From Ricordea florida (taxonomy: Eukaryota; Cnidaria; Anthozoa; Corallimorpharia; Ricordeidae): a stretch of 64,000 nucleotides of DNA. Shown here one piece after another: positions 1-64,000 of the stretch. Position numbers and translations under genes: made by a program. Positions within the stretch are counted from its first letter, which is position 1, and every line of letters starts with the position of its first letter. The notes below the pieces were generated by a model. The model was not told the DNA's origin. It did no database searches and saw nothing but the letters and a program-made list of their open reading frames with translations. The stretch spans positions 5,445,235-5,509,234 of the forward strand of contig OX453284.1 of assembly GCA_949710005.1 (NCBI GenBank). Reading direction: 5' to 3'.

Positions 1-52
1 GGTCCAGGCTTTCCTTGTCATGACCTCAGTCTTGGTTAATAAGTAGTATATG
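1..52. repeat. End of a TTATTAACC palindromic foldback element (cut by window edge)
   Basis: The first ~50 bases closely match the right end of the foldback at 10616-10729 (shared run ATGACCTCA, then TTAATAAGTAGTA-like sequence). Read on the minus strand it starts TTATTAACC like its relatives at 16559, 27469 and (with G for A) 19554 and 54867. Only the right half is inside the window. Confidence 0.55.
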
Positions 53-103
53 TTAATTGAATACCCATCCTATTACCTAATAATTCTCTTTGTTATACTG
101 CAG

Positions 104-3100
104 GTAGAGTCAGTAATACTAGTGATAGTGGAGCTGTGCCACAGCCCCTTTCAGAAGTAAGTACAAAATTACCTAATAGTTACCTGTAAGTGACAACATT
201 CTGTGGATGAGTAGCAACAAGAACAAGAACGGCTATTTGCTACCTCATTGTTGACAAACAAAACAAATTCATCAAATTTGTTTGCGCTGCTTTTGCACAA
301 TATTCTGTATAAATCATTTTACGGAAATCGAATAGGGAGGAAAAGTGACAGTTCCAAAGCAGTACCACATTAGAAAATTGCTCTTTCTTTCTTTCATATA
401 GGCCAGTCTGAGCTATTATGAACAGATTACAAAGGCTGTTATGGGGAATGAGGAACAGTGTCGCAAAGTGAGTAACACAAAAACCTTAAGGTTAAAATGT
501 TTTTCAAACCTCTGATTTAATAGTAACAGTGTGAAATGTGTATTATGGTCCTGCATTTCAGGTCGCACTAAGTGATCTTAAGACAAATCCAAAGATATCA
601 ACCCTGTTGGCATATTTTGTGAACTTCATCGCTTCAGGTGTAAGTAAAAGAAATATGTTGTGGTGCGCATTTCAAATTTGATTGTTTTATGATTATTATA
701 ATTGTTATTACTATGATTATGATTGTTTATTATTATTATTTAAAATTATCATTATTGCTTTGTTGGCTTTGCAACATCTGTGTGTTTATGTTACTTACCT
801 GTAGTAGTAGTTTTGTTGGTAAAATATAATATTGTTTATTTTTTATATTAGGTAAAGTTGTATAGCCACGACTTGGCCCAGCTTAGCAAACTCTTGAGCA
901 TGGTTCAATCCCTGATTGACAATCACTCTCTCTTTCTGGAGCCTTATGTGAGTAAGGATGAAACTAACAGCCTGTATGTAATGGAAAAGATTATTATTCA
1001 TAGTGGTAACTTCAATGATAATATAAATTAGTTCTATGGTCTCATGATGGAGTCACTTGGGTGGCGATCCTGACGTTTTGACTGCTTACTGCTAGTTTTC
1101 TTCAGGCGATGGGGTCAACTGTTCCCGGTGCAGCATTATATATCACATTGGTCTGCTGTGATTGGTTCATGTACATTGAGAGGTTAATACTTGAGAGCTA
1201 CTATAGACTATTGAAACTTAGGACATACATAGTTTTAAGCTCCATTTTTCTGACTTACACATTGCAACAAATTTGAATTTACACATACCAATATTTTTGT
1301 GAAATATTCATGATGGAAAACACTGCTTTGAAGGAGCTTTGTCATAAATTTGCTTTTTAATTTAGATTATTGAGAAACCAGATCAAATTGATTAAAAGCA
1401 AAAAATATATTGCTCAATGAATTTTCCCTTGAGTGTCATTGATCATGCTCCTTTATTCATAAAGTTCAGTTTTGAAACAGCACTGACCAATCTACGTCAG
1501 AAACCCTTTTGATTTTTCATTCCAAAATAACATGATGACAACCCACATATTTGTAATGTTTAGTTAACTTTTTTTTTTCAGGTAATCCAGCTTGTAACAT
1601 CAGTCATGTATTGTCTCCTTGAATCACTGGCGGCTTCACTAAACCCAGCCAATGACCACTGGAGACTTAGAGATGAAGCAGCATATATACTTGCTCATAC
1701 CAGCAGGTACAGTGAGGATGCTTTGCAGAACTACCTACATTTCAATGATCAAACTCAACCAACTTCTGGGTTCAAACCAATTTCAGTGCTAGTGGTCTCT
1801 ACAACAGTATTGAAAACTTATGCTGGATTCACAACAACTAAACTTGTTTAGTTAAACTAGGTTTTGAAATTTCACAACAGCCTCCCAAGTGATTAAACTG
1901 AGAAGTTACTTACGTCACTACAACATTACACTACTGACAACACAAAAACTTACAGTACTTACTGTTTACTTACACAAAACCTACATACAGCTAAAATCCT
2001 TTACTTACAATACGGATTACTTACTCTGCGGTTCTTGTTTGAACATTTTAACAGAAAATGCAGCAATCCTGTGAACTACTTGAGGCAGCAGCTTCTAATG
2101 ACACTGCAAGAGGTGCTGCTAGACGACGGGCGGCCATACTGTTCTCATTATGGAGCAATAGTTGGTCTCACTGAGCTGGGAACAGAGGTATCCTCCCTTA
2201 TAAGAAAAAAAAAACATTGAGAAATTCTACATGGATATACCCCTGTCAATGCCTATTTATTTGTATAGAATATTACTGGTAACCTCTATATGCATACTAG
2301 AGGATTTGTCCCTTGCAGTATAAATGCAAATTTGGAAAGTGCAATTTGTATAGGTAATCACATGATTTCAAGTGCAATTTGGGATAAATCAGCACGAGTA
2401 AATTTTTCAAAGGCTAACCAAATTGCACGAGCCTGTAGGGCGAGTGCAATTTGTAGTCTTTGAAAAATTTACGAGTGCTGATTTATCCCAAATTGCACGA
2501 GACAAATCATGTGATTACTTGTTAATAATATACATGCAAAAATTTAATTTCAACTTTCTGCACTCAATTTCAATTTTCTGCACTGTTTGGGATTAATTGA
2601 CGTGCTCTCAGCCAATGAGCATGCTGAAATGTTTGCATGTATATTATTAAGCCTGAAAAAGAACAGCAGGGTTCTCCAGAAGCTCCCTCACGAACAACTA
2701 GTTTAAGAAATGAGTTCCTAAGAGGGATATCAAATATAAATCCACGCTAGTTTATTCAATAAAAGCAACTCCTTGACAGTGGCAAGATAAAAAATCAAAT
2801 AAAACAAAAACATACTGATATCTTTGGGACAGGAGATTCATTTCAATAATTTCTTAGTGGTATGCTTATTTAGCACCCTCCAAATTAATATTTTCTCAAT
2901 GTAGCCCCCCCCCCCCCTCCATCAGAGGGGTTTGCCCCCTCCCATATCTGCACCAAGTGAAAGGCACTCAATGCCTCTTAAATAAACCCAATGCTATCTA
3001 CATGTACTTTCATTCCTTCTCTGTCTACTAGAAATTTTCAGAAGAACCCTGAGAATAGGCTGGAGGAGGATTGAAATCTGCAGCCTTGCAAATACTGGTG

Positions 3101-4579
3101 TGCGCTCTACCAGCTGAGCTAAATCAGCCATCTACACTGGGAGCAGGTCAATAAAGGGTTCATATACCGGTGTGCCTCTGTAAAGATTCAAGTATGTATG
3201 AAATAAATCAGTAAGAAATTGTCTTTCATATTGTTTTTTCAGGCTCTGGAACAGTACATCATGCCACATCTGAGGTCATACTGGACCCAGTTGCAGCAGA
3301 TTCTGGAGGACAACAGCCATTCAAACGCTCTTCTTCAAGAGGAGGCATACCAAGTTTATGGAGCTCTTCTGGTATAGATAACTCTCCTGCATTTCTTATT
3401 GATAATATATTCTTATTACCAATGGAATAGGGATATTTCTATTTCTGAAAATTAACCTTGTGATCACACTCACATGTGCATGCATGTAGAACAATGTGCA
3501 TAGGTCTCAGCACTCCACAGAGATTCACTTTTCAATCAACTCTATTTTTTAATTCTGAGTTCAAAACCTGAAAAAATGTAAACATTATCTCAACCTCATG
3601 TCAAAATCGAGAGGAACCAAATTCTGTCAACCCCCCACCTCTCTCTTGACTGCATTTTTAAATAGCCAACTGGTTTGGCTCCAGGAAACTGGCATTCTTA
3701 ACCTTGTTCTGTTTCATTTCACTTATTTGTTTATTTGTGCACTAGTCACTGATAAGGGTAAATAAAAGGCTAATTCCAATTTCATATTTTCAGCAAGCTG
3801 CAGGGTCTCTTTTGAAGTCCAAACAACATGGTCTCCCCATACCCTCCATCGGTTTCCAGGTGAACAATTCTCACCCAGTCCTTCGCAGCAACTTGTCACC
3901 ATGGGCTGGGCCCAGCATGATGCAACATCAGGCTCCTGTGGCATCATCTCGATCCCGTTCCAGTTCTACCAATCATTCGTCCAATCCCCTTCAGATGTAC
4001 CAACAACTCTACGAAGTCTTTGGCGATGGCCTCGGACCCAGGATTGCACATAACAACTGGCAAGATGCAGCTGTCACAAAAAGCAATATGCTGAGAATAC
4101 AACCATTTGCGCATGCGTATTTCCCACTGCGCCCACTGCAACGAGATGCTAATACTCTGAGGGAACTTATTTGTAAAGCTAAGGAAAAGTTACCACCCCC
4201 AACTACTCAAATAGGGTTCACGAGCACGAAGAAGCGTAGAACTGAACTGTCAACTTATTGTAAAGAGATTGATAGCCAGAGAGATCAGTGTGAACCAAAA
4301 AGGTTTCGTTTGACATTTCAGCCTGTGGTGGAGTCTCTGACAGAGCCTATGCAATTGGATGTCTTTATTAGGAAGCAGCAGTCTTTCACTCGTAGTCCCC
4401 CGCAACGAGGAATCAGTCAAACTGCTAAGACAAACGTTGACCAGGAAGCCAGACAGTGGAAATCAAAGGCAGCTAATACTCCTGTTGCTACTGGGAGTAT
4501 CCGCAGAAGGTTTAGGAAAACAAACACTCCATTTAATAACAGAACAAAATACGATTTTCATTTGGGTGTTTTTCTATAA
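104..4579 (+). CDS. TAF6L: TAF6-like protein (TAF6L), 5'-partial, 8 exons in window
   Basis: TAF6L is the TAF6 paralogue that scaffolds the TFIID-like module of the SAGA (PCAF/GCN5) histone acetyltransferase coactivator in the nucleus. Exons: 104-156, 402-467, 562-639, 852-947, 1582-1706, 2055-2187, 3243-3371, 3794-4579; all introns are GT-AG and phases agree. About 488 codons are visible. Exons 2-7 encode the C-terminal HEAT-repeat domain of TAF6 proteins, with hallmarks such as YYEQITKAVMG, NDHWRLRDEAA and HYGAIVGLTELG. LLESLAASLNPANDHW and VALSDLKTNPKI favour TAF6L over canonical TAF6. The last exon encodes a ~250-residue low-complexity, Ser/Gln/Arg-rich tail, as in the family. The N-terminal histone-fold is upstream of the window. 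The stop codon lies right beside degenerate satellite copies, so the 3' UTR is probably satellite-derived. TAF6 itself is the main alternative. Confidence 0.9.
1040..1150 (-). repeat. Short retroelement 3'-end copy (same family as 53040-53430)
   Basis: This stretch of TAF6L intron 5 (from AGTCACTTGGGTGGCGATC to a CTTCAGGCGATGGGGTC block and GGTGCAGCATTATA) resembles segments at 10140-10290, 53040-53160 and 63602-63660. In the best copy (53 kb), the minus strand of this block is the tail of a retroelement reading frame, so these are likely 5'-truncated insertions. Confidence 0.45.
2348..2655. repeat. Compound foldback MITE (TAGGTAATCACATGATTT family) in TAF6L intron
   Basis: The left part (2348-2522) is an imperfect palindrome: GTAATCACATGATTT at the start pairs with AAATCATGTGATTAC at the end, with arms continuing through TTTGGGATAAATCAGCACGA. 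It is followed by a second block from TTAATAATATACATGCAAA to TGCATGTATATTATTAA. The same two blocks occur together at 47065-47340 and, inverted, at 54390-54720, so they move as one unit. Confidence 0.7.
3058..3132 (-). repeat. tRNA-like SINE head
   Basis: On the minus strand the sequence begins GGCTGATTTAGCTCAGCTGG and contains a box-A-like TAGCTCAGCTGG, a pairing D-arm (GCTC/GAGC) and a degenerate box-B-like GATTTCAATCC. The anticodon stem does not pair convincingly and the acceptor stem is incomplete, so this is a tRNA-derived SINE or tRNA relic rather than a working tRNA gene. Confidence 0.5.
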
Positions 4580-4870
4580 TGGACAAAGTACCATTTGCTT
4601 TAGTATACAGAGTGGTTTTCGTTTGTTCATGTTTGGATCATACCATGCAGTGTGAACATTCTTTAGGTACTACTGAACAGTACTAGTGTACTGTGGTACT
4701 GTTTGTTTTTCTATGCAGTGTGGTTCTAACTTCTTCATCTGTGGACCAAACCATGCAGTGTAACCATTCTTTGGAAAGCTACTGAACAGTACTGTACTGT
4801 GGTACTGTTTGTTTTACTATACAGGGTGACTAATTTTTTCATCTGTAGACTAGCCAGTCAATCCTGACCA
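4580..4870 (+). repeat. ~106-bp satellite, about 2.5 diverged copies
   Basis: Copies of the unit containing GAACAGTACTGTACTGTGG, TTTGTTTTACTATACAG, TTCATCTGTGGA and CAGTGTGACCATTCTTTGG lie immediately after the TAF6L stop codon. The first copy is the most degraded. The same satellite forms the large array at 42645-46083. Confidence 0.85.
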
Positions 4871-5460
4871 TTCACAATACGTATTTACATATGTAGATAT
4901 AAAATATAAACAGCCAGCAATGCAAACCATAAATAACATTACAAGTAAAGCTAATAATACCTGAAACGAGAATGTTCAAAAGAAATCTAAACCATGTACA
5001 AAATAGTAGCTCGGTCAAGAAAAATATTTTCAATGTAGAGTTAAACAAAGCGATAGAAAGATTAGCGTTTTTGATGTCAATATCACTGCAAGTGTTGAAA
5101 AATCAGTTCATTCCATCGCCATATACTTTTTTAAAACTTGATCGCCCGTTAAATTTCGCGTTTGGGAAAATACCCATCATCGGAGAAAACAATTGATAAA
5201 TGTAAACCGCCAGTTATGGGGAATACCCTTCTTCTAAGAAAATAACCTAAAAACGTGCACAGTGTGTCCCCCACCCAAAAGGGAAACTCCCACAGAATAT
5301 TATAGCTAATATTCAATGTGTTGGCTAACACGTTTTAAGTGATTTTGGTCTCGTGCATTTCATAAGGACCCGAAATAAACAAAAATGAAGTCTGAGCTCA
5401 CTTTCTTCATGATTTTTTGAGAGCTGTTCAAGGATAGCGTGACCTTGGAAACGTTCACTC
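4871..5460. other. Gene-free stretch, nothing recognised
   Basis: AT-rich sequence between the satellite copies and the Harbinger-type MITE. I see no exon with convincing splice sites, no long open frame with recognisable protein similarity and no clear repeat structure. Confidence 0.5.
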
Positions 5461-5463
5461 TTA

Positions 5464-5943
5464 GGTTGCGTTCGATTGACCCTATTCCGGAATAAGAATT
5501 CATTCCGGATTATTCCAGAATAGCCATTTTGTCCGCACGTCAATGAAACGATTATTCCGTTTCTGGAATGATGGCCCGCGATATAACGATGAGACAGCGG
5601 CTATCCGTAGGAAAATACAAATTGTTGCAGAATTTGCAACAAACATGGCCGAAACATTAGATGTTGTTGTTTTCTGTATTTTGGCAGCTGTGGTAGAATT
5701 TTTTGTTGACTAGCTTCTGTACCGCTTGCAGCCGCCATTTTTGTTCAGTTGCTGTGCAGATGTTGCGAAGTGAAGAGGATGTGACGTCATTATTCCGGAT
5801 TATTCCAAACATTCTGCTACCTGAAGCAGAATGCTTGGAATACATTCTGCGTATTCCGGAATCGGAATAGTGACTCAATCGAACGGACATTCTATTTTAT
5901 TCTGTTTATTCCCATTCCGGAATAGGGTCAATCGAACGCAACC
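5464..5943. mobile_element. PIF/Harbinger-type MITE, TSD TTA
   Basis: The ends are near-perfect inverted repeats of about 30 bp, beginning GGTTGCGTTCGATTGACCC and ending with the complement, followed inward by CTATTCCGGAAT. The flanks are TTA on both sides (5461-5463 and 5944-5946), a TWA duplication typical of PIF/Harbinger. The interior has many GGAATAATCC-like motifs. A short frame starting MAETLDVVVF (from 5645) could be a transposase remnant, but it stops after about 20 codons. Non-autonomous. Confidence 0.75.
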
Positions 5944-5946
5944 TTA

Positions 5947-6300
5947 GCTATGTGCAAGATCGGCAGATAGCGTGACTGTGACGATTTTTAACCATGACGG
6001 AATTGATATCAATTTCATCTACTTCCGGTCTCGCATTCTGGGAAATTCCCGTAGTCTTAAAAAATGTTTGTAGTTCATTTCTGCTACTATTCTTATTGAG
6101 TGGTGCGTCAGTGAAAACGATTGAAAGAAATCTGAAATGTCGGGCGATACATCTTCACGTACAGGTACGTATTCTTTTCGATTTTTTCACTGCAATGTCG
6201 GAAAAGGCAAAGCAAGTTTTTACGTCTCATTGGATTCGGCGCTGTGACCAAAACAAACTCGAGCTTCGCACATCGTGAAATCTCGCGCTTCGACTGACGC
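5947..6300. repeat. Dispersed repeat also found in the discoidin-ZP intron
   Basis: The block around 6020-6140 (GGTCTCGCATTCTGGGAAAT, then TGTAGTTCATTTCTGCTAC and GTGCGTCAGTGAAAACGA) resembles 41295-41415 in intron 1 of the discoidin-ZP gene. The family is not recognised. No gene is seen in the rest of the interval. Confidence 0.5.
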
Positions 6301-6626
6301 GAGGCAAGCGTACAGTACTATGCTTAACCTACAAGCAACACCTCGAGTTCGCACGTTCTGTGAAATGCTCGGTAAGGTCTTGCACATTTACAAGGAAGAC
6401 AGCAATAGCCGAGGGGTCTAAACATATTTACAGTTCTAAGTGAAGGGGTGGCGAATGGTAAATGCGAGACGGCGAGACTAGCGTTATTCACTGCGATCCC
6501 GAGACATTTTGACTTTTTAGGTTGCGAGACCAAGACTTCAAAGTGTTTTGAGTGCGAGAAACTCTTTCTTAGAAAAATTGAGAGATTTCCGCACAGGTCC
6601 CTACTTCATTCCAAATCGAGGCCGAG

Positions 6627-6980
6627 GTTGTTTACCATTTACCACAAATTCCCGGAAATTTCGGTTCAGAATTTTCGTTCGGAAAGAACGGTACGTGTCG
6701 TTTATCATTTGCCCCCAAATTTCCGGATTGTCGCGACGCGCTGGACTGGATTCATATTTCTTGTTGTTGTTGAAGCGATTGCGCTGGGAGAGGCCTGAAA
6801 CTAGTACGAAACTCGAGGAACTTGTAAATGGTAAACGAATTTCCATTCGGAACTCCTCTGGCGTTCCAACCGGGGAAACGGGACTACCTTTTCAGAATTT
6901 CCGTTTGTCCCGGGAATTTTCCAGTGGGACGAACCGAAAAAACGTTTACCATTTACATCCCAACCGGAATGGTAAACAAC
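6627..6980. mobile_element. Small TIR element (GTTGTTTACCATT ends)
   Basis: Left end GTTGTTTACCATTTACC and right end AATGGTAAACAAC are inverted, and both flanks read CCGAG (6622-6626, 6981-6985), a possible 5-bp duplication. Inside, GTAAATGGTAAACG and GTTTACCATTTAC repeat the terminal motif in both orientations. The overlapping open frames carry no recognisable protein. Superfamily not assigned. Confidence 0.5.
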
Positions 6981-7777
6981 CCGAGAGACCCGTGAAATTC
7001 GACTAAAATTTTGTGAGTTTTTGCAGGACCATTCGCGGTTGCCAGTCGTTTCGTATCCATGGATCTCTCGTACCCAGGTTCAGACGTTTCGTACCCAACA
7101 CTAGGGACTCCTCCGGGAAAACCCAAATCTCATAATGCGCATGTCTGCCGGAAAATATCTTGCCGTTGCCGTCACGTCGGAACGTGAATAAAGGCAATCT
7201 CCGGTTGTGTGAAAACGTGAGTACTAAAATCCTATTTTCTTTGCTATTTTGTCGTACGTAATGACATTTAAGCAATGAGTGACTACTAAAAAGTCTAAAT
7301 ATACTTTATAATCATTTTTTATCAGAAAAGTTTGTCCCCTTGGTAAAGGGGAAAGCGCAACTGAAGACCAAAGCAAAGCAAATTAAGCTCTTTGTTTGAA
7401 AATGAAATTACCCGTAGAGAATTTTTCTCGTTTGTTTGGCCTAGCTACATAACTGAAGTTATATGAAGTAAGCAGTCATTAATTGATTAAAATGATTTTA
7501 CATAAAAGCCAGAACCTTTCTGTAGTCTTTTCTGTCGCTGTCTAGACCAAGTTCCAAGGTGATAACAGCGTCGCTTGGCCCATTTTATTTTCAGTTAATG
7601 TGCAATCGTAGGAATTCAATACACTGAAGCGTCTTTGAAAAATTTCTGATCTAACTTTATAATATGTGCTACGAATACATGTTACATTTGACAACGGACC
7701 TGATCTAAAAATATAACTTCGATAATTCTCACGTGAGAACTCGTGTTGTTGTTGTTTGTAAACTTTATATTTCGCTG

Positions 7778-7990
7778 TTATTTATTTCGTGTATGTGTAG
7801 ATGTGATTGAAATAAGGACCGAAAGAATTCTCTGTTCTCTAAAATGGAATTCGGAAACACATTCATCATCCTCAAGAACATCGAAATCAAAATACTTGAA
7901 TGAATTGTATGGTAAATCCAAATTTTCCGAACTGTTTGGGTCGTACAGCAAGAGAATATCGTCATCGCTAATCAAAAGCTGGTTTCTTGC
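7778..7990 (-). pseudogene. Possible DDE (Harbinger-type) transposase N-terminal remnant
   Basis: The minus-strand frame reads ISDDDILLLYDPNSSENLDL and continues to SEFHFREQRILSVL before a stop. An acidic N-terminus followed by a FxF+xxDI/L-type segment resembles the start of HARBI1-like transposases in cnidarian repeats. This is from memory of family style, not an alignment. The piece is short and lacks any catalytic region. Confidence 0.25.
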
Positions 7991-8399
7991 CGATTTAAGC
8001 GAAAAACAAGACAGACAAACTTAACTGGTTAACTGGCGTGCCATGACTGCCGTCCCAGTTTCGCGGTAGCGTGCTTAACTGCTTTAAAGCTCGCCCCACG
8101 ACCGCGTTCTCTCCCCAGTCTTTTCGCTGTTCCGACGTCGCCGTTCCCGTTCCGGTTCTCGTTGCTTAAAGTCCCTACTCTTTCGATTCGTACCCGCGAA
8201 AAATTGACAAAATGTTTAAAACAAACATTCATATCATTTATCCTAGTAATCGCAAAAAAGCTAATTTTTAATCACAGATACATTGAAAAGTTATCTTTTA
8301 GTTAATACTCTTGAGAACTCGTGACCAAGTTGACCTATCCTAACATATTTTACCAGGTGATGGGCTCCTGATTTTACCTACTGCCACGCAACGCCTACG

Positions 8400-8790
8400 A
8401 CCCGGGGGGTACTCCCTTATATGGGCTATATGGGTATGTGCGGCCTCAAAGGGTATGGTTTATCAGCCGTTTTGGTCATAAATAGGGTATCGATTTTAGC
8501 CATTTTGCCGCCATTTTAGTAATAAATGGGTGTCGATTTTTGCACTCGCGTTATAGTGTGGAATTCTGAGCTCGAAATTTTGCACATGCAGTCTTGTAAC
8601 CTATGAAGCAGATAAACACTGACTTTAACATTGTAAATAATTATGAAACAGGTTATTTATTTAAGGTTCAGGTCATAAATAGGGTAGGGAAATCGCAGAT
8701 TTTGGTCATAAATAGGGTAAGGGTTTTAAGAAGCGGGCCGCACACCCCCACCCAATTTTTATGGTAGTACCCCCCCTCCCCCCAGGGGGG
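8400..8790. mobile_element. MITE with CCCGGGGGGTACTCCC end, 7-bp flanking repeat
   Basis: Starts ACCCGGGGGGTACTCCC and ends GTAGTACCCCCCCTCCCCCC, followed by AGGGGG. Flanks share GCCTACG (8393-8399 and 8791-8797), a probable target-site duplication. Inside, GGTCATAAATAGGGTA occurs several times. The G-run ends make exact termini uncertain. Confidence 0.6.
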
Positions 8791-9366
8791 GCCTACGCCT
8801 AAACATACGTATTCTACTTAGTAAAAAAGCTTATTTCTAAATCATAGTAACGTTAAAAAGTTATCTTACTCTTGAACAATCATAACCTAGTTGCCCTAGC
8901 TGACCTTAATGTTTATGTTTGTTTTAAACATTTTGTGTCATAATTTGTTGGGTGAGAGTAGACCAGAGGGTTGGGTACGAACCTGATCGAAAGTGGGTAC
9001 GAAACGTTTGAGCCTGGGTACGAAAGATCCATGGAGACGAAACGACTGGATACCCCATTCGCCACCTAAGTGAGGAACACAAAGCACGTTGTCAAGGGTT
9101 TGCCAAAAATAAAAACACTTGTCTACGGACCTATGGAATGGAACGCCAGAATACTCTTTCCTTTGAATTTCAAATCGGATAATACAAGATGCTTCCTTGA
9201 TTAAAAGAGTTTGCACCTGATACCACTTACAAAATATACATTCATATATCAGTAAAAAATATTCAGATGTTTTAATACTTTGCTCAAGACCGGCATCTAC
9301 TAACTATGCCTGCATGTGAACCGCACTTAATTATGGTACTTATGTCAGATTTTGCATGACCTTCAG

Positions 9367-9983
9367 GAAATCGAGCGAGCCAAGATGAAACTGATGCAAT
9401 AATAAGGTGAGCAATTAAAGTAACTAAGATGTCATCTCAAGTTAATAGTGAAAGGGCCCAGCTTAAGGACCCTTCAATAGGACAGTGAGTGAGTACGTAC
9501 ATGAGTGGTGACAGTGAATCAAGAAAATTTCTTTGTCCAATTTAGTTGTCGCTGTGGTCTACATGTCCTATTAAATGTGGAATGTACATTCCATTTTATT
9601 CAGTTTCCTTTATTACAAGTAGAAAGAGAGAACATTGTAGGGGATGTAGTTCCTGATGTCATGGTCTGGCCTTTGGGTTGGTGCTTCACATTGGGATAAC
9701 CTATTATTATTATTGTCTCTATTATCACAGTCTTTGCTGGAGTTCTTTTTGTGCATCAGCCAGGCGCAAGCCAAGCACCTAGAGCGTCAGTCACTCAAGT
9801 CAATCATTCTGTTCATACACTGACCACCTTTCTAAGGATTCGTGCAGATCCCAGCATGCAGATCTTTTGAATCTCTGTCATAGTAGCTCTCTCTGATACT
9901 TTCTTGATGTTTTCTACCATACCCTTCTTCACTGTACCAAGCGCACCAACAACCATTACTATTATTATTATTATTATTATTAC

Positions 9984-10032
<49 letters not shown>

Positions 10033-11902
10033 TACAACCTCATTGCACCTTTCCCCAAGAAAAATAAGTATGATATATGTATGACAATTATGATATAGCT
10101 GAAGGGGCTTGGAGTAATATAAACTTCCTCATTTGTCTAACGACAAAGTCACTTTGATATTGATTGCAATGTTTCAACTGTTTACTGCTGCCCTTCTTTA
10201 GGTGATTGAGTCCACTTATTACGGCTCACCATTATGTAGCCTGGAAAAAAAAACAAGCAAGTGGTTGAAATATCACACTGCATATCAAAGTGACTATGTC
10301 ATGAGGCAAATGCATAGTTTATATCACCTTTACAACCCCATTATATATAAGAACCTACTTCATAAACAGTTAGATTTATGAGTATTTTTGGGTATGTTTG
10401 ATTGTACTTTGTTATATGGCTACAATAGTATGCACGCTCTGATTGGCTGCTGAGTGGGAAAGATTTTCTTGTAATGACTGGGCATTATGAAAATTTGACG
10501 TGTATTTTGGTTCAGTGAACATGACCTCGAATGACCTCTTGCGCATGCAAGCATATATTGAAAAACCCTTCCATTTTTCTTTTTCCAGTGCTAAAAAGGC
10601 CATATAATAAATAACTTATTAACCTCATCTGTTCGGTCATTACAAAGAAATCTCAGACCTCAGCCTTAACTGTACTGACCTCCCTCGGTCCGAGATTTCC
10701 CTGTAATGACCTCACTCTCGGCTAATAAGTAGTATTTACCTCAGTAAGAAGTGGTGTCAGTCACAATATTAACAATGAGAATAACAACAATAAGGAATAG
10801 AAGAAGAAATAAAAGGCAAATAATCATCATCACAATACCAGAATAACAATAATGATGATACCTAATCTAGTTGTGATTGACAAAAATCAATGTTGTCCAT
10901 TCTCTTGCCTACAACACATCCTACAGGCACGAAAGAACTAGATGGCGGTATGAAGAGGCACACACCGACCTCATGAAAGAACTATATAATCTGGTCAGGC
11001 CAGAAAACGAAGAAACAGAAGAAGAGGCTGAATTCAGTGGAGAGCTGCAGAACACATTATTCCTCTATCACGGTTTTGAAATCTGCAGGTTTGTTGGAAA
11101 GATAATATTACAAAGAGGAAATACTGTCTATGGGACAGGTGTAATGGTCTCCAAACGTCTGATGCTTACAAGTTTGCACACATTCAGAGATGGTAAAAAG
11201 GGTGTGGTGCGATTTGGAGAAATCGAATGCATAAACTCAAGTTTCCAGCCCACAGTTGCAACCTTTGATTTGGAACCAGAGACACTTTTCTTCTCTGATC
11301 ATTTTCTTGATGTGGCAATCATAGCAGTGGCTGAGCATTCAAGAGAGGGGCATTCTCTTGAAAATATTGGTTTCTGTAAAGACATAAACTGGGATGTGAA
11401 AGCAGGAGAGCATATTAACATCATTCAGTATCCAAAAGGCGGGTACCAGAAGATGACTCTACGACAGAACCAGGTCCTACATCAGGATGATACATACGTC
11501 AAGTTCCCTGAAAAACGTTTCAAGGAACACATCCACCAAGATATCGCAAGAAGGCAGTACCACTGTATGCTGGTAAGAAGGTTTTGGAAAAGACCAAAAT
11601 ACATCTACAATGTGCCAGTGTTCCAGCACACTGGAGACACAGATCACGGGTCTTCTGGTAGTCCATGTTTCGATGATTCATGGAACTTGGTTGGTACTCA
11701 CCATGCAGCCATTCAAATCACTGAAGGAAGAAAACATCCAATGAGAAAGACTTTCATTGCAAATGAAGGAGTTAAAATTGATGTCATAATTAAAAGCTGG
11801 GAGCAAGGAAAGCAAAGTGCAAATTACGATCCTGAAAAACATGGTAAACTCTTTGGTCGGAACCTAGAAACACTGGTACCTGATGACTTATCTGAGATAT
11901 GA
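9367..11902 (+). CDS. Trypsin-like serine peptidase (S1 fold, Trypsin_2-like), probably 5'-incomplete
   Basis: The firm part is 10927-11902. It encodes a trypsin-fold peptidase with all three catalytic positions: His in LTSLHTF, Asp in FLDVAII, and Ser in HGSSGSPCF (residues 69, 113 and 228 if counted from the ATG at 10973). There is no signal peptide, and the acidic N-terminal segment and HGSSGSP box recall intracellular trypsin-like peptidases such as FAM111. The protein would be 309 aa from 10973, but the frame stays open upstream to an acceptor at 10926. A 40-nt candidate exon at 9367-9406 has good acceptor and donor sites and splices in phase, restoring AGG-CAC at the junction. I infer this is the 3' end of a longer gene whose other exons I cannot find. 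Substrate unknown. ATG 10973 as a single-exon start is the alternative. Confidence 0.7.
9955..10030. repeat. (ATT)n microsatellite
   Basis: Nearly pure ATT trinucleotide run with two C interruptions near its start. It explains the poly-isoleucine open frame here, which is not a gene. Confidence 0.95.
10140..10290 (-). repeat. Retroelement 3'-end copy
   Basis: Contains the shared block ACTGCTGCCCTTCTTTAGGTG ... ACGGCTCACCATTATGTAG (bases in between differ), resembling 1040-1150 and 53040-53160. Probably a 5'-truncated insertion. Confidence 0.4.
10616..10729. repeat. TTATTAACC foldback element
   Basis: Starts TTATTAACCTCATCTGTTCG and ends CTCTCGGCTAATAAG. The arms CGGTCATTACAAAGAAATCT and CGAGATTTCCCTGTAATGAC are inverted copies around a short loop. 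Same family as 1-52, 16559-16686 and 27469-27624. Confidence 0.7.
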
Positions 11903-13081
11903 GAACTTATTTCTGTGTTCTATGCAATGTTATCTGTTCACTTTCAATGCCTTTACAAACATCCTTTTACTCCAACAGTAGCGAGGATAAACCAGACAAG
12001 ACTATGAAGATCTAATATATAGAATATGATGAGCACAGTTACATGAGTAATGCTTCCAGTTTGTTATTCTCACTTCCAATTATTTTCATCTTGGATAGGA
12101 GGGGGGGGAGGGTCATGAGTCTTGCATTAATCCATTCCAGGAAGTAGGTGGACCACAACTTTTTTTGCAAAAAAATCTACATATACCCGGCCCACCCCCC
12201 CTTCCCCTGATAAAAAAGTACCTTCCCTAACTGCACTATTGATTTAATTTTCCTTAACCTTTTTTGACATCTGAAAACATTTCTTAATAAAACATAACTT
12301 TTTGGTCTCTGTACAATAATACAAGGTAAATAGTTTACCTCTTACAAACTGACTTTCAGGTCCTTACTGTAACTCATATTTTCATTTTTTTCCCATTTTG
12401 ATTATGGCTGAGACCTGAAGAACAAGGGCCATAATTCCACTGTGGTTACATAAACCCATTTCATAAATCCATAGTTTCCAGGTTCCATAACTTACAGAAA
12501 GAAATACAGACACAGAGTTTGTAAGATATTTTTTTATTACACAGCACATGTATGCAAAAGTTCTTGAAAGAGTAGAAATTGCAACACACCTGTTAATCCT
12601 GATACATTCTGATGATGCACTTCTGAAGGACGGACATGTATCGAATGTACACAGGGATTAATCTTTCCAAATTGTTTCTGTATCAAACAATAACAATGAC
12701 TCACAAGAAAGTAAGAGTTACCATAAAAATCAGAAAAGTAACATTTAAACTGCATTCAGGATTTCAAGGTTGCACAGGAAATGGAGTAACCTTTGTGAAA
12801 GATCCAATATTCTGGGACTGGCTTAGGGGATTTGACCACTAAAGATCATTTCCAGTACCTGTAGATCTTACTGTTTTGAAGTCTACATTACTATCGAGTT
12901 ATTGCATGTTTGTTATGATTATTTAAAAGATAGGCACAAACTCTGGTGTAGGACACAAATAAGTTGGAATAGAATACTTTTATTAATCCATCTCAGTAAG
13001 GAATCATAAATGTAGGGCTCAATAAATTCAGGCTGCATATAATAGTGTGTTAGCTTTTTACTGCAACATTATCTATGAGTA
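11903..13081. other. Interval between the peptidase gene and FIBP
   Basis: Contains a G-rich/C-rich pair at about 12105-12215 (GGAGGGGGGGGAGGG against CCACCCCCCCTTCCCC) that may mark a small MITE, and the FIBP 3' flank. No exon recognised. Short frames on both strands at 12537-12842 have no family resemblance. Confidence 0.4.
12979..12984 (-). promoter_or_regulatory. Candidate poly(A) signal for FIBP
   Basis: AATAAA on the minus strand (TTTATT on plus), about 100 nt beyond the FIBP stop codon. Position is suitable; no transcript evidence. Confidence 0.45.
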
Positions 13082-16000
13082 TCATACTTTCCATGCCATA
13101 TCCTCAATCACATCCAGCTCCTCTAAAATGCTCTGATTAACCCAAATACTGTTGTTATTAAACTGTAGTTTGCTATTAAAAAAGGAATTACAAAAAAATA
13201 ATTGTTAATTATTTTAAGTTATTATTATTACCCCATGACATCTACCTGTGCAGTGAGTCCAGTTTGCTGCTTGTTTCCAAAAGGGAGCCAAAAAAAATAT
13301 CAACTTCTTTTGAGTCCCACTCTAGCTGCTTACAAGGCTCAATGAACTGTTGAAGGTTAAATTTTGATCATGACTGATAATACTCTGGGCTCTTTCATGC
13401 CTTCAGACAATGGTGTTATAAATGCATGTTGAAGTCAAAAACAAGTGATGTGAAACCTAAAGCTTCAGTAACTAACACAAATCACGGTCTTACTAATTCT
13501 CAATATCACCCATGCTTAACCTCATTCAATAATTGGTATAACTTCTGTGTAGGGTCCATTACTCATTGATAATTTATTGTACATTCATAGGTTGGATTGA
13601 ACTTTACACAGAATACCACCTTCAATTTTATACCTGTAGTTACAGGCCGGGGGGGGGGGGACTTCCATGTATTCTAGGGCAGTGATGATCATCACAAATT
13701 TTCAATAATACCCCTAAAAGATACCAAAGTCTTACGAAGGTGGGCGTGGCAACATAAGATTTTTAGCCCAAAAAGATACCAGATAAAAATGCACAAATTT
13801 ATCATTTTAAGCATTTTCAATAGTTACAGAGATGCCAACTTCAAACACCTTCTGCTTGAAAAGTTAAGGAAAGCATTGTTATAATTCTCAGATTTATTAA
13901 TAATTATCAAGAACAATAGCAAATGAAACAAAAAGATTATCACGATGTATATGCTGGTAAGATATGAAAAAGTGATTTGCATTAATACATGCAAGATACC
14001 CTAAAAGATACCAGCTTAGACTTTGGTGGCCCAAAAACCTTTTAGACACCCTAAAAGATACCAGATCCCTGATTTTGACCTCTGAAAGATACAAAAATCA
14101 TCCCTGCTGGATGCCAACTGGAGTCCATGTACATGTACATTGTATAAAGTAATATGTTTTTGTGTTAACAAAGCACAGCGGGAGTACTACTGAATCAACT
14201 GTAGGATTTATGATTGTACATGGTTTGAACCAGGGAGTCTCTGTACTAGTTGTTTGTGAAGTTCAATTGTTCAGGTGTAAGAAGTTCTCAAAAGGACTGT
14301 TGTTGATGATGGTGACTGACATTTCAGCAACAGATTGAGATAATCAAACAAGTTGACAAAGTAAGTTGTACCACCATAAGACGCGCGAGGGCACATTTTC
14401 GTATTAGGCCGCCATCTTGGATTTAGTAACTGTGGAGGATTTGGGCAAGGAAATATTTGCCGAAAAAAAGGCAATGGTGGAGTGCAACACCCCCTCCCCC
14501 CCCCCCCCCCCTCACTGCAACCTGCCTCTACACCAAACCTCTACCGGTCAAGCAGCCAATTACAATCCAAGACAGCGGCATCAAAAACCTGGTTTATCTA
14601 ACGCTCTGCTCCAAAATAACACCTACAATGCAGGCTAGTGCTGACATTTCGAACACAAGCCCTTTATCAGACCAATTCGCATTTGCTCTGACTTAGGGTT
14701 AACACTTGAAATGACAGCACCTCCCTTTTCACTTTACAATAATATGACTTACTTTATCGACTTGTTTGATTATCCCTATTTCCTGTGTTTCAATTCCCCA
14801 CCAACAGAGCACCAGTTTCTTAAGAAAAAACCCACAATACTTGACATTTCAACAACCTGAGCGGATGTCACCATGATAGAGTCAAGTGATTTACATGTTA
14901 CATCATATCATGTGGTTGGGCTCTTTTTCATAGTAAAAATTGAATTAAAGGTTTAAAGTGATGACTTTTAAACATTGCTGAAACTTTACAATATACCAAC
15001 CTTCTCAACAAAGTCACTGAATATATCTTTCATTTCTTTACTATGAATCAGGCCAGCAGCAATATTCAACAAAACACGTGATAAATTCTAGAAATAATGA
15101 ACATAACATCAATTATATATACATGTTTGTCAGCAAGATTAATTGCAGTTAATTCTCAGAAAAAGTGTACTCAAAGTTGTTCAGCTCAGGTCAACCATTG
15201 CAGATTGAAACTATTAAACACCAAAATAACAACTATACCAGTTATCTTATATTATCACATGATGCATATATATGCCTGTGCATGCTTCTACTGAAAAACA
15301 TTGTGTGTGGATCCAGGAGATGCATCCAGTGCAAACTGGGTAAAAGAGAAGAAAATAGGTGGCCATATGATCAAATGCTTATTGGCTGGGTTAGGTCAGG
15401 CCAGACAGGAAAATATTAATTTTGTCTCTCAATCATAAAGTGCTGATTTTGCCCATTGTGCTCAGTCTTTATGCCATGACCTCAAACCAACTATTTGTTC
15501 ATCCAGCCCTTCCACTCAGTCAGTAAACTTGAACAATTAACATTCATCCTTTCTCTCGTGGATGAAAGTATACTTGCCTTAAAGTTGGAATCAACAGACT
15601 TTGTTAACTTCTTGGTAAACCTCTTGGCAATATCATTGCAAACAAGACTAAAAAAAATTGAGCATGGACAGTGTTCCATTGGTAACTGACATAGAAGTGG
15701 GCCTGGTTATAGGATTAAATATTTGGGTTAGAAGGTTATATTGGTCTATATGCTGTGGTTCAATTTTATCCTTGGTTCAAAGTTGGTTTTCTTATATTTT
15801 GGTACATACATACATTACTTTATTTACCCTCAGATCTCAGAGTAGCTTATGCAGCTAATATCTCTGAGCATTTAACCATGGTTATGGTAATTTGATGATA
15901 ATGACTTTGAAACAAAGGGAAATAAAATTTGAACCAAAGATAATATTGAACCACAACATATACACTGTGCATAAACTGAAGCTCCCACTAAGAACAGATT

Positions 16001-19000
16001 ATGGTTAGTATGTACATTGTAGTTCAATTTTTTCCTTGGTTCAAATTTTATTTTCCTTTGTTTTCTGGTATGGTAATGTGTGATAATGAGTTTGAAACAA
16101 AGGAAAATAAAATTTGAACCAAGGATAAAATTGAACTACAACATGTATCTCAAATTACAGTGTAAAGTTAACTAAACTTGAATGCATCAAACCAACATTA
16201 CTATGCTAAGTCAATGCCTGTAAAAACAGACCAGCAACAATGTACCTTTTATGCTCCTCAACAGTGTCTCTGTCATTGACAAACACTTTGAGATCTCTCA
16301 ACTCTTGTAGAAACACTCTGTCAAACTCTGCCCCAGTATCACCAATATCTGCTGCTACAATCACAAACAGAAAAGAACTACGTATTTTTTTCTGAAGCAT
16401 CTCAGCGGGCCAGAATCCCAAATCCTCGAATCTGATTGGCTAATCGCGCGCTCGTAACCGGTCCAGCTTTTTACGATACGGACCACGGTCCGGATTTTAT
16501 ATCCGCGCTATTCGTGGCAAATTGAAAAAAAAAGCAAACAAACAGAAAAAATAAATAAGTTATTTACCGGTCTAGGTCGGTCCGTATGGGAAAAAACTGT
16601 GCCCTTGGTCTTGAGTACTCGGGCCGTACTCAAGACCTCGGGCACAGTTTTTTTCCCATACGGACCGACCTAGACCAGTAAATAACATATATGTATTCAA
16701 GTGACATCATCATCATCATTAGCATCATCATTGTCTCCGTCGCTGTTACTGTCATTATTAACTGTATTATTTTTAGAACATGAGGCAGAACAGACCCACC
16801 CATGGAGCCTTCAACTGATCCAACTGTCCACAGATCAATCATCTGTTCTGAACAGAAGGCCAAGTCATCAAATGAAAGATAAGAGAGTCTGTCAAAAAAC
16901 GAATAATGGATCAAAGTTGACCACACACACTCTGCTCATTTTAGTTGGATCTATACAGCATTGAGTAGTACATGTACATGTCTTTTGCCAGTGCCATTAT
17001 TCTTTATTCTTTGTTTCACCAAAAGCCACACACACAAGAAAAACAATGTAACATGGGAAGTACAGTGCACAAAATTAATTATTATAAAAATACTAATTAA
17101 CAATTAGATATGTAAGATAATGGCTATAATATTATCTAGAAGTCAAGTTGTTATGGACTATAGGCTTCCCGAGAATAAGGAGTAAATAATGTGAATTTTG
17201 AATACTGAATATCTAACTAAAATATGATGTATGTTTTTAAAAAAAAGAAAAAAAGGAGCTATAGAACCCAATGCCTACTTAAACAGTCAAATAGAAATAA
17301 CCCTCCAAGCTCAGGCTATTCATAGGATAAAATTATCTCTATCTTGCCCAGTGGATAAAATTTGATACATGTATTTTTACCTTCAATGCTTATTCTGACA
17401 GGTCAGTTGTTAACTCAAGTGAATTAAGCAAGAATAGCATTATCTAAAGCATACAGAGGATCTCTGTCCAGTAGATAAACGCTATTCTTTGACAGATCTA
17501 AGTATTCACTATGAAATACACCACTTGAAAAGAGCAGTAAGTATCCCCAAAAGTTTAGATATTGATGAGGTTATTTCTGCATAAAATAATTTTCGTCTTT
17601 TTAGTGGATCTCATGGATTTATGAGGTACTGGGATGGTGGGCGAGAAACATCATGGATACGGGTAACAAAAGAAGCATGGGTGCAAATAGTATTCTTGGA
17701 TTACCCATGTAATTAACTATCGTCAATCATGCTCAAGACAGATAGCCCAAACCATGTTGCACTAAATGCCTGCAAGACACTTGCGCATTTAAGAAAATAC
17801 TATAATTATACATTCCTTAACATTGCTAACTTTTAACTTAACATTTTATCCACAAACTCATCATTGGGCAACTTTGATTTTTATTACAATCAGCCAATCA
17901 GTTGGACCAAAGTGTAATAAATCAATATTGTTCTTTGGGCAAACTGACAAGCCAGTTATAATATTAGCACCCAGTAGACAGAGAATTCATCACTTATCTC
18001 CATGTACCAACCAACACAAAATGACAGCCATATAATACATTGCAGCATACAGGCAATTTAAAAATTGTTGGATATAAACAAATATAAAAATGTATATGTA
18101 TTTTGAAGTCTTTTGCTCAAAACAAACCTCTTCTTTCCAGTTTCAAATTTATTGATAGCCATGAAGATGATGCTTGCATACTGCCTGTCGAAAGTATCAT
18201 AGCAAATGTACACCAAGAGTAAAAAACTGCTGTTGAAATAAAATCTACCTGGAAATGTATCTGCAAAAACACACCACATTCTGATCTTTCAGTATGTTTT
18301 TGTGAGATTCTAACAGTCACAAAACTACAAACTGACTGCAAGGTCCATGCAAATGCAACACACGAACTCTAAGTCCAGTATCTAGCCACGAAGACTAAAC
18401 AAGTTTTGCTTTCCTTTGTTTTGCCAGACAAGGTGGGAAATCCAGAGCAGGCAAAATGGTGGGCAGCCAATAACAACCCAGGATTATACTCATGTTACAC
18501 AGTTGCAGTACCTCCTATATAAAAAGTTTAATATTTTAAGCATTTCTATGGCTATACAGTCTCTCTGAACACTGAAATGGCATCCACCCATCCTGCTACA
18601 AAAGCCGTCAAGTGCTCTGGCCACACAGACCTCACAGTTTGGATGCACCTTTTCTACTTACTGTGCATCCACTACTCATAATACCGGTAATTACCTCCGC
18701 CAAGGAGGTTATGTTTTCACGCCTGTCTGTTTGTTTGTTAGTCTGTCTGTTAATCATTTTACGCAAAAACTAATCAACGGATTTGCACCAAATTTGGTGG
18801 AAAGGTCGCAAATATACCCAGGATCAATCAATTAAAATTTGGGATTTATCCGGATTAAACCCCGGATCTCAGGTCCAGATGAGTGTAATATGATGTGTAC
18901 ATATGTGGCGGGGCGGAGGTATTCGCTCTACTGAGTGCCCTTCTAGTTATTATTGTAACCATTACAACACAACCATTACTTTACCTTGCTAACGATTCTG

Positions 19001-21503
19001 ACAGCATGAAATGTCTCTTTACATTGTCAGGAAGTTTGCCTCCTTCAGTTTCCTCTATTGCTCTTAGCACATTCTTGATGTTGTCAAACTTAATTCATTT
19101 AGATAAAAATAGTTTTAAGATCATTGAATTACCAGTACCGCACGGAAAAGAAAGGTTCCCTCTGACAGACTCTAAACACAAACAGGATTTCCTTTAATTA
19201 ATCACATCTTGTTTGCATTAATTCTGTTGCATACTGGAGGATGCAACTCATGAACATTTTGCCTTCCTTATCATTTTAATGTATCAAAAACACAAAATCC
19301 AGGGATAAAAAATCTACTCTAAACACAATGTTGAAAACCAAACTAACCTGCCGTCTACAGCTCTTGAGGGGAATGTTAGTTTTTTCACTCACATCATCCA
19401 AGTCTTTTCTTAGACGGCCAGTCAGCTTCTTTCCTAGAAGCTCTCGAACCACATCTTTGTCAAACTGGTAATACCTACCAATGGGGGAAGAGTCTGTACA
19501 TTTAATATTCTTAAATTGTAGTTTTGAAAGTACAGCATAATAATTTTATTGTGTTATTGACCAAGTGTGAGGTGAAGATAAATGAAGATTGGCCTAGTCC
19601 TTCTTTGGGATTTTATTGACCCAAATGAAATTGAGTTCAAAGAAAAAGCCAAAAGTAAAAAAAGGGGGAAGAACAAAGAAAATAAGTAGCCATGTTGACC
19701 CTCAAGCTCAGTCAATAAAGGACTGAATATATGGCTAAGTGTGGAACAAAGTGGAAAATCCCAAGCAGGAAAGATCTATAGGCGCATTTTGACCACTCGG
19801 GTAGCTTATCAGGAACCAGCCATATAACAAAAACAGATTGTGAATGTGAATATACTAAAATTTCTTATAAGTAAACTGTAGAAGAAAGATTTATGAAGTG
19901 AAAGATCATTGCAGTTATGTCAGCAACTTAAACGGGTGCAAAGACCTAAAAAAAATTCAGGCTTGAATTAATAAATAAATAGTCTTTATTCAATCAAAGA
20001 ATAAAAATGCATATCCTAAGTTACAGTGAAAAAGTATTAAAAAATACACGATAAAATACAATAGTAATATAAGATAGAATAATATTATACTAAACTATAT
20101 TTAAAAATAAGTCTATTTACAAAAGTTTTCTTTTATCTCTCCACTTTTATCCGAGGAAGGTGACACCTTGAATGGGATATGAACCAGTGATTTTTCAATA
20201 CCGTTGCAATGCTCTGCCCAACTGAGCTATCAAACCAACTGGCAGCAGCTTCAATACTTCAGATGGTTAGAGCATTGCACCAGTATCACAAAGTCACAGG
20301 TTCAATACCACTCAAGCCTGAACTTCTTGGATCAATATCAGTTTCTGGGCAACTGTGCACCCACCCCTCCCCTAATCCAACAAGTTATAAGATAAAAAGT
20401 TAGCGTTAATGTTGGTTTGGGGGAGGGGTAGGTGCACGGTTGCCCAGAAACTGATATTGATCCAACTTCTTTCAGGTCTTATCTTTGCAACCGTCTAAGT
20501 TGCTCACATAAGTGCGATGATCTTTTACTTATTAAAAATAGATTCTGCCAGACCTACTTTGTTATTACGTAATATTGTATGGTACTCAAATCATCCTTCT
20601 CCTTATTTTTAACAAGATTTTCCTTTCACAAAAATGTTACATTACAATAATATTATTATTACAAATTTAATGAATATCTTGTTTTATACCAGTACATCTT
20701 GTTTATAACATTATTTCTGCTCACTTTTCAATAAGCTGGTCTTGTACATCTAGTGGGATCTGCAACAGCATCTGTTTGGCAAGCATCGGTGGTGACTGAA
20801 GAAACCGTTCCAACATATGGAACAAGCGAAACTGGTCATATGTGTCACTCATAACGATAGCATGAGAGGCACTAAGATTCTTTATAGCTTCATCACAGTG
20901 ACGTCTCTGTGTTGCTTCAGTTTCTAGATCAGGTGTCAAAAAACAATTATCAAAACTTCAGATTCTCAGATACAGAATATTGTAAAACAACCTATTTTAT
21001 GTCGTCCTCAATCATGTCTATAGAAATTACCAGTAATAGTCACTGATACTCATTTTTTTCAGTTTCAGAATAAAATTTATCAATTTTTGATTGCTTTATC
21101 AAGAATGGGTTCAGGATTTAAGACCCTTTAAAGCACTTATCCAAACTCAACACATATAAAATATTTGAAAAGCTTCTGTTGTTTAGTTACTCAACTGTGA
21201 TTAGATAATTTGTATGAAAATTTGTTTGGGCGCTAGGCCATGGTTCGAATAGTCGCACGGTACTTGTTTGACAACAGAATACTCTTCCACTTAACAGCAC
21301 CTCATTGCATAGCAAAGGCCCTTGTTGTTGTATCTCTCGTTCTACAAAGGGTTTCGACACGTGTTAATGAAGTCGCAAGGTATTCTTCAGAACTTTGAGG
21401 GTTTAAAATTTTGATCCTTACCAGAGAAACCCTGCAACCACAAGTCGTAAACATGAAGGTCGATAAAGGTTGGGTCCACAAAAAAGACATCTATATCCTC
21501 CAT
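13082..21503 (-). CDS. FIBP: Acidic FGF intracellular-binding protein (FIBP), complete, 11 exons
   Basis: FIBP is a conserved intracellular protein that binds internalised FGF1; human loss causes an overgrowth syndrome and zebrafish loss disturbs laterality. Exons in transcript order: 21422-21503, 20725-20923, 19348-19474, 18985-19088, 18128-18184, 16800-16888, 16246-16354, 15578-15647, 15001-15087, 13246-13346, 13082-13148. They sum to 1092 nt, 363 aa plus stop; human FIBP is ~357-364 aa. Phases agree at every junction. Diagnostic stretches are [81 protein letters not shown] and [10 protein letters not shown]. The intron after 15578 starts with GC (AAG|GCAAGT), a GC-AG intron; the other nine begin GT. 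Introns carry SINEs, MITEs and foldbacks, all outside coding sequence. Confidence 0.95.
13646..14125. repeat. CCTAAAAGATACCA repeat element in FIBP intron 9
   Basis: Begins with a G run followed by ACTTCCATGTA and ends ACTGGAGTCCATGTACATG, a loosely inverted pair. The motif CCTAAAAGATACCA appears near 13713, 13998 and 14049. The G run makes it look like other G/C-capped MITEs here (8400-8790). No coding content. Confidence 0.5.
14330..14830. mobile_element. Foldback MITE (GTAAGTTGTACCACC family), interrupted copy
   Basis: The left arm at 14335-14385 (GATAATCAAACAAGTTGAC, AAGTAAGTTGTACCACC) is inverted relative to 14735-14785. The right half, including TTTCCTGTGTTTCAATTCCC and GAGCACCAGTTTCTT, resembles the copy embedded in the satellite at 44088-44345. 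The centre (about 14385-14630) includes a poly-C tract not present in the other copy. Confidence 0.65.
15756..15958. repeat. GGTTCAATTTTATCCTTGG foldback, copy 1
   Basis: Arms GTGGTTCAATTTTATCCTTG and its diverged complement near 15935-15958 enclose a segment (15798-15870) with ACATACATACATTACTTT and AGAGTAGCTTATGCAGCTAA that resembles 30010-30090. That segment is probably a nested repeat. Confidence 0.6.
16018..16142. repeat. GTTCAATTTTTTCCTTGG foldback, copy 2
   Basis: A short, almost complete palindrome: TTGTAGTTCAATTTTTTCCT at the left is matched by AGGATAAAATTGAACTACAA at the right, with inner arms TTATTTTCCTTTG/CAAAGGAAAATAA. Same family as 15756-15958. Confidence 0.75.
16559..16686. 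repeat. Near-perfect foldback with ~60-bp arms
   Basis: Starts GTTATTTACCGGTCTAGGTC and ends GACCTAGACCAGTAAATAAC. Arms continue through GGTCCGTATGGGAAAAAACT with very few mismatches around the centre near 16622. It lies between FIBP exons 7 and 6 and could form a strong hairpin in the pre-mRNA. Same family as 10616-10729 and 27469-27624. Confidence 0.85.
18400..18525. repeat. Repeat shared with 55030-55160
   Basis: The block GACAAGGTGGGAAATCC, then GCAGCCAATAACAACCCAG and ATACTCATGTTAC resembles 55065-55155 (GACAAGGCGGGAAATCCCGA, AGCCAATCAGAACTCACGAT, CTCATGTTGC). Probably another non-autonomous element; ends not defined. Confidence 0.45.
18690..18945 (+). repeat. Widespread metazoan SINE-like repeat (CCTCCGCCAAGGAGG)
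   Basis: Starts with the palindromic CCTCCGCCAAGGAGGTTATG, continues with TGTCTGTTTGTTTG, ACGCAAAAACTAATCAACGG and ATTTGCACCAAATTTGGTGG, and ends GGCGGAGGTATTCGCTCTAC then GAGTGC. This arrangement matches a repeat seen in many invertebrate genomes. It ends about 35 bp from FIBP exon 4's donor. Confidence 0.7.
19554..19719. repeat. TTATTGACC foldback element
   Basis: Starts TTATTGACCAAGTGTGAGGT and ends CTCAGTCAATAA. Internal inverted parts (GGGATTTTATTGACCC near 19610) resemble the copy at 54867-55015. In FIBP intron 2. Confidence 0.65.
20160..20320. repeat. Two tRNA-like SINE heads in opposite orientation
   Basis: On the minus strand, about 20165-20250 reads GATAGCTCAGTTGGGCAGAG and later GGTTCATATCCC (box A and box B of a tRNA-like promoter). 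On the plus strand, 20255-20315 reads GATGGTTAGAGCATTGCACC and CACAGGTTCAATACC. Both are degenerate and 3' tails are unclear; a LINE-like AT-rich tail lies at 19975-20100. Confidence 0.5.
20329..20463. mobile_element. 135-bp palindromic MITE, 8-bp TSD
   Basis: Arms GGATCAATATCAGTTTCTGG and its exact complement at the right end, then GCACC and CCCTCCCC/GGGGAGGGG. Both flanks read AACTTCTT (20321-20328 and 20464-20471), a clean 8-bp duplication. In FIBP intron 2. Confidence 0.85.
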
Positions 21504-22603
21504 TTGGAAGTTCACCGTCTAGCATTGGTTACCTAAGGTTGGCATACTATCCTTGCTGTAAAAAATCTACCGCAGTTTGCAACAAACATTCTACATTCCA
21601 TAACCATATGCCGGGTGGAGTTCACGGGGCGAGGCCATATTGCGTTTTATAATGTTGAAAAGACCCTGGTAACCATATTTGGAAACAGAGCAGGGGGGAG
21701 TAGCAATACAGGAAACACGGTGGCACGCTAACAATTGGCTTGGACACGGCTGTGAGCGGCTTTTTCGGAGGGAGGAGAAAAAAAAAATGATTTGGAAAAA
21801 AGTGTTGGTTTCCTCCTTCCTTGCACCTCTTACCCGGCCAAACTATCAAGAATACAGAAAAAGCGTCAGGTAAAAAAAATAATGCGTATGCATTACCAAA
21901 GGAGAGGGATTTGGTTCTTTTTTTTTTTGGTTCTTTTTTTTTTTGGTTCCTTTTTTTTTTTTGAATTTTTGTAATACTTTGAAGTATTTTACTTTGAAAT
22001 CGCTCAACGTGAACAACAAAGCGACATAACGCGTTCGAGAATTCACGACTGCCGACCACACCCACCGTTCTTGGTGTCTTAATCCAATATTTAACCAGGT
22101 TGCCGCTCTTTCACCGATTCTATCATCATCACCATGAGAATTATTTTCATTGCTATGGATTTCATTACTACTTATTTTTCTTTTTCGATTCTAACTTATC
22201 ACATTTCTAAGCACAAACCCAGAGCTCTACCCAGTAGGAACAAGACAGAAATGCTTAGCCACAGGAGTCAAGAATGATCACTCTCGAACTGGTACATAAA
22301 ACACTTAGTTTGCATAACATACTGCATGACACCATGTCGAGCCATTGTGTGAATAATAAATGCAAAGAGGAAATGATTTACATTTTCATCTAGTCAACTT
22401 TATTTACATGTTTACTTTTTGCCTTAACTTAGCTTCGCTAAACAAATGGGACCGTGACTTACTACAAAGTAGAAAATAATTATACAGCGGTACAGGAAAC
22501 TGAAAAAAAAAAACTCAAAATTGATTCCACGCTGATTGAAAGTTGATATGACAAATGAATTGTGTCCAAATGTTTAACGATACATGTTACAACGTCCTGT
22601 AGA
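21504..22603. other. FIBP 5' flank to GPCR 1, nothing firmly recognised
   Basis: Includes three T-runs separated by GGTTC at 21912-21961, which generate a spurious lysine-rich frame on the other strand. Any FIBP promoter would lie here; I see no clear TATA or other core element. Confidence 0.4.
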
Positions 22604-23767
22604 TTATGATACAGTGGACATTGAAAGTGTCTCCACGGTCCCTTCCCTGTTCAAAAAAGCCATCACAGGTGTGTTACTCGATGTCCTTTGTCGCTCCATC
22701 TGAACTGGCAGAGCAAGTGAGGAACCGGGCAAGAAACGAAGCCTTCCGCCCTCAGCCAACCTCCTGTGCAAACCAGATGTACTCCGCCGGATAAACCTCT
22801 GCAGCGGAAAGCACCTTCGAGCAATTCCTTGCATGGTCCGTCTCATTTCAGGGTTGCGGTAGCCGTAAACGATAGGATTGAGCCCCGAGTTTGCGTAGTG
22901 AAGCGCTTTGACTAAGGATGTCAAGCGGTAGAGAGCTGGAGGCTCCGGTAAGCGTTCCACATCGTAAGTGGCGACGACAGTCACAACAAAGAATGGAAAC
23001 CAAGCCAACATAAACAGTCCTGTGACCAGTCCTACCGTGCTGGCCACTCTTATCTCCCTATGTACTGTGGCATTGCTTTGCTCCGGACACACTCTCGATC
23101 TAGAGTTAATTGCAGTCCTGTAAATGAGCGAGTAGACCACGAACATTACCAAAAGAGGTCCAGAGAAACACAAGATAAAGATGAATGCAGAGTAGGTCTG
23201 TTCCCAATGCTCCAACTGAATAGGATAGAGTCCCGCTACAAAGGCAGAACAGCCCCATGCGATAAAGATCATAGCATGGAAAACTCCCTCGTGAATTACT
23301 CTGTGCTTCAAAGGCCAAACGATCGCGATGCACCTTTCAAGGCTAATAGCCGTGAGCTGAAAGATCGACGCACACCCCAGGAAAATGTCAAACGTTATGT
23401 AAAATTCGTAGACGAACGGGTGTAGAAGGAGTTTGAAATAATGGCAACAGTAGACATATTGCCAACATGGGATTGATATGAAACCAACCATTAAATCTGC
23501 CAAAGCAAGTCCCAGAATGAACGTGTTCGTTGTCGTCTGAAGTCTCCAGTTTTTCTCGAAAGCAGAAATAACGAGTATGTTCCCAGCAACAATAGCGACA
23601 AATGCTAAAGCATAAAACACGATACTAAGCACGACTTCAGCTGTTGTAAAATACCTGAGGCTTTGAGGCTGGGAAGAGTGTGCAACGTAAAGCGTTGTTG
23701 ACAGAGCTTCCATAGAGGAATAGTTGAGGAATGTACTTGATGCTAAAGTGGATTCTGTTTGAGACAT
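22604..23767 (-). CDS. Class A (rhodopsin-like) GPCR 1, intronless, 387 aa
   Basis: Seven-TM receptor signalling through G proteins at the plasma membrane. Start is the ATG at 23767. N-terminus has NYSS, a likely glycosylation site. Seen: TM1 GN (IVAGNILV), TM2 LALADL, Asp at 3.32 in ITFDIFL, the DRY box as ERC in SLERCIAI, Trp-Phe-Pro in TM6 (LAWFPFF), and NPIVY in TM7 followed by RNPEMRR helix 8. Asp 3.32 is the amine-binding position in aminergic receptors, but TM5 lacks the usual serines (FSGP region). The ligand therefore cannot be assigned; cnidarian genomes hold large expansions of such orphan receptors. Related to the genes at 59665 and 63676 (shared HYxNSxxNPxVY and EMRRT). Confidence 0.92.
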   Translation of the reverse strand: MSQTESTLASSTFLNYSSMEALSTTLYVAHSSQPQSLRYFTTAEVVLSIVFYALAFVAIVAGNILVISAFEKNWRLQTTTNTFILGLALADLMVGFISIPCWQYVYCCHYFKLLLHPFVYEFYITFDIFLGCASIFQLTAISLERCIAIVWPLKHRVIHEGVFHAMIFIAWGCSAFVAGLYPIQLEHWEQTYSAFIFILCFSGPLLVMFVVYSLIYRTAINSRSRVCPEQSNATVHREIRVASTVGLVTGLFMLAWFPFFVVTVVATYDVERLPEPPALYRLTSLVKALHYANSGLNPIVYGYRNPEMRRTMQGIARRCFPLQRFIRRSTSGLHRRLAEGGRLRFLPGSSLALPVQMERQRTSSNTPVMAFLNREGTVETLSMSTVS

Positions 23768-24404
23768 TGTATATATCAATCAATAACCCACGCCGTCTGT
23801 ACTGCAGATAGCGTTCGTGGACCACAAGTATTTTATCTCCTCTCCTTGTCTTTCGCTTTAAGTCGCGCTACCTGAGGACGATTCACAAAACAGCTGCGCA
23901 TAAATTTTCGACAAATTCACGCTGCTGAAACATTCCGTGACTATCGCGCGGATCTGTTTTCGCCCAGCTAGTTTAACCCCCCCCCCCCCCCCCCCACCTA
24001 ATTATTTGCAGAAACCTCATTCGTTAGTCATGCGTAACACCGAAAAACAACACAAACCTCCCTTTATGGCTGTACAACGCTCCAACTTAAATTGTACTGC
24101 AGATATGAATGACATTTGACCGGCACGGTTTAATGTGGTTATCACTTTTAACTTTGAAAACGTATTGAGTAACGCATCTCACCAGTCAGGGCATTTAACG
24201 AGGTGGCCTTCCAAATGATAAAAGTTGCGTCGCGTTGAACGACGAGGTCTCGTCACATCGCCGGGATGAAGGGAGACAGAGTCAACGCTGTACTTTTCCT
24301 CAACCTGCATAAGGTTCAATTTCCCCTTTGACAAATAGCTGACTTGAAATACATCCTATTCGGTTTCCAATCCTTGACCAGCCAGGCTCTTGTTACATGC
24401 TAAA
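23768..24404. other. Upstream region of GPCR 1
   Basis: Contains a C run at 23978-23996. No gene or clear element seen. The promoter of GPCR 1 is presumably here. Confidence 0.4.
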
Positions 24405-24417
24405 TAGTCAACCACTT

Positions 24418-24506
24418 GCCAAGTCGTTAGGAGAAAATGTATAGGGAAAAGTTGTTTCCACGTTGAAGAAAACGATTTCCCTATACATTTTCTCCTAACG
24501 ACTTGC
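24418..24506. repeat. Perfect hairpin, ~28-bp arms
   Basis: CAAGTCGTTAGGAGAAAATG followed by TATAGGGA is repeated as its exact complement (TCCCTATACATTTTCTCC, AACGACTTG) about 30 bp later. It looks like a minimal foldback MITE. Confidence 0.75.
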
Positions 24507-24969
24507 AAAGTTTGCCCCCTGGCGATCCCAGAAGCCATGGAGCGTAAAACGGGATCCGATTACTGCAAATCATCCATTCGTCATGAATGGGCGACCCTAA
24601 AACGCGGAACGACGGAATGGCGGAACGGCGGAATGGCGGAAAATAACCCCGAATCCTAAAAGACGGAACGGCGGAAAATTACTGCAAACCCTAAAAGACG
24701 GAATGGCGGAAAATTGCCGCGAATCCTAAAAGACGGAACGGCGGAAAATTACTGCAAACCCTAAAAGACGGAATGGCGGAAAATTACTGCAAACCCTAAA
24801 AGACGGAACGGCGGAAAATAACCCCGAATCCTAAAAGATGGAACGGCGGAAAATTACTGCAAACCCTAAAAGACGGAATGGCGGAAAATTGCTGCGAATC
24901 CTAAAAGACGGAACGGCGGAAAATTACTGCAAACCCTAAAAGGCGGAATAGCAAAAAAAATGACAAAAG

Positions 24970-24987
24970 AATAAAATAATAATAGTA

Positions 24988-25040
<53 letters not shown>
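24970..25040. repeat. (ATT)n microsatellite in left arm
   Basis: ATT/AAT triplet run within the left arm; the right-arm counterpart is about eight triplets longer and accounts for the arm length difference. Confidence 0.95.
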
Positions 25041-25041
<1 letters not shown>

Positions 25042-25389
25042 GAGGAATAAAATTACACTTAACAACTTCATGTATGTGTTAATCGTCAATTGGAATTTTA
25101 AACTTGCTCACTCCAAAGATCTGATTCTTCACCCGAAATCTCACCTGCTTGGAACAAAAAAAAAATCATGCATCCTCTCATAAGAAAACAAAATATGCAT
25201 TTTTAACACAGAGCGAAATGATTCAATAAAACCCCTGGGGCTGCGGCATTAAATGTAAAATGTAAATGTGGCTGTGACGTATGAAGGAGGGAAATCCAAA
25301 TGAAGACGGTGGGACTCAAACAATGTTTTTACAGCTTATATTTTCACTTTCTAAAGTGGAGGAAATTAACTGGAGGAAAAGCAAACGAA

Positions 25390-26247
25390 TCAAGCCTCCA
25401 TGCAATAGCCTGTTCGCGTGACAACGGAAGTGCTATCATTTAAATCCGGATTTATTAGCACAAATAAGAGCATACCTAGGGCCCAAACATCCACAGCTTT
25501 TAGGTCCTCTAAGGACAGCGATGATCCGCTTTGACGGAAAAGTTCCGGTGCTCGATAAGCGGGAGTTCCCCGGACAATATTTCTTGTCACCATGCGGCAG
25601 ACACTGTTAGTCTGGTTTATGGCTGAGCGGCTTTCTCCAAAATCTGCAAGCTTGCAAATTATTGGCCTTGTCTGGAACATCTGCTCAACTTCTTGTTCGT
25701 CCTTTAAAGCACAATAGTGTTGGTTGGAGACAAGCACATTGGCTGGCTTGATGTCACGGTGGACGATCTCAAGGGCATGCAGATGTGCAAGTCCTGCCGC
25801 CGTTTCTCGGGCGATCCTTTCTTGAAAGGCAAACTGTTCGACTGCCTTATTGGAATGGATGTACTGAAGAAATTTATCAAGGCTGCTCACCTTTTGTGAT
25901 ACTCCGAATGGAGCAAAGTCGAAGTACAAATATTCGAGCATCATTGCGCACGGTTCGATGCTAGCGGCTTTGAACTTAACGACATGTTCACTTGTGATAC
26001 CTTGAAGAATCTTCGCTTCTTTAAGAAACAGTCGCTTTTCATTGTCCTCGTCACTCAATAATTTCTTGATCACGACCTTCTCCCCCTTCGCTTTTGCAAC
26101 AAAAACCAATCCAAAGGAGCCACGGCCGATTGTCTCCTCCTTGTCTTGTAGAAGACTCCAGTCAAACAGTGTTAGGCCCGTATAATCTTCGATAGAGGGT
26201 TTTTCGGAATTTACCCTCCCATTTAGGGAGGGCAATTTAAAAGCCAT
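25390..26247 (-). CDS. Truncated Ser/Thr-type protein kinase carried by the palindromic element
   Basis: Predicted 285-aa kinase; ATG at 26247 chosen over a TTG upstream. Seen: glycine loop GRGSFG (41-46), VVIKK lysine (61), HRDIKPAN (163-170), ADFGES with DFG Asp 202, YRAPEL (231-236) and DVWALGML (253-260). HRDIKPAN points to a Ser/Thr or TKL-like kinase. The frame ends about 25 residues after the DVWALG box, so the C-lobe helices that normally follow (subdomains X-XI) are missing. The last ~15 residues, SVVTRTGYCMEA-TGA, are encoded by the inner end of the terminal repeat, not by kinase sequence. So this is a captured 5' fragment with an element-derived tail. The active-site residues are intact, but folding is doubtful. 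Expression unknown. Confidence 0.85.
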   Translation of the reverse strand: MAFKLPSLNGRVNSEKPSIEDYTGLTLFDWSLLQDKEETIGRGSFGLVFVAKAKGEKVVIKKLLSDEDNEKRLFLKEAKILQGITSEHVVKFKAASIEPCAMMLEYLYFDFAPFGVSQKVSSLDKFLQYIHSNKAVEQFAFQERIARETAAGLAHLHALEIVHRDIKPANVLVSNQHYCALKDEQEVEQMFQTRPIICKLADFGESRSAINQTNSVCRMVTRNIVRGTPAYRAPELFRQSGSSLSLEDLKAVDVWALGMLLFVLINPDLNDSTSVVTRTGYCMEA

Positions 26248-26796
26248 AGAATTCAACAATTACGACAAGCTATAGTCTACTTAAATATCGAATACAAAAT
26301 TTCTCTGCACGTGGCGCGAGTGTAATTGCGACGTGGCGATTTCTATGCCAGCCGTCGGGTCAATTATCTTTGGTAAAACGTGTTAGTGTGAGTTAGTTAA
26401 TGATAGCACTTCCGTTGTCACGCGAACAGGCTATTGCATGGAGGCTTGATTCGTTTGCTTTTCCTCCAGTTAATTTCCTCCACTTTAGAAAGTGAAAATA
26501 TAAGCTGTAAAAACATTGTTTGAGTCCCACCGTCTTCATTTGGATTTCCCTCCTTCATACGTCACAGCCACATTTACATTTTACATTTAATGCCGCAGCC
26601 CCAGGGGTTTTATTGAATCATTTCGCTCTGTGTTAAAAATGCATATTTTGTTTTCTTATGAGAGGATGCATGATTTTTTTTTTGTTCCAAGCAGGTGAGA
26701 TTTCGGGTGAAGAATCAGATCTTTGGAGTGAGCAAGTTTAAAATTCCAATTGACGATTAACACATACATGAAGTTGTTAAGCGTAATTTTATTCCT

Positions 26797-26797
26797 C

Positions 26798-26875
<78 letters not shown>

Positions 26876-26890
26876 TACTATTATTATTTT
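26797..26890. repeat. (ATT)n microsatellite in right arm
   Basis: Longer counterpart of 24970-25040. Confidence 0.95.
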
Positions 26891-27468
26891 ATTCTTTTGT
26901 CATTTTTTTTGCTATTCCGCCTTTTAGGGTTTGCAGTAATTTTCCGCCGTTCCGTCTTTTAGGATTCGCAGCAATTTTCCGCCATTCCGTCTTTTAGGGT
27001 TTGCAGTAATTTTCCGCCGTTCCATCTTTTAGGATTCGGGGTTATTTTCCGCCGTTCCGTCTTTTAGGGTTTGCAGTAATTTTCCGCCATTCCGTCTTTT
27101 AGGGTTTGCAGTAATTTTCCGCCGTTCCGTCTTTTAGGATTCGCGGCAATTTTCCGCCATTCCGTCTTTTAGGGTTTGCAGTAATTTTCCGCCGTTCCGT
27201 CTTTTAGGATTCGGGGTTATTTTCCGCCATTCCGCCGTTCCGCCATTCCGTCGTTCCGCGTTTTAGGGTCGCCCGTCATGAATTCTAGTTTCATAGTGTT
27301 TTCAGAATTCGTTTCTCCGTTATAACTTTCACCAAAACTATTAATCTATTGCCACAAAAAAAAAACAAACATAGAGTATGAATATATATGAATTTATTAT
27401 ATCTCTCAGTTAGTACGCGCGCTGTTTGTTTTGGTCGCCAAAATGACTCCAGAGATATAATAAATATC

Positions 27469-27624
27469 TTATTAACCTCGTTTTCTCGGTCCGTACTGTA
27501 AAATACGGATCCTCGTTTTTTCCCGTCGATTTATGGCCCAAGCGCGAAGCGCGCGGGCCATAAATCGACGGGAAAAAAACTCGGTCCGTATTTTACAGTA
27601 CGGACCTCGAACTCGATTAATAAG
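27469..27624. repeat. TTATTAACC foldback element, strong palindrome
   Basis: Starts TTATTAACCTCGTTTTCTCG and ends CGAACTCGATTAATAAG. Long inner arms (CGGTCCGTACTGTAAAATAC; TTCCCGTCGATTTATGGCCC) meet at a GCGCGAAGCGCGCG centre. Confidence 0.85.
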
Positions 27625-27802
27625 AGGTATATATACACGGGTATGTCCACAGTTTATTTCGTCTTTTCAGCTCTACGTCGACCCCTTCTCTTCTCATACT
27701 CCCGAACCCTCTGCAGGTTGTGTGCGTCGGAGACTGACTATCCTTATGAGTCTCTTCCATTCGGCCCTGTTGCTCACGGTTGAGAGCCATTGATCTGTAC
27801 AG

Positions 27803-28862
27803 GCCCGCAAATGATCCCGGCCCGCAAATGATCCCAGGACCGGAAATGATTATTACAAGTGCTAGCGCAGAAAAATAGAATGGCTTGGACTTGGACAGTA
27901 CATGTAACTATACCTTTGGGGGTGTCTCGCGTCTAAACGATATAGCGCAGTCGGAATAAATTGTACATAGCTAAAACCCTATATCAAATTAAAGGTTATT
28001 GAGCTAGCTTTCAATCTATAAAAACGATTTTGTAGTAAAATGAAATGTAAATCTTTTGGGAACCTGGAAACACGAGCGCCTAAGTCGCCTTTAGTGAAGG
28101 CTACAAATCAAAGTGAGCGAATTTAGTATTTCGCTAATTTGATTTGCTCTTTTCAAGCGCATAAAATTCTTGTCTTTTCCCGCTGTCATTTATCTTGCAC
28201 GTTTTTATTACTCCAAAGATGTACCGACTCCTGACCGACTAAAACACTCAGTTTTGGACTTTTGTTATCGTGGAGTTATTTATTACAAAAATCCGTGTTT
28301 GGTTGGACTGTTAAAACTTTATTTCTCGTTTAAAATCAGGGCATACTGAGGCGTTATAATAAAACTAGTAAGAAAAAGATATGTTACGGGTTTATTGTAA
28401 TCCCTGACGTTGGATGGAATTTAGGTTCAAATCGTTCAAATACTGTTTTATGTTTTGTAATTTTGCTCATTTTGCTTGCGTTATCTTTAATAACAGTTGT
28501 GTTTTAAGGGAAGGACCAATAGAAATTACCGGAGAGGGAGGAGTTAAACAATTTTTGATGCATGGATTTTTCACGAATATTTTTTACGCACAACCTCTTG
28601 TAGGAATTTTCTTAGACAAGTCTTTCTTGCAGGAATTGCTCTTGGGGAAAAGTCACCCCCCCCCCCACCCCTCCCTCTCCAGATATTTCTAATGGTCCGC
28701 CTTAAAGAAAATAAAATGGATTATGTCAATCCACTCAATCCACTCTCCAAATTCGTGAGTCCCCACTTTTCCTCCTTTTATGGGAAAGCCATCATTTCCG
28801 GTCCTGGGATCATTTGCGGTCCAATTTGGGGATCATTTACGGTCCAGGGATCATTTGCGGGC
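27803..28862. mobile_element. 1060-bp TIR element inserted in the LINE, 8-bp TSD
   Basis: Ends GCCCGCAAATGATCCC and its complement, with sub-terminal repeats of the CAAATGATCCC motif at both ends. Flanks are CTGTACAG (27795-27802, 28863-28870), which fits the hAT pattern nTnnnnAn, and removing the element rejoins the LINE sequence. The inside has no transposase, but a second small MITE is nested at about 28508-28702. The TSD is itself a palindrome, so its exact boundaries are slightly ambiguous. Confidence 0.8.
28508..28702. mobile_element. Nested GGACCATTAGAAAT MITE
   Basis: Left end AAGGGAAGGACCAATAGAAAT and right end ATTTCTAATGGTCCGCCTTA are inverted, with a C-rich run near the right end; interior pieces such as TGCATGGATTTTT and TAGGAATTTT resemble the copy at 33466-33746. 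Probably the same Harbinger-type family. Confidence 0.6.
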
Positions 28863-29929
28863 CTGTACAGATCTAAGACATGGTCACACTTCAGTGCACT
28901 TTTGCGGGTGTCCTTGAACCGGAGCTTGGGTCGACCTACTGGGTGAGAACCATGAGCCAACTCACAGTAGTCACAGTACAGGAGCTCTTTTACCGGCCTG
29001 TCATCAGTCATCCAGTCGGCAAACATGTCCGAACCAGCGCAGACGACTCCTTACTAACTTCACCTCCATATCTTCAACGTCCACTCGCTGCAGCACCTCT
29101 TCATTGCTGATGTAGTCATCCCATTTGATGTTTAGTATGAGGCGTAGGTGACGCTGTTGTATTGTGCGGAGTTGCCTGCCTTCATGCCCAGTACAAGTTT
29201 CGCTGCCGTACATCAGAAGAAGCATTAAGCATTGGTTAAACACAGCAACTTTAGTCGAAACTGTGAGGTCATGTGAGTCGAACACTCTCTTACGCAATCG
29301 ACCAAATGCACAAGATGTTGCTTGAATACGAGATGCGAGTTCCTCCTTCAAAGAGCAGTCACTGCTGACATGGCTGCCGAGGTACTTCTGAGCGGGTGAC
29401 GTTAGCTAACTTAGTACCACCTATGAAGAACTCAGCTGTGTTGCCAATGCACGTAGTCTCTGTTTTAGCCGGGTTAATGCACAGACCCATCCTCTTAGCA
29501 ACGTCGTTGTGGGAGGTCAATAACGACTGCAGACCCTCTGGCGTGTCACTAACAATCGCAATGTCATCAGCGTACTGAGCTTCTCGATCTGATGAACTCT
29601 GTAACGATTCTGGATTTTGCTTTTAGTCGATAGCAAGTCTGGCGTGTACATCTGTATACAGCTTCTTGATGATCCTTATAAACTTTAGTTGACAGCTAAG
29701 TTTGCCGAGGGCAATTAAACGAAGCTCGCGATTGACGTTATCGAATGCCTTGCAAAGTCCTGGAAGGCCTATGTACTAGCATCTGCTGACCGAAAATTCC
29801 GTCTATTGTACTTCTTCCGTTTCGGTACCCTGAATGCGACTGGGGATATATGAATTCCGCTAACAAACTGACAAAGAGTGCATCAGAGAAAGATAAGAGA
29901 TTGGAAGTTCCCTCGAGTCCCTTTTACAT

Positions 29930-30022
29930 ACATACATACATACACACACATACACACACACACACATACATACATACATACATACATACATACATACATA
30001 CATACATCATCATTCATACATA
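29930..30022. repeat. (CATA)n/(CACA)n microsatellite
   Basis: Run of ACATACAT and ACACACAT units, creating a spurious YIHTYIH frame. A similar shorter run near 15805 is also followed by an AGAGTAGCTT-containing repeat. Confidence 0.95.
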
Positions 30023-30189
30023 CATAAACTTAATTTATTTAAGCTCGAATTTCAGAGTAGCTTGACAAGCTAATATTTCCGAGAACAAAATATTTGATAA
30101 CGAAAAATTAAAATAGAAATTGCTATTAAATATTTACAATTAACTTATGTTAACTAATTATAAAATTGTCATCTACATACTGTCTACAT

Positions 30190-30545
30190 ATTTTATGAAT
30201 TGGTTTTACTGATGTGCTTTTTTAAGTCTGAGAAGTTACATAACCTCAGTTATAAAATTGGGCAAAGAATTCCATTCTTTTCAGTGCCAGATAAGTAAAG
30301 GAGTAGAGACCAAAAGTTGTAGTTTTAGGTTTGGGCATTTCTAGTATATAGTTTCCACGCATGTTGTATGAAGTAGAACAGAACGAGAACATGTTTCTCA
30401 TATAGGCCGGATAGCTAGTGAAAAATAGACTTTTGTACAAAGTAGTAAGGAATTTACAGGTGCGTTGATCATGAAGTCAGTGGAGACAGTTTACCCTGTC
30501 TAGCAGCACATTATAAGGCGATTCAATTTTTTGCAATTGGTTTTG
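30190..30545 (-). pseudogene. LINE reverse transcriptase C-terminal fragment
   Basis: The minus strand encodes MRGNYILEMPKPKTTTFGL and, after a frameshift, KEWNSLPNFITEVM. This is the end of a non-LTR reverse transcriptase reading frame (the Pro-Lys-Pro ... Trp-Asn-Ser-Leu-Pro arrangement is typical). Frameshifted and 5'-truncated. Confidence 0.6.
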
Positions 30546-30573
30546 TTAGTTAAGAGGGACAAGTAGCTATTAA

Positions 30574-33113
30574 CCCTTTGGAGCCCAGTGTCCGATATAT
30601 CGGACAGCAGAGTTGTCCGCAGTTATTTTAAGCAGCAGTCTCAAACAAAGTCGTTACCAGTCTCCAAACGATTATTTCAGCAAAAACACAAACACACGCC
30701 ATTTCGGTTAGATTGCCGCTATTTTCGTCAAATTTTTTCGATTTTGTGGGGGTTTGTTGAAAAGACAGGATTTAAAGTCCACTTGTAAACATGAGTAGAA
30801 GGCCTGTGACATATAGCACGCAGGATGTGCTCGATTATTTGGAAGGAAATTTTGCTATTCCCGAAGATGGTTTTGAGTCTGACATCGAGGGATTTGAAAG
30901 TGAAAGTGACGACGATTTGGAGCCAGAAATTATTCCGCATGCGGACCTTATGGAGCCAGATTATGAAATTGACTTGAGAAATGTTGTCATGGAAGACGAA
31001 GAAGCCGATGACACAGATAATTGTGAGTCTAGTGCAGCTATTGCTAAGTGCAACTATTCGTTCGAAGGTTTAGAATGGACAGATGCACCTGAAGAGGTAC
31101 CAGCTATTCCTGAGTTTAGAGAGAATGTTGGGCCAGCTGTAGCATGCTCTGCTGAAATGTCTCCATTGGGTTACTTTCTCGTCCTTGTTGACAACCACAT
31201 GTTGACTTCAATTGTTCGAGAAACAAACAGGTTTGCAATCCAATGCCTTACGGCGAATGGAAAAGATCCTAACTCATGGGTAGCAGTGACTTTAGAGGAG
31301 CTAAAAGCTTTTCTAGGTTTGATTATTGCCATGAGCATCCATTCTTTGCCTTCTCTGAGAGATTATTGGAAGGATGACTGGGTTTTAGGTGTCCCTGAAT
31401 TTGCAAAAGTGATGCCAAGGAACAGATTTCTGGATATAAATAGATATTTACATCTAAATGATAACTCGAAGATGCCAACACGTGAATCTCCTGATGTGGA
31501 TAAACTTTTCAAACTAAGGCCATTCCTGGAAAGCTTACAAGCTAATTTTACTCACTGCTATAATCCTCACAAGGAACAAGCCATTGATGAAGCAATGATT
31601 AAATACAAAGGTAGGACTTCTCTCAAACAGTATATGCCAATGAAACCCATCAAACGTGGTATAAAAGTGTGGTGTAGAGCAGATAGTCATTCAGGATACT
31701 TGTGTGACTTTGACATATACACTGGACGTCATCGTGATGGTATTCAGAGGGGGCTGGGCTACTCCGTTGTCACCTGCCTTTGCCGGGGAATAGAGGGAAA
31801 GTGGTACAATGTCTACTTTGACAATTTTTTCACATCATATCCTCTGCTAGAAGATCTTTATTGTAAGAAAATTCTAGCTTGTGGAACTGTTAGACAGGGA
31901 CGAAAAGAATTCCCTGCAGTTCTTTTTGACAAGAATACAATCAAAACAATGAAAAGGGGAGAGACGGTCTGGAGGATGAAGGTTCCTATCCTTGCTCTAA
32001 CATGGATAGACAACAAACCAGTGACCATTTCTGGCACAACAACTGGCATTCCTGAAGAGCAACTACCTGAAGTGCAAAGAAGGAAAAAAGATGGCACCCT
32101 TGAGAATGTTGCCTGTCCTCCCATTATTTCAACTTACAACTGCTACATGGGTGGAGTTGACAAAAATGATCAAATGAAGTCTTATTATGGCATTAACATA
32201 TCTGGAAAGAAATGGTGGACAATGGTTTTCTTTGACCTCATTGACAGGGCAATATTCAATGGAAAAGTATTGTTCAATGAATCCCCCCACACTTCAAGAA
32301 AAAGCTTGAAGGATTTCAAGGTTGATTTAGCGAAGTTGCTCATTGGTAACTTTTGTTCTCGACGAAAGCGTGGGAGGTCCTCTCTCGATAATCAACAAGC
32401 AAGGTTTGTGGAGAGGCATTTTCCTGACTTCCTGCCAATGAATGACAATGGGAGGAGGATGGAGAGAAGATGTGTCATTTGCTCTGGGGCCAACATCAGG
32501 AAAAAAACAAGCTATTATTGCCCTGACTGTGATGTTGGACTATGTGCCGCACCTTGCTTTCGCATGTATCATCAACGTTGAAAGTTATGTTGAGGTCATC
32601 AACTGAACTATTTTACTGATGTAATGCTTCTTTGTTCTTTGAACTTTAACCAATAGCATTAAATCCAGCTCATCTTAAGGAACAGTGAGATTTTGAGACA
32701 TTTTCTGAAACTTAGAGAATTATTGCGCAACTACCCAGTTGTCTGAAATCAGGCATAGAAAATCTTGAGGTTGAGTAAATTTCTTAAATGTAGAACCAAA
32801 AGAATCCCTGATAGTTAATCAATCAATCTGTGTGGTTATTGGAATTTTCATGTTTATTTTTTGACCTCCATGGCTATTTAATTATTTTATTTGAATATGA
32901 CGTAACACAGAAGTTAATAATTAAACTGTTATAATGGTATCATATCACATCAGATACCTTGCTAAAATCACTCAAAATAAATTGCAATTATTAAGGATCC
33001 TAATACTTTTTACAGAATGTGATTATACTAAAAAGCTAAAAAGATATGATAGTTTTATCTTGCTTCGTTTAAGTTTTAAAAAATCCTTTAAAATTAATTT
33101 GGGCTCCAAAGGG
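30574..33113 (+). mobile_element. Complete piggyBac element
   Basis: TIRs CCCTTTGGAGCCC (30574-30586) and GGGCTCCAAAGGG (33101-33113) match over all 13 bases and are flanked by TTAA (30570-30573, 33114-33117), the piggyBac target site. Length 2540 bp. A sub-terminal palindrome TGTCCGATATATCGGACA lies just inside the left end. The single ORF is intact, so the element could be autonomous. Confidence 0.95.
30791..32581 (+). CDS. piggyBac transposase, intact, 596 aa
   Basis: Cuts and joins piggyBac ends at TTAA sites in the nucleus by an RNase-H-like DDD mechanism. The first ~80 residues are acidic, as usual. Catalytic aspartates are visible: D266 in AIDEAMIKYKGR, D344 in VYFDNFFTSYPLL and D457 in MGGVDKNDQM. 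The C-terminus has a cysteine-rich zinc-binding domain (CVICSG, then CPDCDVGLC and PCFRMYH) that binds the terminal repeats in the family. Length agrees with the ~590-residue insect enzyme. It is transcribed from the element's left end. No stop or frameshift was seen. PGBD-like domestication is unlikely because perfect TIRs and TTAA duplications remain. Confidence 0.95.
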   Translation: MSRRPVTYSTQDVLDYLEGNFAIPEDGFESDIEGFESESDDDLEPEIIPHADLMEPDYEIDLRNVVMEDEEADDTDNCESSAAIAKCNYSFEGLEWTDAPEEVPAIPEFRENVGPAVACSAEMSPLGYFLVLVDNHMLTSIVRETNRFAIQCLTANGKDPNSWVAVTLEELKAFLGLIIAMSIHSLPSLRDYWKDDWVLGVPEFAKVMPRNRFLDINRYLHLNDNSKMPTRESPDVDKLFKLRPFLESLQANFTHCYNPHKEQAIDEAMIKYKGRTSLKQYMPMKPIKRGIKVWCRADSHSGYLCDFDIYTGRHRDGIQRGLGYSVVTCLCRGIEGKWYNVYFDNFFTSYPLLEDLYCKKILACGTVRQGRKEFPAVLFDKNTIKTMKRGETVWRMKVPILALTWIDNKPVTISGTTTGIPEEQLPEVQRRKKDGTLENVACPPIISTYNCYMGGVDKNDQMKSYYGINISGKKWWTMVFFDLIDRAIFNGKVLFNESPHTSRKSLKDFKVDLAKLLIGNFCSRRKRGRSSLDNQQARFVERHFPDFLPMNDNGRRMERRCVICSGANIRKKTSYYCPDCDVGLCAAPCFRMYHQR

Positions 33114-33465
33114 TTAAAGTGTAGATAACAAAATCCAAGGTCGTGGAAGTAAACTGAACAAACTGACTGCAGCTGCGTTACAATGTTATTTTGTTTACGT
33201 CATTGCGTCTAAGTGGGTTTGGTAGCGCATGCGCAAGTGCATATCAAAAGGAAGTCAGTTTCAACGTGCTCGCTCTGATATAGTCAAAAATACGAAGTGA
33301 GAGAGGAATTTGACGGTAGCTTATCCTGATGATATTCAACAGTAAACAGCATCCAATGAGAACGCCGGATTTCTAACGAACGTTAAATCTGCATGACCTT
33401 CATCGTTGTATATTCTTCAAGTTAAAAGATTCCAAGTATTTCCGTATTAACACACGCAGTACTTA

Positions 33466-33746
33466 GGGACGGACCATTAGAAAAGTGATGGGGGGGTGGG
33501 GAATTTTCAGGTTGCACGAATTTTTTTTTTTCACTCACTGCTTGTGTAGGAATTTTTTTCAGGTGAACCCCTCTGCACGAATCTTTTTTACTACGTGTAA
33601 AAAAGTCACAATTGGACCTTCCTTCTGCATGTATTTTTTTTTTTACCTTCTTCTTTGCATGAATTTTTTTCTTGGCATTTTCCCTTGCATGAATTTTTTT
33701 TTGTTTTATCCCCCCCCCCCTCATCACTTTTCTAATGGTCCGTCCC
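33466..33746. mobile_element. 281-bp Harbinger-type MITE, TSD TTA
   Basis: Ends GGGACGGACCATTAGAAAAG and its complement, flanked by TTA (33463-33465, 33747-33749). The interior is a set of degenerate units with TGCATGAATTTTTTT-like sequence. Same family as 28508-28702. Confidence 0.85.
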
Positions 33747-33789
33747 TTATTGCACTACATTACGGTTACTGGCTTTAACACACTACATA

Positions 33790-34112
33790 AAATGGTCACA
33801 CTGCTTCGTACTATTCACAACTGAGCAACTCTGTATAAAAGTTAGAACCACACTGTATAGTAAAACAAACAGTAGCACAGTACAGTACTGTTCAGTAGCT
33901 TTACAAAGAATGGTCACACTGCATGAGTTTGATCCACAGATGAAGAAGTTAGAACCACACTGTATAGTAAAACAAACAGTAGCACAGTACAGTACTGTTC
34001 AGTAGCTTTACAAAGAATGGTCACACTGCATGAGTTTGATCCACAGATGAAGAAGTTAGAACCACACTGTATAGTAAAACAAACAGTACCACAGTACAGT
34101 ACTGTTCAGCAG
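33790..34112 (-). repeat. ~106-bp satellite, three copies, inverted
   Basis: Three units in the orientation opposite to the main array (AGTTAGAACCACACTGTATA, GTACAGTACTGTTCAGTAGC, AATGGTCACACTGCATG). The two inner copies are nearly identical to each other. Confidence 0.9.
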
Positions 34113-34539
34113 CAATTTCTGAGTCAGTAGAAGACAGTTCTCTGACAATGTCGAAGTGAGAAGAGAACTGCCCGACCAGTAGTGTTTCAAAACTTTTATT
34201 TTGGGCTGTTTTTTCCTCTGTATGATACTACATTGCGGGCTTCAGTGTTGTGTGACAACGAAAAAAGGCCATTAATAGATCCTCATTATTGAGTCGTTCA
34301 TCGTCACTTTTTTGGCTATTTTTGAGGTATACTCCATGCCATTCAGTATTCAGATTTTAGATTTTTTTTGCGTTTTTTTTTTCTTGTTCCTCATTTTTTT
34401 AATTAGCGTGACTGAGCTGTTTGTTTGTAAGTGTTTGTTAAAATCACAAGCCACGGCTAGTTACAAAAGGCAAGTGCGGATGGTTCCTCATTCTAATTTC
34501 TTTCGGCCTTTCTTTCATCAATGAAATACTTTAATTAAA

Positions 34540-35500
34540 GACGCGTAGTCAATCGAACCGAAACCGAACCAAAAATCAACAGGGCAAAAAATTGGCGGTC
34601 GCACGGTCGCCAGTGGCGAGTTAAAACTGACCAGGGCTACCAAAAGTTAACTGAGGTTTGAATGCTGGATGTGCGACTATGCTACAGAATTTTGAAAAGT
34701 TGCAATGTAAATTATGCGAAGTACAAAGTTAAAAATAAAACTCAACATGTAGTTTACCACTGAGTTTTTAGTTCTGAAGTGGTAATTCCGAGCCGTTTTA
34801 ACAGTGATTTCACGAGCGATCCACATTCACAACATATAGACGCCATTTTGATTTTGTGATTGCCACGTGACTCTAACCAAAAAAAATCGCGGGCTACTTC
34901 ATTTTGGGATGGGCCACTAAGAATTCAAAGAAACTGGCCTGACTGACCACCAAGCACTGGAGTTAATTTTTAGCCCTGAAATTAATCGAACTTAATCGAA
35001 CTCAATCGTTCGATCATAGTTAGTCTCCTCTGGTTCGATTGGAGTTCGATTGCTTGGGTAATCGAACATAATCGAACTGGAACTCAGTTGGGTGAGTTCG
35101 ATTAATTTTGATTACCGAACTCAATCGACGCGTTTGGTTCGATTTTGTTCGGTTGAAAAGTAAAACGGCATACAACAACTGATAAGCATTCAGTCCCAAT
35201 AGAATTGGAAGGATTTCACTCTTTCACCGAGTTTTAGCTAGAGGAACAAGTGTGAGAGATATATAAACAGTTTAATTAACTAAAATCTTTATTGTCTAGG
35301 TGAGTCTGGTCTTATGTTCGATTGTTGAAGTGTTCGATGGCGTTCGATTGATAAGCCGCTTCAATTATCGAACGTTCCATTTTCTTCATTGCGTTCGATT
35401 GGTAAAATTTTGGGTGAGTTCGATTTAGCTCGATTGCCGAACCAAATCGAACTCAATCGAGCGATTGAGTTCGATTACCGAAAGTTCGATTGGTACACAG
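34540..35500. repeat. Region rich in AATCGAAC/GTTCGATT motifs
   Basis: Two blocks, about 34975-35160 and 35310-35500, contain dozens of TCGAAC/GTTCGA motifs in both orientations, e.g. AATCGAACTTAATCGAACTC and GGGTGAGTTCGATT in each block. An outlying GTCAATCGAACCGAAACCG lies at 34549. Probably a non-autonomous element with arrayed binding motifs; termini and TSD not found. Confidence 0.5.
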
Positions 35501-38500
35501 TAGTAAAAAAATCGAGAATCGACTTTGCACTTTGCATATTATGTGGATCTATAATCCCTATTGGGATGTGAATGCAAGAGAGCGAAACTGTTGCCAACAG
35601 CGTTGTTGTGAGCCCATAACATATCACATAGGCATTTAAACAATAGAATTAAGATGCCTCTAGAAAATAATTCATTCATAACCACAAATGCCCTGTGGGA
35701 GATGTTTCGGATGACCCAAATCGTCTTTTGCAGAAGTTTTACGGATCCGCAATAAACGAGCTCTCTCAACTACCTTTAATTTGGAGCAAAAGACGGGAAA
35801 GAAAAGGTTTGAATATCCAATTGAACAGTGCGAGCCATCATTGTTGTGTGTTGTCTAATGGCGCTTTGTATTCGGTTCAAATGAACATTCCCATGTCCGC
35901 CAACACCAACTGAGAGAACAGGTAAGGAAGTTCGACTTGATTTTGCGTTATTTTCGCTCCGCGCTCCATACGACTCTCATGAAAGCTAAGTTAAACAGTT
36001 TTGGGGACCATAGTTTTGGGAACTTCAAGGTAACTCATTCGGCTATGTTAGGAATGCCACACTTAAAATATTACCGTTTCTTCGTCAATTCCGACTCAGA
36101 GCTAAATTACACAACGAACCAGCAAAACATGCGAAATATTCAGTGGAAAGTTCCACAAAATTCATATTCCGACGTTGATAAGGCTAAATGATTCAGCTTT
36201 TATTAGTTTACTGTATTTGCTTGAAAACATCGGTCGAGATGTAGTTGCGTGTTGTTTCTTGCACAATAAAACAAATTCTTTAGAATGCAAATTTCTTTGA
36301 GGAAACGTTAGTCAATTAAGCTGGCAAACTGACCTAAAAATATTGAGTCAATATTTAGATTCCTCTGAAACTTTTAAAACATATTAAAACATCGTTTATT
36401 TTCGCATTTGTATTTTTGTAGAATGAGTAGAACCCGCGCAATAGTTTATTGAATCGCGCAGTCCACTTAAGGGTTTCGGAATTCAAAAATCTAATAGCTA
36501 TATGCATATTTGTGTGATTACGGCAATGTTATTGTAATCGCAAGTTTAATTTAAGAGTTTTTTCTTCTGTATGGGATGAACCGTCTTCTTTAATACGCAA
36601 CGATCTACGAGATTTTTTCTTGTTTGTTTTTATTTACGCCAAGGCATAATTTTGCGAGATGAAATGGTATGCTACTCAATTTGAAACGCGGTAACCCAAG
36701 AGGGAGGATCATGTGTTCATTTCCACGCACTTAGAACTTCGTTTTCTTCGCGCTCATCTGTGCTTTTATATCATTCTGGAAGAATTCAGTTTTTAACTTT
36801 CGTTTTCAGCTTTGGACTCAATCATGTGATTGGAAAACTAAACTCATAATCATTGAACATTTTAGCAAGCTGCTCAACTGAACCGCTCTGATTCGGAAGC
36901 CGGCATAATTTGGTTAACTAACTGTGGAGACTGTTCGACAAACAGCTTACACTTTAAAGTACATTTGTTTTCGACATCGGCATGTGTGTTTTGGAACAAA
37001 CAGCTGCGAATAAAGCTACCAACTTACTCCAGCTTGAGGGGGAAAATTGAATTAAGTTTGTTTGAAATCTCAAATATTTGAATTGCTTGAGCAATTAAAC
37101 CAACCTGTTTATCAACTTATTGTGACTTATTGCAAGTCAATATTTGCTTGGTATGGACAACGATAATTATTTAGACATGTCGTTTAGTAAATAGAAGAAT
37201 CATAAAAGGCTTCAAAAGGCTAGACATGAGAGAATTCACTTTAGGGATTAGTTCGTGCTTGTATCTGTCGCCAATTGAGGCAAACGTAACACAAGTATTT
37301 TCAGTTGCTTTAAAGTTAATAAAACCTAAAAAAACAGTTGGTAAAATTATTATAAAACTGTGATGAGGCTTTTGTCGTTGTCTTTGTTTGATGGCAAGAA
37401 TAGAACATGACGATAACACAGTATATTTAACAAGTACAACTTTGCAAGTATTTTGATATTGATAGGGCTGGGGAAGTATTGTACTGATCTATGATTTTTC
37501 TCCGTGATCGTCGAACCGTTCGCTGCAAGATATCCTTGTTTAGACAATTGAGTTCTTCAAAAGCAAAATTATTTGTATGCAAAATTTATTCGGAATAAAA
37601 AGCTACATAAGTAAACTTCGTTTGAGTTTGCGCCAAACTGAAGTAGTACTTGCATAGCCACCAATTCGAACTGATTTTCTGAGATTAACCAACGTATAAA
37701 TACATTAAAAATATGTTAAAATTGAGGATACCAGGGAAGATTATAAATATAAAAGCAAACCTGTACTTGCCAAGGCAAGAAGTCACAGTTTCAAATCAAG
37801 ATATAAAATAATCTAGCTACTATTACGTAAGTTTTGATTTACATTGTAAGGCGCTTAATGATCTGCTATTTAAAAAGCGCGGAGGACTGAGTAGATGAGA
37901 TTTTTTGCAACAGCAAGACCGGCTTGTTATCGCTTTTGATTTAAATTGTTGTCAGCTTAAGTACAAAGGTGAATTGCTAAGGCCATGTAAAACGTTTGTA
38001 AACTTTTTCACCCTGTGAAAAAGTTTCAAAGATTCTGAGAGCGAAATTATTTTCACTGAACTCATGATCTAGCGCACCAGTAAGGTTAACCTGTTTATCG
38101 CCCTTACAATGTTCGGAAAAAGCAAATGAACGAAAAAGGTTTTCCAGCGAAACAACAAGGGGAAGTTTTTATAATTTCAGTGACAATGACAACCTGAGAG
38201 AACTTCAGTTAGCAATGGAGAAGCAAGTGCTTTGTTGTAAAAAACAAATGGTGCATTCTCAGTCCTTCTCTCTACTTATGGATAAAGAATAACGCAAAAT
38301 GTTAAGAAGGGTGCAACGAAACCACTCGCTTTTCCTGCTGTTCTACTTTATATTTTATGGGGTCAACTGTTATGAATAAAACGAGAACGAGTATGCTGTT
38401 TGTTAAAAAAAACATTTAATGGGCTATTTCATGCGGTCTTTCATTCTCTAACGAACATAATCCAACGATTGCTATTGAGGTTGATGACGTGTCCATCAGT

Positions 38501-40790
38501 GTACCCAAGCCCTTTCCAGAATGAGTTTTAACTTCCTAAAATCACTCGCCAACCAAACTTACAAACAACGTATGATCGTCATAGGCTTAGAACGAACAAT
38601 CGAGAAACAAAACTGCCGAATCTAAACCTCTAAGAATCTAAAGCTTCATCTTCCAACACTGAATTGAAATAATCGTTGAGGAATTTGCGGAGTTCTGAAT
38701 ATGCAACTTTTGAGATTTATTGTTAGTGTTCTTTTATACTCGTCATGCGTATGATACCTGTGCTAATGGACTAACCGGCCCCCTGTGCTCAAGTTTGCAA
38801 GTCTCATAAGATTTCAATTTGCAGTGCGTCAGTGCATAGATTTGACAAACCCACACAATTTGTTTCAAACGCGGTTGCCGTTAAGCCAGATCTTATGACA
38901 GACAGAGAATATTTAAAAGTGCTAAATCAAAAACTGCCAGGTCCACTTGAAGAACAGATTTCTAATTAAAAGAAATCATTCGGTAGTAATAAAGGATTTA
39001 TTTGTTTTATTGTAGAGAATTGGTCATAGGTCGCGTTATGACATATATGAAACACAGTCACCTTGGCTATGTGACCAACGGAGTAGCGTCGATGGTCTAA
39101 AATAAGCCTTAAAAATAACCCGCTGAATATGTTTACCGCTATTATGAACTTGTGATCAACCGAGAAAGCAGGTAAAAGGGAAACAGATTCACACATATAT
39201 TTATTTATTGTTTCGCAAGTGACAGATTTATCACCGAAGAACTGATGGTTCAGTAAAAAAGCCAGATCATGAAGGCTTTTATAACCAAACTTGCTACAAG
39301 CCACAGTTTCAGTTTCTCGTAACAGTTTAAGTGACCTTCGAGTATCTCTGTTCAATGCTAACGTGAAAAGTCTAGAATGTTTTGGTAGGTGCACACCTAA
39401 AATTTTCACTGAATGTTCGGGACTCGGAGTCATGCTATAAAAACTGACTTAAGCTTTTGTGTCGGTTTATTTTAAATATAACAGCGCTTTTCTCGTGATT
39501 TGCGAATGTAGTAATATTTATCAATTTTTAGGCGTGTCGGCATAATTAATGGTGTTTCCTTGCTTTAAAGGGAGTTATACCGATTTTGACATTTTCTTAG
39601 GCAAGGTTTTTATTATAGCTCACAACAGGAGATCCAGTACTACAGAGTCATCTATTAATCATTGGTGACTATTTTCTTGTCAAGCGCATCTTGTGATGAG
39701 GTCCTCAAGACAAAAAGCATAAGACTGTTGCACTAAATACGATAAGCCTTAATATTCCTTTACTTTGCTCATATCTCATTCCACCGATTCCACCATATTT
39801 ATCATGAGACTAACGAAATAAAAAGGTTAAGAACTAAAGTCCTGTATAAACAAATTTGTGCTGGATAATAAATCAAACAGATGAGCCCTCGCTCTAAGAC
39901 CTCTAATAGCAAATGCAAAAGGCAATTGTAGATAACTCCATACTTTGAAGTTTTCCTGCAGGACTTCTTAAGCTACATTCCAGTCCTCTTCAATAATGCG
40001 TGTATGGTTTACAGGCATTTAGAAGTCACTATAGATACTGTTGATCAAGAAATCTGTAAAAAAAACCTAGTTTACTTCAATGTCGTTTTGTATTGTGTGA
40101 CGTCCGCAACCCATCATAAGGAGCTTTCTTCTTCCTTATATTCTTGATGACGAGCGTTTTGACAGACTGAGTTTTTTTTTGGAGAAACGCCCAGTTCGCA
40201 AGAAACGATGGTATTTTCGCTGAAGTTTGCACATTTTGGCAAAAGCAATATACCATCTATACTGTAGCTGCCAAGTAAGCTGTGTGCAAAAAATATTTGT
40301 CCTCCATATTTCATTTTCCCGTAGTAAAGTACAATCAATTTGCAATCGCATAACGCCCTTCAGCAATCGCGAACATCATCGCACACTGCAAACAGGTTAG
40401 CGGTCTTGATGGAGGTGGGTTGGTTTTCAAAACGTCTGTTCCTAGCAAAGAAACCCCAACTTGACCAACCCTTTGCAATGATTTGAAGCAGTATTACAAA
40501 ACTAGACAAGCTCTCAGATGAGGCGAAGTGCCAAGAACCTGTTTCCAAAAAACGCCCGATGCACGAAGTGGTAATAGGGAAGAGGATACTCCTAGTAATG
40601 GACTCCTGCTGACGTTTAGTTTCACAAAACGAACAAAGGATGTTTCTTGTTTTAACCCTGGTTTAACTTCGACTTCGATCTGTGCATGCCTTCGTTGATC
40701 ACCTTTTTCTGGATGTTTGAAACCCCGATGAAGCCGAAAAGCTATTTTGATCAACGTAAAACATTGCATTGAGACAAGAATTCTCTTGAA
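35501..40790. other. Long gene-poor interval, nothing recognised
   Basis: Mostly AT-rich unique-looking DNA. A 155-codon minus-strand frame at 38966-39433 is the longest; it has no motif I recognise and no flanking exon structure. A minus-strand frame at 40494-40769 is also unrecognised. No convincing TIR pairs were seen. Confidence 0.45.
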
Positions 40791-40805
40791 ACTCTTCTAA
40801 AACCA

Positions 40806-41015
40806 TGGTAGTGTACTATACAGTGTGGTTCTACCTTTTACATCAGTGGACCAAACCATGCTGTGACCATTCTTTGTAAAGCTACTGAACATTACAGTAC
40901 TGTTTTACTGTCTGTTTTCCGATGCCTTACGTGATGTTAACCATGTTTTTCATTTGTGGATCAAACCAAGTAATGCCGGAGACCGTTTTTTGGAAAGATA
41001 TTAAAACGTTATGTA
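40806..41015 (+). repeat. ~106-bp satellite, two degraded copies
   Basis: Contains GTGTACTATACAGTGTGG, CCATTCTTTGTAAAGCTACT and a more decayed second copy. It lies about 180 bp upstream of the discoidin-ZP start codon, so it may be in the promoter or 5' UTR. Confidence 0.75.
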
Positions 41016-41190
41016 TTATGATGTTGTCTATTTTACCTCTCAGTGATTCCATTTTTCTCATAACATTCTTTTTTATTTATTTATTTATTTATTTTTGATT
41101 TATTTATAATCTATTAATATATTTCAGCCTTTTGAAAACCTCTGGCTTTAGTGGAGTTAACTAATCCCGTTCGCTAAAGCAAATAGAAGA

Positions 41191-44100
41191 ATGAAGTCCT
41201 TTTGGCTGGCGACATTTACCGTGGTTCTGCATTTTTTGACTTTAACAAATGGTAAGTAAACAGTGGACTTGATGGAGCCGAGTTCCGTTAACGCCGGTCT
41301 CACCTTCTGTGAAATCCCCGTAGTTTTTAAAGGTGTTTGTAGTTCATTTCTACTACAATTCCACTTGAGCGGTGCGCGGTGCGTCAGTAAAAACGAATGA
41401 AAAAAAAACTGAAATTTCTTAAATAGTTGGTCTGCTTCTAAAGAAGAGGCAGGGAGCTAAATTTATTAGCGAGTAGGGGAGGAGTCACACTGTGTCACAC
41501 CAAGGGCTATGTTTTGATGAAAAACACTTTTCTTTCGGATAAGCCGTGAGCGAGGATGGGGGGGGGGGGGGGAGAGGGGAGGTAGCAAATATAAACCAGT
41601 ACGATTTTATGTTACCATGATACAAAAACAAAAGCTAAAATCACGGTGTAGGCAGGGTACACCTAACAGACTAATATTGGGTAGGAAACACTTCGACATT
41701 AATTCTTCATTCTCTTTGAAACTTTTTAGGTGCTTGCCTTGATTACCCAAGAAACCCAGTTGGGATATCCTACGAGCTTAGATTCACAGTTGCGTTCATA
41801 AGCGATTCCGAAATAAGTAACAGTACTAATAATGGCACAAACGAAGCAAAATCTGGCCGGTTACATCACGAGTCAGGCGCATGGTGTGCCTCCAATAATG
41901 ACGATGATCCATACCTTGAGATCGATCTTGGCATTGACTACGTAATTTGTGCTGTTGAAGTTCAAGGACTTACAGGGGACACTTCCACATTTACAAACTT
42001 CACATTATCTTACCACGCCAATGGAACCACAACCTTTACAGATTTGGACCAGGTAATGAACAACAACAAACCCAATTTCTTGTACCAATCACAAATCATT
42101 AACTTGATTTACAGACTATAAACTTAATAAAGTAAATAAAGGAGTATCGACTTCCTAAAATAACTATTAAATAGATTTAGGCAAACCTAAAAGCGGAGCT
42201 CCTCACACAGTCCCTCCAAAAACGCTTGAAAACTTGTAGGAAGAAAATCTTTCCTCCAAAACCGCTATGAATAATCCGCTTTTTCAGCAAAACATTGTAG
42301 ACTGCTGTAGACTGCTGGCTGTACTGTAGGTTGTGTAGCCGCGGCAAGCAGCTAAAAACGCCCGCGAAAAACAAAGCCTCGTTTCGGTTTAAGACCTTCT
42401 AAATATCCCGGATGACTATGGCCGCCATGTTGGGGCAACGTCGTCGTCGTCGTCGTCGTCGACGCTAGGCGCACGCGCCCGCGAGCCATGCTGGTACCCA
42501 CGATGACCATGGAAACTGAAACGCGTGGTTTTCTCAATTTATATCCTCGCACGGTAGTTATGGGGCTCCGCTCTGCGGCTCTTCGAGCCGCTGTGGAGCT
42601 CCGCTAATATCCCAAATCCTGGCTAGACAATGAATGAAGGAGGTGACCATTTTATGGAAAGTTACTGAAACTGAAGTATTGTACTGTGGTACTGTATGCT
42701 TTACTATATAGTGTGGTTCTAACATTTTCATCCCTGGATCAAACCATGCAGAGTGACCATTTTTTGAAATGCTACTGAACAGTACTGTACTGTGGTACTG
42801 TTTGTTTTACTTTACAGTGTGGTTCTAGCTTTTTCATCTGTGGATAAAACCGTGCAGTGCGGTGACCATTCTTTGTAAAGCTACTGAACAGTGCTGTACT
42901 GTGATAAAGTTTGTTTTACTATACAGTGTGGTTCTAGCTTTTTCATCTGTGCATAAAACCGTGCAGTGCGGTGACCATTCTTTGTAAAGCTACTGAACCG
43001 TACTGTACTGTGGTACTGTTTGTTTTACTATACAGTGTGGTTCTAACTTTTTCATCTGTGGATCAAACAATGCAGTGTGACCATTCTTTGGAAAGCTACT
43101 GAACAGTGCTGTACTGTGATACAGTTTGTTTTACTATACAGTGTGGTTCTAACTTTTTCATCTGTGGATCAAACAATGCAGTGTGACCATTCTTTGGAAA
43201 GCTACTGAACAGTACTGTACTGTGGTACTGTTTGTTTTGCTATACAGTGTGGTTCTAACTTATTCATCTGTGGATTAAACCAGGCAGTGTGACCATTCTT
43301 TGAAAAGCTACTGAACAGTACTGTACTGTGGTTAATTATATATATATAATTAATTAATTGCATGCATGTGATTCTAGCTTTTTCATCTGTGAATCAAACC
43401 AGGCAGTGTGACCATTCTTTGAAAAGCTACTGAACAGTACTGTACTGTGGTTAATTATATATATATAATTAATTAATTGCATGCATGTGATTCTAGCTTT
43501 TTCATCTGTGAATCAAACCATGCAGTGTGACCATTCTTTTTAAAGCTACTGAACAGTGCTGTACTGTGATACAGTTTGTTTTACTATACAGTGTGGTTCT
43601 AACTTTTTATCTGTGGATCAAACCATACAGTGTGACCATTCTTTGTACAGTTTGTTTTACTATACAGTGCGGTTCTAGCCTTTTCATCTGTGGATAAATC
43701 CGTGCAGTGCGGTGACCATTCTTTGTAAAGCTACTGAACAGTGCTGTACTGCGATACAGTTTGTTTTACTATACAGTGTGGTTCTAGCTTTTTCATCTGT
43801 GCATAAAACCGTGCAGTGCGGTGACCATTCATTGTAAAGCTACTGAACAGTGCTGTACTGTGATACAGTTTGTTTTACTATACAGTGCGGTTCTAGCTTT
43901 TTCATCTGTGGATAAAACCGTGCAGTGCGGTGACCATTCTTTGTAAAGCTACTGAACAGTGCTGTACTGTGATACAGTTTTTTTTACTATACAGTGTGGT
44001 TCTAACGTTTTATCTGTGGATCAAACCATGTAGTGTGACTATTCTTTGAAAAGCTACTGAACAGTACTGTACTGTGATACACAAGAAATTGGATAAATCA

Positions 44101-47100
44101 AACGAGTTGATTAAGTAAGTTATACCACCGTAAGGTGAATGGGAGGTGCTGACGTTTCGAGCGTTAGCCCTTCGTCGGAGCGAATGCGCTCCGACGCAGT
44201 CGCTCCGACGAAGGGGTAACGCTCGAAACGTCAGCACCTCTCATTCACCTTACGGTGGTATAACTTACTTAATCAACTCGTTTGATTTATCCAATTTCTT
44301 GTGTTTCAATTTCCCACCGACGCAGCACCAGTTTCTTTAGAAACTATCCCCAATGTACTGTGATACAGTTTGTTTTACTATACAGTGTGGTTCTAGCTTT
44401 TTCATCTGTGGATAAAACCGTGCAGTGCGGTGACCATTCTTTGTAAAGCTACTGAACAGTGCTGTACTGTGATACAGTTTGTTTTACTATACAGTGTGGT
44501 TCTAGCTTTTTCATCTGTGGATAAATCCGTGCAATGCGGTGACCACTTTTTGTAAAGCTACTGAACAGTGCTGTACTGTGATACAGTTTGTTTTACTATA
44601 CAGTGCGGTTCTAGCTTTTTCATCTGTGGATAAAACCGTGCAGTGCGGTGACCATTCTTTGTAAAGCTACTGAACAGTGCTGTACTGTGATAAAGTTTGT
44701 TTTACTATACAGTGTGGTTCTAGCTTTTTCATCTGTGCATAAAACCGTGCAGTGCGGTGACCATTCTTTGTAAAGCTACTGAACCGTACTGTACTGTGGT
44801 ACTGTTTGTTTTACTATACAGTGTGGTTCTAACTTTTTCATCTGTGGATCAAACAATGCAGTGTGACCATTCTTTGGAAAGCTACTGAACAGTGCTGTAC
44901 TGTGATACAGTTTGTTTTACTATACAGTGTGGTTCTAACTTTTTCATCTGTGGATCAAACAATGCAGTGTGACCATTCTTTGGAAAGCTACTGAACAGTA
45001 CTGTACTGTGGTACTGTTTGTTTTGCTATACAGTGTGGTTCTAACTTATTCATCTGTGGATTAAACCAGGCAGTGTGACCATTCTTTGAAAAGCTACTGA
45101 ACAGTACTGTACGGTGGTTAATTGAATATATATAATTAATTAATTGCATGCATGTGATTCTAGCTTTTTCATCTGTGAATCAAACCATGCAGTGTGACCA
45201 TTCTTTTTAAAGCTACTGAACAGTGCTGTACTGTGATACAGTTTGTTTTACTATACAGTGTGGTTCTAACTTTTTATCTGTGGATCAAACAATGCAGTGT
45301 TACTATTCTTTGAAAAGCTACTGAACAGTACTGTACTGTGATACCGTTTGTTTTAATATACAGTGCGGTTCTAGCTTTTTCATCTGTGGATAAAACCGTG
45401 CAGTGCGGTGACCATTCTTTGTAAAGCTACTGAACAGTACTGTACTGTGATACAGTTTGTTTTACTATACAGTGTGGTTCTAGCTTTTTCATCTGTGGAT
45501 AAAACCGTGCAGTGCGGTGACCATTCTTTGTAAAGCTACTGAACAGTGCTGTACTGTGATACAGTTTGTTTTACTATACAGTGTGGTTCTAGCTTTTTCA
45601 TCTGTGGATAAAACCGTGCAGTGCGGTGACCATTCATTGTAAAGCTACTGAACAGTGCTGTACTGTGATACAGTTTGTTTTACTATACAGTGTGGTTCTA
45701 GCTTTTTCATCTGTGGATAAAACCGTGCAGTGCGGTGACCATTCATTGTAAAACTACTGAACAGTGCTGTACTGTGATACAGTTTGTTTTACTATACAGT
45801 GTGGTTTTAGCTTTTTCATCTGTGGATAAAACCGTGCAGTGCGGTGACCATTCTTTGTAAAGCTACTGAACAGTGCTGTACTGTGATACAGTTTTTTTTA
45901 CTATACAGTGTGGTTCTAACTTTTTATCTGTGGATCAAACCACGCAGTGTGACTATTCTTTGAAAAGCTACTGAACAGTGCTGTACTGTGGTACAGTTTG
46001 TTTTACTATACAGTGTGGTTCTACCTTTTTCATCTGTGGATCAAACCATGCAGAGTGACCCTCCCTGGAAAAGCGGCTGAACTATACACTACTATACTTT
46101 ACAGAGGATATTACATGGTCGCGCGGCGACACAAAAGTTCTCTTTGAAAAGATATTGCGCGAACGAGTAAAATATTCTTCAGTATGAGAAGAGAAATTTG
46201 GTTTCTCCAAGCGGCCATATAATTTTCTTTATAATTGCATAAAACTTAGTGATGTACTCAGTTGTAGCAAATCGATAAAAACACTTCCCCGTCAACTTGA
46301 TGATATCACATATTTACGAATATCATTTTTATAAATTTGCCAACACTCGGCATACCACTCAAATTACTTCAAAAACCTACTGTACTTTGCTGTGGTTTGT
46401 TTATTATACAGCGTGGTTAACTTTCGCTCCTGAGGGTAGCAGTACCTAATTTAACAAATCAGTGGAAAGATGCAGTACTGTACTGTTTAACACGTTTGCG
46501 TTTTTTCTTTTATAGAATTTTACTGGTACATCACCCGATGGATCTGTAGTTGAAAGTCATCTACTTAATTCAAATATAACTGCTCGGGTTGTCCGTTTCA
46601 AGCCCGAGAACGCGAGTATGTGTATGAGGGTAGAGATGTACGGGTTACCAAGTAAGTTAGTCATAATCGGTATCCTGTGGCACAGGCCTTCTCCACGCGA
46701 GGGGGCAACGTCTACATACTGTATGGGTTAAATATGTTTGTGCAACGGGGTAGGCTGTGCAGGTTCTATAATGTTTACCTGTGTTGGTACTATGTTGGTT
46801 AGATGTGATCCGTTAATAGTGTAACTAAAATGTATCAGAGCGTAAACTCCCGGGTAAACGAAAAACAAATAATCTGTGAAAACCTGTTTGGCCGTTAGTA
46901 TGATGTATATTTTATGTGAAGATCTGAGTTCCATGATTGCATGGATTTTTATGTTATTGCGCTAATTCGATCGGATTGTGTTATTGCCATTGGCACAAAA
47001 AAAATCAAATTAACGGCTGTTCTTTAATTTGAGGAAGTATTCGTTTGTTTCACATGTTTATATGTATAGGTAATCAAATGATTTCGTGTGCAATTTGGAG

Positions 47101-50100
47101 TAAATGAGTAAAAAGAAAATATTTCAGACTCAAAAACTTGCATGAGCCTGTAGGGCTCGTGCAATTTGTTGTCTTGCGAGTGCTTATTTATTCCAAATTG
47201 AAAACCAAACCATTTGATTACTTGTTAATAATGTACATGCAAAAATTTAATATCAAATTTCTGCCCTGTTTGGGATTTTAAAAAATTGACAGGCTCTCAA
47301 CCAATCAGCGCGTTGAAATGTTTGCATGTACGTTATTAAGTACAGTCGACTCCTCGAACCTTCAAGGGAAATTGAAAAAGGTTCGAGTTATCGGGAGTTC
47401 GAGTTATCGAGGGTAAAATTTTAAAGAAAAGGACTTAAAGGGAAACAAAAATTGCTTCGAGTTAGCGGGAGGTTCGAGTTATCGAGGGTTCGAGTTATCA
47501 GAAGTCGACTGTATAAAATTTAGTACCCAGCAAGGTATACATTTGTCGATTAGTTGGAACCGCACTGTTTATTAACCACAATAAGAATAGTCTTGCTGCA
47601 TAGTTTGAACTACAAAATAACACAGTACAGTAAAACAAATAGTACCGCAGTACAGTACTGTTCAGTAGCTTTCCAAAGAATAGTCACACTGCAGGGTTTG
47701 ATTCACAGATGAAAAAGTTAGATCCACACTGTATAGTAAAACAAACAGTACCACAGTACAGTAATGTTAAGTAGCTTTCCAAAGAATGGTCACACCGTAT
47801 GGTTTGATCCACAGATGAAAAAGTTAGAACCCCACTGTATGGTAAAACATTGAACAGTTCCACAGTACAGTACTGTTCAGTAGCTTTCCAGAGAATGATA
47901 ACACTACGTGGTTCACTCTTTCCCGGATAAATCAGTTGTGACTCAAATGTTGATTTTTCTTAGGTTGAGTGTTGAATATTGACCTATTTTTCTTGTCAGC
48001 TGGTGTAGACGTTGTGTGCGAACGTTACCAAATGGACATATCAATCGACACAACAATTCACAATAATCTGAACGAGAGTGATCTAAACTTGTTGGATCCA
48101 AACTGTAAAGCTGACCTGGAGGATGAACTCATCGAACTCGACGCATTTCTTGGTCTTTGTAATTCGACGCTGGTCTTTTCTATTGACCGAGAAACATCAT
48201 TTTACATGAACCAAGTGTTGGAGAATTCCACGGTCATTTTTAACATTATCTGTGCCTATCAGATCGACCCTCTTATGGTGACGGGTACGTAGTTTGAATT
48301 TATTTGCTTGTTGTTTTATTGCTTTTGTTACCTTGTTCATTAATTTGTTTATTTTGATTAACTGGCAAATCATTTAGACCCGTAAATATGAGTTACTGTA
48401 TGTCGAAATTGAGACAAGAACATCTGCAGAGTATTCCACACGTCCCGTTTATTTTCCTCTAGATTCTCTAATTCACCGTAAATTGCTCTCTAAATACACT
48501 CGCTAAGGGCTGGTTCACACTTTGACATAAGCATAAGCATAAGCAGAAACATAAACATAAGAAAAATGTGTGTGAACCGGGGTTACATAAGCATAAGCAT
48601 AAGGATCGCTATTGCGCAGGTGCAGTTCACTTTCTGGGAATCAAAGATGGCCGATGACGAAGTCAAAATTGGATTCATTTGTTGCTACTGTTAATAAGCC
48701 GTAGAAATCGGAGAAGAAAGGTCTGGATAAGAGACATTTTTACGCGAAGAAAGACACAAGGCGATTATTATAATCTTGTACAAGTTAAAACTGGGAGACA
48801 GAGAATTTTATTTCAGGTACTTGTAAGGGGGACTATTACAATGTGTACGTTTAGTAATCCAACCTCCTTTGCTACGTCACTCCAAGCCAACATTTTCCTG
48901 TTTTTGTCTTTAAAGTCTGCTGATTTTTCGTCGTACGAACAAGGATAATTGCGGACAGATTCCGCCAAATTTTCCGACATCTGCGTCGCCACGTTTTCAG
49001 CTGACAGATTCTGTCCGAGCGGGCAGAGCGGGACTGAATTTTAGTTTTGTGTATTTCCGCTGACAAGAAAACTGTTATGCTTACGCTTATGCTTATGTAC
49101 TGCCCGGTTCACACTCAAGTATTCACAGCATAAGCATAAGCAGAAGCATAAGAAAATGGAAAAAGTTCCATTCCTTGTGCTTATGCTTATGCTTGTGCTT
49201 ATGCTTACGTAACCCGGTTCACACATATTTTTCTTATGTTTATGTTTATGCTTATGCTTATGTCAAAGTGTGAACCAGCCCTAAACGTTCCACACTCTCC
49301 TGATGTCTCCGATGTCTCGTTTTTCGAATGTGCCTTTTTTCTTCTTGATACTATGTAATTGATTGCATTATTCTGGATGTGAATCTGGTTCTCATCAGCT
49401 GTCAAAATGTCAAAGGAAATCTAATTAACCAGTGGATAAAAAACAGAACGTAAACAAATCGGGTAACTGCTGGCCAGCCTTAGCGAGACAGCACACTATT
49501 TGAGAGGGTCAGCGGTGTTCCATATCATATAAGCGGTGAAAAATCTCAATTTTTCGGATGTCAGATTCGGGGCATGCGCAGTTTGGTGTTTTCGTTGTGT
49601 GACGTCTTAATGATTTCTTCTGCGCGTTTCATCACACAAACAGATCTGTTGTTGGAGGGAGTCCAGAGCCCGTCAAGGGGAAGCACGAGGTTACTAGCTC
49701 GCCCGTTGAGTCGAAACGTCCGTTGCCCGCTAAATCTTTGACCGTTGGGTCAAAACATCTGTCGCCCGTTGAAGCAAAATATTTGACCGTTGAGTCACAA
49801 ATTCTGTCGCCCGAGGAGGCACAACATTCGATCTTAGAGTGGAAATATTATTCGCCTATTCTGGGAAAATAATCGACCGTTGAGTCAAAATGCTCGTCGC
49901 CCGCTGCCTCACTGAACACGCAGGCAGAAGTTTTCGACCGCTGTGTCGAGATGTTCGTCGGTGGTCTCGACATGCGATATTTATTTTGGAAAACGCCATC
50001 AGGGATCGATAAATCTAAATCATGATACGCGACATCCGAATTGTTCTTCGCCCTCAGCCTTGATGAGTAAAAAACTACTTCCCCTCACCCTTGATGAGTA

Positions 50101-53100
50101 AAAAACTACTTCCCCTCACCAGCACTCACTTTCTGTCCGGGACAAATGGGTGGAGACTCAAAAACACCGTCCGGTAGACAAATGACACTGGGATTTTGGC
50201 TTTACGATGCTTTACTGTTTTAACACTAACGTTACACTGAATTCGGAATACCGTACGTCTCACCTTTCTTCGCTGGATTACGGCAACCCGGAAGAAAAAC
50301 ACGATGAGCGTCTCCGCACTATTAGCTTGATAGATTTTCTCACGAGCACATGGCAAAAACAGAAACTTGATATCCCGTGGCACGTTGGTATTTGCCCGAA
50401 TGGATATCGTAATCGATACGGACTACTGGAATTATAAACTTGTTGAGGAATAACCTCAACACTTTCACATAGACATTTCTAGTTTCTAACATGTATTTTG
50501 CGCTGTAATCTTGATAACAAGTGATGCTCAGTAAAGCGGAAGTATCAAATTTTCGCGGGTCGCGGGTCGCGGGTAAATGTCGCGGGTAATTTTTTTGTTC
50601 AGTTTTAATAGCCTCACAACATATGAAGTAAGCTGCTAAAAGACAATAACAATGTATCTACAGGCCATTTTATTACTTCTTTAAAAGTCTACCCAACGTC
50701 AATAAGTTTTATTTGATTTCTGGGTCTACTTATTTATTTGTAAACTTCCAGAGAACAGCGCTATTTTACAGCAATTATTTTTAACTAAAGAAGAGGTTTC
50801 TTTAACGTTGGCCAACTCGCCAAGTGCTATTCCAGAGGAACATAAACTAAAAGAAACCCACTCTTTCTCCACTAGAAGGGAAAACGTGCGAGACATTTTA
50901 TCAAAAGACAATAGAAATGGAAATAACCTGTATTGGCACGCAGGCGTTAAAACCAAAAAGAAAGAAGTAACGCCCCGCTATAGAGCCTGCAGGAAAGAAC
51001 AAAAAGAAGGTGAAATAACGGTTTTCGTCAAAGGCTTGCACGTTCCTTTTGAACAAAATTTCGTCGCCGAAACAATGTTTTACTTTTGTCCTCGTTTGCA
51101 ACGCGTAAATAATACTCCTACGTGGACAAATCTAAAGCCCCCTGAAAAAATTATAGCACAATCATGTGTTAGTGAATCAGAGGCAAATAACTTGAGAAAA
51201 GACGGATTACCCATCTCTTTTGCCTAGCCAACTTGCTTTTTATCTTTTTTATATATATATATATATTTTTTTTTGCGACTTACTTCACAATTTTTTTAAT
51301 AAAAATGATATATGTGAGTGTAAAAATAGTTTTAATACCCGCGACATCTACCCGCGAACCGCGACATTTACCCGCGACCCGCGAAAATTAGATACTCCCC
51401 AGTAAAGCTGCATTGCAGGCCAAAGGTGCTACCCTGGTCCACTTCATAAAACTTGCATTGAACGTGTTGTTTAGGACCAAAAAATCAGTCTAACTTTATT
51501 CTATTTTTCTCTAACTGTGCCATTTCAACCCCTCCCGTCAACCAATGATGATACCTGGAATCGCCGGGGCAAGCACATAGAAAAACCATAATTAAAGTAG
51601 TGGGGAGTCGGAGAGGAAAATATTGTCTTATTTTTAAATTTTTGTCCAGCGTATGTTGCAAGAAGGGACAGTCCTTTTGGTCAGGATTGTAAGTAAAGCC
51701 CTGGGCCATGCTAGAGAATACAGCCTTCAAATGAGCTCCTGACAACGACAAAGGATTGAACTTCTAAGTAAAACAGTGTGACCGATTCCCAAAGAATGGC
51801 CGACACCCCATGGCTTGCTTTTTTTGCTTGCTTTATACATCCTAATCTCTTTAATCTGTGTTTGATTTCAGCCACTGCTTCTCTCCAGTTCTCCATAGCC
51901 GTTCACCAATTTAATGACTACGCATCACCACTTCAGAGCAATATAGTACCACTGATGAGAACTCTCTATTTCCAAGTCGAGGTTGATAGCTTTGACAACA
52001 CCATAGTGCTGCACTTAGCCAGATGCTGGGCCACACCCACGTCGGATCGAAATGATACAAACCAGGTTGAGCTTATCAAAGATGGGTAAGTAAACAAAAT
52101 TAGTATGATCTTAAGGCTACAAACATCCAAAATTTAGAGGCTTAATATAACTGGGACAACCATGATACCATACTTAAGAACTGAGAACCTCCAAATTCAA
52201 ACTCTGCACCTTACAGCAAATGCCTGTTTATTTAATACATACTGAGATTTACGCACGGAAATTGCAATGATTAGAACACGTGCAATCTTCCGTCACTGGT
52301 GAAAATTCACTTTACTCTGGAGTTTACCCGGATTTATGATTTGCATTTTTTTTCTCTTTTGACATACAGTTTTCCCAGTCACAATTACACCAACTATACC
52401 TGCAACAACTCTTCACACATTCAACGGTTTGAGCTCTTGGTCTTTCGTTTTGTGGGTCAGAGAAATAATGCCACAGTATATATTCACTGTGACGTCAGAG
52501 CGTGTTTGGGAGAAAGTGAAACATCCGACTGCAGATTAAAATGTAATGATGGTTTTGGCAAGCGTAGAAGGCGCTCACTGGAAGAAAAGATTGAGGGCAA
52601 CTTTGAAATACAGTCGCTGGATATTGGACCGTTCATAATTGTTGACGATGAATACAGCGACCATGATGACAACAAAGATGATGATGACAACGAGGATGAT
52701 GATGACATCGAAGATGGTGGCAGTCAAAAAGAGAATGGTATGTTTCTCTTTGCTCGAATTTAATTACTTGTATACCGGCAAACTGTTTCCGAGTCAAATG
52801 CGTGAGGTTTTCGTGTCTTAGTGACCGAGATTTCCAAAAACGTCCCAGCAACTTCCAAAGGTTTCAGTCGGATAATTCTCCGAAAGCTCAATTCAACATT
52901 AAGCGCCTTTTGAATATTTTCGGGGATTTCAATTGAATTTTTGTTATTAATGCGTCAAAGAACAATACGTCTGGCTTTGTAAGTTAGCCGTGAAAAATTG
53001 TACTCCATTCGTAAGATCGATTTCGTATAAATTTTTTCATTTGTCTCACGACTTAGTCACGTGGATGCGGATCGCGACATTCTAACAAGTAACTGCTGGT

Positions 53101-54252
53101 CTTCTTCAGGTGATGGGGTTGACTGGTTACGGTGCGCCGTTATGTAGATTTGGTGGTACCCTCTGATAGGTGCATTTTCGATCCTGCTATTGTTAGTTGC
53201 TGTTTTCCTCAGAGGTCCGCTGACTTGCCGCGTGTTGGTTGTGATGTTTTTTGATTGTCGGCATCCATGCTTTCAAAATTTCGTTACCATTATCCCTGTT
53301 GATGTCGTTAGAGTAAACCCTTATTTGGATCGCCTCTTTTACTTTTCTTGTGTATAAGTGGGTGTCATTCATAATGATTTTGTTTCTGGAATGTTTAGTT
53401 AAAATGTTCTGAAGCCATTTATGCACATTTACTTTTTTTACTGTGCACCTTCAGGGGTGCCTCAAGTCGAAACGATGTAGCACGCTTGTGTTAAACTGCA
53501 GATACTTAAGCCCCTATATAAATTTTAATCAAAATTAAGACAGGCTAGCTAACTGCATCTACCATTTTGTGATATTACGAATTGTCAAATTTTCCACGAC
53601 GTCTAAATGCGAGCGTCTGATTTGGCTTCTGACCGTTTTAACTCAAAGCGAATTTGTTCAACTGACTCCAAATTTGGAGGGAAGTTTGTATAACATACAA
53701 AGAACAAAACCGTGTCTGCGATTTTTGAATTTCCCAAAACTTCTTTGTTGAGAGCTATTTCTGTACGATCACTATAATTATTTTTGGCCCTGTTTTGAAA
53801 ATACTCTGTAACTTTTTAATGCAATCGAATTTGACAAAACGCGGACACGGGTTTTGAGCACTTTGGCTCCGGAAACCGGAATAAAAAAATCAAATAAGCG
53901 AAATATAAAATTCGCTGGAATCAGCCAATCACAGTGCTCGTTATGTTGAGTGAAAGTCTAGGTATCAGGTGACAATCACGTTTGTACGTCATTTTGTACA
54001 ACTCAATTTCTCTTTTCAATTCATTTTCCAGGCCAGGAGGAACAAGTAGAAAGCCTTCCAACCTATGTAATAATCATTGCAGCGGTCAGCAGTGTCATCA
54101 TCGTTGCCATAGTAATTTTCATATTCGTGTTGTTGGCAAAGAAACCAGAGTTGCCTGGAGCGACAGTTAAAGACATAACATCTGAGTTAGCAATCGACAA
54201 TTTGGCATTTGACGATGTGGAAATTAAAAACGTAAAAATGACTAACAAATGA
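41191..54252 (+). CDS. Discoidin-ZP transmembrane protein with Asp-rich stretch, complete, 7 exons, 535 aa
   Basis: Exons: 41191-41251, 41730-42052, 46516-46651, 48000-48284, 51872-52085, 52370-52737, 54032-54252; all GT-AG, phases agree, 1608 nt. Order: signal peptide (MKSFWLATFTVVLHFLTLTN); discoidin (F5/8C-like) domain, ~22-175 (RNPVGIS, SGAWCASNNDDDPYLEIDLG, ARVVRFKPEN); ZP domain, ~177-400 (VVCERYQMDISI, LDPNCKAD, CWATPTS, late cysteines); basic KRRRRS at ~404-409, a furin-type site in the place ZP proteins are normally cut; acidic run KDDDDNEDDDDIED; TM helix ~474-497; 38-residue tail. Several Asn-X-Ser/Thr sites. ZP domains polymerise after cleavage, so the ectodomain is probably released into extracellular matrix or mucus; discoidin domains bind glycans, lipid or collagen. 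ZP proteins occur in coral skeletal matrix, but this role here is inference. Confidence 0.9.
41552..41580. repeat. Poly-G tract in intron 1
   Basis: A run of about 17 G followed by GAGAGGGGAGG. Possible G-quadruplex former. Confidence 0.8.
42174..42606. mobile_element. GCGGAGCTCC element with (GTC)n core, copy 1
   Basis: Begins TAGGCAAACCTAAAAGCGGAGCTCC and ends GGAGCTCCGCTAATA (short inverted ends). Contains (CGT)n at 42437-42460, GCGCACGCGCCCGCGAGC and ACCTTCTAAATATCCCGGAT. An inverted second copy lies at 56338-56760. In intron 2 of the discoidin-ZP gene. Confidence 0.75.
42645..46083 (+). repeat. Main satellite array, ~106-108-bp unit, ~30 copies, in intron 2
   Basis: Unit length counted at 43081-43186 is 106 bp; a variant with GTGCAGTGCGGTGACC is 108. 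Core motifs: GAACAGTACTGTACTGTGG (with internal AGTACTGTACT palindrome), TTTGTTTTACTATACAGTG, TTCATCTGTGGAT, GACCATTCTTTG. Variant units with TTAATTATATATATATAATT and GCATGCATG occur at 43331, 43450 and 45119. Blocks near 42890-43370 and 44690-45160 repeat the same order of variants, so there is higher-order structure. A foldback MITE interrupts the array at 44088-44345. Confidence 0.95.
44088..44345. mobile_element. Foldback MITE inserted in the satellite array
   Basis: Arms AAATTGGATAAATCAAACGA, TTGATTAAGTAAGTTATACC, ACCGTAAGGTGAATG and GAGGTGCTGACGTTTCGAGC are matched inverted on the right, around a GGAGCGAATGCGCTCC centre. The two mirror-image open frames here (MLTFRALALRRSE-like) are the same palindrome read from both strands and are not genes. 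Related to 14330-14830. Confidence 0.85.
47065..47340. repeat. Compound foldback MITE, copy 2
   Basis: GGTAATCAAATGATTTC ... CATTTGATTACTTG followed by TTAATAATGTACATGCAAA ... TGCATGTACGTTATTAAG, as in 2348-2655 but more diverged. Confidence 0.7.
47343..47511. mobile_element. Tc1/mariner-like MITE, TSD TA
   Basis: Ends CAGTCGACT and AGTCGACTG, flanked by TA on each side. The interior repeats GGTTCGAGTTATCG four times in the direct orientation. CAGTCGA ends with TA duplication are typical of mariner-related MITEs. Confidence 0.75.
47525..47915 (-). repeat. ~106-bp satellite, about 3.5 copies, inverted
   Basis: Units such as GTACAGTACTGTTCAGTAGC, TTTCCAAAGAATAGTCACAC and GATGAAAAAGTTAGA in the orientation opposite to the main array. 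Confidence 0.9.
48648..48818 (+). pseudogene. Harbinger transposase N-terminal remnant
   Basis: ATG at 48648 opens MADDEVKIGFICCYC and stops; a frame-shifted continuation reads ISRRNRRRKVWIRDIFTRR and KTQGDYYNLVQ. The R/K-rich block, Trp-Val/Ile and xxxRxxxGxxxxL pattern is the usual N-terminal signature of HARBI1-like transposases. The DDE domain is deleted. Confidence 0.7.
48842..48981 (-). pseudogene. MADF (Myb/SANT-like) DNA-binding protein remnant
   Basis: From an ATG at 48981 the minus strand reads MSENLAESVRNYPCSYDEKS, then ADFKDKNRKMLAWSDVAKEV. The pattern (Val-Arg-x-Tyr-Pro-x-x-Tyr/Trp, Asp-Phe/Tyr-Lys-Asp, Lys-x-x-x-x-Trp) is a MADF domain, the DNA-binding accessory protein encoded by PIF/Harbinger elements. 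Cut short by the internal deletion. Confidence 0.75.
49603..50010 (+). pseudogene. Coding-like frame with five in-frame 45-bp repeats
   Basis: Five consecutive 45-bp units (49693-49917) encode 15-residue repeats in one frame: TSSPVESKRPLPAKS, LTVGSKHLSPVEAKY, LTVESQILSPEEAQH, SILEWKYYSPILGK-stop, STVESKCSSPAASLN. The frame is open for about 85 codons before the TAA in unit 4 and again for ~45 codons after it (AEVFDRCVEMFVGGLDMRY). I do not recognise a family. It is inside intron 4 of the discoidin-ZP gene and is probably a decayed transposon or retrocopy gene. Confidence 0.45.
50062..50122. repeat. 31-bp direct duplication
   Basis: CTTGATGAGTAAAAAACTAC with TTCCCCTCACC occurs twice in tandem with no visible difference. 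Confidence 0.85.
50751..51227 (+). pseudogene. Captured exon-like ORF of unknown function
   Basis: An open frame of ~158 codons starting after a good acceptor (AACTTCCAG|AG) and ending at a TAG at 51225-51227, all inside the 862-bp TIR element. Contains DILSKDNRNGNNLYWHAGVK, TPRYRACRKEQKEGEI, FVKGLHVPFEQNFV and TMFYFCPRLQR. The composition is protein-like (aromatics, Cys pairs), not random repeat sequence. I do not recognise the family. The acceptor at its 5' end and lack of an ATG early in the frame suggest a captured 3' exon. An internal ATG start is less likely. Confidence 0.5.
51248..51268. repeat. (TA)n microsatellite
   Basis: Short TATATA run just after the captured ORF's stop codon. 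Confidence 0.9.
53040..53430 (-). pseudogene. Retroelement 3' fragment (Penelope-like C-terminal region, tentative)
   Basis: The minus strand reads KVKEAIQIRVYSNDINRDNG, NEILKAWMPTIKKHHN and, further on, STPSPEEDQQLLVRM. KEAI-x-IR followed by N-x-D resembles the C-terminal endonuclease-containing part of Penelope-like elements in cnidarian genomes; assignment is from memory. Shorter copies of the end occur at 1040-1150, 10140-10290 and 63602-63660. In intron 6 of the discoidin-ZP gene. Confidence 0.5.
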
Positions 54253-54866
54253 AATTTGTAGTCAAACTGCAATGAGCGTAAAACAAGGTTTATATATTTT
54301 GCCGTTCAGTATTTTTTTACAGCTTGGTTAATTTGTAAGTTTTATCACAGGTCCATAACAGGAAATTTGGCTTTGGTCCATCTATTTGCGATATAATTTA
54401 CATGCAAAACTTTCAACGCGCTTATTGGCTGACAGCACGTCAGTTAATCCCAAAAAACTGTAGAAATTTAGTGCAGAAAGTTGAAATTGATTTTAGAAAT
54501 TTGAAATTAAATTTTTGCATGTATGTTATTAACAGGTAATGAAATGATTTCCAGTGCAATTTTATATAAATAAGCACTTGTAAATTTTTCAAAGACAAAC
54601 AAATTGCAATCGCCCTGCAGACTCGTGCAATTTTTTTTGGCGTTGAAAAATTTACTCAGTGTGCTCATTTATTCCAAATTGCACTCGAAACGATTTGAGT
54701 ACCTATACTTATCAAAACTTATACAGGCTCAGTCAAGTAAATGATAATTACATTGAACTGAATAACCACAATGGCTCTCTCCAAGTAAGCCTTTTTGGCG
54801 CAGAATCTAGCAGTGCTCTAAACTGTACTGTCCAATGATGCTCTGTTTTACTTATATGAATATGCG
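54253..54866. repeat. Discoidin-ZP 3' flank with compound foldback copy 3
   Basis: 54395-54720 carries the same two blocks as 2348-2655 in reverse order and orientation (TACATGCAAAACTTTCAACG ... TGCATGTATGTTATTAACAG, then GGTAATGAAATGATTTCCAG). No canonical AATAAA was found close to the stop codon. Confidence 0.65.
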
Positions 54867-55015
54867 TTATTGACCAAGCGTGAGGTCCAGATAACTGCAA
54901 TTGGCCAAGTTCTTTTTCGCGTTTTCATTGACGAAATGTATTCGAGGTCAATAAAAACGCAAAAAAGAACTCAGCAAATATCCAGCCACCTTGACCGAAC
55001 GAGCCTGGTCAATAA
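54867..55015. repeat. TTATTGACC foldback element
   Basis: Starts TTATTGACCAAGCGTGAGGT and ends CGAGCCTGGTCAATAA; inner arms GTTCTTTTTCGCGTTTTCAT pair with complement around 54950-54975. Confidence 0.75.
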
Positions 55016-56026
55016 AGGATTTATTACATGCTAGTTGCATTTTGTTTAGTTTTATTTCACGGGACAAGGCGGGAAATCCCGAGCGAGCAAGATGGGCTCA
55101 AATTACCCTCTCAGGTAGCCAATCAGAACTCACGATTAGCCTCATGTTGCCCGCTTGTGGAACCATCCATCAATAATTAATACTAAGACTTGGGTTTCGG
55201 ACTTCTGGTTCTGTGTAGCCACATAACTGCGAACTTATCGCAGGAAGATTTTTTAGTTTAAATGTACTATTTATATAAACTTAGTTTAGTTTAGGAGGCA
55301 ATGAGAGAGAACTGTTGAAAATATTAAGGGTATGGCGATGTGACAAAGATGTCATAGTATAACTTGGTTTTTTTCGTAACTTTTTTGTCACATAAACCGT
55401 TAATGACCGTGTGGAAGTTTGAACTAACTAGGGACAATGCGTCTGCAAAAAGGAAAAAAAAAACCTTTCAGTACTAGATTTATGAAGTAGTTTCGCTTCC
55501 AGTTTTTACGCGGATGATTTGCTGGCACAAAGTGGCTCGGTCTTCTTCACGAAGTTGTATTTACTCTTGCGAGTTTTAATACTATCCTCTAAGATACTAT
55601 ACTCAAAATATGACCTTTTGATTAAATGGTAAAACCATGGATTATCAGCACTTTAAAAAAACCTTCCAAGTTGTCTTACATCAGGGTACATATTTCTCAA
55701 GAAGTTTCTCAAGAAGTATTTACTTACTCTGTACGTTAAGGCCTTCGTGAATAAAGAGAAAGTGCATTTTTAGATGGGTCTCTGGTGTGGTCCTGGTAAA
55801 TCTTGTTAGGGTCGACTGATGTGGCTTTATAGACTGGAAGAAAAACAGTACAAACATAACCCGGCAAATTCATTCAAAAAATAAAAGGGATAGAGTATTT
55901 CAGTAAACATGACGCGGAGCATACATCTTTCATACTTCCTCCCCCCTAAGAATTTTCATAGATCAAATTGCATTCTTGTTCAAGTGAACTTTGTTTCTGC
56001 TGGCCTATCAGTGTATGACAGCTTCA
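55016..56026. other. Gene-free interval
   Basis: 55065-55155 matches the repeat at 18400-18525. The remainder (55200-56020) shows no recognised gene or element. Confidence 0.4.
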
Positions 56027-56117
56027 GGAGGGTCTCAATGGGGTGGTGACTTTTACGGCTAACGGTTAATATTGTTGGCTGTTTTACGGCTAACGGTTAA
56101 CCCCATTGAGACCCTCC
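56027..56117. mobile_element. 91-bp MITE (GGAGGGTCTCAATGGGGT)
   Basis: Arms GGAGGGTCTCAATGGGGT and ACCCCATTGAGACCCTCC with TTCA on both sides as a possible 4-bp duplication. The motif TTTTACGGCTAACGGTTAA occurs twice inside in the same orientation. The ends resemble the 2.27-kb element at 56866-59137. Confidence 0.75.
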
Positions 56118-56337
56118 TTCAGAGGCCATAAATCAGCACACGTCTAAAAGTTTACTTTTATAACAAGTATAAACCAAACATGAAAGCCACCAGTTTGTGA
56201 TTCAGACGGTAACCTTTAATCCGAAATAATTTGGGTCTAAGACAATACTTACTCAATGTGGTTCGGTTGCTCGCTTCAAGTAATGGTCTCGTTGATAGGT
56301 ACTGACTGTGAGCATGGCTCATCCGCTTCGATTCATT

Positions 56338-56760
56338 ATAGCGGAGCTCCACAGCGGCTCGAAGAGCCGCAGAGCGGAGCCCCATAACTACCGTGCGAGG
56401 ATAGAAATTGAGAAAACCATGCGTTTGAGTTTTCATGGTCATCGTGGCTAGCGGCATTGCTCGCGGGCGCGTGCGCCTAGCGACGACGACGACGACGACG
56501 TTGCCCCAACAGGGCGGCCATAGTCATCCGGGATATTTAGAAGGTCTTAAACCGAAACGAGGCTTTGTTTTTCGCGCAATGGCTCTTCCGTTGAGTCGCG
56601 AGCTAGATGTTTTTTTTTTATTTGACGATTTATTTCAGCTATCGAATCTTCTTTAAGTAGTTGCGTACACCAGGCGTATTTAATAACTTTAGTGACAGCA
56701 TTTTCAATGTGTGAGGGTCTGTGTGAGGAGCTCCGCTTTTAGGCTGGCCTAAATCTATTT
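56338..56760. mobile_element. GCGGAGCTCC element with (GAC)n core, copy 2
   Basis: Inverted relative to 42174-42606: AGCGGAGCTCCACAGCGGCT ... (GAC)n at 56481-56501 ... ATCCGGGATATTTAGAAGGT ... GGAGCTCCGCTTTTAGGC. The short frames on both strands are repeat-derived. Confidence 0.75.
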
Positions 56761-57127
56761 AATATCTACAACCCCTGGATATGAGCAAACGCGTGCTCTG
56801 ATCGGTTCCCTACTCACAGGCTCTCGGCTCAAATAAAACCGACTTCATGTCTGAAAGATATGTTGTGGGTTTCAATGGGGTGGTGGCTTTAACAGTTAAC
56901 AGTTGATATTTTAGCTTTTTTACGGCTAACGGTTAAGTTACTTGCCTTACGGTTAACACAAGCTTAAATAATTTGCATTCTCTTAAAAAGTCAATAAGAA
57001 GTATTTCATTGTTTATTTTTTACGGTTAACATTTTATACAGCTAACGGTGAATTTTTTCTAATTTTTAACTCGTGGATACGCGAAGCGTATTTGCGAGTT
57101 TTTGTGGGGACTCCGATATGCAAATTG

Positions 57128-57170
57128 TCACTCACTCACTCACTCACTCACTCACTCAATCACTCACTCC
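57128..57170. repeat. (CACT)n microsatellite
   Basis: Tandem TCACTCACTCAC run following AACTCGTGGATACGCGAAGC. Confidence 0.95.
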
Positions 57171-57336
57171 AGTGTAGACATCTTCGTAATTAGTCGGATA
57201 GAACTCGGGGGCACCGATATGAAGACGACAATTGTCGTGACCGAAGTCACGGAAATCTGTTGATGAAAGTTCACGCTGAAAGTGTATCGTACCGTTGCCA
57301 GAGTTTGTAATGATTTTGTAGCTTAAGAGGACGATT

Positions 57337-57530
57337 AGCGAGGCCCTGTTAGGGGTAAATTTCGAAAAGCGACATGGCCTTGAAACGGCGACATAAAGGA
57401 CCTGAAATGGCGACGAACGACGAGCCGCTCACGGGAAATTACGACAGCGACCTTCGACCTTCCGAAATTGCGACGTGAAAAGGTTTGAAACTCAGACGCG
57501 CGACATAAAGAACCTCACTAACAGGGCCTC
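57337..57530. mobile_element. ~190-bp MITE (GAGGCCCTGTTAG ends)
   Basis: Left GAGGCCCTGTTAG and right CTAACAGGGCCTC, flanked by ATTAGC on both sides (possible 6-bp duplication). Interior has several GCGACATAAAG / GGCGACG-like short repeats. Confidence 0.7.
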
Positions 57531-58496
57531 ATTAGCGGTCTTACTAAAATCAAAAGGAGTTTAAATGTTTCCAGTTAGGACAATAACCAACTTGGAGACT
57601 GAATTTCATGAGCCTTTTACTCGGCCAGGCGCTAAACGTGAACAGATGATAACTATTCGCTTTTCCGACATCGACCGCCATCGACCGCCCCCAAGATTAC
57701 AAGCAGTATATGAATTTCAGTTGGCTCGAAAGTGATCTGAAGATGAGAAAATCTCTTGCTAATGTTTTAGGCTTTGATGAGAACTCATAGAGCGAAATTA
57801 GCACTTGAATGAGAACTTATATGAGCGAAATGAGTACTCGTTATTGAACGAAACTACTACTGAAAACAGAATAAATTGACGAATCCATGATGTGAAACCG
57901 AAGAACTTCTGTGGCCAACCTGGATAAGAAACATCGCATGGAGGACGTTTCTACTGATTTAAGGGTTAGTACGAACAGGAATGGAGTTGGAGAAGTATTG
58001 GGACGGTCAAGAAGTATGTCAACGCTTACCATTTAATATGGAGGCGCATGCCATGGCGGAGAACCATGAAGATTACAATGTAAGAAAGTCATTAAAGGGT
58101 TCGAAAAGAGTAAGTCATGTAGAAAATGTATTAAGCGTTATATTATATACAATACACCACAAGCCGTTACAATGAAAAGTTTTCTGTCTATTGATTTCCG
58201 AATTTACCTTGAAGTGAACTAGATTGTGTTGAAGTAGACATGTTGGAAAAATAGGCTTACCTGTTTTGCTTACTGTTGTGTGACTCATCATATTTACATT
58301 GTAAAAACAAGAAGTTATAAGGATAAAAACAAAGATGTATTGCTGTATTAATGATGGAAAGTGTGATTTTTTTTAAGTGCAACCCTGAATATATATACCA
58401 CTGATAACCTAAAATGAGATGGTAATGTAAATAAACTAATTCAACTTGATAAAGGATTGAGAGTCTTAAGGATTTTAAGATCATCACTAACATACT

Positions 58497-58780
58497 TTGC
58501 AAAAATGCAAGAAAGACTTGTTTGGTATGATTCGTCAGCTGGGCTGTCCTACATGGTTTTGTTCATTATCAGCTGCAGAATCAAGGTGGATATTTCTGTT
58601 GAATACATTGAATAGACTTGTAGACAACAAAAACTATAATGATGATAAAATTGACAATGTCATGGCAACAAAATTCAGACCTTATTCAGAAGGACCCTGT
58701 TACATGTGTTAGAAACTTCGAACTCACAGACAGTGAGCAGCAGGATACCAGAACTACATTTGGTTTCGGTGCCATTTAAT
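58497..58780 (+). pseudogene. Helitron Rep/helicase N-terminal domain fragment, frameshifted
   Basis: Reads [20 protein letters not shown], then [20 protein letters not shown] and, in another frame, [14 protein letters not shown]. The RQLGxPTWFxSxSAAExRW box and the DPVTC box are typical of the Helitron-like N domain. A frameshift lies near 58665 and neither the HUH nor the helicase motifs are present. Confidence 0.75.
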
Positions 58781-59144
58781 CCTGTACCCTTATGTTAAGT
58801 TATCAAATTTTTTAACAACTGTATGCTTGCCACCTGCCTTATAACTGATGCCTAGTGTAGTCAAATGATTGGCGTCATGTACTCACTGTATGTTTATTTC
58901 AAAAAGCTACTCAGCTCCCTGGTCACTTTTATGTTGTGATTATAGATTATTAAAATTGTCTTCAAGTTCATTAAATCACAACTCTGAAAAAACACCTCGT
59001 TAATTTTTAAATTATTTCTTTTTTCTCTGTTTTGTAAACATATCCACGAGTTCACCATAGTCCTACTTTGATTACTCCTAACCGCTTAATTTTTTTAGCC
59101 CGTTTTACGGCTAACGATTAACCGCAATGAGACCCTCTATGTTG

Positions 59145-59664
59145 AAAGGCTTGCTAGCAGAGTCCTCTGCTAGCAGGGAACAAAGCACCTGGCGCGTAAT
59201 AAAATTACAACCCGCGTTCTTAACTCGGACTCATGTTTGAAGCTTTTTTACGCAATTGTTAAAGATCTATCATTGCGTAAACTTGTAAGCCAGTGTTGTA
59301 ATTGGTTGGTAAAATTTACGATTTCAAATCACTGAATCGCCCAACTGGCTCATCATTTACAAACTATTCCAATCAAAATGAGTCAAACCAGACAAAGAAT
59401 AGACAAAGAATAGAGAACCTGTATGTCTCGCAGGTAAACCTGCAAAAACAAGCACATCGCGAAGTTTCTCATTACTAAAGTACAAAATGTGTAGTGGAGA
59501 ATTTTTGACGCAGTTCCGAGATGTTCCGTTCTAAAACAAGTCGCAGTTAATATAACTGTTTCGAGAAAGCGAGCAACGGGGAGTCGCTCATAGAAAAGTT
59601 GCAGAAAAGGAAAGGGGGAAGTTCTAGCAGCGTCTTCCCTGATACTCTTCACTTGTTTTTATTG
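59145..59664. other. 3' flank of GPCR 2
   Basis: No recognised gene or repeat. Transcripts of GPCR 2 would end here. Confidence 0.4.
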
Positions 59665-60666
59665 CTACAGATTAGATTCAGCCATATGACCCACAGTTGT
59701 TATTGCTGGTGTAGTGATGGCTGGAGCCACTCTTCGCCTCCCCCCCTGCGTCTCGAAGAGTCGTCTGCATGGACCAAGCAGTCGAGTAAACGTTCTCCTC
59801 ATCTCTGCATCACGAAATGTGTACACAAGCGGATTCATTGCGCTGTTACAGTAATGCAAACATTTCGAGAAAACAAGGAATATGTTTAGTTTTTCCAGCG
59901 GTAAGCAGCGGTAGCACAGCACAAGGACAGTACTAATGGTAAAGAACGACAACCACGACACGAGAAACAGACATGTCACAAAACCGAGCGTCATGGCTGT
60001 TCGTCGTTGCTGGCGAATGTTCTTCCTCAACTCTCTGGTTTCTTCTACATTTTGGACAGTGGGAAGGTTTGTTATGAGTGCGCGCGTGATTCTAAATATG
60101 GAGTAATTTACGAAACTGATAAGGACGCCAGGTCCCACGTAACCTACAAGTAGCAAAAATGTTGTGTAGATTTTCTTGCTGTTCGCAGTGTCGAGTGCAG
60201 GACGTACAGCTGCAATCGCAAACGCTGTCAACCACACTCCGCAAATCACCAGCGAGTATTGCACTGTCGAAAGCGTCTCGTAGCGAAACGGCCGAGAAAT
60301 GGCGACCCATCGTTCAAGACTTACTGCAATAAGATGGAATGTGGAGGCGAGCGCACTAACAATGTCAAAAGACAGGAAAAAAGTGTTGGGTGTGCCAGAA
60401 TAATTCCACTCAACCGAAATGTACATGTAGAGAGGCAATGAAACAGCTCCCACCAAAAGATCAGAGAATGCCAAACTTACAAGAAACGTGTATGTGCTTG
60501 TTCGAATTCTCCAATTTGAGAAATAAGCCGCTACCACAAATAAATTTCCAGTAATTATCGCGAACATGAGGGCGGCACAAAATGATATCTGCACGGCTAT
60601 GCCTGCTGACATGTTAGACGTGGTATCTTCGGAGTCCGCATTTTGACTGGAGTTTGTTGCCATCAT
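59665..60666 (-). CDS. Class A GPCR 2, intronless, 333 aa
   Basis: Seven-TM receptor. N-terminus has NSS and NMS glycosylation sites. Seen: TITGNLFV-like TM1 (IITGNLFVVA), LAFSDLLVG in TM2, Asp 3.32 in LSFDIVS, ERW in place of DRY (SLERWVAI), and NPLVYTFRD in TM7 followed by AEMRRTF. TM6 reads LVSWLSFF: the Trp is kept but Ser replaces the conserved proline 6.50, which is unusual and may alter activation. C-terminal tail is Arg-rich with ITTPAITT. A second Met follows the first; either could start. Ligand unknown. Closest in the window to the partial receptor at 63676 (CYRCLP/CMRCLP before TM7, RDAEMRRTF). Confidence 0.92.
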   Translation of the reverse strand: MMATNSSQNADSEDTTSNMSAGIAVQISFCAALMFAIITGNLFVVAAYFSNWRIRTSTYTFLVSLAFSDLLVGAVSLPLYMYISVEWNYSGTPNTFFLSFDIVSALASTFHLIAVSLERWVAISRPFRYETLSTVQYSLVICGVWLTAFAIAAVRPALDTANSKKIYTTFLLLVGYVGPGVLISFVNYSIFRITRALITNLPTVQNVEETRELRKNIRQQRRTAMTLGFVTCLFLVSWLSFFTISTVLVLCYRCLPLEKLNIFLVFSKCLHYCNSAMNPLVYTFRDAEMRRTFTRLLGPCRRLFETQGGRRRVAPAITTPAITTVGHMAESNL

Positions 60667-63601
60667 GAGGAATACAACACCAGAGCCGTTTGACGTTTGA
60701 TGCGAAAAAAGGTTGTCTTGATATTCTTGGAGGAGGAATGTTAAGTGTGTTTGTCGCCTCTACATGGAAGCTATTATTGAAGACAACAAAGCGTTTCTGG
60801 ACGAAGTATATGTAATTTTCCTCTTGAAATTTCTATTTGTGTGGGTGGCCCAATCGGTTTACAGGTTCTTTTTGATCATAAGCCAGCTAGGAAGCCGGGA
60901 ACAGTTTATGGTTTAGAAGATGTTTCACAGACACAATCACGAAAACTTCAAGCGATCAAAAGGAAGCTTACTTGCTTTAGCACTCCTTTCCATGACAAGT
61001 CAACGTTTGTTTCAGTGACAGAACTTATCGCTGATCTTATAAAGGTTAACGCCTCGAGTTGCTGAAAACGATGATCAAAAACCCTAAAAGGCAAACCGCA
61101 CTTTTCTCTTATCGACCTTTTCTCCAGGTGTCTTGCGTTGTCTGTTAATTATAAATAGGCTAGACGAAAATCCTTTGTCATTACTGCGAGACAAACGGAA
61201 GAGCTCTTTAAAAAGGAAGATATAGATTATCCTTTTCTGATAAATTCAAAGGTTCAAAACACACACAGCTGCGTCGTTTCTCGTTTTCTTCATCTATGCA
61301 AATGGCGCTAAATAATGTAAGTGCATGCTTTGCTCGTCCATAGCCACTTATTAAACAAAAGCTCTTCACTAACTTCTCAATCTCTGTCCCACATTTGAAA
61401 ACGCATTGCCTCGAAGCAGCAATAATTGTTAGTGTTCCGTGGTTATTGTTGCAGTAAAGAAAAAAAAAGAATGAATAACCCAATACGTTCAAAATCTGAT
61501 GAGTTGACTTGACACAAGAAATGAGCGGAGTTCAAAAAGTTTAATTAACTTTCTTCATTGCAAGAAACCGCGCTTGTCACGAGGGGCACTGTTGACAAAG
61601 CCGCATATTAACTGTCAAGTAAAATCAAAATGATATTTCTTTCGGCCAGTTTTCCGGTCATGGTAATGAAATTTGGAATTAAACGTTTTAATGGACGGGT
61701 CTATGGCGAATTTATCACCGTCTGCATGACAACAACTTTAAGTCGGGGAAAAGATTTGTCCCCAAATGTAATGAATCTGAGCATTTCCGCCTTTGAGTGG
61801 AGTTCAGTAACAATGTGGCAGTACCTAGCGGCAGGTTGAAGTTTGATGTTCAGAAAATAGGCTTTTTTTACTTTTCGATGTTTATCCTTGAAGTTTTTCA
61901 GTTCAATCTATTTTTGTTCCAGGTCAATAGTTAACTGTTCTCGAGGTGGGTGTTGCCAGACTAAATCAGCCGAGCTGAGGGTCTCCCAGGAAGGGTCCTT
62001 GTTCCCTTGTTCCCTTCCAAAATTGCCCTATGTTCCCACGTTCCCACACATTTTCGTTAATTGTTCCCCTTTGTAATTTTTCGAATTTTGTTCCCCTGTT
62101 CCCAAAAATTGGCTAATGTTCCCTTGTTCCTTCGATATTTTGCCAATGTTCCCTTGTTCCCCAAAACCACTGGGAGTTCCTCCGAGCTGTGGGTAGAAAT
62201 GTTTTTATGGCAAGCCGTTTGCCAAGTAAACGCAAACACAACACAACAAGAGAAACATAACGATCTCCCAATAGCGTTTTTAATTGAAATAAAAGCAAAT
62301 AAAGAAAGGCAAGAAAAGTCTCTCGCTTTCAAAATGTCATTTTAAGTCAACTGCCAATTGTAAACGAGAATATTATTTTCTTTCTATAGGAAAGACAAAA
62401 GACAATGAATAAAGTACAGAATCTGTTGAATTTTTTGTGTAAATAAGAAAAACTTATTAGATACCTAAAATATATTAGGACACAACAAAACCTTTGTGAC
62501 AATCCTGAAACTTTTCACTAACTACGTCAAAAGTTGCAGTTTTGTCTTTTTTGCGTATCTCTTTTAGTTCTGAGCCATTTGAAGTAAGTCCGCAAAAAAA
62601 GTCTGAGAACCTGATTGAAGTTTTGTTACCCGTAACAAAACGTTAATATTGCCCTCGTAATTTCAAGCGTTATTACCAGCTATTTTACTCAATTTACACG
62701 TTCATTGCACTGTTTAATTTTTTCACCCCAACATCTACACAACAGCTTTCGCCATTTGGTACTTGCTTTATCATGAAACATAATTTCTTTCTGCCAACAA
62801 ATATAAGAAATACAATTTGAAATTAATTAAGGATTATAGGGAACCTTAATGCTACAATCACATTTTGTTTTCCTTATAAGGGTTCGTGCCTCCACCTAGT
62901 TTATACCAATTAATGACCATATTAGTCACTCTAGGGCGGCTCCATAATAAATAATAACTTAACAAATTAAACATTTCTGTATCGCTCTTTCCAGATGTGA
63001 TCAAAAGCGCTTTAGAAAAATTTAATATAAAATACAACATTATTCTATTCTAAATTTAAAGTGATTCGTTAAAAAGAAAGGACTAATAAATTTCTTAAAA
63101 CAATTTAAGGAAGCAGCATTTCTAATGTCAGCAGGCAGTTTATTCCAAAGCGCAGTGGCCGGCAGCAGCAGTAAAGGAGCGAGCACCAAGTGTAGGCAGC
63201 ATTTTCTGTGCAGGAGACAGCAGCAGAATACTGTTGTTCAAGAGTAGGAGCAACTACAGAATACAGGGCCACCTTGGTCCACCTCGTTTACAGGTGTCGG
63301 AGGCTTTTGTAGAACGAAGCAGATAACAATGGACACTATTGTTCAGTGGTATGTAAATAAGTGGCCCTGTATTCTGTAATTTAGCCCCCAAGAGTATTTG
63401 CAAATCTCAAATGACACACATGCAAATCTTGAATAACAGTAACAGTTATCGACATTCACTCGATATGATTGAGTGATATCAATTAAATGAATTTTTTGTA
63501 AGCTGATAGAGTGGCTTAATAAGTTTTTTCGTCTAGAGAGGGGTCGCTAGAAGCTCATTGTCAAAGGGGGGATGGCTTAATAGAGAATTTACAGTAAACC
63601 T
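60667..63601. other. Interval between GPCR 2 and GPCR 3
   Basis: Contains the TGTTCCCTTGTTCC repeat (61978-62190), an inverted pair TACAGAATACAGGGCCAC / GTGGCCCTGTATTCTGTA at 63257 and 63361, and otherwise AT-rich DNA. Small frames at 60841, 61630 and 61208 lack recognisable features. Confidence 0.4.
61978..62190. repeat. TGTTCCCTTGTTCC short-repeat element
   Basis: GTTCCC occurs more than ten times. The possible ends TCTCCCAG and CTGGGAG are inverted. Looks like a MITE with arrayed internal motifs. Confidence 0.55.
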
Positions 63602-63660
63602 GTTCATTTGTCATACACCGTAGTCATTTAGATGTGGATCGCTGGTCTTCTGCAGGTTGA
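63602..63660 (-). repeat. Retroelement 3'-end copy
   Basis: TTCATTTGTCATACACCGTA, then GATGTGGATCGCTGGTCTTC and TGCAGGTTGAG resemble 53040-53115. Confidence 0.4.
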
Positions 63661-63675
63661 GAACTGTCTAAACGC

Positions 63676-64000
63676 CTAGCTTTCATTGACTCGTTCCGCT
63701 CTAGACCGCATGGGAAATCCCCAAGGAGTGACGTCATCGGTGCGACAGCAACAAACACCACGTGGTATACCTAACAACCTGAGAAACGTTCTCCTCATTT
63801 CTGCATCGCGGCGCGCGTACACCAGTGGATTGATTGCACTATTAGCATAATGCACCCATTTCACTATGACTATGAGCTTATACAGGGAGTCTGGGGAGGA
63901 TGGTAGACACCTCATGCAGTATGCCGCCATGATGGAAACAACGAAAAATGGCACCCAAGCAGAAATAAACAGACACGTAATCACAGCTACTGTTATGGCA
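63676..64000 (-). CDS. Class A GPCR 3, N-terminal part beyond window
   Basis: Visible: the end of intracellular loop 3, TM6 (FISAWVPFF with the usual Trp-x-Pro), TM7 (HYANSAINPLVYARRD) and a short tail with CCC, a possible palmitoylation site, and RSRAERVNES. The frame runs open to the window edge with no splice signal. Next to GPCR 2 and in the same orientation, so the two are probably tandem duplicates. Ligand unknown. Confidence 0.88.
   Translation of the reverse strand, partial: AITVAVITCLFISAWVPFFVVSIMAAYCMRCLPSSPDSLYKLIVIVKWVHYANSAINPLVYARRDAEMRRTFLRLLGIPRGVCCCRTDDVTPWGFPMRSRAERVNES

What the first reader, a model, noticed from the sequence alone, without database searches (positions are those of the whole stretch)
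24589..27274. Animal Pack-MULE-like palindrome carrying a truncated protein kinase
Two ~0.86-kb arms, nearly identical except for microsatellite length and one base seen, flank a 958-bp centre with a kinase ORF. The TSD is a perfect 9 bp (GTCATGAAT). Long repetitive TIRs with 9-bp TSD are known for foldback/Mutator-superfamily elements. Gene capture by such elements is well known in plants and little described in cnidarians. The ORF reads through from kinase sequence into the arm and takes its last ~15 codons and stop from it. Whether the fragment is expressed or acts as a decoy or siRNA source is open; the palindromic transcript could make dsRNA.
Basis: partly seen in the sequence, partly recalled or inferred. 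Interest (0 to 1): 0.87.

Follow-up and report, generated by a model that had tools for sequence, protein, structure and literature searches.

The report
Coral jumping gene carrying kinase fragment
A piece of what is most likely a coral genome holds a foldback jumping gene with a cut-short protein kinase inside; the same kinase piece sits in dozens of related jumping-gene copies, so it was most likely picked up once and then spread, rather than being caught by this copy.

Summary
Inverted arms at 24589-25440 and 26399-27274 differ at one base plus microsatellite length. They flank a 958-bp centre with a truncated kinase ORF, between perfect 9-bp duplications (GTCATGAAT). It is a non-autonomous, foldback-type DNA transposon; an assembly artefact is unlikely, because a sibling palindrome with the same junction but another 9-bp duplication lies on another chromosome. 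Of 27 loci where both ends were read, 20 have exact 9-bp duplications, all different.

The interpretation needs correcting. The kinase is not this copy's own catch. All 45 places with a scored kinase hit of 70% identity or more can be tied to this element family; outside it the best scored hits reach about 51%. One copy (C8) carries the whole kinase gene in broken pieces. The simplest reading is one acquisition, then deletions. The original inverted repeat is a ~360-bp array of 35-bp units; the long arms are a secondary extension.

A second tandem-repeat TIR family has a copy holding a fragment of a different paralogue. I found no transposase inside the first family, so Mutator membership is unproven. 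Fly Ssk-FB4 and nematode Tm1 are close precedents.

The parts
24580..24588 (.). target site duplication GTCATGAAT, left copy
24589..24952 (+). true terminal inverted repeat, left: GGGCGACCCTAAAACGCGGAAC... followed by about nine 35-bp tandem units
   Evidence: shared by ordinary copies
24953..25041 (+). spacer with (AAT)n microsatellite, left arm, 89 nt
25042..25440 (+). inner arm, left: an inverted second copy of the right inner region (5' flank of the kinase gene), i.e. the TIR extension
   Evidence: absent on this side in ordinary copies
25441..26398 (-). centre: kinase gene fragment plus 139 bp upstream of the ORF; the part 25779-26398 is shared with the 94% subfamily
25390..26259 (-). kinase ORF of 289 codons (ATG at 26247), Pkinase profile 3-192 of 263, last 16 codons and stop from the left arm
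25440..25441 (.). junction between left inner arm and kinase, shared with the sibling palindrome at C4:7711442-7713705; about 2 bp of microhomology by eye
26399..26797 (-). inner arm, right: original position next to the kinase 5' end, present in ordinary copies
26798..26910 (-). spacer with (TTA)n microsatellite, right arm, 113 nt
26911..27274 (-). true terminal inverted repeat, right, 35-bp tandem units, identical to the left one
27275..27283 (.). target site duplication GTCATGAAT, right copy

Best explanation
This is one recent insertion of a multicopy, non-autonomous foldback-type TIR transposon family of a cnidarian, most likely a stony coral. An ancestor of the family acquired a whole kinase gene without introns (kinase domain plus a conserved C-terminal domain) next to its right end. 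Internal deletions then produced shorter forms, which spread by cut-and-paste with 9-bp target duplications, driven by a transposase supplied in trans, most likely of the Mutator (MULE/Phantom) group. In the lineage of this copy the right subterminal region was copied inverted onto the left end, probably by template switching during repair. This turned ~360-bp tandem-repeat TIRs into ~860-bp arms and cut the kinase after the GMLLFVLINPDL motif. That palindromic form then transposed at least once more. Shown: arms, TSDs, family, shared cargo, shared junction, whole kinase gene (broken) in one diverged copy and its 3' part in another, deletions. Inferred: transposase class, template switching, single acquisition, direction and order of events, host taxon.
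For: anatomy; 83 and 151 terminal matches; reversed control 0 and 15; 20 of 27 loci with exact, different 9-bp TSDs; sibling palindrome TSD TTCTGAATA; ordinary copies are TIR - left body - kinase N-half - inner - TIR, with no left inner arm; sibling C4 shares the left junction and has an internal deletion of about 308 bp; 135 scored of 298 candidates; 68 hits of 70% identity or more form 45 clusters; 42 lie within 5 kb of a listed TIR end; two of the other three adjoin left-body matches, the third is copy L072, whose end is 7 kb away; C8 copy covers the whole kinase gene in broken pieces, C11 copy its 3' part; window and C4 copies are sisters, 96/87 support, bootstrap not settled; Tm1, Tetris, Galileo TIR extension, Ssk-FB4; passages.
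Against: No MULE (48 hits) or Merlin-type (150 hits) domain was found in the family: MULE hits within 8 kb of 83 typed family-1 ends, 0; nearest of 146 typed Merlin-type hits to 74 typed ends, 33 kb. One search listed only about 100 of its 151 ends, so divergent autonomous copies may be missed. Seven of 27 loci lack an exact 9-bp TSD: one has 8 bp, two share a TSD across a composite, two are imperfect, two have none. The C13 copy shows 8 bp. Part of the C11 copy is withheld (N), so a transposase there cannot be excluded.
Confidence: 0.8

Rival explanations
1. Private Pack-MULE event: this copy itself captured a kinase fragment from a host gene.
For: The kinase domain is cellular in type and truncated, and the junction reads through into the arm.
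Against: The same kinase region is in all 45 clusters tied to the family, and no separate gene above about 51% identity was among the scored hits.
Confidence: 0.03
2. The kinase is a resident accessory gene that serves the transposon (for example by modifying transposase or host repair) and only degenerates in non-autonomous copies.
For: One diverged copy has the whole gene and another its 3' part. Close relatives in the protein database stand for many sequences (P0016 15, P0070 18 member sequences; these may be repeated sampling). In the young lineage 5 of 6 substitutions fall at third codon positions (1/0/5 over two overlapping comparisons). Kinase paralogues lie near TIR ends of this type more often than a uniform expectation (4 loci against about 0.2).
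Against: No intact full-length member of this subfamily was among the scored hits in the genome. The large 94% subfamily shows no third-position bias (about 10/5/7) and carries stops. The genomic context of P0016 and P0070 is unknown.
Confidence: 0.17
3. The mover is not a MULE but another transposase group with 8-9 bp duplications (Merlin, Rehavkus, or an unclassified one).
For: 8- and 9-bp TSDs both occur. Merlin-type domains are abundant in the genome (150 hits; 8-9 bp TSDs of Merlin recalled). Rehavkus has 9-bp TSDs and a minisatellite near one TIR (PMC6446971 passages).
Against: None of the typed Merlin-type hits lies in a family member either. 9-10 bp TSDs with long repetitive TIRs are typical of foldback elements assigned to MULEs.
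Confidence: 0.3
4. Old segmental inverted duplication or assembly artefact.
For: Palindromes are prone to misassembly.
Against: Perfect TSD, arms that differ, and a sibling with the same junction and another TSD on another chromosome. No reads could be checked.
Confidence: 0.02
5. The family is a derivative of a Polinton, because a 19-kb copy contains one.
For: C13:9058444-9077620 holds an integrase and an A32-type ATPase between the arms.
Against: The Polinton sits inside with its own inverted ends and a 6-bp TCCTCC duplication; the two flanks abut to contiguous kinase sequence. Polinton integrases are common in the genome (117 scored hits).
Confidence: 0.02

Closest known systems
Ssk-FB4 of Drosophila melanogaster (PMC8277862; abstract, outline and passages read)
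   Same: Foldback-type element with 9-10 bp TSDs and ~700-bp TIRs carrying a host coding sequence, several copies with distinct TSDs; that paper calls them Pack-MULEs of flies
   Different: Fly, found in population data and with a coding function argued; here most likely a coral, dozens of copies, mostly broken kinase, no donor found
Tm1 Mutator/Foldback family of root-knot nematodes (PMC3169594; passages read)
   Same: Long TIRs of short tandem units, 9-bp TSDs, non-autonomous forms with possibly host-derived sequence, nested insertions
   Different: Tm1 has an identified Phantom-type MULE transposase, and its histone-hairpin forms have no obvious protein-coding cargo; different repeats
Galileo of Drosophila (PMC3573991; passages read)
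   Same: TIR extension by recruiting adjacent internal sequence in inverted orientation, from either side, plus tandem units in some TIRs
   Different: P-element superfamily; no kinase in the passages read
Plant Pack-MULEs (PMC6446971 and PMC3310237; passages read)
   Same: Non-autonomous long-TIR elements with gene fragments, TSDs around 9 bp
   Different: Plants; many different host genes captured, whereas here one kinase gene in the first family
Rehavkus (PMC6446971; passages read)
   Same: 9-bp TSD, minisatellite near a TIR, animals
   Different: Known there from arthropods and annelids with a PHD-finger transposase; I had no model to search for it

Membership tests
Foldback-type (FB-like) element | long TIRs built of short tandem repeats | tested here: met
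   35-bp units, about 9 copies per end, identical ends
Foldback-type (FB-like) element | 8-10 bp target site duplication | tested here: met
   20 of 27 loci exact 9 bp, one more 8 bp
Mutator (MULE) superfamily | 9-11 bp TSD and long TIR | tested here: met
   not exclusive to MULEs
Mutator (MULE) superfamily | MULE transposase in an autonomous member with the same TIRs | tested here: inconclusive
   48 MULE hits in the genome, none within 8 kb of 83 typed family-1 ends; one family-2-like end at C23:38267 has a MULE hit 2.1 kb inside, 0.17 such pairs expected
Pack-MULE / Pack-TIR | non-autonomous, carries a fragment of a cellular-type gene between TIRs | tested here: met
Pack-MULE / Pack-TIR | identifiable parental copy not associated with the TE | tested here: not met
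   all 45 clusters of 70% identity or more are tied to the family; best others about 51%; searches score only the best candidates
Pack-MULE / Pack-TIR | capturing family: other copies with different cargo | tested here: not met
   copies examined share kinase sequence or lack cargo; met only for the second family, where two copies differ in the centre
Merlin | IS1595-type transposase in a family member | tested here: inconclusive
   150 hits; nearest of 146 typed to 74 typed family-1 ends is 33 kb away, C11:14552833
Polinton | outer ends are those of the Polinton, 6-bp TSD | tested here: not met
   nested insertion with its own ends and a TCCTCC duplication; outer ends are family-1 TIRs with an 8-bp duplication
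Rehavkus | Rehavkus-type transposase with PHD finger | not tested
   no model of it was searched

The most novel reading that the evidence does not exclude
Anthozoan foldback-type transposons and one family of kinase genes without introns are tied together. At least two TIR families with different ends each have copies carrying a kinase of this gene family, both have inserted into members of it (two insertions only 7-8 bp apart at the HRDLKP codons of identical duplicates), and the kinase may be a resident gene that helps the elements rather than accidental cargo.
Probability: 0.15. Interest if true: 0.75.

Novelty: new member of a known kind. Interest (0 to 1): 0.45.

Why it matters
[quoted passage not shown] A foldback family of a likely coral with about 44 kinase-bearing elements would extend that phenomenon to an early animal branch. 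Its deletion and TIR-extension series in one assembly lets the order of gene uptake, internal deletion and arm growth be studied directly.

Tried and rejected
Rejected: Polinton origin of the family (nested insertion). Rejected: artefact or segmental duplication. Rejected: capture private to this copy. Tried without success: finding the transposase through PF10551 and PF12762 over the whole genome and by position; a variant terminal pattern gave 9 ends and no pairs. The left-body search gave 45 matches and showed no transposase. The 9155-bp pair C4:19906658-19915812 looked autonomous but holds a Pao-type retrotransposon. Flanks of family-1 copies: 2 of 62 distinct flanks, both of one copy, match the kinase family (79-900 bases each, against p49 and the 120 proteins), so targeting of kinase genes is not general. 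Codon-position counts give no sign of selection in the large subfamily and a weak one in the young lineage. Paper searches for a coral or cnidarian description of this family showed none in their listed rows (listings, top rows only).

Full report
What is there. The window copy is a 2686-bp unit (24589-27274) flanked by GTCATGAAT. Its arms are 852 and 876 nt: identical over the outer 364 nt, one difference in the inner 399 nt, and a microsatellite stretch of 89 against 113 nt. The outer 364 nt consist of a unique start (GGGCGACCCTAAAACGCGGAAC) and about nine 35-bp units. The centre is 958 bp. The ORF on the minus strand has 289 codons (285 from the ATG at 26247) and matches the protein kinase profile from position 3 to 192 of 263. 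It keeps the GxGxxG, VxIK, HRD, DFG and APE motifs (read from the translation; motif names recalled). It ends after GMLLFVLINPDL, with 16 codons and the stop supplied by the left arm.

The window lies in an unnamed 538-Mb assembly in 48 contigs, G000:C13:5445235-5509234. The best named relatives are from stony corals: the kinase is 94% identical to Oculina patagonica P0121 over 64% of its length, and a neighbouring receptor is 65% identical to Oculina P0214. The host is therefore most likely a stony coral (inference).

The family. The inner arm has 40 scored matches of 65 candidates in the genome. The terminal 37-mer has 83 matches with up to three mismatches, against 0 for the reversed control. 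A looser 21-mer has 151 against 15, of which about 100 were listed. Both ends could be read at 27 distinct loci: 20 have an exact 9-bp duplication, all different; one has 8 bp; two neighbouring copies share one duplication across the pair; two are imperfect and two have none.

The ordinary copies (1.8-2.2 kb; about 91-94% identical to the window's inner arm) are built as TIR - left body of about 370-390 bp - kinase N-terminal half (window 25779-26398) - inner region - TIR. Only the tandem-repeat TIR is inverted there. I therefore take the long palindromic arms as a secondary state, seen in the window copy, C4:7711442-7713705 and C13:9058444-9077620. The window and C4 copies share the same junction and are sisters in a tree (96/87 support; bootstrap not fully settled) but have different TSDs, so the palindromic form has itself transposed. 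The C4 copy lacks about 308 bp of the kinase. At the junction about 2 bp of microhomology can be seen by eye. C15:3848415-3850066 has left-body matches in both orientations, which suggests extension from the other side as well. Recruitment of internal sequence into longer TIRs, from either flank, is described for Galileo (PMC3573991 passages).

The kinase. The genome search with the window kinase scored 135 hits (298 candidates). Of these, 68 are at least 70% identical and form 45 clusters; 42 of the clusters lie within 5 kb of a listed family end. Two others adjoin left-body matches, and the last is copy L072, whose end is 7 kb away. Two of the clusters belong to one element (C13:9058444-9077620), giving about 44 elements. 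I found no free copy; the best hits that I could not tie to the family are about 51%. Only the best candidates are scored, so this is not proof of absence.

The C8 copy (C8:19526821-19528434) covers all of P0016, an unnamed 539-aa database protein that is 81% identical to the window kinase, in broken pieces at 67-76%; the C11 copy covers residues 235-508. So one copy holds the whole gene: kinase domain plus a C-terminal domain with no Pfam match. Paralogues in this genome that run over most of P0016 are 34-42% identical, and shorter matches reach 51%. Of three that I listed, two are open frames of 583 and 521 aa in one piece and one is broken into two frames. Substitutions by codon position are 9/8/17 against the C8 copy, 0/0/3 and 1/0/2 against the C13 and C4 relatives, and about 10/5/7 against the large subfamily. 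So there is no sign of constraint in the large subfamily and at most a weak one in the young lineage.

A second family. L060 (C1:8772997-8775431) has TIRs starting GGTAGTTTCGAAAACGAAGCAC with 22-bp units. That pattern has 57 matches with up to three mismatches, control 4. Copy C2:2268963-2271343 has a 10-bp TSD, CAAATTTCAC. It shares its outer parts with L060 at 95-96%, but the centres differ: L060 carries the N-terminal fragment of another kinase paralogue (46% to the window kinase), the C2 copy does not. L060 itself has no exact duplication.

A third copy of the second family (C4:26436610-26439309) lies inside a kinase paralogue, with TSD ACCTAAAACC at the HRDLKP codons; the joined flanks read in frame. 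A family-1 copy (C4:26934160-26936096, TSD CCAGGCAAC) lies 7-8 bp further on in a duplicate of that gene, identical over 171 of 171 bases. Kinase paralogues lie within 5 kb of a listed end at four loci, against about 0.13 and 0.09 pairs expected under a uniform model for the two end lists (59 of the 67 kinase hits below 70%, 119 and 83 ends, typed from outputs and not complete). I regard this as suggestive only, since both C4 cases involve one duplicated gene, and only one of the family-1 copies whose flanks were tested (2 of 62 flanks) lies in a kinase gene.

What moves it. None of 48 MULE-domain hits is within 8 kb of 83 typed family-1 ends; one family-2-like end has a MULE hit 2.1 kb inside, on C23. 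The nearest Merlin-type hit to a family-1 end is 33 kb away (146 of 150 hits against 74 ends). By structure the family matches foldback elements with 9-10 bp duplications. These are Mutator-related in the nematode Tm1 (transposase identified) and are argued to be so for fly FB4 (PMC3169594 and PMC8277862 passages), but Galileo shows that the same anatomy can belong to the P superfamily. I put about two in three on the Mutator group.

The 19-kb copy is not an autonomous element. It contains a Polinton inserted with a 6-bp TCCTCC duplication; the left flank ends GATTGTCTCCTCC(A) and the right flank begins TCCTCCTTGTC, which is contiguous kinase sequence in the window (window 26128 onward).

Verdict. 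A true and well-preserved mobile element whose cargo is family property. It is a new member of a known kind, foldback-type Pack-TIR elements, although the parental gene that surveys of such elements look for was not found. I find the number of copies, the readable series of deletions and arm extension, and the parallel in a second family worth a follow-up. The claims about expression, decoy action and small RNAs remain untested.

Noticed in passing
G000:C13:9058444-9077620 (L031-L033): A kinase element of this family with a Polinton nested in it (6-bp TCCTCC duplication); Polinton integrases are common in this genome (117 scored hits, mostly open frames).
   Followed up: partly
window 30776-32581 (+): Open 601-codon piggyBac-type transposase frame (PF13843, E=6.6e-84, with a C-terminal zinc finger) about 3.5 kb from the finding; its ends were not mapped.
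   Followed up: partly
G000:C4:26436610 and C4:26934160 (L073, L074, L024): Two TIR families inserted 7-8 bp apart at the HRDLKP codons of identical duplicates of one kinase gene.
   Followed up: yes
L037 2702-7353 (G000:C3:3048701-3053352): Two family-1 copies 20 bp apart share the 9-bp duplication ACCAGAGAT at their outer ends, as if the pair moved as one composite.
   Followed up: partly
G000:C1:25436630, C5:19636510, C8:11111575: Weak kinase and C-terminal-domain matches (29-31%) inside open frames of 1118, 1155 and 1979 codons at three places with equal scores: possibly a kinase-like protein encoded by a young mobile element.
   Followed up: no
L049 3338-3828, and L050: A pair of 96% identical kinase genes on two chromosomes with a 153-bp tandem repeat upstream (measured in L049; similar repeats in L050); similarity runs nearly to both ends of the fetched pieces, so the gene may be mobile.
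   Followed up: partly
G000:C1:18424377 and C1:18425136: A kinase fragment 0.76 kb from an end of a third, related TIR type (GGGTGTTACGAAAACTAAGACC).
   Followed up: no
G000:C15:3848415-3850066: A 1.65-kb family-1 element with left-body sequence in both orientations, perhaps a second kind of arm extension.
   Followed up: no
window 24414-24511 and 27467-27625: Short palindromes on both sides of the element (86% and 82% self-complementary), probably unrelated small inverted-repeat elements.
   Followed up: no
window 22604-23767 (-) and 59665-60759 (-): Two single-frame rhodopsin-type receptor genes (PF00001), the first 65% identical to an Oculina patagonica receptor.
   Followed up: partly
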